DNA from: a virus | Virus record (IMG/VR): IMGVR_UViG_3300045741_000110 | Coordinates: 1 to 34,672 of that record | DNA: 34,672 nt | Direction: 5' to 3' (one strand) | Shown here: in pieces, positions 1-34,672 of the stretch | Numbering within the stretch: position 1 is the first letter of the stretch | Layout of the letters: the number at the start of each line of letters is the position of its first letter | Notes under the pieces: model-generated | The model's input: only the letters and a program-made list of their open reading frames with translations | What the model was told of the DNA's origin: nothing | Database searches by the model: none | Program-made: the position numbers and the translations under genes

Positions 1-10
1 ATTCGCTCAT
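1..10 (-). CDS. Start of a leftward gene cut by the window edge
   Basis: Only the first three codons (Met-Ser-Glu) are inside the window. The ATG overlaps the TGA of the gene at 7-267 in the ATGA arrangement used throughout this operon, and a purine-rich ribosome site (GGGGGAAGG) lies just upstream. Nothing can be said about function; it shows that the leftward operon continues past the edge. Confidence 0.5.
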
Positions 11-267
11 CCTTCCCCCTTTTTACAAAACGCTTCGAGGTCGGAAAGCAGAACTATATTGCCTTCGTCAGTAATGCGATCAGTTTCTTCGTCATAATCT
101 ACAAGCATAAAACTCTTCTTCCTCGCCTCCTCCAGAAAATCCTTCTGGCCCTGGGAGTAGGCATATTCTGCAAGCTCTAAGGTTCCGTAGTCAGATGGAA
201 TAGTACCTTTTCGCAAACCGATTTTAATTCGGTCACTTATAGATGCCGTAACTGCCCTACTTTTCAT
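7..267 (-). CDS. Small hypothetical phage protein, 86 aa
   Basis: I do not recognise this protein. It is soluble and mixed in charge, with no cysteine motif or membrane segment; residues 27-47 are predicted helical (LELAEYAYSQGQKDFLEEA). Its ATG overlaps the TGA of the upstream gene by 4 nt (ATGA), so the two are probably translationally coupled. It belongs to the leftward early operon headed by the recombinase at 2065-3009. Small accessory proteins of this kind are common in early phage operons; its role is unknown. Confidence 0.75.
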   Translation of the reverse strand: MKSRAVTASISDRIKIGLRKGTIPSDYGTLELAEYAYSQGQKDFLEEARKKSFMLVDYDEETDRITDEGNIVLLSDLEAFCKKGEG

Positions 268-512
268 TTTGGATCCTTTTTATCTTGCTTCCAGTAAGCA
301 AATAGCGCTTCATCTGTAATCATTTTACTAATTGTCCAGTGATCGGTTATGTAATGCAGCATACTCTTAGCTCCCTTATCTCTCGCTTTCCCTACCTGCT
401 CTTCAAGCTCGGCGATACGGGATTTATATGGTCCTATTAGCTCAGCTTCTAGCGATTCTTGGTAAGATTCGGCAAAATCTTTAGCGTACTTTCTTATGTC
501 TTCATCTTTCAT
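264..512 (-). CDS. Hypothetical early protein, C-terminal paralogue of the 1808-2068 product
   Basis: An 82-aa protein with a charged, coiled-coil-like N-terminal half and a compact C-terminal module beginning near residue 47 (GAKSMLHYITDHW, then ITDEALFAYW). The same module ends the protein encoded at 1808-2068, with 18 of 31 positions identical, so the two genes share a duplicated domain joined to different N-termini. It is coupled by ATGA overlaps to the genes on both sides in the leftward early operon. Function is unknown; the conserved HW...ITDE.LF.YW pattern suggests a small binding domain. Confidence 0.8.
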   Translation of the reverse strand: MKDEDIRKYAKDFAESYQESLEAELIGPYKSRIAELEEQVGKARDKGAKSMLHYITDHWTISKMITDEALFAYWKQDKKDPK

Positions 513-700
513 TTGATTGTTATCCCTTTAGCTTTTCGATATTGCTTAGTTCTTAGCTTCGCTCTCCACATCCTAAATTCTGGTTTACCTTTTGCAATTC
601 TAAATTCCATCTTGTGAACTAGGCCGCAATCACAACAAGCAGCATGAAAGATCTTACTCGGCCTTACCCACTCGCCAGGTTTAAAGTCTGTATATTTCAT
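509..700 (-). CDS. Small basic protein with a cysteine cluster, possibly metal-binding
   Basis: A 63-aa protein containing a CCDCG cluster (about residues 22-26) followed by a strongly basic C-terminus (RAKLRTKQYRKAKG). I place the start at the ATG at 700, preceded by a GAGGTG ribosome site 5 nt away, rather than at a GTG at 712 that overlaps this site. Only one cysteine cluster is present plus nearby histidines, so a full zinc finger is unproven. The basic tail suggests nucleic-acid binding. It lies in the leftward early operon with ATGA coupling downstream. Confidence 0.75.
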   Translation of the reverse strand: MKYTDFKPGEWVRPSKIFHAACCDCGLVHKMEFRIAKGKPEFRMWRAKLRTKQYRKAKGITIK

Positions 701-701
701 C

Positions 702-1139
702 TCACACCTCACTTTTCGGCGGCGAGATTTCGGAAGGAGGTTCTGGTAGTGGTTGCCAGTGGGTAACTAACTTGCGCATTTCTGTATCTCTAAAATACCA
801 GCCTTCAACTAAGAATCCGTGTTCAGGAACAAAACAAGCTACGAACCGTTCAGGTAATTCCATCCAGGGGTATGGTTCTCCATTCTTCTCGATCCATTGG
901 TTATAGCTCTTAGGACTAATGCCGTAAGCTAGGATGCTATTAGGCGAGATGCCCCGCTTTTCTTCTGTTGGCATCCTCTCACTACACTTTATCCACTCAA
1001 TCTTAGGGGCAGAGGCGCGACCTGCTAAAAATGCTTTAATATAACGTTGCCTTAATCCTTCTCCATAGAAGCTGCTAAGTGTGGTCATATTACTATCGAC
1101 CCACTCTTCCGCAACTTTCAGATCTGATTCGTTAGTCAT
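702..1139 (-). CDS. DUF551-like early phage protein
   Basis: A 145-aa protein whose core (residues about 48-138) reads as a DUF551 domain: it opens with WIKCSERMP and closes with VTHWQPLPEPP, the hallmarks of this short domain of phages and prophages. The N-terminal 45 residues are a helical extension (YIKAFLAGRAS) also typical of these proteins. The biochemical role of DUF551 is not known. The ATG at 1139 has an AAGGATG ribosome site. The 117 bp upstream hold no convincing gene, only a short hairpin (CCTC-GTAA-GAGG near 1237-1248) and an 18-codon reading frame at 1157-1213. Confidence 0.8.
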   Translation of the reverse strand: MTNESDLKVAEEWVDSNMTTLSSFYGEGLRQRYIKAFLAGRASAPKIEWIKCSERMPTEEKRGISPNSILAYGISPKSYNQWIEKNGEPYPWMELPERFVACFVPEHGFLVEGWYFRDTEMRKLVTHWQPLPEPPSEISPPKSEV

Positions 1140-1256
1140 AATTCATCCTTTATAGGCTACGCATCCGGTAACTCAGCACGCCTAATACATCTGGAGACTA
1201 AGTAGACTTGCATCCGAATACGTAACCCATAGAGCCCCTCGTAAGAGGCTATAGCG

Positions 1257-1631
1257 TTATATATTTGGTGAATCGTCTTCTTCATCTGGTGATGGCGTAG
1301 GCAAGTCACTCTCGTCTATATCGTTAAAGTCTGGCTCTTTTTGTGCGTGGGCCTCAGCTATGATTTTATTCTCAATCGGTGCCGCGTATTTAAGCGCCTT
1401 AGATTTCTCATCTAGCCACATAATCGCTTGAGGCACTAAGATAAGAAGTACAGCTAGGTCTTGCGCCCACCACTTGAAATAAGGAATCCATTGCTTCTTC
1501 TCTTTGCTGTAAAAGCTCTTAGCAAGTTGAAAGGAGTACATACCGGGCTTACCTTCCATTTCCCAGCACGAGAGATTAACGCTAGGATTAACCTTACTCT
1601 TCCACTGCATCACAGGTCTATTTTTTGCCAC
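1257..1631 (-). CDS. Hypothetical protein with a single beta-rich domain, 124 aa
   Basis: The central part (VNPSVNLSCWEMEGKPGMYSF..., about residues 13-60) matches a pattern I associate with small uncharacterised proteins of the form 'aIWeNe...fysvtlaRsYkd.dGeWk...dDL..L..l...A..wi'. Function is unknown; the beta-strand-rich fold could bind nucleic acid, but that is only a guess. The C-terminal 45 residues are acidic and disordered. I chose the GTG at 1631, which has GGAGG 6 nt upstream; a TTG at 1643 would overlap that site. It overlaps the upstream gene by 14 nt. Confidence 0.75.
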   Translation of the reverse strand: MAKNRPVMQWKSKVNPSVNLSCWEMEGKPGMYSFQLAKSFYSKEKKQWIPYFKWWAQDLAVLLILVPQAIMWLDEKSKALKYAAPIENKIIAEAHAQKEPDFNDIDESDLPTPSPDEEDDSPNI

Positions 1632-1851
1632 TCTTGCCTCCAAAATTAAATTCCATTTGAGCTAATCTATCTTTGCGGTTTACCAATACGGTCATCTTCT
1701 TCTTTAACTTCTCTAAGTCACGCTTTAGAAATCTAATCTCAGTGTAAGAGTCGCACTCTAGCAGCTTAGATTCGGTTTCTTTTGTAGTGGCGCTTAAGCC
1801 TAATATCTCAGCTTGAACGCTTGCTATGGTGGCTTTTTGCTTCATAGTCAT
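1618..1851 (-). CDS. Small coiled-coil protein
   Basis: A 77-aa, lysine- and leucine-rich protein predicted to be almost entirely helical and coiled coil (residues about 8-65, including LKRDLEKLKKKMTVLVNRKDRL), ending in a short basic tail (GGKSGKK). No family is recognised. It lies between the cysteine-rich/paralogue gene and the beta-domain protein in the leftward early operon and overlaps both neighbours slightly. The start may be either ATG at 1851 or the one two codons later at 1845; neither has a strong ribosome site, so coupling to the upstream gene is likely. Confidence 0.7.
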   Translation of the reverse strand: MTMKQKATIASVQAEILGLSATTKETESKLLECDSYTEIRFLKRDLEKLKKKMTVLVNRKDRLAQMEFNFGGKSGKK

Positions 1852-2068
1852 CTACCCAGTAATTAAAAAGTTCCTCATCCGTTATGATTTTTTGAATCGC
1901 CCAGTGAGAGGAGGTATAATTTAACATATCTTTACCCCCTCTCTTAAACGCCTCCTCTTCGATTAAGTCCTGCTCTATTTGAGCGTTTTGTAATTGCTCA
2001 AACTGCTCGCGCTCTAATGCTGTGCAGTCGCAGTTAGCAGTTTTCTTATCGCAAATTGGGCATGTCAT
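1808..2068 (-). CDS. Zinc-ribbon-like protein sharing a C-terminal module with the 264-512 product
   Basis: An 86-aa protein starting with four cysteines arranged CPICDKKTANCDC, a likely metal-binding knuckle, followed by an acidic helix and the module GGKDMLNYTSSHW...ITDEELFNYW. That last module is a duplicate of the C-terminus of the protein at 264-512 (18 of 31 identical). GGAGG lies 7 nt upstream of the ATG, and the start overlaps the stop of bet as ATGA. Function is unknown; the finger could bind nucleic acid or protein. It is next to the recombinase gene, so an accessory role in recombination is possible but unproven. Confidence 0.8.
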   Translation of the reverse strand: MTCPICDKKTANCDCTALEREQFEQLQNAQIEQDLIEEEAFKRGGKDMLNYTSSHWAIQKIITDEELFNYWVDDYEAKSHHSKRSS

Positions 2069-3009
2069 CGCATACCCTCCGGTAATTCATCAGAATCTAT
2101 ACCCGGCGCTGGCTCGTCTTTAAGTAAGTACATAGCAGCATCGGGTATTAGCCTCTCTGAGTAGATATATTTCTTATCTTTGATAGCTCCGTACTTCTTA
2201 ACGGCATCATTCCAGAAAGCTTCCTTCTCACCTTCGTTTAAGTCTCTGGCGATTGCTTCTTTATCGTATTTATACTTGTGTACTGGGAGCCTCTTAGGAG
2301 CTTGAGTAACCTTTTTAATAACCTCTGGCGCTTTAACATCTGCTGGTGCTTTTGGAGGTTCTGAAACATTCTTAGGTTCCTCAAGTTTTTTAGGTTCTGC
2401 TTTTGGCGTTACGTTCTCTACTAGCTCAAACTCTTTGGGCATCTCTTCTGCTGTGTATAGACCGCCCATCTGCTGAGGGAAGGCTTTTCTATGGCCCACC
2501 GATTCAGCTACCTTCATAATCATTGTGCGTCTAGAGTTTTTCCACTGACCTTCGCCCTTGTCATATTCGGCACCCATCACAGCAACATGTGTGGGCCTAG
2601 AGCGGTCCTTTCTATAGACGGTACACCAAGCGCCGATATAATCTTCCTTGGGATAGCCTGGCATCTCAAGCTTACCATCTGGACCCAGTACACCCGATTC
2701 GTAGCCATCATAGGCTGGGTTATTATTAGCGATAGCAAAGAAGCCATTAACGCCGGTCATTATCTGAACCTGCCTATCTCTAGGCTTAACCTGATAGCCC
2801 TGTTTATTAACGAATCCATCTCTAGCAGGAATAACGATGCACCAGACTTCTTTTCTAAAAGGGTTAAGGCCGGAAGCTTTGCAGATTTCGATGAACATCT
2901 TAAATTCAGCATCGCTAGTGCCTTTAGCAACGGTAGCTCGAATCGTATCTAAGACTTCAGGGTTCGTTAGGTCTAAGCCGGACGTGGCTATTGGTAGGTT
3001 GTCAGTCAT
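2065..3009 (-). CDS. bet: Redbeta/Bet-family single-strand annealing recombinase
   Basis: A 314-aa protein. Residues about 12-200 match the phage recombination protein Bet (RecT/Redbeta superfamily): the helical start TNPEVLDTIRATVAKGTSDAEFKMFIEICKASGLNPF, the core RQVQIMTGVNGFFAIANNNPAYDG and the end KVAESVGHRKAFPQQMGGLYTAEEM. Such proteins coat single-stranded DNA and anneal complementary strands during phage recombination and replication. Residues about 200-250 are a proline/lysine linker, and the last 60 form an extra domain that may bind host SSB or other partners. GGAGA lies 5 nt before the ATG. Its usual exonuclease partner is not in the window and may lie further left. It heads the leftward early operon. 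Confidence 0.93.
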   Translation of the reverse strand: MTDNLPIATSGLDLTNPEVLDTIRATVAKGTSDAEFKMFIEICKASGLNPFRKEVWCIVIPARDGFVNKQGYQVKPRDRQVQIMTGVNGFFAIANNNPAYDGYESGVLGPDGKLEMPGYPKEDYIGAWCTVYRKDRSRPTHVAVMGAEYDKGEGQWKNSRRTMIMKVAESVGHRKAFPQQMGGLYTAEEMPKEFELVENVTPKAEPKKLEEPKNVSEPPKAPADVKAPEVIKKVTQAPKRLPVHKYKYDKEAIARDLNEGEKEAFWNDAVKKYGAIKDKKYIYSERLIPDAAMYLLKDEPAPGIDSDELPEGMR

Positions 3010-3083
3010 ACTTTTCTCCAGTTAAAGTACATCTTGTAATCCAATATGATTGATGTCATATATGGGTTACCAATGTTATAACC
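3010..3083. promoter_or_regulatory. Divergent early control region with a degenerate operator copy
   Basis: This 74-bp gap separates leftward bet from rightward rusA-like. At 3061-3075 it carries TATGG-GTTAC-CAATG, a half-degenerate copy of the CATTG-GTTAN-CAATG palindrome found at 9938 and 11382. Leftward, TATGAC just past the operator could be a -10 but no good -35 is present. Rightward, TTGTAA (3034-3039) is 17 nt from CATATA (3057-3062). Both promoters are weak matches, so activation by a regulator is possible. A TATAAC lies only 1 nt from the ATG at 3084. Confidence 0.5.
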
Positions 3084-3671
3084 ATGATCTTTAAAGGTGT
3101 CAAGGAAAAATCTCTCTGCTACGTAAAAGATTACGGCACCCCTCCCAACCCCGAAATATTACGCATCGTTTTAACTGGCGAGCTAGGCCGCCTGCCATCC
3201 GTTGCTAATACTCACAGGGTATTTAGAGGTAGGGTATGCTCTTCTAAGGATACGCAAGACCGCTTAGAAGCTTTAAACGCCTCTTATATGTGGGCCGCTA
3301 AGAAGAGTTTGGGCTACCTGCCTAACTACGGCGATGAAAAGTTAGTTCTATATTTCGACTTAGGGAATCAAAACAAAAGAATGGACATCGATAACACCTT
3401 AAAGGGAGCTATCGACTGGCTAGTAGTACATGGAGGTATGAAGGACAATGACAAAGGAGTCTGGGCCATCCCAAGACCTAGTTGGTGGTACGGAGGAGGA
3501 ATCGACTTCACCGTCATCACAGTGCGTAAGTTTAAATCCGTTGGAGGTACGATTGATAGCGCGTGGAGCAAACTTAACCCAAGAGCATTTGAAAACTTTC
3601 TTACCGGAACAGGAGCTAATAGCGGAGATGATCCTAAGAGCGGTGGGAGAATCATTAAACCCAAAGGGTAG
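3084..3671 (+). CDS. RusA-like Holliday-junction resolvase
   Basis: A 195-aa protein with a RusA-type core at about residues 24-147. The diagnostic acidic motif is KRMDIDNTLKGAIDWL followed by MKDND: Asp101, Asp103, Asn104, Lys107, Asp111 and Asp121/123 correspond to the metal-binding and conserved residues of RusA, a dimeric endonuclease that resolves branched DNA. The N-terminal strand ILRIVLTGELGRLPSVANTHRVFRGRV also fits. The last 48 residues lie beyond the domain and overlap the next gene in another frame. No ribosome site precedes the ATG at 3084 and no other usual start exists, so initiation is unclear. It pairs functionally with the divergent bet gene. Confidence 0.85.
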   Translation: MIFKGVKEKSLCYVKDYGTPPNPEILRIVLTGELGRLPSVANTHRVFRGRVCSSKDTQDRLEALNASYMWAAKKSLGYLPNYGDEKLVLYFDLGNQNKRMDIDNTLKGAIDWLVVHGGMKDNDKGVWAIPRPSWWYGGGIDFTVITVRKFKSVGGTIDSAWSKLNPRAFENFLTGTGANSGDDPKSGGRIIKPKG

Positions 3672-3879
3672 CACCGTTAAGAGAGATGCTATTAAGTGGA
3701 TTCTAGATAGGTCAAAAAGACCGTTTGGTTTTGAGTGGTCAGTAGCTCAAGTCCTAGAAGACGGAAAGATAAGTAAGTTCCTAGTAGAAACCCGCAAGCT
3801 AGTCCTAGCTGGTCCTATAGGCGGTCCCAAAGAAAAGAAGGTGTTTAAGAGAGTCTGCTATCAGAAAGGTCGTTCTTAA
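3553..3879 (+). CDS. Hypothetical protein overlapping the rusA-like gene
   Basis: About 108 aa if translation starts at the TTG at 3553, which has GGAGG (3543-3547) 5 nt upstream. It overlaps the 3' end of the resolvase gene by 119 bp in the +1 frame. Alternatives are ATG 3628 (overlap 44 bp, AGGAG 12 nt away) and ATG 3448 (143 aa). The sequence from LTQEHLKTFLPEQELIAEMILRAV through KWILDRSKRPFGFEWSVAQVL looks like folded protein, so the frame is probably real. No family is recognised. A frameshift joining it to the resolvase is possible, but I see no slippery site. A new promoter begins directly after its stop. Confidence 0.55.
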   Translation: MIARGANLTQEHLKTFLPEQELIAEMILRAVGESLNPKGSTVKRDAIKWILDRSKRPFGFEWSVAQVLEDGKISKFLVETRKLVLAGPIGGPKEKKVFKRVCYQKGRS

Positions 3880-3882
3880 TAC

Positions 3883-3911
3883 TTGACATATCTCATATTA
3901 GTTACTAGTAT
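3883..3911 (+). promoter_or_regulatory. Sigma70-type promoter for the HTH gene
   Basis: A consensus -35 TTGACA (3883-3888) is separated by 17 nt from TAGTAT (3906-3911), four of six matches to the -10. It starts immediately after the stop of the upstream gene and lies 36 bp before the HTH gene at 3947, whose ribosome site is AGAGG at 3933-3937. The -10 is half of a perfect palindrome (next entry), so binding of a repressor there would block it. Confidence 0.7.
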
Positions 3912-3920
3912 ATCATACTA
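3906..3920. promoter_or_regulatory. Palindromic operator TAGTAT-ATC-ATACTA
   Basis: A perfect 6-bp inverted repeat with a 3-bp centre that includes the -10 box of the promoter at 3883. A related palindrome, CATAC-TATC-GTATG, lies at 9395-9408 in the spacer of the leftward promoter for the AAA+ operon, with a further ATCATACT at 9383-9390. This suggests that one regulator, perhaps the HTH protein encoded at 3947, controls both promoters. Confidence 0.55.
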
Positions 3921-3946
3921 TAGACATACTAAAGAGGTAACAGCAT

Positions 3947-4162
3947 ATGAGCCCCAATGATATTAAAATAAGTGAACCCGTTGACCCACTACTAAGCATC
4001 CATGAATTAGCCGAAACATTGGGAGTGCACATCGATACGATTAGAGGTTGGTATAGACGCGACCCTAATTTTCCAGTGTACAGATTTGGACATAGGACTT
4101 TGAGATTTCATCTTTTAGAAGTTAGTGAATATTTTAGAAACCATAAAAAGGAGACGTTATGA
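3947..4162 (+). CDS. AlpA/excisionase-like HTH DNA-binding protein
   Basis: A 71-aa protein with a single winged helix-turn-helix of the MerR-like excisionase group (HTH_17): LLSIHELAETLGVHIDTIRGWYRRDPNFPVYRFGHRTLRFHLLEVSEYF, residues about 16-65. Small proteins of this type are transcriptional regulators or recombination directionality factors. No integrase is visible, so a regulatory role is more likely from what can be seen. It has its own consensus-like promoter with an overlapping palindrome, fitting autoregulation. It overlaps the next gene by 4 nt (ATGA). Confidence 0.8.
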   Translation: MSPNDIKISEPVDPLLSIHELAETLGVHIDTIRGWYRRDPNFPVYRFGHRTLRFHLLEVSEYFRNHKKETL

Positions 4163-4419
4163 GTAAGCTAAAAGTATTGACCTGGGTATTAGGTGCGGCT
4201 GTTGCAATTGTTGGAGGGCATAGAGTCTATCAGTTAGGTGAAATTAAGTTTGCTGAAGCTAGGACTAAGTTTGTTATCTACGCGCTTAATCACGGTCAAG
4301 TTCCTGAATCTGTACTAGAGCAGTATGGATATCTTAATCCAGAAAACACAAGCCAGAGCTGTTTAGCTACTTGCTCGATGGTAGCTATGAATAAGCCTAC
4401 AAAGAAAATCAGGAGATAA
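4159..4419 (+). CDS. Small single-pass membrane protein
   Basis: An 86-aa protein with a hydrophobic N-terminus (residues about 5-22, VLTWVLGAAVAIVGGHRV), either a membrane anchor or an uncleaved signal; the rest is soluble with two cysteines (SCLATC) and a basic C-terminus. No family is recognised. It starts inside the stop of the HTH gene (ATGA) and also has GGAG 6 nt upstream. As a middle gene co-transcribed with a regulator it might act in superinfection exclusion or host takeover, but nothing in the sequence proves this. Confidence 0.7.
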   Translation: MSKLKVLTWVLGAAVAIVGGHRVYQLGEIKFAEARTKFVIYALNHGQVPESVLEQYGYLNPENTSQSCLATCSMVAMNKPTKKIRR

Positions 4420-4431
4420 TTTTTTACCCAC

Positions 4432-4445
4432 ATGACGCTCGTCAT
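4432..4445. repeat. Perfect palindrome ATGACG-CT-CGTCAT
   Basis: A 6-bp inverted repeat with a 2-bp centre, 12 nt after the stop of the small membrane protein and followed by ATAGATTTTTC. The short stem and the weak T run make it a poor terminator. The same ATGACG/CGTCAT arms form the outer stem of the RNA at 4498-4559, so it may be a regulator site or a relic of a duplicated stem. Confidence 0.5.
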
Positions 4446-4481
4446 AGATTTTTCAAGTAATATCTTGGCGGGCGCTTCGTG

Positions 4482-4490
4482 TGGTAGTAT
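4482..4490 (+). promoter_or_regulatory. Extended -10 promoter before the structured RNA
   Basis: TGG-TAGTAT at 4482-4490 forms an extended -10 element; no convincing -35 lies 16-18 nt upstream. The predicted start would fall near 4497, exactly at the first base of the stem described in the next entry. This agreement supports a transcript that begins with the structure. Confidence 0.45.
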
Positions 4491-4497
4491 CATCGTG

Positions 4498-4559
4498 GAT
4501 GACGGGGGCTCTGCGTAAGAAACGGAGCGCCCATGCAGTTGGGATCACTCCCCGTCATC
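4498..4559 (+). ncRNA. Candidate structured RNA leader, three-way junction
   Basis: The 62-nt segment is closed by a perfect 10-bp stem, GATGACGGGG (4498-4507) with CCCCGTCATC (4550-4559). Inside are a 6-bp hairpin GCTCTG/CGGAGC with loop CGTAAGAAA and a 4-bp hairpin CCCA/TGGG with loop TGCAGT. An alternative fold pairs GGG-GCTCTG with CGGAGC-G-CCC and GGGA with TCCC, so two exclusive structures exist. It is located 43 nt before the DUF1376 replication gene, which has no clear ribosome site of its own. I do not recognise it as a known riboswitch or ribozyme. Confidence 0.5.
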
Positions 4560-4574
4560 TTTATCAACTTCTAG
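4533..4574 (+). CDS. Possible 13-aa leader peptide inside the structured RNA
   Basis: An ATG at 4533 with GGAG (4524-4527) 5 nt upstream opens a 13-codon frame, MQLGSLPVIFINF, ending at TAG 4572-4574. Both the ribosome site and the start lie in paired segments of the RNA, so translation and folding would compete, as in attenuator or coupled leaders. The frame is short enough to occur by chance. Confidence 0.25.
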   Translation: MQLGSLPVIFINF

Positions 4575-4602
4575 GTGAATAGCTGCGAAAGTAAAAACTG
4601 CG

Positions 4603-5496
4603 ATGAGTAATGGCGACCTTCTTAAAGCACCAGCCTTTCAATTCTATCCTAAAGATTTCCTAACAGACTCAAGAGTGATGGCCATGAGCAATGAGGTCAG
4701 GGGGATGTATATAACCCTACTTTGCGTTGACTGGCTAAACGATGGTTTTTTTGAAACTGACATTTTAAAACTAGGTGGTTTTGAGTGGCGCGATCCTAGA
4801 GAAAGCGATTACGACAAAGTACTACCGGAGGATGTTGAATTTGAGCTTCAAGGGTGCTTCGTGCCCCATCCAACCAAGCTTCATCACTTAACGTCACCAC
4901 TGCTGTTAGAGGCACGCGAAAAGCAGCGATTATGGAGGGAAAAATCAGCTCTCGGAGGCAAGAAAGGTGCGGTAGTGCGTAAAGCTAGAGCAATTACTAG
5001 TAGTTACGAAAGGAAGGGTGGTAGTGAAATGGTACATACCAAACGTCAACCAAACGTCAACCAAATGCCTACTCTCCTGTCTCCTGTCTCCAGTCTTCAG
5101 TCTTCAGATCATAATTCAAATAATAAGGATTTAGGTATTAAGGTTATAGAGGGGGATGCAAGGGGGAGTAGGCTTCCGTTTTTCACAAATGAAAAAGAAA
5201 GCCCCGTTGTGTTTATGACCCAAGAGGAAAAAATAAAACTCGACACAAAGCTTGGAACCGAGTGCACTAAATTTTTAATCGGTCAGATGGAAGATTGGGC
5301 TAGAGATAATCCCAAGAGCTATAAAACCAAGAAAGACCATTATCGAACCATTATTAACATGTTTCGAATGCGTACCGCAGACGGTTCCTTATTCGGACTA
5401 CACCCAACTACAAAAGTTTATGGATTCTATGCGAACTGGGTGTTTAAGTTAAACGAAGAACGCAAAGCACCCAATTTTGGAGCAAATAAGGTTTAA
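4603..5496 (+). CDS. DUF1376 (YdaU-like) putative replication initiator
   Basis: A 297-aa protein. Residues about 9-110 match DUF1376: APAFQFYPKDFLTD, then MSNEVRGMYITLLCVDWLNDG, the signature of phage replication proteins of the YdaU/GpO-like group. Residues about 140-185 are a low-complexity linker (QPNVNQMPTLLSPVSSLQSS), and the C-terminal part (HYRTIINMF...YGFYANWVF) may contact the host helicase or loader. The linker DNA carries tandem repeats next to an AT-rich block, as in lambda O. The ATG at 4603 has no clear ribosome site but starts right before the domain. It probably loads the replisome on the phage origin. Confidence 0.8.
   Translation: MSNGDLLKAPAFQFYPKDFLTDSRVMAMSNEVRGMYITLLCVDWLNDGFFETDILKLGGFEWRDPRESDYDKVLPEDVEFELQGCFVPHPTKLHHLTSPLLLEAREKQRLWREKSALGGKKGAVVRKARAITSSYERKGGSEMVHTKRQPNVNQMPTLLSPVSSLQSSDHNSNNKDLGIKVIEGDARGSRLPFFTNEKESPVVFMTQEEKIKLDTKLGTECTKFLIGQMEDWARDNPKSYKTKKDHYRTIINMFRMRTADGSLFGLHPTTKVYGFYANWVFKLNEERKAPNFGANKV
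5038..5150. repeat. Tandem repeats plus AT-rich block inside the replication gene, candidate origin
   Basis: ACCAAACGTCA occurs twice in tandem (5038-5048 and 5049-5059) with a third partial copy from 5060. CTCCTGT is repeated at 5074-5080 and 5081-5087, and AGTCTTC at 5092-5098 and 5099-5105. Then comes an AT-rich stretch to about 5150. In lambdoid phages the origin is a set of iterons inside the gene of the initiator protein, followed by an AT-rich unwinding element; the arrangement here is the same, which is the basis for the inference. Confidence 0.55.
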
Positions 5497-5514
5497 CTAA
5501 CATTGGAGTATTTT

Positions 5515-5817
5515 ATGAAACTAACGGATGAACAGCTTGTGTCGGTGCTAAGAAGTGCGACGCGATTGGTAGAGGCGATGTGCGCAGATGACATGACCTA
5601 TGAGCAGTTAAAGATGGTCTTTCCTTGTATGATTTCAGGAATGGCAGAGGGTTTTATAGTTGCAACAGGTACCCCCTCATCGAAAGCGGCAGATGTGATT
5701 GATACCTTCTTTGATATCCTTACCCCACATATCTTTGTAGAGATTTACAAGGTGACGATGAAGAAATTACCGGAGATAAAAAAGGCACTAAAGGAGTACG
5801 AAGATGGAGAGTTATAA
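5515..5817 (+). CDS. Hypothetical protein after the replication gene, 100 aa
   Basis: A helical, acidic protein with no recognised domain (MKLTDEQLVSVLRSATRLVEAMCADDMTYEQLKMVF...). The ATG at 5515 is preferred to a TTG at 5503 because GGAG (5505-5508) lies 6 nt upstream and would overlap the longer start. It is in the same rightward operon as the DUF1376 protein and overlaps the next gene by 14 nt. Its place right after an initiator gene fits a replication accessory factor such as a helicase loader, but its length and sequence do not show this. Confidence 0.8.
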   Translation: MKLTDEQLVSVLRSATRLVEAMCADDMTYEQLKMVFPCMISGMAEGFIVATGTPSSKAADVIDTFFDILTPHIFVEIYKVTMKKLPEIKKALKEYEDGEL

Positions 5818-6187
5818 ATTCAGATCAAGTCCAGTTCCGGGCAATAAAGACGGGGAATTTTACGCTGTAAGAGCTACAAAATTAGAGATTGAGCACGAAA
5901 GAGCAGCGCAGAAAATAAGCGGGTTAGTTGAGGTTTTGTTAGATAACAACTCAAAGTTTATGGAGCGTGAAGAGCGCACCGTTTTTGACCCAAAGCGCAA
6001 AGTAAGTAGGCGAAAGATTGATTTTGCTTGTGAATATCTAGGCGGGCAGTGTGTAGCAAATCTAATTAACGAGCGGTTGTCAGTGCCAAGCGTAACCGAA
6101 TTAGTTTCCAAGAAAGGTTGGGTAGCTGCTTATAAAGTTATTCTTGATGAGCTAGTTTCTGAAACTTTGTCCGGTTTTAAAAAGTGA
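5804..6187 (+). CDS. Hypothetical basic protein, 127 aa
   Basis: I do not recognise this protein. It has an N-terminal region with strands, a charged helix (LEIEHERAAQKISGLVEVLLDNN) at about 27-50, a basic patch (DPKRKVSRRKIDF) and a C-terminal helical part. GGAG lies 8 nt before the ATG, inside the end of the upstream gene. It is the last gene of the rightward replication block; beyond it lies a convergent intergenic region. A nucleic-acid-related role is possible from the basic patch only. Confidence 0.78.
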   Translation: MESYKFRSSPVPGNKDGEFYAVRATKLEIEHERAAQKISGLVEVLLDNNSKFMEREERTVFDPKRKVSRRKIDFACEYLGGQCVANLINERLSVPSVTELVSKKGWVAAYKVILDELVSETLSGFKK

Positions 6188-6370
6188 GAAAAATTTCGCC
6201 TCTCAGAGTCTTAAAATCCCTTATATAGGCAAAATTGGGGTAGCGCTAATGATGAGATGGCAGTTTATAGCTCCTATAAGGCTCTAGGCTGGGCTAGGAC
6301 GGGTTGGGGGATACACTGACCTAGACTAGCTAGAAAGAACTCAACCTTGGGGCTTATAGAGGCTATAAAG
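6188..6370. other. Convergent intergenic region with two TTATAG palindromes
   Basis: No gene is seen. TTATAG-CTC-CTATAA lies at 6265-6279 and TTATAG-AGG-CTATAA at 6354-6368, two palindromes of the same arms with a 3-bp centre. They flank a G-rich stretch and end just beside the leftward terminator at 6371. No rho-independent terminator for the rightward genes ending at 6187 is evident, so these palindromes might be protein sites or processing hairpins. Confidence 0.5.
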
Positions 6371-6405
6371 AAAAACCCCGATTGAGGGATGAAGCTCAAC
6401 CGGGG
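6371..6405 (-). terminator. Rho-independent terminator of the leftward AAA+ operon
   Basis: The arms CCCCGATTGAG (6376-6386) and CTCAACCGGGG (6395-6405) form an 11-bp stem with one mismatch and an 8-nt loop. Read leftward, the stem is followed by TTTTT (6375-6371). There is no T run on the other side, so the terminator acts on transcripts coming from 9393 through 6430. Confidence 0.85.
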
Positions 6406-6429
6406 TACGTGGTGTTAGTGACAAGTTTG

Positions 6430-6507
6430 TTAATGTCGGTTCAACGCCTTTAAGCATACCAACAAACTTAAGGCACAGCAAATAGCTATTACAATTAGGA
6501 TGCCCAT
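6430..6507 (-). CDS. 25-aa hydrophobic membrane micropeptide
   Basis: The frame encodes MGILIVIAICCALSLLVCLKALNRH: one membrane helix (residues 2-18) with a short basic tail and three cysteines. The ATG at 6507 has AGG 7 nt upstream and starts 4 nt after the stop of the gene at 6512, and a terminator follows, so it is the last gene of the operon. Small phage membrane peptides can act as lysis regulators, exclusion factors or modulators of membrane proteins; which applies cannot be told. The end of the gene contains half of a 9-bp inverted repeat (AAGTTTGTT/AACAAACTT). Confidence 0.6.
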   Translation of the reverse strand: MGILIVIAICCALSLLVCLKALNRH

Positions 6508-6511
6508 ACAG

Positions 6512-6874
6512 CTACCTATCCTCAGGGAACATGATAGTTAGTACGGGCCTAGCATCATCGCCGGGGCCTACTTCTGCCCATATCACCTGAGTATTTTCAC
6601 CTAAGTTAGATTTGAAGCTAACTAGGTTGTCATCCATACCACCTAAACAAGCTGACAGTGTCTGACTAAGTAAGGCGGGTATTTTCTCTTCGTGATCCTC
6701 TACTCCCAACCACCTGCATATCGAGTCAGTGACGCAAACAGGAATCTTGAAATACCCCTTTGCAAGACTGGTTACGTCTACCAGTAACCCGTCATCTATG
6801 GCATTAGCCCTAGTATAGACTGATATAGGCTCGCCGAATACATCGCTAAACTCATCTTTTGCTTTCTGATTCAT
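6512..6874 (-). CDS. DUF6573-like protein
   Basis: A 120-aa protein. The segment FGEPISVYTRANAIDDGLLVDVTSLAKGYFKIPVCVTDSICRWL (about residues 13-56) closely follows the pattern of a family of small phage and plasmid proteins, which I know as DUF6573, marked by YTR.qAI.DG.LvDv. Its function is unknown. GGAGA precedes the ATG. It is the fourth main gene of the AAA+ operon, followed by the membrane micropeptide and the terminator. Similar proteins often sit in accessory operons, so it may not be part of the AAA+ machine. Confidence 0.75.
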   Translation of the reverse strand: MNQKAKDEFSDVFGEPISVYTRANAIDDGLLVDVTSLAKGYFKIPVCVTDSICRWLGVEDHEEKIPALLSQTLSACLGGMDDNLVSFKSNLGENTQVIWAEVGPGDDARPVLTIMFPEDR

Positions 6875-6897
6875 AAATATCTCCAGATTTTTATAAA

Positions 6898-7158
6898 TTA
6901 ATTAATACGGGCTTCAATTACATTTTTAAACTCCTCTAGGGCTTGCAGCACGACATTATCGCCATAGATTTTACGTGCTGAAAACAGTAGCATTTCACGC
7001 CATGAGCCGAATTTTGGTTGCGTTGCATAGGCAACGTCTCTTGCGTTAGCGATATCGGCGTACATGATGACGGCCTTTTCGCATTGCTCTTCACCGCTAA
7101 CTAGGGCAATCACTGTCTCCGCTAGTAATTCAGCGGGTAATCTACTTGTAATTTCCAT
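6898..7158 (-). CDS. Hypothetical protein, 86 aa
   Basis: A helical protein beginning MEITSRLPAELLAETVIALVSGEEQCEKAVIMYADIANARDVAY; no family is recognised. The ATG at 7158 is chosen because GGAG lies 9 nt upstream. A longer frame to 7221 would start inside a leader with two hairpins: GGTATG/CATACC (about 7190-7211) and GGATC/GATCC. These may mark partial termination between the AAA+ pair and the last genes of the operon. Confidence 0.75.
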   Translation of the reverse strand: MEITSRLPAELLAETVIALVSGEEQCEKAVIMYADIANARDVAYATQPKFGSWREMLLFSARKIYGDNVVLQALEEFKNVIEARIN

Positions 7159-7224
7159 GATATTATTCTCCAGATAAAGGATCTTAATTGATCCAGGTAT
7201 GAGTAATACCCATACCCGCATGAA

Positions 7225-8067
7225 TTAGGATTCAAGCTCAATTCCTTGTGTTTTTATCAGCTCTAGTGCCCTAGTTTCCCATATAGACTGACTTGTCTCA
7301 TTCTCTAATATCTTAGGAAATACTACAGCATTGTCTGAGCCATACCATTGATCACGGGCATGTTTGTGTAATTGGCAAGATGATCCGTAAGACGCCCAAC
7401 CACCCTCAACGGCTACCCTATTTCTATAGGTGCTACCTCCCTCTTCCTGCATCCTAAAGAATACCCGTCTAAAGGCTGAAGGGTGAATGATGTAGAATGC
7501 TACAATGGCGGGATCTAAAAACTCCCCCGGCTCTCTTAATCTTAGCTCACAGCTAAAAGTGTGAGTGTCATTACTAGAGCAGACAAATAGTGATATGCCT
7601 ACACTGTAACCTTTAAGCTCTAGAGCGCGGACCATGGAGTAGATAGCCCTGCCACGGGCTAGAACTGTATCTGCATTTATGTGGCAGTTGTAGCCAATAT
7701 CAATAGCTATCTTTACTATTTTGCTATTCTCACGGTTATTAAATGCAAGCAGACATTCAGGCTCACCCGATAAAAACCTACCAACATCTAATGAGGAGCC
7801 GCACACATCATAAGTCATGTCGATGCTCTCATGATGCTGATTAGCTATCTTTGTTTGATAGCGTTGTGCCGCCTCTTCTAAGTCTGCTGCCTCTTTGGGT
7901 AACCCTGATTGTGTAGCTAGCACCACACAATCAGGGAAGTTAAGACACGAACCAAAGAATCTATCATCTTTAGTTTTAACTCTATGGCTTGCGTCATTGG
8001 GATCTACTGGCGGCCGGGCTAACAGCTCTCGGACTTCAGATAAATTTCTTGAAAATATATAATCCAT
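7225..8067 (-). CDS. Partner protein of the AAA+ ATPase, possible VWA-like domain
   Basis: A 280-aa protein carrying SLDVGRFLSGEPECLLAF (about residues 91-108), a motif I associate with uncharacterised phage and plasmid proteins encoded beside MoxR/CobS-type ATPases. The following alternating pattern (IVKIAIDIGYN...GRAIYSMVRALELKGYSVGISLFV) looks like a Rossmann/VWA-type core; a classical DxSxS metal site is not visible. AAA+/VWA pairs act as chaperones that insert metals or remodel protein complexes. It is one base from the ATPase gene, with its own AAGGAG site, so the two are co-expressed. The exact target is unknown. Confidence 0.65.
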   Translation of the reverse strand: MDYIFSRNLSEVRELLARPPVDPNDASHRVKTKDDRFFGSCLNFPDCVVLATQSGLPKEAADLEEAAQRYQTKIANQHHESIDMTYDVCGSSLDVGRFLSGEPECLLAFNNRENSKIVKIAIDIGYNCHINADTVLARGRAIYSMVRALELKGYSVGISLFVCSSNDTHTFSCELRLREPGEFLDPAIVAFYIIHPSAFRRVFFRMQEEGGSTYRNRVAVEGGWASYGSSCQLHKHARDQWYGSDNAVVFPKILENETSQSIWETRALELIKTQGIELES

Positions 8068-8068
8068 A

Positions 8069-9265
8069 TTAGTTTAGCTCCTTAGTCATGCGAGATACTT
8101 GATCAGATGTTAAACCACGATAAAGAATGCCAGAATCTAGCCAAGCTTTACCAATACCGTGCTTGATTAGATCACAGCCTATCTTTGTTGCTCTAGGTGA
8201 TATGGTGCAAGGAATTGATAGCTTTTCTTGAACCGCTCTAGCTTTACGAACTCTATATAGCCAGTCTTCAGGCTTAACTTCGCCCCCTGCCGTATAATCA
8301 ACCGGCTCTTGTGATTCTTCTATGCCTGCAAAGTGTGCCTCTAATGATGGATCGATATCTACTTTAAGCATGTAGAATCTATCTAGTATGGCCCCATCTT
8401 GAGCCGATCTACCCTTTGCCGCCGTAGTAGCACCGTTCATCTGAGTATTACCACCCGCTATCACGCAGAAGTTCTCATGAGCATCAATACGCTTGCCATC
8501 GGGAAAGCTCATAGTACGTGATGAGAGCGCAGCGCACAGCTTTAGAAATATAGACGGATTGCAAGCATCAGCCTCGTCTAAGATCAGTAGCTTGCCATTC
8601 TCCATAGCGTCTCTAACTTGCGAGCTGATATACTTATCACCCCACATATAACCAGTAAGGGAAGATTCTGAAGATTGTGGGCTAAAGGTAGCTACCTGAT
8701 AATCTAGGCCCATTAGCTTAGCTGCCTCGATTGCTATTACGGTTTTACCAGTGCCGAACGAACCCCATAGGTAGGTATTAACCCTAGCCTGCAGTAGTTT
8801 GATCACAAGCGGGAACAAGTAATGCTGTTTTGATGAGCTACGCTTAATCTCTGAATCTTTTACGTACTCAAAGGTGATTGTAGTAGCTGCATGTTTCTTT
8901 ATCAGCTCTATTACCCGCGATTCATCGATATCAGCTTTTGGAGCTGTACCCATTAACTCCTCTAATGCCTTAGCAACGGCACTAAGTTTGTCTTTATCAG
9001 CCTTAGCTGCAAAGTGTGGCTCTTTATAGTCATAGGGCACCGGCACGGCATTAGGGATAATATCATCACATATCCATTCTCTAAGTTGTGCTTTTGACCA
9101 TGCTTGCCATGTGCTAGCTAGCAGGCCCGGTGGAGTCTTACACGCCATGCAATATTTAAGTAGCTCTTTACGATCACACTCTGCTACCTGCTTAGTGATT
9201 GCGGTACCGCTAATGCTATCTATTCCCACTGCTATGATTGTTTCTAGGTTCATATGTTCATCCAT
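8069..9265 (-). CDS. MoxR/CobS-like AAA+ ATPase
   Basis: A 398-aa protein with a helical N-terminal domain (1-140) and an AAA+ module: Walker A GSFGTGKT (168-175), Walker B LLILDEAD (226-233), sensor-1 GGNT (271-274) and a likely arginine finger in LDRFYML (Arg296). The TGYMWGD and NGATTAAKGRS segments fit the MoxR/CobS/CbbQ clade, whose members form hexamers and remodel partners with VWA domains. Despite the similarity to CobS, there are no cobalamin genes here. The start may be ATG 9265 or the fifth codon (9253), which has GGATGA upstream. The next gene encodes the probable partner. Confidence 0.88.
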   Translation of the reverse strand: MDEHMNLETIIAVGIDSISGTAITKQVAECDRKELLKYCMACKTPPGLLASTWQAWSKAQLREWICDDIIPNAVPVPYDYKEPHFAAKADKDKLSAVAKALEELMGTAPKADIDESRVIELIKKHAATTITFEYVKDSEIKRSSSKQHYLFPLVIKLLQARVNTYLWGSFGTGKTVIAIEAAKLMGLDYQVATFSPQSSESSLTGYMWGDKYISSQVRDAMENGKLLILDEADACNPSIFLKLCAALSSRTMSFPDGKRIDAHENFCVIAGGNTQMNGATTAAKGRSAQDGAILDRFYMLKVDIDPSLEAHFAGIEESQEPVDYTAGGEVKPEDWLYRVRKARAVQEKLSIPCTISPRATKIGCDLIKHGIGKAWLDSGILYRGLTSDQVSRMTKELN

Positions 9266-9271
9266 TAATTA

Positions 9272-9346
9272 TTAAAAATTAGTATTTAGTTCCCAAAAGA
9301 TTAGAGCGCTTATAACGATTGAAAGTATCAGTACTGGCATATCCAT
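9272..9346 (-). CDS. 24-aa membrane micropeptide before the AAA+ gene
   Basis: MDMPVLILSIVISALIFWELNTNF: a single hydrophobic helix (residues 4-18) with a short polar tail. The ATG at 9346 has AGGA 5 nt upstream; an in-frame ATG at 9352 is also possible. It is the first gene after the promoter at 9388-9415 and ends 7 nt before the ATPase start, so it could act as a leader or as a membrane component. It resembles the micropeptide at the end of the same operon in size and hydrophobicity, not in sequence. Confidence 0.5.
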   Translation of the reverse strand: MDMPVLILSIVISALIFWELNTNF

Positions 9347-9387
9347 ATTCATCCTATTAGTTAGAGTTAATAACCACTATCATCATA

Positions 9388-9415
9388 CTTACACCATACT
9401 ATCGTATGATGTCAA
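9388..9415 (-). promoter_or_regulatory. Leftward promoter of the AAA+ operon with operator
   Basis: On the minus strand a consensus TTGACA (9415-9410) is followed after 16 nt by TGTAAG (9393-9388), four of six matches. The spacer contains the palindrome CATAC-TATC-GTATG (9395-9408), related to the operator at 3906-3920. A second ATCATACT lies at 9383-9390. The -35 is strong and the -10 moderate. Confidence 0.6.
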
Positions 9416-9734
9416 CAATACTTTAGTAGATTTTAGAAAATATTTAGATGGGAGTTTTAGATCGTACCTGATAATGGATAGAGTAGGTTTATATATTGGG
9501 AGAAGAAGAGAACCTAAAGAGAGGAACCTATAAGGAGGAGAGATAAGGAGAGCAGATAAGGGATAGATCTATACTGATAATTCTATAGTTCTCTCTTGTG
9601 TATGTTAATACATGTAAGATGTTATTAGATCTGATATGAGGTATAGAGCCTTAAGGGATCGGGCAGGGGTAGATAGCGCCATTGGGGTACCTATCGTGCA
9701 TTGACATAAGTCTATACTCTTCTATATCGCATTA

Positions 9735-9861
9735 GGTAATCAATTCAGTAGCACTACGGCCAATAGTACCCATTCGGTGTAGTTCCAATATGCTTGCTTA
9801 CCTAGTAATATCAATGACTTGCTAAATAATTGACTGATAACAATACTTATCGGTCAATTTT
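9735..9861 (+). ncRNA. Candidate small RNA between promoter 9701-9728 and hairpin 9830-9857
   Basis: A consensus -35 TTGACA (9701-9706) is spaced 16 nt from TATATC (9723-9728), predicting a rightward start near 9735. About 95 nt later, an 11-bp stem with one G-U type mismatch is followed by TTTT. No reading frame is present between them. Both neighbouring operons run leftward, so a rightward transcript here would be a stand-alone RNA. This is inferred from the two signals only. Confidence 0.35.
9830..9861. terminator. Terminator-like stem-loop
   Basis: TTGACTGATAA (9830-9840) pairs with TTATCGGTCAA (9847-9857), loop of six bases. The plus strand continues with TTTT, the minus strand with TTATTT. 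It is AT-rich, so termination would be modest. It could end the leftward operon coming from 11367 as well as a rightward RNA. Confidence 0.45.
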
Positions 9862-9937
9862 GAATTAACGAAAAAAAGATTTTGATACCCCTGCTGCTGT
9901 GGCTGTTACCCCACCTGGCATTTTCCCCTTTACTAAC

Positions 9938-9952
9938 CATTGGTTATCAATG
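9938..9952. promoter_or_regulatory. Operator copy CATTG-GTTAT-CAATG
   Basis: This palindrome has the same 5-5-5 layout as the operator at 11382-11396. On the plus strand it lies between TTTACT (9929-9934) and TTTGAT (9953-9958), in the same position as between the boxes of the promoter at 11376, but with weaker boxes. Transcription from here would run antisense into the HTH gene at 9969-10298. Confidence 0.55.
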
Positions 9953-9968
9953 TTTGATTATGATATTA

Positions 9969-10298
9969 TTACGGCAGTTCCAGCGTTAACGCTATAACGC
10001 CCAGTACTACTAGGGCCAGCATCCCTATAGAGCCCACCATAAGCGCTAGACGCCCCTGGGTTGATATTATCTGCTCTAGTTGGTCTAATCGGGTAGGGTC
10101 AGGTAGTGGCATTCCGTACGTCTCGTATAGACCTTTTAAATGCCTGATGCATCTTTGCGCTGTTAAGGTAGGCGGTATGATATCTTCATCCTCTATCTGG
10201 ACTAGGTACACTTCCCGCATCTGTAACTCTTTAGCTAGCTCGTAGGTTGAGAGGTGCAAGCCCTCTCTTAGCATCTTGATTTCAGGTCCGGGGTTCAT
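9969..10298 (-). CDS. XRE-type HTH protein with a C-terminal membrane anchor
   Basis: A 109-aa protein. Residues 5-45 look like an XRE/Cro HTH (IKMLREGLHLSTYELAKELQMREVYLVQIED), followed by a proline-containing linker (to about 70), a helix, and a clear membrane segment at about 84-107 (LALMVGSIGMLALVVLGVIALTLEL). A DNA-binding head on a membrane tail resembles the layout of RodZ or of membrane-bound regulators, in reduced form. It is the last gene of the leftward operon from 11376; an operator copy lies 17 bp beyond its stop. It might be a membrane-bound repressor or a morphogenesis-like factor; DNA binding is inferred. Confidence 0.7.
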   Translation of the reverse strand: MNPGPEIKMLREGLHLSTYELAKELQMREVYLVQIEDEDIIPPTLTAQRCIRHLKGLYETYGMPLPDPTRLDQLEQIISTQGRLALMVGSIGMLALVVLGVIALTLELP

Positions 10299-10564
10299 AT
10301 CTCTTCGAACTCTTCATCCTCTATCTCTTCCGGTCTAGATTTAGATTTAGAGATTACCCCTCTTACTTTATCCATCTTTAGATTCATCTCAACCATTAAA
10401 GCCATCACTTCTTCTTGCAGGGCTTGCGCTGTAGGTTCTAAGGGTGCGTCTATTGGTATTCTAATCTGCCAGCCGCCGTAGATAATAACTTCGTTGCTGG
10501 TAGGTGAGTACTCACACTGGATTTGAGCTTCTCTAAGCAGACTTATTAAACTATATTTTGCCAT
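10295..10564 (-). CDS. Hypothetical acidic protein, 89 aa
   Basis: No family is recognised. The N-terminal half shows short strands (QCEYSPTSNEVIIYGGWQIRIP), then a helix (LEPTAQALQEEVMALMVEMNLKMDKV) and an acidic tail (PEEIEDEEFEEI). It is linked by ATGA to the membrane-anchored HTH gene downstream and by a TAATG junction to the gene upstream, so expression is coupled. Its constant neighbourhood suggests it could help the HTH protein, but that is inference. Confidence 0.78.
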   Translation of the reverse strand: MAKYSLISLLREAQIQCEYSPTSNEVIIYGGWQIRIPIDAPLEPTAQALQEEVMALMVEMNLKMDKVRGVISKSKSRPEEIEDEEFEEI

Positions 10565-10866
10565 TAATCTCCCTTAGTTTTCATCATCTCAACTACCTTC
10601 TGATGACCTTCTACCGCATCTTCATAGCTGGTGTATCTCTCAATCACGTCTGAGCCTTCCGAGAAGAATATGCACGTCTCCCATAGTATGGGCGGCCCTT
10701 CTCCAAATCCGTGATCTAAACCTAGAAACACAGTGCTGATAGTAGTCCCACCAACCTCATCTTGGGCTACCTTTCTGTAGCTCATATCACCAAACTTATT
10801 AGCCCAAGTTTCCATGTCGCAGGGTATTGGATTATGCTCTTTGTCGTAGTCGTAAAAGTTACTCAC
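10564..10866 (-). CDS. Conserved phage protein with FLGLDHGFG motif, 100 aa
   Basis: The segment TTISTVFLGLDHGFGEGPPILWETCIFF...ERYTSYEDAVEGHQKVVEMM follows a pattern found widely in small phage proteins (flGlDH.fg.gpP.lfETmvF...RY.t...A..GH..vv). The family has no known activity that I can name; conserved Asp, His and Glu residues are seen in the motif. It is the third gene of the leftward operon and overlaps the previous gene by 8 nt. Recognition of the family is confident, its function is not. Confidence 0.85.
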   Translation of the reverse strand: MSNFYDYDKEHNPIPCDMETWANKFGDMSYRKVAQDEVGGTTISTVFLGLDHGFGEGPPILWETCIFFSEGSDVIERYTSYEDAVEGHQKVVEMMKTKGD

Positions 10867-11221
10867 GTCTTAACTCCTTAACTAAACCATTTAAACTAAG
10901 GGGCACACCCTTTTCAGCTACCGACTTGTTATATCTTTTCATCAACCACTCCATGCCCCATCTTGCGATGTAGATTGCAAGGCTCTGGTCGAAAGTCTCC
11001 GACCCCCTAGCCTTTAATTTGCTGGGTGTTGCTGAAACATCCTTAAGCTCGTTCCTTACTGCTGCTTCAAACTCTTCTATTAGCGTTGCCACTTTTGTCT
11101 CCTCTGGTTTTATTGGTTCTATTTTCTTGTAGAAATTATCACCTAACGGAGTCCAGTCGTCGGCTGGATCGGGCACCAAAGCGCCATCCTTCCATATCCA
11201 CCGACTAGTCCATGTGCTCAT
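10859..11221 (-). CDS. Hypothetical protein, 120 aa
   Basis: No family is recognised. The N-terminus is tryptophan-rich (STWTSRWIWKDGALVP), the rest mostly helical and charged, with SLAIYIARWGMEWLMKRYNK near the C-terminus. The start ATG at 11221 overlaps the TGA of the 49-aa membrane protein gene by 4 nt, indicating translational coupling to that first gene of the operon. Confidence 0.78.
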   Translation of the reverse strand: MSTWTSRWIWKDGALVPDPADDWTPLGDNFYKKIEPIKPEETKVATLIEEFEAAVRNELKDVSATPSKLKARGSETFDQSLAIYIARWGMEWLMKRYNKSVAEKGVPLSLNGLVKELRRE

Positions 11222-11367
11222 TCTATTAACTTTTTGACCTGATTTATAATCACAATTAAGAGAGCTAAGTCAGCTAGAATAATACTTACGAATATAAAAG
11301 TAGCGAGCACATACTTCATGCCCGCTACCAGAACTTCGCATGCATCTCTTATCGTCTTGCCTATCAT
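11218..11367 (-). CDS. 49-aa single-pass membrane protein, first gene of a leftward operon
   Basis: The frame encodes MIGKTIRDACEVLVAGMKYVLATFIFVSIILADLALLIVIINQVKKLIE: a short basic N-terminus, a long hydrophobic stretch (about 19-42) and a basic end. The promoter -10 ends 8 nt before the ATG at 11367, so the mRNA would begin almost at the start codon; an internal ATG (codon 17) is an alternative. The stop overlaps the next start as ATGA, good support for a real gene. Function is unknown; the position directly behind a repressed strong promoter is typical of early or immunity-linked genes. Confidence 0.6.
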   Translation of the reverse strand: MIGKTIRDACEVLVAGMKYVLATFIFVSIILADLALLIVIINQVKKLIE

Positions 11368-11375
11368 GTGCAAAT

Positions 11376-11404
11376 ATTATACATTGGTTAACAATGGTTG
11401 TAAA
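11376..11404 (-). promoter_or_regulatory. Strong leftward promoter with embedded operator
   Basis: On the minus strand TTTACA (11404-11399) and TATAAT (11381-11376) are spaced exactly 17 nt, a near-perfect sigma70 promoter. The whole spacer is occupied by the palindrome CATTG-GTTAA-CAATG (11382-11396). A protein bound there would block RNA polymerase, so the promoter is probably repressed in one phage state. Its own product line ends with the HTH protein at 9969. Confidence 0.8.
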
Positions 11405-11412
11405 GGTATATC

Positions 11413-11616
11413 ATGAAAACAGTTAGCGTCATGTTGGATCAGGGTCGTCTAGATTACATCATAAAATCTATAACTCCTGGTGCCAGAGAATTTTCCAAAT
11501 GGGTTAGAGACGCTATCGATCTACGTATCGCTATGGAGTCAGAAGATGAGCCGAACGCTAACACTACAGAGACTAGAGGACGACGGGGTACAGACAACGG
11601 GAGTGATATCTCTTGA
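11413..11616 (+). CDS. Small ribbon-helix-helix-like protein
   Basis: A 67-aa protein whose first 45 residues fit an Arc/MetJ-type ribbon-helix-helix: a beta strand KTVSVML, helix DYIIKSITPG, then FSKWVRDAIDLRIAMES. Such proteins bind DNA as dimers and often repress neighbouring promoters. The C-terminal 20 residues are polar and disordered, encoded where the next gene already overlaps. AAAGG lies 6 nt before the ATG. It is divergent from the promoter at 11376 and only about 10 bp from it, so it may regulate that promoter. Confidence 0.65.
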   Translation: MKTVSVMLDQGRLDYIIKSITPGAREFSKWVRDAIDLRIAMESEDEPNANTTETRGRRGTDNGSDIS

Positions 11617-11965
11617 TGGACTGCCAGTCTGCTTTACAATCGAACTAGCCTGGAAAGATAACCGACATGATATATCCTGCATACCTCCTGGACTCTATCC
11701 GTTCGCAGTTAGAAACGACTCTTCTAGATTCTCCCTTTGCATCGCCCTATCGGATGTCCCTGACCGACTCGCAATTGAAATGCATAATGGCGGCTCGGTA
11801 CATGACACCAGAGGATGTATCATCCCAACCATTAACATGTACGGACCATCCCCCTGCGATACGCCAAGTCATTTTGCGCTGGCTAAAATTATCAACCTAT
11901 TAAAACCTGCCGTCTCTGGTATAATTGATATAAGAGGTATCCCCAATGAGCGACAGCACCCGTAA
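11546..11965 (+). CDS. DUF5675 protein with a YkuD-like His/Cys motif, possible lysis enzyme
   Basis: A 139-aa protein matching DUF5675: SCIPPGLYPF (44-53), RLAIEMHNGG (74-83) and HDTRGCII (86-93). The pairing of His80 with Gly90-Cys91 resembles the catalytic HxG...S-x-G-C pattern of L,D-transpeptidases (YkuD), so a peptidoglycan-active role is possible though unproven. GGAG lies 7 nt before the ATG at 11546; it overlaps the ribbon-helix-helix gene by 71 bp in another frame. It stands at the head of the lysis genes where an endolysin would be expected, and no other lysozyme, amidase or peptidase is seen. Confidence 0.75.
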   Translation: MSRTLTLQRLEDDGVQTTGVISLDGLPVCFTIELAWKDNRHDISCIPPGLYPFAVRNDSSRFSLCIALSDVPDRLAIEMHNGGSVHDTRGCIIPTINMYGPSPCDTPSHFALAKIINLLKPAVSGIIDIRGIPNERQHP

Positions 11966-12113
11966 GGCTTATCACGCAGCTATGACCCGCCATCTTTTGC
12001 AGGCCAACACAAGTCACCACATGCGAAAAGGCAACAAGCGAAAGCGAAAATCCCAAGCCGGTGGCGCTAGAAAGATATCTAGACCAACCCAGCAACTAGA
12101 CTTGCGAGTGTAA
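11946..12113 (+). CDS. Small very basic protein, 55 aa
   Basis: The frame encodes a protein rich in Lys, Arg and His (HHMRKGNKRKRKSQAGGARKISRPTQQ). AGAGGT precedes the ATG by about 10 nt and the start overlaps the end of the DUF5675 gene by 20 bp; the next gene follows after 17 bp. No family is recognised. The charge suggests binding to nucleic acid or acidic partners. A chance frame is possible, but the tight packing and ribosome site favour a real gene. Confidence 0.55.
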   Translation: MSDSTRKAYHAAMTRHLLQANTSHHMRKGNKRKRKSQAGGARKISRPTQQLDLRV

Positions 12114-12130
12114 CCCATGAGGCCCATACT

Positions 12131-12352
12131 ATGGTTAGAGAACATGCTGAATGTCCACAGCACGAGACTAATAATTACCGCCTTAAGTCCCTTGAGGAGC
12201 GCGTGTCTAGGATTGAAAGATTTATATTGGCAGTGCTGGTCTTATACGCAACGTCATCTATCGTTACGGTTACAAAGCTATACTCTGTTGCTGATCAGCT
12301 CTCTCACACTAGCGTGCTCCGCGACTCCGGCTCCGACCATTCCAGTAAGTAA
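12131..12352 (+). CDS. Small membrane protein of the lysis cassette (XhlA-like or i-spanin-like)
   Basis: A 73-aa protein: a short N-terminal Cys/His segment, an amphipathic helix LKSLEERVSRIERF (about 18-31), a membrane helix (about 32-47, ILAVLVLYATSSIVTV) and a 25-residue tail. The coiled coil followed by a membrane helix resembles XhlA-type holin-associated proteins. The overlap with an out-of-frame lipoprotein gene also recalls the Rz/Rz1 spanin pair, although the outer part is short for an inner-membrane spanin. GAGG (12119-12122) lies 8 nt before the ATG. It probably acts in the inner membrane at lysis. Confidence 0.65.
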   Translation: MVREHAECPQHETNNYRLKSLEERVSRIERFILAVLVLYATSSIVTVTKLYSVADQLSHTSVLRDSGSDHSSK

Positions 12353-12572
12353 TATTACCACCCGCACTCTCTGGCTAAAGGGCGATGCCTCAGACCAAAA
12401 GATTCACCTCTACTGCCGCCAACTAGATGCAGCAGGCGCTGAAACTAGCCGTGAAGAAATATCTTACGACTCTAACCCGCCAAAACAGGGCTACCTCATC
12501 ACCAGACTATTGGTTAACATGATAGATGTAGCCGCTACAGTTTTTAGCTATGGTAAAACCGGAGGTAACTAA
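12213..12572 (+). CDS. Lipoprotein overlapping the membrane protein gene, o-spanin candidate
   Basis: The frame contains a lipoprotein signal, SYTLLLISSLTLAC, with the lipobox cysteine coded at 12315-12317, and a mature part of about 86 aa. The start is uncertain: a TTG at 12213 gives 119 aa with a basic n-region, while an ATG at 12117 would overlap the ribosome site of the gene at 12131 and give an oddly long leader. The gene is embedded in a different frame over the 12131 gene, as for Rz1 within Rz. The likely role is outer-membrane disruption at lysis. It joins the next gene by TAATG. Confidence 0.6.
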   Translation: MKDLYWQCWSYTQRHLSLRLQSYTLLLISSLTLACSATPAPTIPVSNITTRTLWLKGDASDQKIHLYCRQLDAAGAETSREEISYDSNPPKQGYLITRLLVNMIDVAATVFSYGKTGGN

Positions 12573-12832
12573 TGGGCTCTCTTCTTACTAGACTTCTTGG
12601 ATATCTGCCTTTTAACGGGATAAAAACTAAGCTTGGAGTTTTAGCCGGTCTATTCTCTGTAATCTACAACTCTATATCTGCTCAGGACTTGCAGACTCTT
12701 ATCGGGTTACTATCTCAAAGCAAAATTAGCTACGGAGCATTGGCCCTTTTTCTTTTAGGAATATTACACAAATGGCTGAAAGCAACCTACCCGGAAGCAG
12801 CGGCACAAACACCGGCAACCTGGGGGAATTAA
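12572..12832 (+). CDS. Putative holin
   Basis: An 86-aa protein with two hydrophobic segments (about 20-34 GVLAGLFSVIYNSIS and 51-66 SYGALALFLLGILHKW) and a polar tail. Size, membrane pattern and location between the lysis lipoprotein and the terminase genes fit a class II holin, which makes the lethal holes in the inner membrane. No sequence family is recognised with certainty. GGAGG (12561-12565) precedes the ATG, which shares a base with the previous stop (TAATG). It overlaps the small terminase gene by 61 bp. Confidence 0.65.
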   Translation: MGSLLTRLLGYLPFNGIKTKLGVLAGLFSVIYNSISAQDLQTLIGLLSQSKISYGALALFLLGILHKWLKATYPEAAAQTPATWGN

Positions 12833-13542
12833 AACTTTCGGCTGAAGACTATATAGGCAAAGATGCCCAAGCAGCCGAAAGAATCGCACGCGAAGCAGTC
12901 TCTAAAACTAGAGTCGATAAAGTTAGGCGACTTGCGCAGGCTAAGTATCGAAGGATGCAAGCCCAAGCAGTGGCAAACCTTCCGGCAACCACAGACGATA
13001 TTGCTGCTTCTCAATTTGGTAGGGATGTTCTTAAGGATGCTCAAAAAATTGGACCCCAAAGCGACCTCTTTCTCGCTCGAAAACTCTACATTCAAGGTGT
13101 TGGTGAAAAGGAAATAGAAGTTCAGACCGGCATCCCTAAGTCCATGCTTAAGAACCTAATAGATGATGAGACTAGTGGCTGGAAGCTACAACGTGATCGC
13201 GTGTTTGAAAACATTGGGCAAGAATTATCTAACGCCTGCCTGCCAGTCATGAAAGACATCAAGAAAACTGGCCTAGCTCTTATCAAATCTAGTCTAGATG
13301 CTAGAGCAGCTCTAGCTGAGGACAAGCCCATCACCCTCTCTGAGGGAAAACAGATAGCAACCATCTTAGCTTTTGTTACTCAGGAGATTCGCCTTGACGA
13401 AGACACGCTCGATGAAAAGAAACAAAAAAGCCTCACGACGCAAGAAATATTCGATTCGTTCGTTGACGACCCATATCTCGGTCCAGCTATCAAAAAAATG
13501 GCTAGAAACGCTGTGCCAGTCGAAGTAAAACCAAATGAGTGA
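12772..13542 (+). CDS. Putative terminase small subunit
   Basis: A 256-aa, largely helical protein directly before the large terminase and overlapping it by 8 nt. A helix-turn-helix-like stretch (ARKLYIQGVGEKEIEVQTGIPKSMLKNLI, about residues 103-131) is typical of small subunits, which bind the packaging site and load the motor. The basic N-terminal region and the coiled-coil C-terminal half also fit. The identification rests on position and this motif rather than a clear family match. Confidence 0.7.
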   Translation: MAESNLPGSSGTNTGNLGELKLSAEDYIGKDAQAAERIAREAVSKTRVDKVRRLAQAKYRRMQAQAVANLPATTDDIAASQFGRDVLKDAQKIGPQSDLFLARKLYIQGVGEKEIEVQTGIPKSMLKNLIDDETSGWKLQRDRVFENIGQELSNACLPVMKDIKKTGLALIKSSLDARAALAEDKPITLSEGKQIATILAFVTQEIRLDEDTLDEKKQKSLTTQEIFDSFVDDPYLGPAIKKMARNAVPVEVKPNE

Positions 13543-15064
13543 TAGAGTTGAAATACCCAGCACCCATAAAATCGTCTCAGACCCCCGATATAGACGAGCA
13601 GCTATGCTATTTAAAGCGCTCAATAATCGAGTTGACCCGGAAACTGGTAAACGTTGGAAACCTCACGCTGGGCAAATTGCAGTTGGAGAAAACTTTTTCG
13701 TTCAGGGAAAGCGCCGTGGCGTTGTTATCTGCGGTCGTAAGTGGGGTAAGTCAGAAACTGCGGTCGATCTTATTTGGCGCTTTGGGAACCTAATTAACAA
13801 TGGGCAGATTTACTATTTTGCGGCGGAACAATCGGCGGTTAGAGAAATCATCTGGGCACCGCGTAGACTCCAGGACTGGGGGCCAAAAGAGTACGTTGCG
13901 AGTGAAGATAAAACGCAAATGCGTATCACTTTTACCACCGGAACTTTTGCAAAGTGCGATGGAGCTGATAACTTTCGCGGCAAAAAAGGGTTTAATCCCG
14001 ATGTGGTTATCTTGGATGAGGCTGCTGATTATCCGGACTCCTTCTGGCAAGCTATGGGCCCTAATTTTGCTGCAAAAGACTGTATCGTTCTTATTATTTC
14101 GTCGCCGCCCTGGAGACTAGAGAACGAGCCCGGTAAGCCAACTCTATTCATGCGCATGTTAGAAGTCTATAAGCGAAACCCGCTTTACTTCTACATGAAT
14201 AGACCCACTCATGATAATGAAGTGAACTTACCACCAGGATTTCTAGCGCGCGAAGAGAAGGATTTATGCGAAACCGGGCAGAAAGATATATGGGACAGAG
14301 AGTACCTAGCTAAGTTTACCGTAAATACGGGGGACAGAATCATAGCAACCTTCGATAAAGCTACGCACGTTAAGCCGCACGCTATGATTATGGAGAGAAT
14401 TTCTCAGTCTCCAGTTGATTGGGAGCTAGTAACCGCCATCGACCCAGGAAGTGTCTATGCTGCAACCTTCATGGCTATCAATCAGTACACCAAAGAAGTG
14501 CTCTGGTTAGATGAAATCTACGAAAAAGAGCAGAAAAACATGATGGTGGAGGCTTTCTGGCCTGCCGTTAGGGCTAAGCAGATAGAATTATGCGGCAACT
14601 CCGAGCCTGATAAGTGGTTAAATGTTTATGACGAACGTGAAAAGTGGTTCTCGATTGAAGCGACGCTACGTTTTAACGAAAAAGATGAGATGCAGTGCCA
14701 AATATCTCCTACTGAGAAACAGCGTGATGATAAGTTGGACGGGTTATCTATGCTACGTACCATTTTTGCCTATGGGAAGGGGTTAATGAGTGACAGATGT
14801 CGCTGGACCACCTGGGAGTTTGAGAATTATAGACGAAATTCTGTTGGCGACATTCCAAAAGCTCACGACCACACGATAGATGACACCAGATACTCACTAC
14901 ACGCAGTTGAATATTATATATCTAGCGAAGATAGACCCGTCGATCTTAAAATTCCTGAGTTCTATAAGCGCGTACCTTCCATGGAAGAAGATATGAGCGA
15001 TATGTTCGGAGAAGCCCAAGATGATATGGGTAATGTTCTAGATTTTATAGGCGGAGGGATGTAA
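13535..15064 (+). CDS. terL: Terminase large subunit (packaging ATPase and nuclease)
   Basis: A 509-aa protein. The ATPase part has a Walker A GRKWGKSE (67-74) and a Walker B VVILDEAAD (157-165) with the catalytic Glu; ISSPPW (188-193) fits the coupling motif. The nuclease part has the RNase H-like acidic residues at TAIDPG (Asp303), VYDE (Asp366) and HDHTIDDTRY (444-453). The enzyme cuts the concatemer and pumps DNA into the prohead through the portal. Its start lies in the end of the small subunit gene, so it is translationally coupled. Confidence 0.95.
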   Translation: MSDRVEIPSTHKIVSDPRYRRAAMLFKALNNRVDPETGKRWKPHAGQIAVGENFFVQGKRRGVVICGRKWGKSETAVDLIWRFGNLINNGQIYYFAAEQSAVREIIWAPRRLQDWGPKEYVASEDKTQMRITFTTGTFAKCDGADNFRGKKGFNPDVVILDEAADYPDSFWQAMGPNFAAKDCIVLIISSPPWRLENEPGKPTLFMRMLEVYKRNPLYFYMNRPTHDNEVNLPPGFLAREEKDLCETGQKDIWDREYLAKFTVNTGDRIIATFDKATHVKPHAMIMERISQSPVDWELVTAIDPGSVYAATFMAINQYTKEVLWLDEIYEKEQKNMMVEAFWPAVRAKQIELCGNSEPDKWLNVYDEREKWFSIEATLRFNEKDEMQCQISPTEKQRDDKLDGLSMLRTIFAYGKGLMSDRCRWTTWEFENYRRNSVGDIPKAHDHTIDDTRYSLHAVEYYISSEDRPVDLKIPEFYKRVPSMEEDMSDMFGEAQDDMGNVLDFIGGGM

Positions 15065-15312
15065 TGAGTCTAGCTTTGTCGATAGTCGCTATAATTCTGG
15101 CCGTGGCAACACTTCCAATGGCAGTATATGCTGTAGTTGTAGTTAAGGCGCAGCAAATGAGCACGCATCAGATCGAATATGTTGAAGTGCGCCCACACGA
15201 TTTGAAAGCTAGTGCTAGAGAACTGAAGTTTAAGTCACCTTACGACAATCTAAAGGCTGAGCCTGAAGATTCTGAGGTGGATGATTTTAATCCTGACGAG
15301 GCAGGCATCTAA
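15064..15312 (+). CDS. Small membrane-anchored protein between terminase and portal
   Basis: An 82-aa protein with an N-terminal hydrophobic segment (residues about 3-27, LALSIVAIILAVATLPMAVYAVVVV) and an acidic soluble C-terminus (EPEDSEVDDFNPDEAGI). No family is recognised. It is joined to both neighbours by TAATG junctions. A membrane protein at this position is unusual for the packaging module; it might anchor assembly at the membrane or act in entry, but there is no direct evidence. Confidence 0.75.
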   Translation: MSLALSIVAIILAVATLPMAVYAVVVVKAQQMSTHQIEYVEVRPHDLKASARELKFKSPYDNLKAEPEDSEVDDFNPDEAGI

Positions 15313-17567
15313 TGCGACCAGTACAAGCATTTTCCGAATTAGGTAACTTTCTAGAGGCCCCCTTCATCGCTAATTCGACCCAGTCACTGCGTCCTTTTTG
15401 GGCTGTAGTTAATAACAAGAACAATACCGAGCAAGAAAGAAAAGATGATATCTTAAAGTGGATAAATACCGCCCACGATACGATTCTAGGCTGGAAATAT
15501 CCGGTCACTAGAATCCAGAGAGCTAATATCAAGCTCTATAAGGGCATTCACTACATGAGCCAAGAAGTGTTTGAGTCCCTGCCCTATAACAAGGGTAGAA
15601 GCTACGACAAATCTAACGCTAAAATCGTTATTAATAAATTACAGCTCTTAGCAGACCAGCACGTAGCTGATGCTATCTCTTATTCACCCGATGTGATGAT
15701 TGTCCCTACTCATAACGAAGAGAGAAACAAAGTAGCAGCAAAAGCTAATCAGGGGATTCTAGATTATCACGACTACAAGTATGACATGGACCTTTTGTGG
15801 CAGAAGTTCCATCTACGCAAGAAAATCTGCGGCACGGCTTTTATGTTCGTGCTCTGGAACGAGGATATAGGCGACCTACACCCAAGTTATGCCAAATTTA
15901 AAGAAATGCAGGAAGAAGCAGGCGGCCCCGATAATGACGCTATTCCGCTTATCGACCCAGAGACGGGTGACCCAATAACTGGCATCGAAGGCGATGACCT
16001 ATTTATCGATAGAGCCGTTAGAGTCGGCGATGTTGAGTGCTCATTAGAGTTCGACGAGAGATGTGTCTACGAGACTCCCGATTCTGGAGAGTTTGAGGAC
16101 GTATCCTGGATTTCTCGAACCAAATACATGGATGTCGATGAAATCAAAGCACGCTGGCCTGGCCAGTGGCATAAAATCGAAGCATCATGGGGAAAAGGTC
16201 CGACTGATGGTCAAGCAAGTATTTCACCGCAATGGGCACCAATCCCACAAAACTCGCTCACTCAAAAAATACCAGTTCGTTTCTTTTATCATAAACCAAC
16301 TACTTTTCTGGATGACGGTTATTACTGCGTATCTGTTAGGGAGGCTATTCTTGAGGCTAGAGACTACCCTTACAAACACGGCAAGCTTCCTGTCATTCGT
16401 GGTACCGATATTGATGTGCCTGGCCAGATATGGGGCATGAGTTTCTTTCAAAACCTAGCCGCGCTGCAATTTGCGATTAATAACCAGGCTAGTATGTTCG
16501 TCCAAGACCAAATCACGATGACCTACCCGAAAGTAGTAGTTCCTCGCGGCGCTAGGGTTAGAGCTATTAAACTTGGTGATGATAGAGACATCTACGAGTA
16601 CTCAGGACCAAAGCCACCTGAAATCATGGCTAAAAATCCAACTCCTACTCAGTCGTGGCAGTACTACAACCTGATGAACGATGAGATGAAGACTCTAAGT
16701 GCTGTGTTTGGACAATCGATAGGCGCACCCCCTTCTGGTATAACAGCTAACGTCGCTCTTCGTATGTTAGATGAGCAAGAGCAGAAGCTACGAGGCCCGG
16801 CATTGAAAAAAGCTGAGAAGTACTACGTAGAGTGCGCCCGCCTTAGAATGTCTCTGTTTGGAACCTTCTACGACCCCACAGACGGCAGATTAGCACGTAT
16901 CCTGGGTACATCTGACTCCTACACCCTAGAGCAGTTTGATACATCGAACCTTTCAGCTCCTTATGAGGTTGTAGCGCGTAAGGTTTCCGGTCTTCCAAAG
17001 AGTCCGGCTGCTAAAACTCAGACTGTTATAGACTTAGCTAACACGTTCCAAGGTCTGTGGAGCCCAGATGAAGTCCTAGAGCAGCTCGATATGGCTAGAC
17101 CCGAAGATTTAGTTGATAGCGGTACTGTCGCAAGGCGTACAGCCGAGCAGGAAGTAGATGCGATACTACAGGGCAAGTTTGATAAGGTGCTTCCGCCTGC
17201 CCAGTACGATGATATTTTACCCAAGTACAAAGTCTATATTCGCTCGATGCAGTCTACGAGCTTTAAGCTAGGAACGCCCCCTGACAGGCAGCAGGCTTTA
17301 TTAAGACAGGCTCTAACGGCAGAATATATAATCTATCAGAAAATGAAGGCCAATCCGACCTTCCAGCAGATAGTAGCCTCTGAATTTCCAAACTTCCCAG
17401 TCTTCTTGCCCTTGCCGCAAGTAGACTCCTCGCCTGTCATGTTAAATATGCCAAGCCGGATGGCTGCAATGACTCAACCTGGGCTACCCCCAGAAGTTGG
17501 GAGCGCACCACCTGGAGCAGAAGGACCACCCCCGGCACAACCGCCAGGAAGTCCTCCCGTACAATAA
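15312..17567 (+). CDS. Portal protein, P22-like
   Basis: A 751-aa protein of the length expected for P22-type portals of short-tailed phages. It follows the large terminase. The N-terminal half (WINTAHDTILGWKYPVTRIQRANIKLYKGIHYM; NAKIVINKLQLLADQHVADAISYSPDVMIVP) and the central GQSIGAPPSGITANVALRMLDEQEQKLRGPALKKAEKYY fit a portal with its stem and wing domains; the end is a Pro/Gly-rich tail. The dodecameric ring is the DNA channel and the docking site for terminase and connector. Confidence 0.88.
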   Translation: MRPVQAFSELGNFLEAPFIANSTQSLRPFWAVVNNKNNTEQERKDDILKWINTAHDTILGWKYPVTRIQRANIKLYKGIHYMSQEVFESLPYNKGRSYDKSNAKIVINKLQLLADQHVADAISYSPDVMIVPTHNEERNKVAAKANQGILDYHDYKYDMDLLWQKFHLRKKICGTAFMFVLWNEDIGDLHPSYAKFKEMQEEAGGPDNDAIPLIDPETGDPITGIEGDDLFIDRAVRVGDVECSLEFDERCVYETPDSGEFEDVSWISRTKYMDVDEIKARWPGQWHKIEASWGKGPTDGQASISPQWAPIPQNSLTQKIPVRFFYHKPTTFLDDGYYCVSVREAILEARDYPYKHGKLPVIRGTDIDVPGQIWGMSFFQNLAALQFAINNQASMFVQDQITMTYPKVVVPRGARVRAIKLGDDRDIYEYSGPKPPEIMAKNPTPTQSWQYYNLMNDEMKTLSAVFGQSIGAPPSGITANVALRMLDEQEQKLRGPALKKAEKYYVECARLRMSLFGTFYDPTDGRLARILGTSDSYTLEQFDTSNLSAPYEVVARKVSGLPKSPAAKTQTVIDLANTFQGLWSPDEVLEQLDMARPEDLVDSGTVARRTAEQEVDAILQGKFDKVLPPAQYDDILPKYKVYIRSMQSTSFKLGTPPDRQQALLRQALTAEYIIYQKMKANPTFQQIVASEFPNFPVFLPLPQVDSSPVMLNMPSRMAAMTQPGLPPEVGSAPPGAEGPPPAQPPGSPPVQ

Positions 17568-17586
17568 TGACTAGGAGAACAGTAAA

Positions 17587-18816
17587 ATGGCCGACGCACC
17601 AGTAGCAGCCCCAGCGGCTGAAGCTAAACCCATGACTTTTGGGCAGCTAACAGAAAGTAACGTACCTGTAACCGAAGACAAAGCTAAGAAAGCCTCACCT
17701 GACATGGAGTCAGAGAGCGATTCCGAAGATGATTCTGGTCTAGTAGAAACAGATCAGGACTTTGGCTCTGAGAGAGAAGAGGACGCTGACGCCCTAGAAG
17801 ATGAAGCAGAGGAAGCCGAAGAGGGAGCAGAAGACGCCGACGAAGAGCTTGAGGGTGATACCCCCGACAATGAGCAGACTGAAGAAGAGTATCTTGAGAT
17901 GGCTCGCGGCAATGTGGGCAAAATCTTGCAAGAAATGCCCCAAAAAGAGCTAGAAAAGGCTCTTTCTAGCGTTGCTCTAGAGGTAAAAGTTGACGGTAAG
18001 ATGGAAAAAGTAGCTCTTAAGGACTTAAAAGAGAGCTATTCATCTAGAACGCACAACACTAGATGGGCTCAAGAGAATAAACAGAAAGAAATTGCTGTTA
18101 CTCAGAGAATGCAGGAAGTTGAGCAAACTATAGGCCCTGTTTGGACGGCCCTAAAGGCTGACAAGCTTGAGCAGTCCTTTTTATCGCTTGCTGAGATAGG
18201 GGGAAAGAATATACTTGAAGTTAAGAGACAATTGCGAGCTGAGTTAGCGCCAGTGATACTCGGACTTGCAAGGATGTCACCTGAGCAGCAGAAGCAATTC
18301 ATGCTGCAAGAGGAGAACGAGTTTTATAAATCTCAGCAAGAAACTGCTAAGAAGAGAGCCACTGAAGAGACAACCAAAAGTCAGTCGTCAGAGGCGGTCA
18401 GAAGAGCACAAGTCGAGCATGGGATACCCGATAGTGAAATGGAATTTGCTGTCGATTGGCTCCTACAGAACAAATTCAATGGGGACAAGAGTAAACTCAC
18501 CATTGATGGCGTAATTGAAGCCGTATTTGTTTCAAGGGCCATAGATAGAGCGGTAGAGGCAGTTAGTATCGCCAAACCCTCTCTAAAAGACGATAATGAG
18601 TTTTTAGATCGTGTCGTGCGGTTAGCGAAAGGTAACCCGAAGGCTCCAATATCCAAGCTGGCTAAATGGGTTAGGGAACACGCACCTAGCTCCAAAGATA
18701 AGGATGCCGGAGAGCTTGCGAAGGACATAAGTAGGAAGGTACTCAGAACGAAGCCCAAATCCTCCTTAGAAAAACCTCACAAGCAAAAAGCGCAATCATT
18801 TGGTGATTTGCTCTAA
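17587..18816 (+). CDS. Capsid scaffolding protein
   Basis: A 409-aa protein between the portal and the major capsid gene, the standard place for a scaffold. The N-terminal 110 residues are very acidic and disordered; then come VKVDGKMEKVALKDLKESYSSR (a motif common in phage scaffold-like proteins) and long coiled coils (WAQENKQKEIAVTQRMQEVEQ, EENEFYKSQQETAKKRATEE), with a basic C-terminus (about 370-409), which in P22 contacts the coat. AGGAG lies 9 nt before the ATG. It is expected to leave the prohead during maturation. Confidence 0.82.
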   Translation: MADAPVAAPAAEAKPMTFGQLTESNVPVTEDKAKKASPDMESESDSEDDSGLVETDQDFGSEREEDADALEDEAEEAEEGAEDADEELEGDTPDNEQTEEEYLEMARGNVGKILQEMPQKELEKALSSVALEVKVDGKMEKVALKDLKESYSSRTHNTRWAQENKQKEIAVTQRMQEVEQTIGPVWTALKADKLEQSFLSLAEIGGKNILEVKRQLRAELAPVILGLARMSPEQQKQFMLQEENEFYKSQQETAKKRATEETTKSQSSEAVRRAQVEHGIPDSEMEFAVDWLLQNKFNGDKSKLTIDGVIEAVFVSRAIDRAVEAVSIAKPSLKDDNEFLDRVVRLAKGNPKAPISKLAKWVREHAPSSKDKDAGELAKDISRKVLRTKPKSSLEKPHKQKAQSFGDLL

Positions 18817-18899
18817 GCGAATCTAGACGGCCAAAAGCCCATAGAGAACCTTAAAGCAAGAGAGCCGATTAACTTTTTGCTTTTAATAAGGATTTTTCT

Positions 18900-20138
18900 A
18901 TGGGCTATTCGTTAACTAATAACGCGGCACTGTTTAAAGAAACATATTCCGCAATCAGCCGTAATCACTATAACGGTGACACGGTCCTCCTCTCACAAGT
19001 AAAGAAATCATATAACCTACAAGGTCTTAAAGACCACGTATCGGTACCTCTCGGCATGAGTCGAGGCGTCGGCGGCGGAGTCGGTGGATTCCTCCCGGAA
19101 GGCGGCGAAGAGTCGGGTGCTCAGATCTCAGTCACTGCGGCTGAAGTCTACGGACGTGCTCTTGTAGATCGCAAAGCAATGAAGGCATCTCAGACTGATG
19201 CTGGTGCGTTCGTAAGAATGACCAAGCGTCCAGTTGAACAGTGCGTTCTTTCCTATGATAACTTTGTAAACCTAATGCTTCATGGTGATGCAACAGGCCG
19301 TCTAGGTCTGTTAAAGTCATCTTCTGCGTATGTATCAGGCGGTGCGTTAAACCCAATTCTTGAGTTTGACCCAACCTTCTGGTTCCCACGTTGGATTGAA
19401 GAGAATGAGTTAATTAACATCGGTAACAGTGGCGACACTGGAACAGAAGACGGTCTTTTCAAGATTGTTTCTGTTGACGAGACAAATAAGAGAATCACCC
19501 TTCTTCGTAAGTCTGGTTCTTTCGATTGCTCGACTGGCGTTAATGCTCGTTACATCTACGTACAGCGCACCTTCAAGGCCATGCCGAATGGTCTAGAGTC
19601 TATCGTAATGGCAACTTCTGGCTCACCTTATGGCATCCCATACGGTCGTCGCTGGTCGTCACTACAGACTGATGCCGGTGGCGCACCTATCTCTATTCCG
19701 ATGATTAACAGCATCGTGAATCAGCAGCTAGCTCGTGTAGGCCGTGGATTTGGTCCTAACCTGCTTCTAACTTCTCCTGAAATTTGGAGCCAGTTAGCAG
19801 ACCAAGGTGAAAACCTGAAGCGTTATAACTTACAGCCTCGTGATAAGGGATTGGCAGGAAATGCTAACTTCTCATTCCAGGGCCTTGAGTATGTGACTCC
19901 AGATGGTCAGACGATTGGTATCATGTCAGACAGACATTGCAAACCAACTCGCTTCTACCTCTTGAACACTGACTTTATCGAGCTTTGCCATATGCCAGAC
20001 CAAGGCTGGTTCGATGAAGACGGACGCGTGTTCCAACGTGTGCCGGATAAGGATCAGTACGAAGCCCGTTACGGCGGATACTTCGAAGCTGTAATTCATC
20101 CGACTTACCAGGCTGCTATTTATAACCTGGGTCTATAA
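18900..20138 (+). CDS. Major capsid protein, HK97-like fold inferred
   Basis: A 412-aa protein just after the scaffold, with an AAGGA ribosome site 7 nt before the ATG. Features include a glycine-rich loop (SRGVGGGVGGFLPEGGEESG, about 49-68), a helical backbone (VTAAEVYGRALVDRKAMKAS...RPVEQCVLSYDNFVNLML) and a late PNLLLTSPEIWSQLAD. These and the location support an HK97-fold coat. Codons look optimised (many CGT, GGT, AAC), typical for the most abundant virion protein. The leader (18817-18899) has a weak hairpin, AAAGCAA/TTGCTTT (18853-18883). A GC-rich hairpin follows the gene. Confidence 0.88.
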   Translation: MGYSLTNNAALFKETYSAISRNHYNGDTVLLSQVKKSYNLQGLKDHVSVPLGMSRGVGGGVGGFLPEGGEESGAQISVTAAEVYGRALVDRKAMKASQTDAGAFVRMTKRPVEQCVLSYDNFVNLMLHGDATGRLGLLKSSSAYVSGGALNPILEFDPTFWFPRWIEENELINIGNSGDTGTEDGLFKIVSVDETNKRITLLRKSGSFDCSTGVNARYIYVQRTFKAMPNGLESIVMATSGSPYGIPYGRRWSSLQTDAGGAPISIPMINSIVNQQLARVGRGFGPNLLLTSPEIWSQLADQGENLKRYNLQPRDKGLAGNANFSFQGLEYVTPDGQTIGIMSDRHCKPTRFYLLNTDFIELCHMPDQGWFDEDGRVFQRVPDKDQYEARYGGYFEAVIHPTYQAAIYNLGL

Positions 20139-20149
20139 TCGAAATAGTG

Positions 20150-20171
20150 GGGGGCGGGTAACACCGCCCCC
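20150..20171 (+). terminator. GC-rich hairpin after the capsid gene
   Basis: GGGGGCGG (20150-20157) pairs perfectly with CCGCCCCC (20164-20171), loop GTAACA. No T run follows, so it is not a classical terminator. Such stable hairpins after coat genes can act as partial terminators or protect the 3' end of the abundant capsid mRNA. Confidence 0.6.
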
Positions 20172-20191
20172 TGCTCCATAAAAGGAGTGCT

Positions 20192-20563
20192 ATGAGAAAA
20201 CCTGTATCAAATCGTCAATTCTTAGATAGTGAAATTCTTATCGTCGCTTGGGATGCTACTGGAACAACTAATCCAGCAGTCTTAAGAGGTGGTAATCAGT
20301 GCACCGTAGTTCGTTCAAACGGAAACGGAACGCGAGATAGAATCACTATTACCTTCAAAAAAGCCATGTTTGGAATGACCCCTGCTTGGGTAGCCCAACC
20401 AACGACCTTAGATTGTGAGTTAAGAGACGTAGCTGGAACCACTGACAAAACTAAAATTGTCATTGATGCCGTTAAGTCTTCTAACACAGCAACATCTGTA
20501 ACGGATGCGGCTGGTCAAGTCATCATCTTTGGACCGTTCACGAACAAAGAAGGTAACTACTAA
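20192..20563 (+). CDS. Putative capsid decoration or head-associated protein
   Basis: A 123-aa, beta-rich protein without known family (MRKPVSNRQFLDSEILIVAWDATG...CELRDVAGTTDKTKIVIDAVKSSNTATSVTDAAGQVIIFGPF). GGAG precedes the ATG by 4 nt. It follows the capsid gene and shares its codon bias, so a decoration protein or another abundant head part is the best guess. Alternating hydrophobic strands suggest a beta sandwich. It precedes the signal-peptide protein at 20588. Confidence 0.65.
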   Translation: MRKPVSNRQFLDSEILIVAWDATGTTNPAVLRGGNQCTVVRSNGNGTRDRITITFKKAMFGMTPAWVAQPTTLDCELRDVAGTTDKTKIVIDAVKSSNTATSVTDAAGQVIIFGPFTNKEGNY

Positions 20564-20587
20564 CTTTAATTTTTAATGGATAATAAA

Positions 20588-21136
20588 ATGAAAAAGCTAA
20601 TTTCTGTACTTTTAAGCCTCTTACTCTTACCCGTCATTGTCTCAGCTCAGCAAATTGGACGTAATAGCCCAAGTATCACCGTTGAGTCGGCTGATGCTGG
20701 TGGAAACGTATCGCTACTTACCCATGGAACAGGAGGTACGGTTAATTTCTATACCTCTGACACCTTAAGGGCTCAGGTAACAGATAGTGGAATTATCTCA
20801 AGCACAAGTATCGGCTTTGCCGCTGCTCAAGTTGAGACTGTTTCGGCTGCTGGTAACTCACAGGGTACCGCAACGGCACTTTCTGCAACAAAGTTCATTC
20901 ATGTCGTAAATGCTTCTGATAATACCACAGCGGTCTTGCTACCCCTGTGCGTTGTTGGGCAGTCACACCGAATGCTTAATACGGTTCAAGCTAAGCTTTT
21001 GAACGTATACCCAGGAACGGGCGCTGCTATCAACGGCGGTTCTGCTAACGCAGTATTTGCCGCTGGGATAACAACCGCTGGACACGGTCCTACTGAGTGC
21101 TATTGCACAGCACTTCTGACTTGGGTTTGTGGTTAA
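20588..21136 (+). CDS. Virion-like protein with a Sec signal peptide
   Basis: A 182-aa protein with a textbook signal: MKKLISVLLSLLLLPVIVSA followed by QQ (cleavage expected after Ala20). The C-terminal half (FIHVVNASDNTTAVLLPLCVVGQSHRMLN...LLNVYPGTGAAINGGSANAVF) matches a domain seen in phage head or tail fibre proteins, where it mediates beta-type packing. A signal peptide on such a domain is unexpected, because virion parts are assembled in the cytoplasm. I start at ATG 20588 rather than 20576, which would put residues before the basic n-region. A good terminator follows. Confidence 0.7.
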   Translation: MKKLISVLLSLLLLPVIVSAQQIGRNSPSITVESADAGGNVSLLTHGTGGTVNFYTSDTLRAQVTDSGIISSTSIGFAAAQVETVSAAGNSQGTATALSATKFIHVVNASDNTTAVLLPLCVVGQSHRMLNTVQAKLLNVYPGTGAAINGGSANAVFAAGITTAGHGPTECYCTALLTWVCG

Positions 21137-21160
21137 GATATCTCCTTATAAATGACCTGC

Positions 21161-21187
21161 GGGGAGGCTTGTATAGCTCCCCTTTTT
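21161..21187 (+). terminator. Rho-independent terminator after the capsid-proximal genes
   Basis: GGGGAG (21161-21166) pairs with CTCCCC (21177-21182), loop of 10 nt, followed directly by TTTTT (21183-21187). It would cut off the capsid, decoration and signal-peptide genes from the lower-expressed appendage genes that follow. Confidence 0.85.
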
Positions 21188-21205
21188 AAAAAGGAATTAG
21201 TAAAA

Positions 21206-21460
21206 ATGGCAATGAATCTTTTAATGCCAGCCCTTCGGGTCAAGAGCATTGTAGTAAATACCACGGTTATCCAGTCTCAGCAGTGTCGCGGAATCTATAT
21301 CGGCACTTCGGCAGATTATGATTTCAGCTTTGATGGTACGAACTGGACAACTTTTAAAGGCTGCATCGCAGGTACTATTCTCCCCTTTAGGTGCGTAGGC
21401 GCTAGAATCACGGCAGGCGCAGCTAACCCCAATGCAGGCGATATAGTTTTTCTATATTAG
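21206..21460 (+). CDS. Small virion-associated protein, 84 aa
   Basis: An 84-aa protein starting MAMNLLMPALRVKSIVVNTTVIQSQQCRGIYIG. The sequence GIYIGTSADYDFSFDGTNWTTFKGCIAGTILPFRCVGARITAG...AGDIVFLY is a beta-rich pattern found in small phage structural proteins with a GxxVPl/iLPfrv motif, perhaps a head-fibre or decoration part. The start at 21206 with AAGGA upstream is chosen; an earlier ATG lies within the terminator hairpin. Confidence 0.7.
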   Translation: MAMNLLMPALRVKSIVVNTTVIQSQQCRGIYIGTSADYDFSFDGTNWTTFKGCIAGTILPFRCVGARITAGAANPNAGDIVFLY

Positions 21461-21475
21461 GTATGTGTGCATCGA

Positions 21476-22378
21476 ATGCGACCAGGACTAGGTTTAGGAA
21501 ATGGAATCTGCATAGGGCCTTTCTATAAAAAACCAGGCGGCACCCCTTCTCAACCTGCTAACGTCTCCTCTATCTCCTCCATTAGCATCGATCCAGGTGG
21601 AACTTACGCACTAGCAGATGGACTTGTAAACGGACCGACATTTGATATTTGGGTTTGGGCTTACACTAACGCAGTAGGCTATAAACTTGTATCTCCTTAT
21701 GCGATTCACGCACAAGCTGACGCATCCGGCGATCTAGCGCTTCCCTATAATGGTAAGCTTTCCGCTACATGGCCCGCAGTATCAGGGGCGAGCGGCTATC
21801 TTGTTCAAGTTGCTTTAGTGAATGGACGACCGACGCCGGGCAATTCTCTTGTGTCTCTTGGGTTTTGGGATAATGGAAATAGTACAACTTTTGACGATCA
21901 TGTTGGGCTTGCATACTCAGTTAATTCGCCTATTCCTTTTTATCCGCTATCACTAACGCAAGGTAACTATTTGGCAGTAACATTTAATACAGGCGTTATC
22001 GGTACGTGGGCAACGGGCAATACAGTTAGATACCATTATTGGACTTACTCGGATGTTCCCACAATTGGCCGCGTTTATTCTTCAGTTAATAGAACCGCAT
22101 CACCTGATGTGAATCTAACTATAGTAAATGGAGCAGCTAATAATAGTGCAAGAGTTATACTGTACGATCCAACGGAGGGCGCAGACGGGATTGTATTGTT
22201 CAGAAACTTCAACAATGCAGGATTTATAGAAAAGAAAGAAATTCCGTTCACGTCTATAACAGCCAATGGATCACCCGGTACTCTAGTTAAGATTTCATTT
22301 GGGAACCTATCGCAAGTACTCATTACCGATAATTCAACCTCAACCGGCTGGGGAGCAGGAACGGAGCCACCAACCTAA
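21476..22378 (+). CDS. Virion appendage protein with an FN3-like segment
   Basis: A 300-aa protein (GTG 21467 is a possible start three codons earlier). The stretch LSATWPAVSGASGYLVQVALVNG (about 95-118) resembles the core strands of a fibronectin type III domain, a fold common on phage surface proteins that bind carbohydrate. The remainder is rich in Ser, Thr, Gly and Asn and lacks charge, as in fibre proteins. It belongs to a cassette of appendage genes (21206-25182) between capsid and internal-protein genes; TAATG links it to the next gene. Confidence 0.65.
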   Translation: MRPGLGLGNGICIGPFYKKPGGTPSQPANVSSISSISIDPGGTYALADGLVNGPTFDIWVWAYTNAVGYKLVSPYAIHAQADASGDLALPYNGKLSATWPAVSGASGYLVQVALVNGRPTPGNSLVSLGFWDNGNSTTFDDHVGLAYSVNSPIPFYPLSLTQGNYLAVTFNTGVIGTWATGNTVRYHYWTYSDVPTIGRVYSSVNRTASPDVNLTIVNGAANNSARVILYDPTEGADGIVLFRNFNNAGFIEKKEIPFTSITANGSPGTLVKISFGNLSQVLITDNSTSTGWGAGTEPPT

Positions 22379-22944
22379 TGCTTAAGCAAGTTAGAGAACA
22401 AAGACAGACCGTAGGAGCCTTAGCCCCTCAGAAGATTGCATCTCTAGTGGTCGAAGCTGGCTCTACGCCCTTAAAGATAAAATGCACAGCTCACCCTGCT
22501 CAGGTTGGTGATATCCTACGTTTCACCTCAACTACAAATCTAGGTATCGAGTATTACGTAATTTCCGTAGCGGCAAACACTATCTCTCTAAATGCTCAGC
22601 TTCCAGGAGTACCCTCTGCTGGTGATACCTTTAATGTTTATAGACTACTCTCGAATACCCCGTCCTCTCTTATCGACGGCTCTAAGGTTGTTACTACGGC
22701 AGGTACTAGAGTTCAGCTTTTTGCGACCTCTACCCCGTGCAGAAAAATAGACCTATGTGCCAACCTAGCTAATACCGGAGTTATTGTAGTTGGCTCAAGT
22801 ACGGTTATAGCTTCTGCTGGAACTAGACGCGGATTTCCTCTTTCGGCTGGTGATTTCTATATGTTTGAAATCGATGATGCTTCTAAAGTCTATATCGATT
22901 CAACCGTAAACGGGGAGGGTGTTAGCTTTAACATCTTTACCTAA
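22378..22944 (+). CDS. Putative structural protein of the appendage cassette, 188 aa
   Basis: A beta-rich protein with two parts. Residues about 20-90 (SLVVEAGSTPLKIKCTAHPAQVGDILRFTSTTNLGIEYYVISVAANTISLNAQLPGVPSAGDTFNVYRL) form a short beta barrel-like module. The second (about 100-188) has a repeated hydrophobic/Gly pattern ending DDASKVYIDSTVNGEGVSFNIFT, commonly seen in small head- or tail-spike-associated proteins. No family can be named safely. It is joined by TAATG to both neighbours. Confidence 0.65.
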   Translation: MLKQVREQRQTVGALAPQKIASLVVEAGSTPLKIKCTAHPAQVGDILRFTSTTNLGIEYYVISVAANTISLNAQLPGVPSAGDTFNVYRLLSNTPSSLIDGSKVVTTAGTRVQLFATSTPCRKIDLCANLANTGVIVVGSSTVIASAGTRRGFPLSAGDFYMFEIDDASKVYIDSTVNGEGVSFNIFT

Positions 22945-24176
22945 TGATTGATAATGCAGGACGAAAAACTAGTGGTGGTGGCGGAACTCCTGGCGGCTCA
23001 AATACCCAGATTCAATATAACAACTCAGGTGCTTTTGGCGGTAGTGCTAATCTTACCTGGAACGCAAATTTACTCGGCGTAATTGGCGCTGAAACAATTA
23101 CTGGAACTAGTTCTGCTGTGCCTCTTAAGGTAGTAGGTAATAGATATACTAGATATGATATTGATGGTGGCTTAAACGATTCTAATTTTGAAATCTATAC
23201 AGGTGACGGCGGCGGGGTTTATCCAGGACAAAATAAATTATCAAGTGTCTTTGGAAACTATGACGGCTCTGGCGTTGGATGTTTGCCCGTTTGGTATTTA
23301 TTTTCTGGCGATGGAACAGGAACTCCCACTAACTATTGGGTAATGAAGTTTTGTAATCTTGATACCGGTAGTTCTGATGGGCTCTATCAGGTTTATAGAC
23401 AAACCGATCCTCTCGGTAATCCAGGCTTAGGTTTGAATTTCTATACCTATCTTGGCTCATCAAGTAATATGGCTAACTGGTTTATGGGGCCAGGCGGTGG
23501 AACTTGTAATGTTAATGGTGATGTCGATAATTTTAGCGGAACATTGACATTACAGGGATCGTCTAGCGCATATGTAACCTACCTACAGATTGATACGGGG
23601 CCGCAAACAATTGTCGCCTATGCTCCTGGTGGTATTTCATTATGTCCTACTGGTGGTAATGTTTATACCTCGCTTTGTACACTCGATGATGGTACTGGCA
23701 CTATGTATACGGGGCTAGATCATCATGTCGGACGAGATTTGTATATAACTGGTCAGCTTCAAAACTATCGCGGAGTTAGTGTTGTTTCAAATGGATTATC
23801 CTCTGTGATGAAAGCTGTAAACCTAACAGCTCAGGGTGCAGCGATAGCGTTTACAAATTTAGTCTCCAGCATGAATACGTTTATGACGTGTAAGATTAGC
23901 TGGACAGCAACAATAACAAGAGCAGCGACAACATCAAGTGTCCTTGGTGGTACGAACGGTTTTAAAATTCGATACACAAATAAAAATGATTCAGTTGTAA
24001 AAACTACAGCTCTTCCAGTTGTATCAAGTATTGCTAATACTACTGCTACATCTATCGGAGGAGAGGTTATCATTTATGCAAAAGAAGCAACCGCGGTCGA
24101 TTACTCCTTCGACTATACGTCAGTTGGGGCAACTTCAATGCAATACGATTTAACAATTAAACTTGAATGGATTTAA
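22944..24176 (+). CDS. Tail or head fibre protein
   Basis: A 410-aa protein. It opens with a glycine-rich hinge and GGSNTQIQYNNSGAFGGSANLTWN, a repeat unit that recurs in phage fibres and bacterial surface adhesins. The middle is long, polar and Gly/Asn/Tyr-rich, as in fibre shafts. The C-terminal part (about 290-410) looks like a globular tip. It is likely a receptor-contacting or decorative fibre. It shares a TAATG junction with the upstream gene, and its stop lies 1 nt from the next start. Confidence 0.7.
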   Translation: MIDNAGRKTSGGGGTPGGSNTQIQYNNSGAFGGSANLTWNANLLGVIGAETITGTSSAVPLKVVGNRYTRYDIDGGLNDSNFEIYTGDGGGVYPGQNKLSSVFGNYDGSGVGCLPVWYLFSGDGTGTPTNYWVMKFCNLDTGSSDGLYQVYRQTDPLGNPGLGLNFYTYLGSSSNMANWFMGPGGGTCNVNGDVDNFSGTLTLQGSSSAYVTYLQIDTGPQTIVAYAPGGISLCPTGGNVYTSLCTLDDGTGTMYTGLDHHVGRDLYITGQLQNYRGVSVVSNGLSSVMKAVNLTAQGAAIAFTNLVSSMNTFMTCKISWTATITRAATTSSVLGGTNGFKIRYTNKNDSVVKTTALPVVSSIANTTATSIGGEVIIYAKEATAVDYSFDYTSVGATSMQYDLTIKLEWI

Positions 24177-24177
24177 T

Positions 24178-24492
24178 ATGCCAAAAGAATTTACAAAATT
24201 AGAAAGAAAGCAGATACAGACCCAAGATAGAAATGGCCAGGCGGGACCGATAAGGGCGGGATTAGTGCGTTATGAAATTATCGACGGCACTACCCCAGAT
24301 GGTCAGACAGTAAGAGTGCTCGCTAAAGATCCTGAAGTTATTCCAGATGATCTAGCGGCACTTAGAGCAATGAAAGATAGGCTTATAAATCAATTGGATG
24401 ACGTGCAAGAAAAGATAAATTTAGTTTTAGATTTTAAGAAAGCAGAAGCTAAGGAAATATTAGACGCGCCAGCGGAGGTAATTAATAAGTAA
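24178..24492 (+). CDS. Small helical protein of the fibre cassette, 104 aa
   Basis: A 104-aa protein: a mixed N-terminal part (EFTKLERKQIQTQDRNGQAGPIRAGLVRYEIIDGTTPDGQTVRVLAKDPEVIP) and a C-terminal coiled coil (DDLAALRAMKDRLINQLDDVQEKINLVLDFKKAEAKEIL). Placed between fibre genes, it could be a fibre chaperone or a linker. No family is recognised. The start at 24178 follows GGA at a usual distance; a TTG at 24163 overlaps the upstream gene. Confidence 0.7.
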   Translation: MPKEFTKLERKQIQTQDRNGQAGPIRAGLVRYEIIDGTTPDGQTVRVLAKDPEVIPDDLAALRAMKDRLINQLDDVQEKINLVLDFKKAEAKEILDAPAEVINK

Positions 24493-25007
24493 TGAAGATT
24501 GGAATCGGTCTAGATTTAGGTAGGGATGGCGTAGCACTTAAGGCTACTAGCTACTCCAATCCCGGTGGTAGTGGTAACCGCACTGGTCTAATTACCATCT
24601 CAACAAACCACCCCCTAGACCCAGGGGGTCCAACTATCGGTGCCTTAATCGATGGGAGTTTTGCCGGAAACTCGACAAACTCATGTGGATTCCTAAACGC
24701 TCCTCCTACTACCCTAAATGGTACCCAATATATTCGAGTAGACTTTGGTTCTAATAAGAGAGTAACTGAAGTTAAGTTCTCAATGGACCGAAATGTTAAT
24801 GAGGGTATTTGGAAGATTCAAATCTCCCCCGATAACTTTACTAGCAGTATCGTTGATATCAGCGCCAATACCGCAGTTAACGTCATAACCAACATCTTTA
24901 ATTGCAGCTCGAATGTGAGGTCTTGGAGATATCTTCAAATGCTGGGTGTAAGTGGCGTCACTGATTTTGCGCCTTGGTTAACCGAATTGGAGTTTAAGCT
25001 TGCATAG
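24492..25007 (+). CDS. Discoidin-like (F5/8 type C) carbohydrate-binding protein
   Basis: A 171-aa protein with a galactose-binding-like fold. TQYIRVDFGSNKRVTEVKFSMDRNVNEGIWKIQIS (about 77-112) and WRYLQMLGVSG...LTELEFKL (about 144-170) follow the strand pattern of F5/8 type C (discoidin) domains: YI.vDLG....v..v......... and r.ryi.l.g.......l.EiEv. Such modules bind sugars. Within this appendage cassette it probably decorates a fibre or the capsid and helps adsorption. It is joined by TAATG to the previous gene. Confidence 0.65.
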   Translation: MKIGIGLDLGRDGVALKATSYSNPGGSGNRTGLITISTNHPLDPGGPTIGALIDGSFAGNSTNSCGFLNAPPTTLNGTQYIRVDFGSNKRVTEVKFSMDRNVNEGIWKIQISPDNFTSSIVDISANTAVNVITNIFNCSSNVRSWRYLQMLGVSGVTDFAPWLTELEFKLA

Positions 25008-25014
25008 GAGCCTT

Positions 25015-25182
25015 ATGGGACCAGTAGAGAGAAAACCAGCAACAGTAGCTCAGATATTAAAAACACCTCAGTATAAGCCCAAACCACAGGTCATTGAGGT
25101 TAAGTTCCCAAAGGTAGATAGGAAATCAATCGAAGTTATAAAGTTGATGCACGAAGAGCCTGTGGTCTATAAACACGATTAA
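25015..25182 (+). CDS. Small basic protein, 55 aa
   Basis: A 55-aa protein (MGPVERKPATVAQILKTPQYKPKPQVIEVKFPKVDRKSIEVIKLMHEEPVVYKHD), basic and rich in Pro, Lys and Val. AGGAG is located 4 nt before the ATG at 25015. No family is recognised. It is the last gene of the fibre cassette; a TATAAT (25185-25190) follows 2 nt after its stop and may belong to a promoter for the next gene, although no good -35 is seen. Confidence 0.6.
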   Translation: MGPVERKPATVAQILKTPQYKPKPQVIEVKFPKVDRKSIEVIKLMHEEPVVYKHD

Positions 25183-25196
25183 GGTATAATTTACTC

Positions 25197-26561
25197 ATGG
25201 CATGGCAGGTAGTTGGTAAAAACCCAGACGGCTCTCTCTTACTAAGGGACACGGAAACCGGACAGACGGCTAACTATACTCCCAACCAAGGTTCTAATGG
25301 TAAGAGTGAAACTACCATAGGATTAGGTAAGGGCGTTGCCCAGAAGGTCGTTAATGGCTCTGGGACGGGCGCTAGTAACTCCGTTAGCACGGGGGTAGGT
25401 CTTGGTACCGGAATAGACGCCGGAGTGGGCTACGGGTCAAATGTGGCCGGTTTATCCAGTAATGCGCTAGGTACCGGGACTCTAGGTGTCGAGACTAGTC
25501 TAACCCCAACTCTAGATGCTGCAACGGCTGGTGCTTCTGGTGCGAGCGCAGCCGGAACGGCCACGGGCGGAGCTGCTAGTAGTACTCCCGGTGGTGGAGC
25601 TGCTGGATATATATCATCAGGCATGGATGTCTATAACAGTATTAAGAACTGGAAAAATGTTCCTAAAGACCAGAAAGCTACCAAGGCTCAGCAAGACATA
25701 GCTCTCACAGTTGCAGATTGGTATACGGGCGGCTTAGCTGGCATGGCTGAGGGTTTTGCTCGTAGTCACTGGGGTGGCACCATGTCTAAGCTTGATAAGC
25801 TAGACCAGAAGACAAACCCCATGTCGATAATGTTAAATAAAACATTATTCAGAAAAACCACCAAGGATGTCCAAAAAGAAAACACAGCCAAGCTAGCTGC
25901 TATGGACCCCACTAATCAGGACTGGCAGACAACCTTGCAGGGTTATCGTGGCGAAGATTGGAAACACTCTGGAAATCCAGATATGCCCTATGACGGTGGC
26001 AAGTATGCTAACTGGGAAGATTACGTTAAGGGCGGTCTAGACGCTAAAGACCTAACCGGCGTTAATGGGATGCTACAAACTTATGGTCCAGACTATGCCA
26101 AGCTTAGCTTTGACCAAAAAGTAGCTCTAACCCAGAAAGCAATAGACACGGGGCAGTTCAACTCTAAGAAGGGCGAGGTTAACGTTAACGACCCCGAAGC
26201 TCTAAAAGCTAGTACAGCAGATATGCTAGCAGGCTTTTTATCTGGAAAGCAGGCAACGCCCACTAGCCCGGCCAAACCTACAACGGGCGGCGATGCGATA
26301 GCTAGTCTTACTAATCCAGGTAAGGGTGTTGGTGGTTTAGGTCAAGTTGGTAACGGAAACGCGAGCAGCGTAGACCCTGGTATATTTCTAGACCCAAATT
26401 CTGACTATGCCAAGCAAATGAAGAGCGCTAGCTATGCTCAAAGAAAAGCAGACAGGGCACCTGGTATTCAGGCATTAATCAACTCCTCGGTTGCTCAAGG
26501 TCAGTCTGGGACCAATAATAACAGTATGAGTAGCGTTCTAGCTATGTTTGGAAAGAGGTAA
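25197..26561 (+). CDS. Glycine/alanine-rich internal virion protein candidate
   Basis: A 454-aa protein. The first 200 residues are low in charge and rich in Gly, Ala, Ser and Thr (GVGYGSNVAGLSSNALGTGTLG), the middle is helical, and the C-terminus is polar and disordered. Such composition, with short hydrophobic stretches, is typical of proteins packed in the head or ejected with DNA in short-tailed phages. The two similar proteins at 26563 and 34127 support a set of ejection proteins. The ATG has AAGG 12 nt upstream, which is long. Confidence 0.65.
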   Translation: MAWQVVGKNPDGSLLLRDTETGQTANYTPNQGSNGKSETTIGLGKGVAQKVVNGSGTGASNSVSTGVGLGTGIDAGVGYGSNVAGLSSNALGTGTLGVETSLTPTLDAATAGASGASAAGTATGGAASSTPGGGAAGYISSGMDVYNSIKNWKNVPKDQKATKAQQDIALTVADWYTGGLAGMAEGFARSHWGGTMSKLDKLDQKTNPMSIMLNKTLFRKTTKDVQKENTAKLAAMDPTNQDWQTTLQGYRGEDWKHSGNPDMPYDGGKYANWEDYVKGGLDAKDLTGVNGMLQTYGPDYAKLSFDQKVALTQKAIDTGQFNSKKGEVNVNDPEALKASTADMLAGFLSGKQATPTSPAKPTTGGDAIASLTNPGKGVGGLGQVGNGNASSVDPGIFLDPNSDYAKQMKSASYAQRKADRAPGIQALINSSVAQGQSGTNNNSMSSVLAMFGKR

Positions 26562-26562
26562 T

Positions 26563-27111
26563 ATGTGGGATTGGCTTACAGGACTATTTGATAGCAGCTC
26601 TAGTAGCCCAGCGGCAGATGCTTTAACCGAGCAGCCGGGAGATAGTAGCTGGAATGTAGGCTCGTGGGACGGCTCTAGTTCTAGCCTGCCAGATACGAGC
26701 GGTGTTATCTCTAGTATTCCTACATCTACAGGCTCTAGTGGTAGCGGCTCTGGATTTTGGGACACAATAGGAAGTGGAGCGGGTAAGGTTGTTAACTCAC
26801 CTGGCTTCTGGTCTGGCATCGCTGGTATCGGTGGTAGCTTAGCCACTATGCAAAATAACGACGCTCAAATGGCCTCTAACAGGGAGATTGCAGCCGCTAA
26901 TAATGCAGCAGCCCTAGAGCGAGAAAGAATTGCAGCCGGTGCCCAATTAGGGGCCGCAGGTATTGCAGCTAAGTCAGCCGATAGAAGAGCTAAACTTGCA
27001 GCTCTTATGGATGCATCAGGTAGGCGTATAGACGCAAATTTCACAGGCACAGGACAGAAGCTAACAGCACTAGGTCAGATGATGCAGGGCTTAAAAGGAT
27101 TGAGGCGATAA
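26563..27111 (+). CDS. Possible ejection or internal core protein, 182 aa
   Basis: The N-terminus (MWDWLTGLFD) is followed by a Ser/Gly-rich region, a hydrophobic stretch (GFWSGIAGIGGSLATM, about 80-96) and a long Ala-rich helix (REIAAANNAAALERERIAAGAQLGAAGIAAKSADRRAKLAALMDASG). The mix of a membrane-like segment and alanine-rich helix fits proteins that form a channel across the envelope during infection. No family is recognised. AGAGG precedes the ATG at 26563; it is linked by TAATG to the connector gene. Confidence 0.65.
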   Translation: MWDWLTGLFDSSSSSPAADALTEQPGDSSWNVGSWDGSSSSLPDTSGVISSIPTSTGSSGSGSGFWDTIGSGAGKVVNSPGFWSGIAGIGGSLATMQNNDAQMASNREIAAANNAAALERERIAAGAQLGAAGIAAKSADRRAKLAALMDASGRRIDANFTGTGQKLTALGQMMQGLKGLRR

Positions 27112-28058
27112 TGGCCATCAAAAGATGTGATGTCATCATAAGAAACGCTAGAATCTTAGCTCAGGCTGAAGATTGGTCAGCTACTAGCGGTATCTCTGAT
27201 GAATACCTACTAAGAGTACTAAATCACGCCAAGTTAAGACTGCAACGCTTGATTACCGTAACCCAAGCTACTCCCTATACTAAGTATTCTGTAGTCGCTG
27301 CTAACGGGACCGATGCTATCCCTATTCCTACCGACTGCTTTACTCAGGGCTCAATCTATACTGTTGAATACTCGGCTGACGGAAGTAATACTAACTATAT
27401 CACACTTGGGACGATGTATGAGAGAGGCGATAACCGCTCGCGTGCTCCTCTTTTTTGCATGGTAGAATCCTCAAGTATATTTTTTGATGCTAAAGTTGAT
27501 TCAGGAACTTTTCGTATCTGGTATGAAGCTGCTCTAGATAATCTAGATATTAGACGCGGGCAGGTCTTAAACTTAGGTGCGCCAGTAGGGAGTTTAGTTC
27601 CCTACATTCAGCTTTCTAACGGATTCTACGGGGCCTTATCTTCGAGCGAAGAGCTAGTCAACGCAGGCGATATAGATTTTATCTGCATAGTTGATAGGTA
27701 CGGTAACATCGTAGGTAGAAATGTAGGCGTAGAATTATATGACCCATCTCTAGATAGGCTCACCCTAACTAACGCAACTATTACAGATGATTTCTACTCT
27801 GTGGTTGGTCCAGCTATTCCGGTGACTCAGAAGTTCTATGTTACAATTGGCTTAAACACTACGACTCATCCGACTGGTCCAGACATATTTCAGGACTACT
27901 ACGAAGAGTTTTTAAGGTGGGAGATAGAGAAGCAAAGAAGCTCAATGAGTACTAACGAGGACTCTGAGAAGCTTAAAACCATAGCTGCTGAGATAGTAGA
28001 CCTATACGACTCACTACCAGACCTACAAACACTAGTGCCTGTAATGAGGAGAGATTAA
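27111..28058 (+). CDS. Head-to-tail connector/adaptor protein candidate
   Basis: A 315-aa protein. The N-terminal helices (DVIIRNARILAQ...DEYLLRVLNHAKLRLQRLI) and the C-terminal helices (DYYEEFLRWEIEKQRSSMSTNEDSEKLKTIAAEIVDLYDSL) flank a beta-rich core (IPIPTDCFTQGSIYTVEYS, RIWYEAALDNL). This layout fits the adaptor proteins that sit under the portal in short-tailed phages (P22 gp4- or T7 gp11-like). The place before the tailspikes and the hub gene supports it, though no family match is certain. Confidence 0.65.
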   Translation: MAIKRCDVIIRNARILAQAEDWSATSGISDEYLLRVLNHAKLRLQRLITVTQATPYTKYSVVAANGTDAIPIPTDCFTQGSIYTVEYSADGSNTNYITLGTMYERGDNRSRAPLFCMVESSSIFFDAKVDSGTFRIWYEAALDNLDIRRGQVLNLGAPVGSLVPYIQLSNGFYGALSSSEELVNAGDIDFICIVDRYGNIVGRNVGVELYDPSLDRLTLTNATITDDFYSVVGPAIPVTQKFYVTIGLNTTTHPTGPDIFQDYYEEFLRWEIEKQRSSMSTNEDSEKLKTIAAEIVDLYDSLPDLQTLVPVMRRD

Positions 28059-29560
28059 TGACCTTCATTACAACCTCTCTTGGACTTACTGTTAAGACTC
28101 CGTCTCAGGGGGACAGAAATTGGGCAGCTCAGTTCTTAACTGATTTTGTGCAGAAGATTTCTAGCCATGACCACACTGGCTCAGGTAGGGGCTTACAGCT
28201 TGGAACTAACGCAATTCTAAACGGAGCCATTACGCCTGCAAAGCTATCTTCTGGGGCGCAGATTTTTGTAAATGTAAAAACATATGGAGCTACCGGAGAC
28301 GGAACAACAGATGACACCGCCGCTATTCAATCGGCCATTAACGCAGTTAGATCGGCAGGCGGCGGGGTAGTATTCTTTCCGCAAGGAACCTACATAGTTT
28401 CGATATCTTTAAACTTCACAGGAATGGTGGGATTTGAGGTTTGGGGCTCTGGGCTTGGCGGTACCACTATTCGCCTTAACACGGCAGGTACTCCCGGTAT
28501 AGATTTAACAGGCAGTAGAAACTACTCCTTTAGAAACATGCTCATTTTTGCTGGTAGTGGCACCAACTCCCCCAATGTCGTCATATTAAAAGCTAGAAAC
28601 AATACCCTAGCTAGCGTTGGGCTAAGTGAGTTTAATAATGTTCAAATAGAAAGCCCAAATAGCGGGACTACTTGCAAAGCCGTTGTTTACTCCTATGCCT
28701 CCGAGGACGACTCGTATGTGAAGTGCAACCTATACACGCACGTAGCCTCAACTCCCGCTTTATACATAACAAGTAAGAACGACCTTTCGGTTACTAGTCT
28801 CTATCAAACTATTGCGACAGGTGAGCAGTCAAACACGGTAGTCAATTTCACTAGCGGCAGCATCCTAGATACGTCAGCGGGGTCGGGGGCGACGAGCGCC
28901 TACCCGGTTTACCTTCATAACGCTAGGGATATAACTTTCTTCAACTCATCGATGGTCGCAAACGGAGATGCGTTTTTCTACCTACTTTCGGATGGGCCGT
29001 CTAACTTAGTAGACGAGCTAAATGTTATCGGAGTAAGGTTCGAGCCCGGCTCGGCAAACCCACTCTACGTATTCAAGGGTGACGCTACAAATACTACTGT
29101 TATCTTAGGTGTCATAAGCGGAAATATTTTCAACGCCTCAACAGCGATTTATAAGCAGCTCGGTGGAACCGGGACGATTACTCAGCTCGGTGAATTTTCC
29201 TCCAATAACACCAATGGCTCTGCTCCAGCATACTTGATTAACACGACTGGGGATATTCAAGGCGGTCAAGTTGATTGCATGAATATGCAAGTAACGGGGC
29301 ACAATATTTTTGGAACCGTCTTTCGTAACGCTAGACATGTTGCAGATGTTGTAAATACAGCAGGTGCGTGTGGCTATGTCGTTATCAGCAATAGCGAAGG
29401 CGGCTCACCTGAATCGTTAATGAAGCTAGCCGGAAATATGAACCTATCCCTATCGCTACCAGTTTACGCCAACAACGCAGCAGCGATTACCGGCGGTCTT
29501 GTAGCTGGAATGCTTTATAGAACAGGAGCAAACCCAGATCCGGTTTGTATAGTGCACTAA
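28058..29560 (+). CDS. Tailspike 1, beta-helix (pectate-lyase-3-like)
   Basis: A 500-aa protein. Residues 1-66 (FITTSLGLTVKTPSQGDRNWAAQFLTDFVQKISSHDHTGSGRGL) form a virion-attachment module nearly shared with the next spike. From about 70, VNVKTYGATGDGTTDDTAAIQSAINAVRSAGGGVVFFPQGTYIVS is the start of a pectate-lyase-3/Glyco_hydro-28-like right-handed beta-helix; the end, GMLYRTGANPDPVCIVH, is a typical C-terminal element of phage fibres. Such spikes bind and often digest surface polysaccharide. The catalytic residues cannot be assigned. Confidence 0.85.
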   Translation: MTFITTSLGLTVKTPSQGDRNWAAQFLTDFVQKISSHDHTGSGRGLQLGTNAILNGAITPAKLSSGAQIFVNVKTYGATGDGTTDDTAAIQSAINAVRSAGGGVVFFPQGTYIVSISLNFTGMVGFEVWGSGLGGTTIRLNTAGTPGIDLTGSRNYSFRNMLIFAGSGTNSPNVVILKARNNTLASVGLSEFNNVQIESPNSGTTCKAVVYSYASEDDSYVKCNLYTHVASTPALYITSKNDLSVTSLYQTIATGEQSNTVVNFTSGSILDTSAGSGATSAYPVYLHNARDITFFNSSMVANGDAFFYLLSDGPSNLVDELNVIGVRFEPGSANPLYVFKGDATNTTVILGVISGNIFNASTAIYKQLGGTGTITQLGEFSSNNTNGSAPAYLINTTGDIQGGQVDCMNMQVTGHNIFGTVFRNARHVADVVNTAGACGYVVISNSEGGSPESLMKLAGNMNLSLSLPVYANNAAAITGGLVAGMLYRTGANPDPVCIVH

Positions 29561-31293
29561 TGAGCTTCATAACCACATCACTAGGCTTAACCTTAAAAAC
29601 TCCTGGAACCGGAGATAGAAATTGGGCTAATCAATTTCTGACTGATTTCGTACAGAAGATATCAGCACACGATCATTCGGGCTCTGGTAAAGGACTTAAG
29701 ATAGGTACTAGCGGCATCGCAGATGGAGCTATAACTTCCGCTAAGCTAGCAATTGGCCTAGCACCCTCAGTTATCAATGTTAAAGCTTACGGAGCTGTCG
29801 GAAACGGCGTAGTTGACGATACCACGGCAATTCAAAATGCTATTAACGCAGCTAATGCCGTAGGCGGTGGATGTGTATATTTTCCTTCTGGCACCTATTT
29901 AATAAGCAACTCTCTTATTGGCTATAGCAATATCACCTTCCAGGGTGATGGTGATTCTTCTGTTATCAAAAGTGCGATGTCATTAAGTTCAAATAAAGAC
30001 TTACTAAAATTTGTTGGGGCCACTACCACAAGTACTACACTAGGCGCTACTCCCGCCGTAGGAGATAGGCAGGTTCAGGTCGCATCTAGTGCGGGGTTTG
30101 TTGCCGGTGAGTATGTTTACCTAGTTAGCGCTAGTAATACCTGGGCAATGCTTCACCGAGTAAAATCAGTAGATGATGCAACACACATCACCTTCTGGGA
30201 GTGTATCGGATATCCTTGGGCAACTAGCGATGTCGTTCAGCGTGGTAACTGGGTAAGTTATTGCAAAGTGGATAAGCTTAAGTTTCAAGGCACTCAAATA
30301 GCAAACGAGCACACCACCGGACGCTACGAGGATCATGGTATCAATATCTGGATGGCCCATCACATCAATGTCACTAATTGCACGTTTCAGGAGCTAGGAA
30401 GTCGCGCAATTATCATGATCGATAAGGCTGCGCACTGCAAGGTTATCGGCAATCACGTCGTTAAATGCTACGACAGGGGTATAGAATCTCACGATAAGAC
30501 TCACGCAAATGTGATTATGGGGAACACCATCGAAGGCGGCCTGTATGGCATTAGCATACACGGCATTGGCACTGTCTGCTCTGGTAATAACATTAGCGGA
30601 ATGCACGGCTTTGATGCCGCAGATACGGAACACGGTATCGGCATAGCTCTTTCAAGCGCTCAGGGCGTGGTGGTAATCGGAAACACCATTACTGGCGTCT
30701 GGGAGGATGGTCTTAATATAGGCTCTAGTTATTACTCAACTATTGAAGGTAACAATGTCTTCTTTGCAAGAAGGCGCGGCGTCTATACTAGTAGCGTAAA
30801 TAACCTAAACATCGTTGGTAACAGTTTCTTTTCCTGCGGTTCGGTTGTGGGAGACGGGGTACTTACCTTCGATACGTCATCTAGCTACATAAACGTGGCC
30901 AGCAATCACTTCTATGCCACTCCAGGCGTCACTACTAGGGCTATTCAAGCAAGTAACGCACTAACTGGAATCGCTATTGGAATTAATTTCTATAACAATT
31001 TTCCATCAGCACCCTTTGATATTAACGCCTCGACTACTTTTCAGACTCCTATTTTTGCTGGCACTTTCACATTAGGAGCGGCAGTTACTACAGCAGTTTC
31101 AGAAAATAGAATAGCGACGGCAAGCGCTAAGATAATCTTAACCCCCACCAACGCAGCGGCAGCCACTCTTATGGGCTCTGCTAAGTGCTTATATATTTCA
31201 GCGGTAACTTGGGATGTGGGATTTACTGTAGCAACAGCAAACGCAGTAGCAGCGGCAGGCACAGAAACATTCTCTTATGAGGTAATTCAGTAA
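29560..31293 (+). CDS. Tailspike 2, beta-helix
   Basis: A 577-aa protein with the same 66-residue attachment module as the upstream spike (49 of 66 identical), then VINVKAYGAVGNGVVDDTTAIQNAINAANAVGGGCVYFPSGTYLIS and a long parallel beta-helix. Clear coil repeats are present (VIGNTITGVWEDGLNIGS, IEGNNVFFARRRGVYTSS, IVGNSFFSC). The C-terminal region is Ala-rich and differs from spike 1. It probably recognises a different surface polysaccharide than spike 1. The TAATG junction sets the start at 29560. Confidence 0.85.
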   Translation: MSFITTSLGLTLKTPGTGDRNWANQFLTDFVQKISAHDHSGSGKGLKIGTSGIADGAITSAKLAIGLAPSVINVKAYGAVGNGVVDDTTAIQNAINAANAVGGGCVYFPSGTYLISNSLIGYSNITFQGDGDSSVIKSAMSLSSNKDLLKFVGATTTSTTLGATPAVGDRQVQVASSAGFVAGEYVYLVSASNTWAMLHRVKSVDDATHITFWECIGYPWATSDVVQRGNWVSYCKVDKLKFQGTQIANEHTTGRYEDHGINIWMAHHINVTNCTFQELGSRAIIMIDKAAHCKVIGNHVVKCYDRGIESHDKTHANVIMGNTIEGGLYGISIHGIGTVCSGNNISGMHGFDAADTEHGIGIALSSAQGVVVIGNTITGVWEDGLNIGSSYYSTIEGNNVFFARRRGVYTSSVNNLNIVGNSFFSCGSVVGDGVLTFDTSSSYINVASNHFYATPGVTTRAIQASNALTGIAIGINFYNNFPSAPFDINASTTFQTPIFAGTFTLGAAVTTAVSENRIATASAKIILTPTNAAAATLMGSAKCLYISAVTWDVGFTVATANAVAAAGTETFSYEVIQ

Positions 31294-33851
31294 TGCCAGT
31301 CCCAGCCATTACTACCAAAGATATTGCAACCTTCGGAGGCATTGATACTCGCTCGAACGATATTAATCGCCCACCGGTATTTGCTAGAAGCATCCTAAAC
31401 TTCGATAGATGGTCTAACTCTACGGAAGCACAGCGCCAAGGCTATAAGGGCATATCTAAAGGCTCAGGCGGTGGAGGTCTTGCTACCTACGTAAGAGTAG
31501 ATCCAACCACCCAGCAGTTATCTGAAGAGCTTATTACCATATCAGACAAGCTCTATAAGCTTACCACTAAGACAATTACTATCTCATGCTCTGTCTCCGA
31601 TAATAGCTTGACTATTGGCCCAGTAAAGAAAACAGATGGCACCTACGGCTTTGCTGCAAGTTTTACCAACTCGTTTTTTGCTTTTACTTTTAGCTTTGAC
31701 CTGGGAACGGGTATAGATACTTCTTCGATCTATACTGTTACTAACTTAGTAGCAGCTATTAATGCTACAGGTGGTGGCTGGACAGCTAGTGGCTCGGGTA
31801 GTGAGCCAGCAGCATTCTTGCCAAATCTAGACGCGGTCAATATAGCAAGTACGGGCACTACTATTACTTATCAAGTTTGGACGCCTATCTACATACCGGG
31901 TAACGCTTCTCCTTTTGCTACTTTCTGGTCTGGAGTTAATACAGCTAACTTTGAAAACGCCTCAATGCAGAACTGCGATAATAAGTTATTTATCGCAACC
32001 GGTAGTAATGAGCTATTCGTCTACGATTCTCATGCCTGCTATAGAGCTGGTATGCCCTCTACTAGCATCCTTAGTGCGGTAGCTGGGGCGGCGGGAGCCC
32101 TAACGGGTACCTATGAATATTTCATCACCTACGAGCACGATAATATCTTTAACACCGTAGTTGAAGGTGATCCCTCTAACGCAGTTCAGGTAACGCTAGC
32201 TGCTCAAAAAGGCTCCCTTACTATTCCTTATATAAAATCTACAAATGGTTGGTACGGAAGTTCTGCTATTTCCAGCTCTAGCTTAGCTGGCGTAAATACA
32301 TTTAACATCTCGGCTGGGCATACTATTCAAATCGGCGATGTGATTTATTTTAAAGACAACGCTGGTGCTTATCAAAATAGAACCGTATCGGGTACAACCG
32401 GAACGACCGTCACATTCTCGGGGGCAACATCATCTATTGTAAACGGGTATGTCATCTCAGGTGGAATTATCATCAACATCTGGAGGAATGCAGCAGGTGA
32501 CTTGAATCTAAAGTACTTAGTTGAGTCGATACCAAACGATGGCTATACGCTGACAACTACCGTCACCTACACAGATAACATGACCGACGCAACGCTGATT
32601 GCTCAGGCTGATTATGTGCCACCTACTAAAGGTCACGGCCTACCGCCTGCAAACTTAAAATACCTCACAGTCTATAACGGCCTACTTTGTGGGGCTACCG
32701 GAGCTGACGATGATGTCTGGTACTCAGACTATGATGGTCCTCAATACTTTCCAACTGGCACAAGTAACCTAACCGTTCGCTCTAAGACCGGAGCTAAGAT
32801 AACAGGTATCGGAGCCAATAGAGCTTCTTTAATCGCCACCAAAGCTAACGAGACTCACATCATTACAGGTGACTTGCCTGGAGCAAATTACAGAAACGAG
32901 AGACTTAGCGATGCTATCGGCTGCTCAGCTAATGCAACTGTTATAGATTTCATGAGTAATCTCTGGTTCTGGTCTAGTACCTTCGGAGCCAGAATTAGCC
33001 AAGATACCGGAGCCCCTTCTGATGCTAGCTATAGAGTGCTCTATGATTTTCAAGACCCAAGATGGACAGCTAAAAGAGCGATAGCAGTAAACTGGGCTAA
33101 TCAGCAAAAGATAATTTTATTTATACCATCTGAGTATACAAACGGTGCTGGTCAAGTAACGGGCACAGACTCTAAAATCTACACCTGTGATTATCAGTTC
33201 ATGAGTAGTGGCGGCGTAGGTAGTCAGGTTTTAAATCAGTACGGAACTACCTCAGCAGAAGAGCAGACTCTTTTTAAGTGGCGGCCCTGGGATAACATTA
33301 ACGCAGCAGGTGGTATGGCTATCTACGGCGGCAAGCTCTACTGGATGGAAAGGCGCTACGGCTCCAACACTTCAGCTTTTGAGTACAACCTATGCTCGAT
33401 GCTGCAAGACGGCACAGCTTATGATTATTCAGATCATGCTCAGCCTTATGCTATCAACTACGAGCTTCAATGGATGGATGGTGGTGAGCCTAGTTTAATT
33501 AAGAAATTTATCAGAGCTAGAATTTACACCCTAGATGGCGGAGTTACTCCTAGCTTTAATTGCAGAATCCAGACTGAGAAAGACTACATAAATGGTGAGC
33601 CTAGTTCTGTAGATACTCTAACTTTTGGGGATGCCGCTGACCTACCAGGCTGGGGAACGGGTATTTGGGGTGATGGCGCTTGGGGTGCGGCTAACACATC
33701 TCAAAAATTATTTGAATTTAAGCCAACCGTAGCTCGCTCTATAAAGCTAGTTCTATCAAAAGAAAACGCTTGGTGTGAGCAGATAAGATTCTCAGGTATC
33801 GAAGTCCAGTTAGTGCCTGGCTACCAGGTGAATATTCAGAGAGGTTACTAA
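31293..33851 (+). CDS. Large tail hub or tail tubular-type protein
   Basis: An 852-aa protein. The central region (LKYLTVYNGLLCGATGADDDVWYSDYDGPQYFPTGTSNLTVRSKTGAKITGIGANRASLIATKANETHIITGD) resembles a beta-propeller-like tail hub found in short-tailed phages: T7 gp12 or P22 gp10 type. The end (residues about 730-852) is beta-rich and resembles a distal domain. Its place after the connector and spikes fits the tail nozzle. The N-terminus (TTKDIATFGGIDTRSNDINRPPVFARSILNFDRW) is typical of these proteins. Assignment relies on pattern and context. Confidence 0.65.
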   Translation: MPVPAITTKDIATFGGIDTRSNDINRPPVFARSILNFDRWSNSTEAQRQGYKGISKGSGGGGLATYVRVDPTTQQLSEELITISDKLYKLTTKTITISCSVSDNSLTIGPVKKTDGTYGFAASFTNSFFAFTFSFDLGTGIDTSSIYTVTNLVAAINATGGGWTASGSGSEPAAFLPNLDAVNIASTGTTITYQVWTPIYIPGNASPFATFWSGVNTANFENASMQNCDNKLFIATGSNELFVYDSHACYRAGMPSTSILSAVAGAAGALTGTYEYFITYEHDNIFNTVVEGDPSNAVQVTLAAQKGSLTIPYIKSTNGWYGSSAISSSSLAGVNTFNISAGHTIQIGDVIYFKDNAGAYQNRTVSGTTGTTVTFSGATSSIVNGYVISGGIIINIWRNAAGDLNLKYLVESIPNDGYTLTTTVTYTDNMTDATLIAQADYVPPTKGHGLPPANLKYLTVYNGLLCGATGADDDVWYSDYDGPQYFPTGTSNLTVRSKTGAKITGIGANRASLIATKANETHIITGDLPGANYRNERLSDAIGCSANATVIDFMSNLWFWSSTFGARISQDTGAPSDASYRVLYDFQDPRWTAKRAIAVNWANQQKIILFIPSEYTNGAGQVTGTDSKIYTCDYQFMSSGGVGSQVLNQYGTTSAEEQTLFKWRPWDNINAAGGMAIYGGKLYWMERRYGSNTSAFEYNLCSMLQDGTAYDYSDHAQPYAINYELQWMDGGEPSLIKKFIRARIYTLDGGVTPSFNCRIQTEKDYINGEPSSVDTLTFGDAADLPGWGTGIWGDGAWGAANTSQKLFEFKPTVARSIKLVLSKENAWCEQIRFSGIEVQLVPGYQVNIQRGY

Positions 33852-34105
33852 TGATAAGCTCTCCTTTTTTACCTCTAAACTTTTCAGACTGGAAGCAACT
33901 AACCACGGTCTGGTCTGGGATATTGAACGCCTTTAAAACTCGCAGCGATTTATACATCCCTAAAAAGGGAATCACAGCAGAGAGGCCCAAGCTCTCAGCA
34001 ACAGATATCGGAGCTACTTATTTAGACACAACTCTGGCAGCTAGTGGCATGCCAATTTGGTGGAACGGTTTAAAATGGATAAAGAGCGATGGCACCAATG
34101 CTTAA
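33851..34105 (+). CDS. Small tail protein with a fibre-end motif, 84 aa
   Basis: An 84-aa protein. The C-terminal half, RPKLSATDIGATYLDTTLAASGMPIWWNGLKWIKSDG, matches the small domain (RP...iG..yfDTTl..piwwnG..W.da.G) that is usually found near the end of phage fibres or baseplate proteins; here it is a separate gene. It could be a trimerising cap, a fibre attachment piece or an assembly factor. It is linked to the hub gene by TAATG. Confidence 0.7.
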   Translation: MISSPFLPLNFSDWKQLTTVWSGILNAFKTRSDLYIPKKGITAERPKLSATDIGATYLDTTLAASGMPIWWNGLKWIKSDGTNA

Positions 34106-34126
34106 TTTGCTCTAAAATGAGGACAT

Positions 34127-34672
34127 ATGGCAGTCATAAAGAAAAAAACAGCCGGCTCTAATACCATCAAGGACGAAAACGCCCAGATTGCAAAAGAATA
34201 TCAGGGCGACAAGGCCATCTCTAACGACCTAATGAACAAGTTTTATGGAACTGGTGGTTTAGCCACTAGAACATCCGGTGAGCAGTCTATCCTAGATTCC
34301 AGAAAAGCTAACTACGATGCCTCGCAAGTCCAATCAGCGGACGTGACCGATGCTGAGAGTGCTCTTAAAGACGCCTCCAAGGGCATGGATTCGTCTACTA
34401 TGCAGGCGTTAAGGGGTAACATGCTCCGAAGCGAGCAAGGTCAACAGGCGGGCAGCCTGAGAGCTTTAAAGGCTGCTGCTGGTTCAGCCGGGATAACAGG
34501 TGGTTCTCTAGTTGGGGCCACAACCTCAGTTTTAAGAGACTCAGCTATGGCAAGGGCCATGGGAGAGTCTGACTTAGCTGGGAAAGCTGCAACCCTGCAA
34601 TCTCAAAATCTACAAAACTATGCCGGGTTTGTTAACCAGGCAGACGCTACCCGCAGAGCCTCAACCCTAGCT
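34127..34672 (+). CDS. Alanine-rich internal virion protein, cut by the window end
   Basis: The gene starts at ATG 34127 with GAGGA 4 nt upstream and runs open to the window end (182 codons visible). The visible part is helical and rich in Ala, Ser and Gln (LRALKAAAGSAGITGGSLVGATTSVLRDSAMARAMGESDLAGKAATLQSQNLQNYAGFV), with a basic N-terminus. The composition resembles the product at 26563 and ejection or internal core proteins. The family and full length cannot be judged without the rest. Confidence 0.75.
   Translation, partial: MAVIKKKTAGSNTIKDENAQIAKEYQGDKAISNDLMNKFYGTGGLATRTSGEQSILDSRKANYDASQVQSADVTDAESALKDASKGMDSSTMQALRGNMLRSEQGQQAGSLRALKAAAGSAGITGGSLVGATTSVLRDSAMARAMGESDLAGKAATLQSQNLQNYAGFVNQADATRRASTLA

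Follow-up and report, generated by a model that had tools for sequence, protein, structure and literature searches.

Gene content of the locus

The window, meaning the whole 34,672-nucleotide viral record analysed here, contains six minus-strand open reading frames (398, 280, 86, 120, 24 and 25 aa) between positions 6,371 and 9,415, all at the positions listed in the initial annotation. The two longest encode a MoxR-class AAA+ ATPase of 398 aa (8069..9265, minus strand; PHROG 249 and Pfam AAA_5) and a 280-aa partner of the DUF7192 / PHROG 1909 family (7225..8067, minus strand), for which profile matches and the predicted structure suggest a VWA-like fold. One base separates the two genes. The structural genes are on the other strand, at a distance from the pair.

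The remaining four reading frames, also on the minus strand, are an 86-aa protein (6898..7158; ATG at 7158, with an upstream start giving a 107-aa version), a 120-aa protein (6512..6874) whose proposed likeness to DUF6573 was borne out by Pfam (9e-13), a 24-aa hydrophobic ORF before the ATPase (9272..9346; ATG 9346), and a 25-aa hydrophobic ORF that closes the unit (6430..6507). Both micropeptides described previously are indeed ORFs that contain a hydrophobic stretch. Comparable ORFs for small membrane peptides, preceded by a ribosome-binding site, are uncommon: of 52 related loci, 3 had one upstream and 11 had one downstream. The 86-aa protein was not found in the 39 related virus records searched, nor DUF6573 in the 45 searched; those records offered no positive control for either search. 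The proposal that these four products are parts of the same machine was not supported, and they were set aside as neighbours not conserved in related loci or records.

The claimed intrinsic terminator proved strong (6375..6406, minus strand; 12 bp stem, -20.1 kcal/mol, z -5.95). The claimed promoter was not confirmed, or is at best weak: a consensus -10 is missing 16-18 nt from the TTGACA at 9415-9410, and the promoter scan, which found no more promoters than in shuffled sequences, did not list this hexamer. The operator attached to it does consist of real repeats (9381..9411), an inverted repeat CATCATAC/GTATGATG around the near-palindrome CATACGATAGTATG; it is suggestive only, because there is a single 8-bp inverted repeat and the 14-bp near-palindrome occurs once in the window. 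Searches of the window for RNA families and tRNAs returned none. Relatives at the DNA level were not found among phages, nor were relatives found on plasmids, and single-protein scans of IMG/VR gave zero relatives.

The ATPase

The ATPase matched Pfam AAA_5 (3e-14) and PHROG 249 (1e-30), and in profile searches CobS (2.7e-22), CbbQ/NorQ (7e-20) and the AAA domains of Midasin. The best PDB matches to its structural model were NorQ and CbbQ (E ~1e-13, TM-scores of 0.74-0.78 by target length for the best ones), and NorQ, CbbQ and CobS are its nearest solved structures. Two hairpins common to NorQ are present in the model. The helix-2 insert beta-hairpin, diagnostic for the MoxR clade, spans residues 205-213 (8627..8653, minus strand), with strands 206-208 and 211-213 flanked by helices 200-204 and 216-223; the pre-sensor-1 hairpin is formed by strands 251-253 and 259-261. 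These matches together support the MoxR/CobS-like identity assigned earlier.

Walker A and Walker B are intact, as had been stated. Conservation was assessed among 42 ATPase sequences. Walker A reads GSFGTGKT (residues 168-175; 8741..8764), and Walker B reads LLILDE (residues 226-231; 8573..8590), with D230 and E231 invariant (42/42). Also invariant in the 42 sequences are N273 of sensor 1, the arginine-finger residue R296 in DRF (8378..8380) and the sensor-2 arginine R358 in SPRA (8192..8194); all of these features lie on the minus strand. The ATPase thus carries all residues of an active MoxR motor.

A homolog, gp128 of phage LeBron (29% identity, 5e-27), was proposed to be a helicase from an HHpred match to MCM6 (PMC13148394). 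A replication helicase that unwinds DNA would suit the nucleic-acid genes nearby, but the best structural matches are NorQ and CbbQ rather than MCM, the MoxR helix-2 insert is present, and the ATPase is accompanied by a VWA-like protein almost without exception; we therefore regard this function as very improbable.

The DUF7192 partner

The 280-aa partner matched Pfam DUF7192 at 1.4e-34. Its AlphaFold2 model (pLDDT 84.5, pTM 0.81) has a beta-alpha-beta-beta-alpha core. When the model was compared with the PDB using Foldseek, ranks 1-4 were all NorQD entries in which the matching chain was the NorD VWA domain (E 1.5e-4 to 9.8e-3, probability 0.98-1.00), with low TM-scores of 0.27-0.36 by query length. 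In the viral library, past the protein's own family, the named matches at ranks 13-38 were nearly all VWA or CobT-like. Comparison of the DUF7192 profile with that of phage CobT-like VWA proteins gave P=5.5e-4 (8 permutations gave 0.24-0.88), and the alignment set partner residue D123 opposite the MIDAS Asp. The comparison with cellular VWA_CoxE domains was not significant, a truncated version was likewise unconvincing, and against PDB sequences the DUF7192 profile gave chance matches only.

According to the alignment and the profile comparison, VWA strand 1 and a degenerate MIDAS-like DIGYN occupy residues 117-127 (7687..7719, minus strand). Canonical MIDAS residues follow the pattern DxSxS-T-D, whereas the partner in the window has DIGYN. 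Among DUF7192 relatives the commonest residues are N at 123, T, S or G at 125 and S or N at 127, so that Asn replaces the MIDAS Asp in most family members. No equivalent of the second MIDAS Asp was found. The earlier suggestion of a VWA partner is accordingly upheld by the predicted fold and weakly by the profile comparison, but the degenerate MIDAS makes the protein VWA-like rather than a canonical VWA. A search for an unrelated known enzyme fold in the partner found none. DUF7192 resembles a reduced form of the VWA adaptors that accompany such motors in bacteria.

Residues 78-116, immediately before strand 1 (7720..7836, minus strand), are a candidate pore finger. In the model this segment contains strand 85-87, helix 95-99 and strand 106-108, and it lies in the position of the NorD finger, which was taken from published work. 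The GRFLSGEPEC sequence pointed out in the initial annotation is within this segment (7753-7782, minus strand); the motif is real, but it is typical of only one branch of DUF7192. GEPEC was considered as an invariant motif and rejected. It is invariant in one alignment (A4), which is misleading because those sequences were collected with a pattern containing GEPEC, and in a freer alignment (A1) only the first Gly is invariant. The idea that the partner's GRFL corresponds to GRxLL, a motif described in the NorQD paper, was also dropped, since GRxLL belongs to the helix-2 insert of NorQ and not to NorD.

Conservation of the gene pair

Loci were collected by searching with the partner alone, which gave 63 viral and 12 cellular loci. 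The ATPase adjoined the DUF7192 partner in every one of them (63/63 viral and 12/12 cellular), so that the co-conservation of the two genes held throughout the survey (75/75). The two genes were on the same strand in all 74 loci for which orientation was tallied, with the ATPase first in 73. The partner is a near-obligate neighbour of the ATPase, and the pair is common to many phages: DUF7192 / PHROG 1909 occurs in phages that infect Staphylococcus, Mycobacterium, Gordonia, Listeria, Enterococcus, Acinetobacter and Rhizobium, as well as in numerous environmental phages. Phages of Gordonia, Tsukamurella and Rhodococcus, as well as P74-26, have a related ATPase, with a classical VWA/CobT-like protein encoded directly after it or no more than a few genes further on. 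In the main text of the Kayvirus transcriptome study, the pair could not be assigned to a temporal class.

Recurrent neighbours of the pair in relatives include DUF3846, PD-(D/E)XK nuclease and zinc-ribbon proteins, and head and tail genes are not the main theme. This neighbourhood, together with the placement of the pair in the window opposite to and away from the structural genes, argues against a chaperone that acts on phage structural proteins during virion assembly. Such a role was proposed for the ATV p618/p892 and jumbo-phage MoxR/vWA pairs (PMC7824862, PMC7911831), and it would fit the presence of the pair in otherwise very different tailed phages. Overexpression of LeBron gp128 in M. 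smegmatis reduced viability by >3 logs; the DUF7192 protein encoded beside it, gp127, was not on the list of toxic products (PMC13148394). The toxicity of the ATPase points to host targets and also counts against virion assembly, which we consider rather unlikely. Toxicity on overexpression can be an artefact.

Conflict systems proposed in bacteria have MoxR-vWA pairs at their core (PMC7159879), and the phage pair might in principle serve superinfection exclusion or anti-phage defence. The best PADLOC match, DolB, was not significant (E=0.043), the surveys of related loci showed no conserved effector or third component next to the pair, and lytic phages, Staphylococcus phage K among them, often carry the pair. 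VMAP, iSTAND, FtsH and beta-propeller third components were not seen among the recurrent neighbours scanned. A defence module is thus improbable.

Comparison with known systems and proposed mechanism

NorQ/NorD, a MoxR AAA+ and VWA pair that inserts iron into nitric oxide reductase, is the closest known system, sharing the ATPase fold with both hairpins, the best structural match of the partner and, at the place of the finger, an element preceding strand 1. The phage partner differs in being much shorter (280 aa versus 69 kDa) and in its degenerate MIDAS. An N-terminal target domain as in NorD was not detected in it, a NorD-sized partner is absent beside the ATPase, and no cNOR target is known for the phage.

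The phage CobT-like VWA pairs (GMA7_72/GMA7_71 of a Gordonia phage and P74p49/P74p48 of Thermus phage P74-26) have a related ATPase and the same order, ATPase then VWA, and the Gordonia-type partner has a weak profile link to DUF7192; their partners, however, are ~560-890 aa long and keep the DxSxS MIDAS motif intact. The ATV p618/p892 and jumbo-phage MoxR/vWA chaperones are likewise virus-encoded pairs, but here the partner is DUF7192 and a virion role is without support. MoxR/VWA pairs have been published for ATV, haloviruses, jumbo phages and Bacillus phage 0305phi8-36, and the earlier statement that the function of such phage pairs is undescribed was too strong; it stands insofar as the searchable literature holds no functional test of phage DUF7192 pairs.

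The 'porphyrin biosynthesis' label given to PHROG 249 presumably goes back to the kinship of the ATPase with CobS of the CobS/CobT cobaltochelatase. Hundreds of phages have this ATPase annotated, often doubtfully as porphyrin or cobalamin synthesis. A metal chelatase or metal-insertion auxiliary gene would agree with the family kinship to CobS/CobT and NorQ/NorD, but it is highly unlikely: the record holds no CobN-sized ORF (largest 852 aa, in a record that may be incomplete), the partner is not canonical and its MIDAS is degenerate, and the ATPase is structurally closest to NorQ and CbbQ.

We propose, with a probability of about 0.75, that the products of the two genes, a MoxR-class AAA+ protein and a VWA-like protein, form a chaperone pair that works in the manner of NorQ/NorD. 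The ATPase would form a hexameric ring on which the partner would dock, with the segment before strand 1, including GEPEC, inserted into the pore. Driven by ATP hydrolysis, this finger would turn or be pulled, straining a target attached at another site on the partner. A canonical MIDAS metal is probably not involved in binding that target, given how degenerate the motif is.

The weakest step is the nature of the target. The toxicity of gp128 and the position of the pair outside the structural genes favour an intracellular target over virion assembly, and we tentatively suggest, at somewhat less than even odds, a host or non-structural phage protein complex that is remodelled in the infected cell and not in the virion. 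More speculatively, and doubtful as a whole, DUF7192 might be a VWA co-chaperone reduced to a minimum, its MIDAS largely gone and the pore finger retained, in which case a pared-down NorQD-type machine would be present in hundreds of unrelated phages, taking hold of a host complex through a surface other than the MIDAS and changing its shape as infection proceeds.

DUF7192 / PHROG 1909, filed as 'unknown function', gains a likely fold and a likely partner from this analysis, which also speaks against calling the ATPase a porphyrin biosynthesis protein or an MCM-like helicase, both of them current labels. It also makes testable which protein is acted on by a widespread phage remodelling motor, and why the motor alone is toxic to the host.

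Results

The 34.7-kb window comes from a tailed phage, with genes for a RecT-like annealing protein, terminase, portal, major head and tailspike-like proteins; no close DNA relative was found in the phage collection with window 5000-11000 as the query. All open reading frames of the leftward unit described in the initial annotation (6371-9415) were present in place on the minus strand, and its terminator was strong. The proposed operator-bearing promoter fared less well. Both promoter and operator were weak: no -10 goes with TTGACA at the usual distance, and the inverted repeat was seen once. About 400 AT-rich bases with no evident gene lie 5' of the unit (9420-9800). Beyond them, upstream of the pair, a 109-aa protein (9969-10298, minus strand) combines an N-terminal HTH with a hydrophobic helix at its C-terminus and resembles an HTH protein anchored in the membrane. 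On the plus strand, a 67-aa protein (11413-11616) resembles, by eye only, a ribbon-helix-helix regulator, and a 297-aa protein (4603-5496) is weakly similar to phage primosomal proteins (PHROG 9327, E = 0.003). Two adjacent plus-strand tailspike-like proteins (28058-29560 and 29545-31293) have nearly identical N-termini, possibly a duplicated head-binding part with differing C-terminal parts.

The 398-aa ATPase (8069-9265, minus strand) matched AAA_5 (3e-14, Pfam) and PHROGs family 249 (1.2e-30), there named 'porphyrin biosynthesis'. A profile of ten relatives gave Midasin, then CobS, CbbQ and NorQ, as best PDB families. The AlphaFold2 model (alignment A5) had pLDDT 79, mostly >90 in the AAA+ core (residue ~141 onwards), with the first 90 residues poorly predicted. 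It contains the helix-2 and pre-sensor-1 hairpins that mark the MoxR clade, and its top 21 Foldseek matches were NorQ and CbbQ. The Walker A lysine, Walker B DE, sensor-1 Asn, Arg-finger and sensor-2 Arg were invariant in 42 sequences. These results bear out the assignment as MoxR/CobS-like.

The two genes proved co-conserved, a check set by the initial annotation: the ATPase was present in all 63 IMG/VR and all 12 cellular loci found with the partner alone. These loci cannot be treated as independent, since some nearly duplicate each other, and a motif of one family branch served to pick them. In a tally of 74 loci, drawn from the window, reference phages and IMG/VR, both genes shared a strand in every case and the ATPase came first in 73, the exception being an Enterococcus phage. 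They are directly adjacent in most reference phages, with one or two genes between them in Acinetobacter and Rhizobium phages. Three Spirosoma and Trebonia loci (L067 3366-5555, L084 3366-5555 and L077 4674-6603) have a single ATPase beside two DUF7192 reading frames, and in cluster L mycobacteriophages another DUF7192 gene lies ~3-4 kb off.

The 280-aa partner (7225-8067, minus strand) belongs to DUF7192 (1.4e-34) / PHROG 1909, a family without functional annotation; the name DUF7192 appears in no paper of the literature searched. Its model (66 sequences; pLDDT 84.5, pTM 0.81) has a strand (117-123), helix (132-151), two strands (155-165, 170-178), helices (186-208), a strand (247-250) and a helix (260-273), and this predicted order matches a reduced VWA domain. 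PDB matches 1-4 were NorQD complexes, through chain G, the VWA-containing NorD (E 1.5e-4 to 9.8e-3, probability 0.98-1.00); rank 13 was a weak match to the Midasin MIDAS domain. Global superposition on NorD was poor, since TM-scores were only 0.27-0.36. In the viral structure library, the partner's own family came first and the following named matches were, with few exceptions, phage proteins of the VWA or CobT-like kind. The ATPase and partner structure searches both reach NorQD and therefore converge on one solved complex.

Ten phage CobT-like VWA proteins gave a weak profile match to the partner family (P = 5.5e-4; eight column-permuted alignments 0.24-0.88, reversed alignment 0.049), by itself modest evidence, given some eight comparisons of this kind overall. 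That alignment sets D123 against the MIDAS Asp. Position 123 is Asn in 44/66 relatives and Asp in 6/66, and DIGYN replaces DxSxS in the window's partner. The VWA-type partner proposed initially is thus supported as a VWA-like fold, but its MIDAS is degenerate and cellular VWA_CoxE profiles had no match in the family.

Discussion

A related ATPase (hmmsearch 1e-5 to 1e-13, small set) occurs in Thermus phage P74-26 and in phages of Gordonia, Tsukamurella and Rhodococcus, where a classical VWA/CobT-like protein follows it directly or a few genes off; this suggests that DUF7192 stands in place of the VWA partner. In NorQD, a single strand links the MIDAS to a finger that reaches into the NorQ pore; target remodelling depends on this finger, and the ring is held by the C-terminus of NorD (PMC13036017, PMC9976466). 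The matching place in DUF7192, residues 78-116, is modelled as strand, helix, strand and includes the GRFLSGEPEC motif; it would be the pore finger. The C-terminal helix, with its nearly invariant Gly275, could form a second contact.

The only experimental hint on function found is the toxicity of LeBron gp128 (L075 2291-3535), a homologue of the window ATPase adjoining the DUF7192 protein gp127. Overexpressed in M. smegmatis, gp128 gave >3 log toxicity, among the most toxic LeBron genes, and gp127 and gp120 are absent from the list of toxic genes (PMC13148394). From an MCM6 match, those authors suggested that gp128 is a helicase, but the fold evidence here argues against this; gp128, published as a possible MCM-like helicase, belongs by family to the same MoxR-class ATPase. 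The structural module of the window does not include the pair, and in relatives the proteins encoded recurrently beside it are DUF3846, PD-(D/E)XK nuclease and zinc-ribbon proteins; an intracellular, non-structural target is therefore favoured, if tentatively and at a little under even odds.

The function of such phage pairs had been called undescribed; virus-encoded MoxR/VWA pairs are already known. As far as searched, the novelty lies in interpreting DUF7192 as a VWA-like partner, reduced and with a degenerate MIDAS, whose candidate pore-finger segment is testable.
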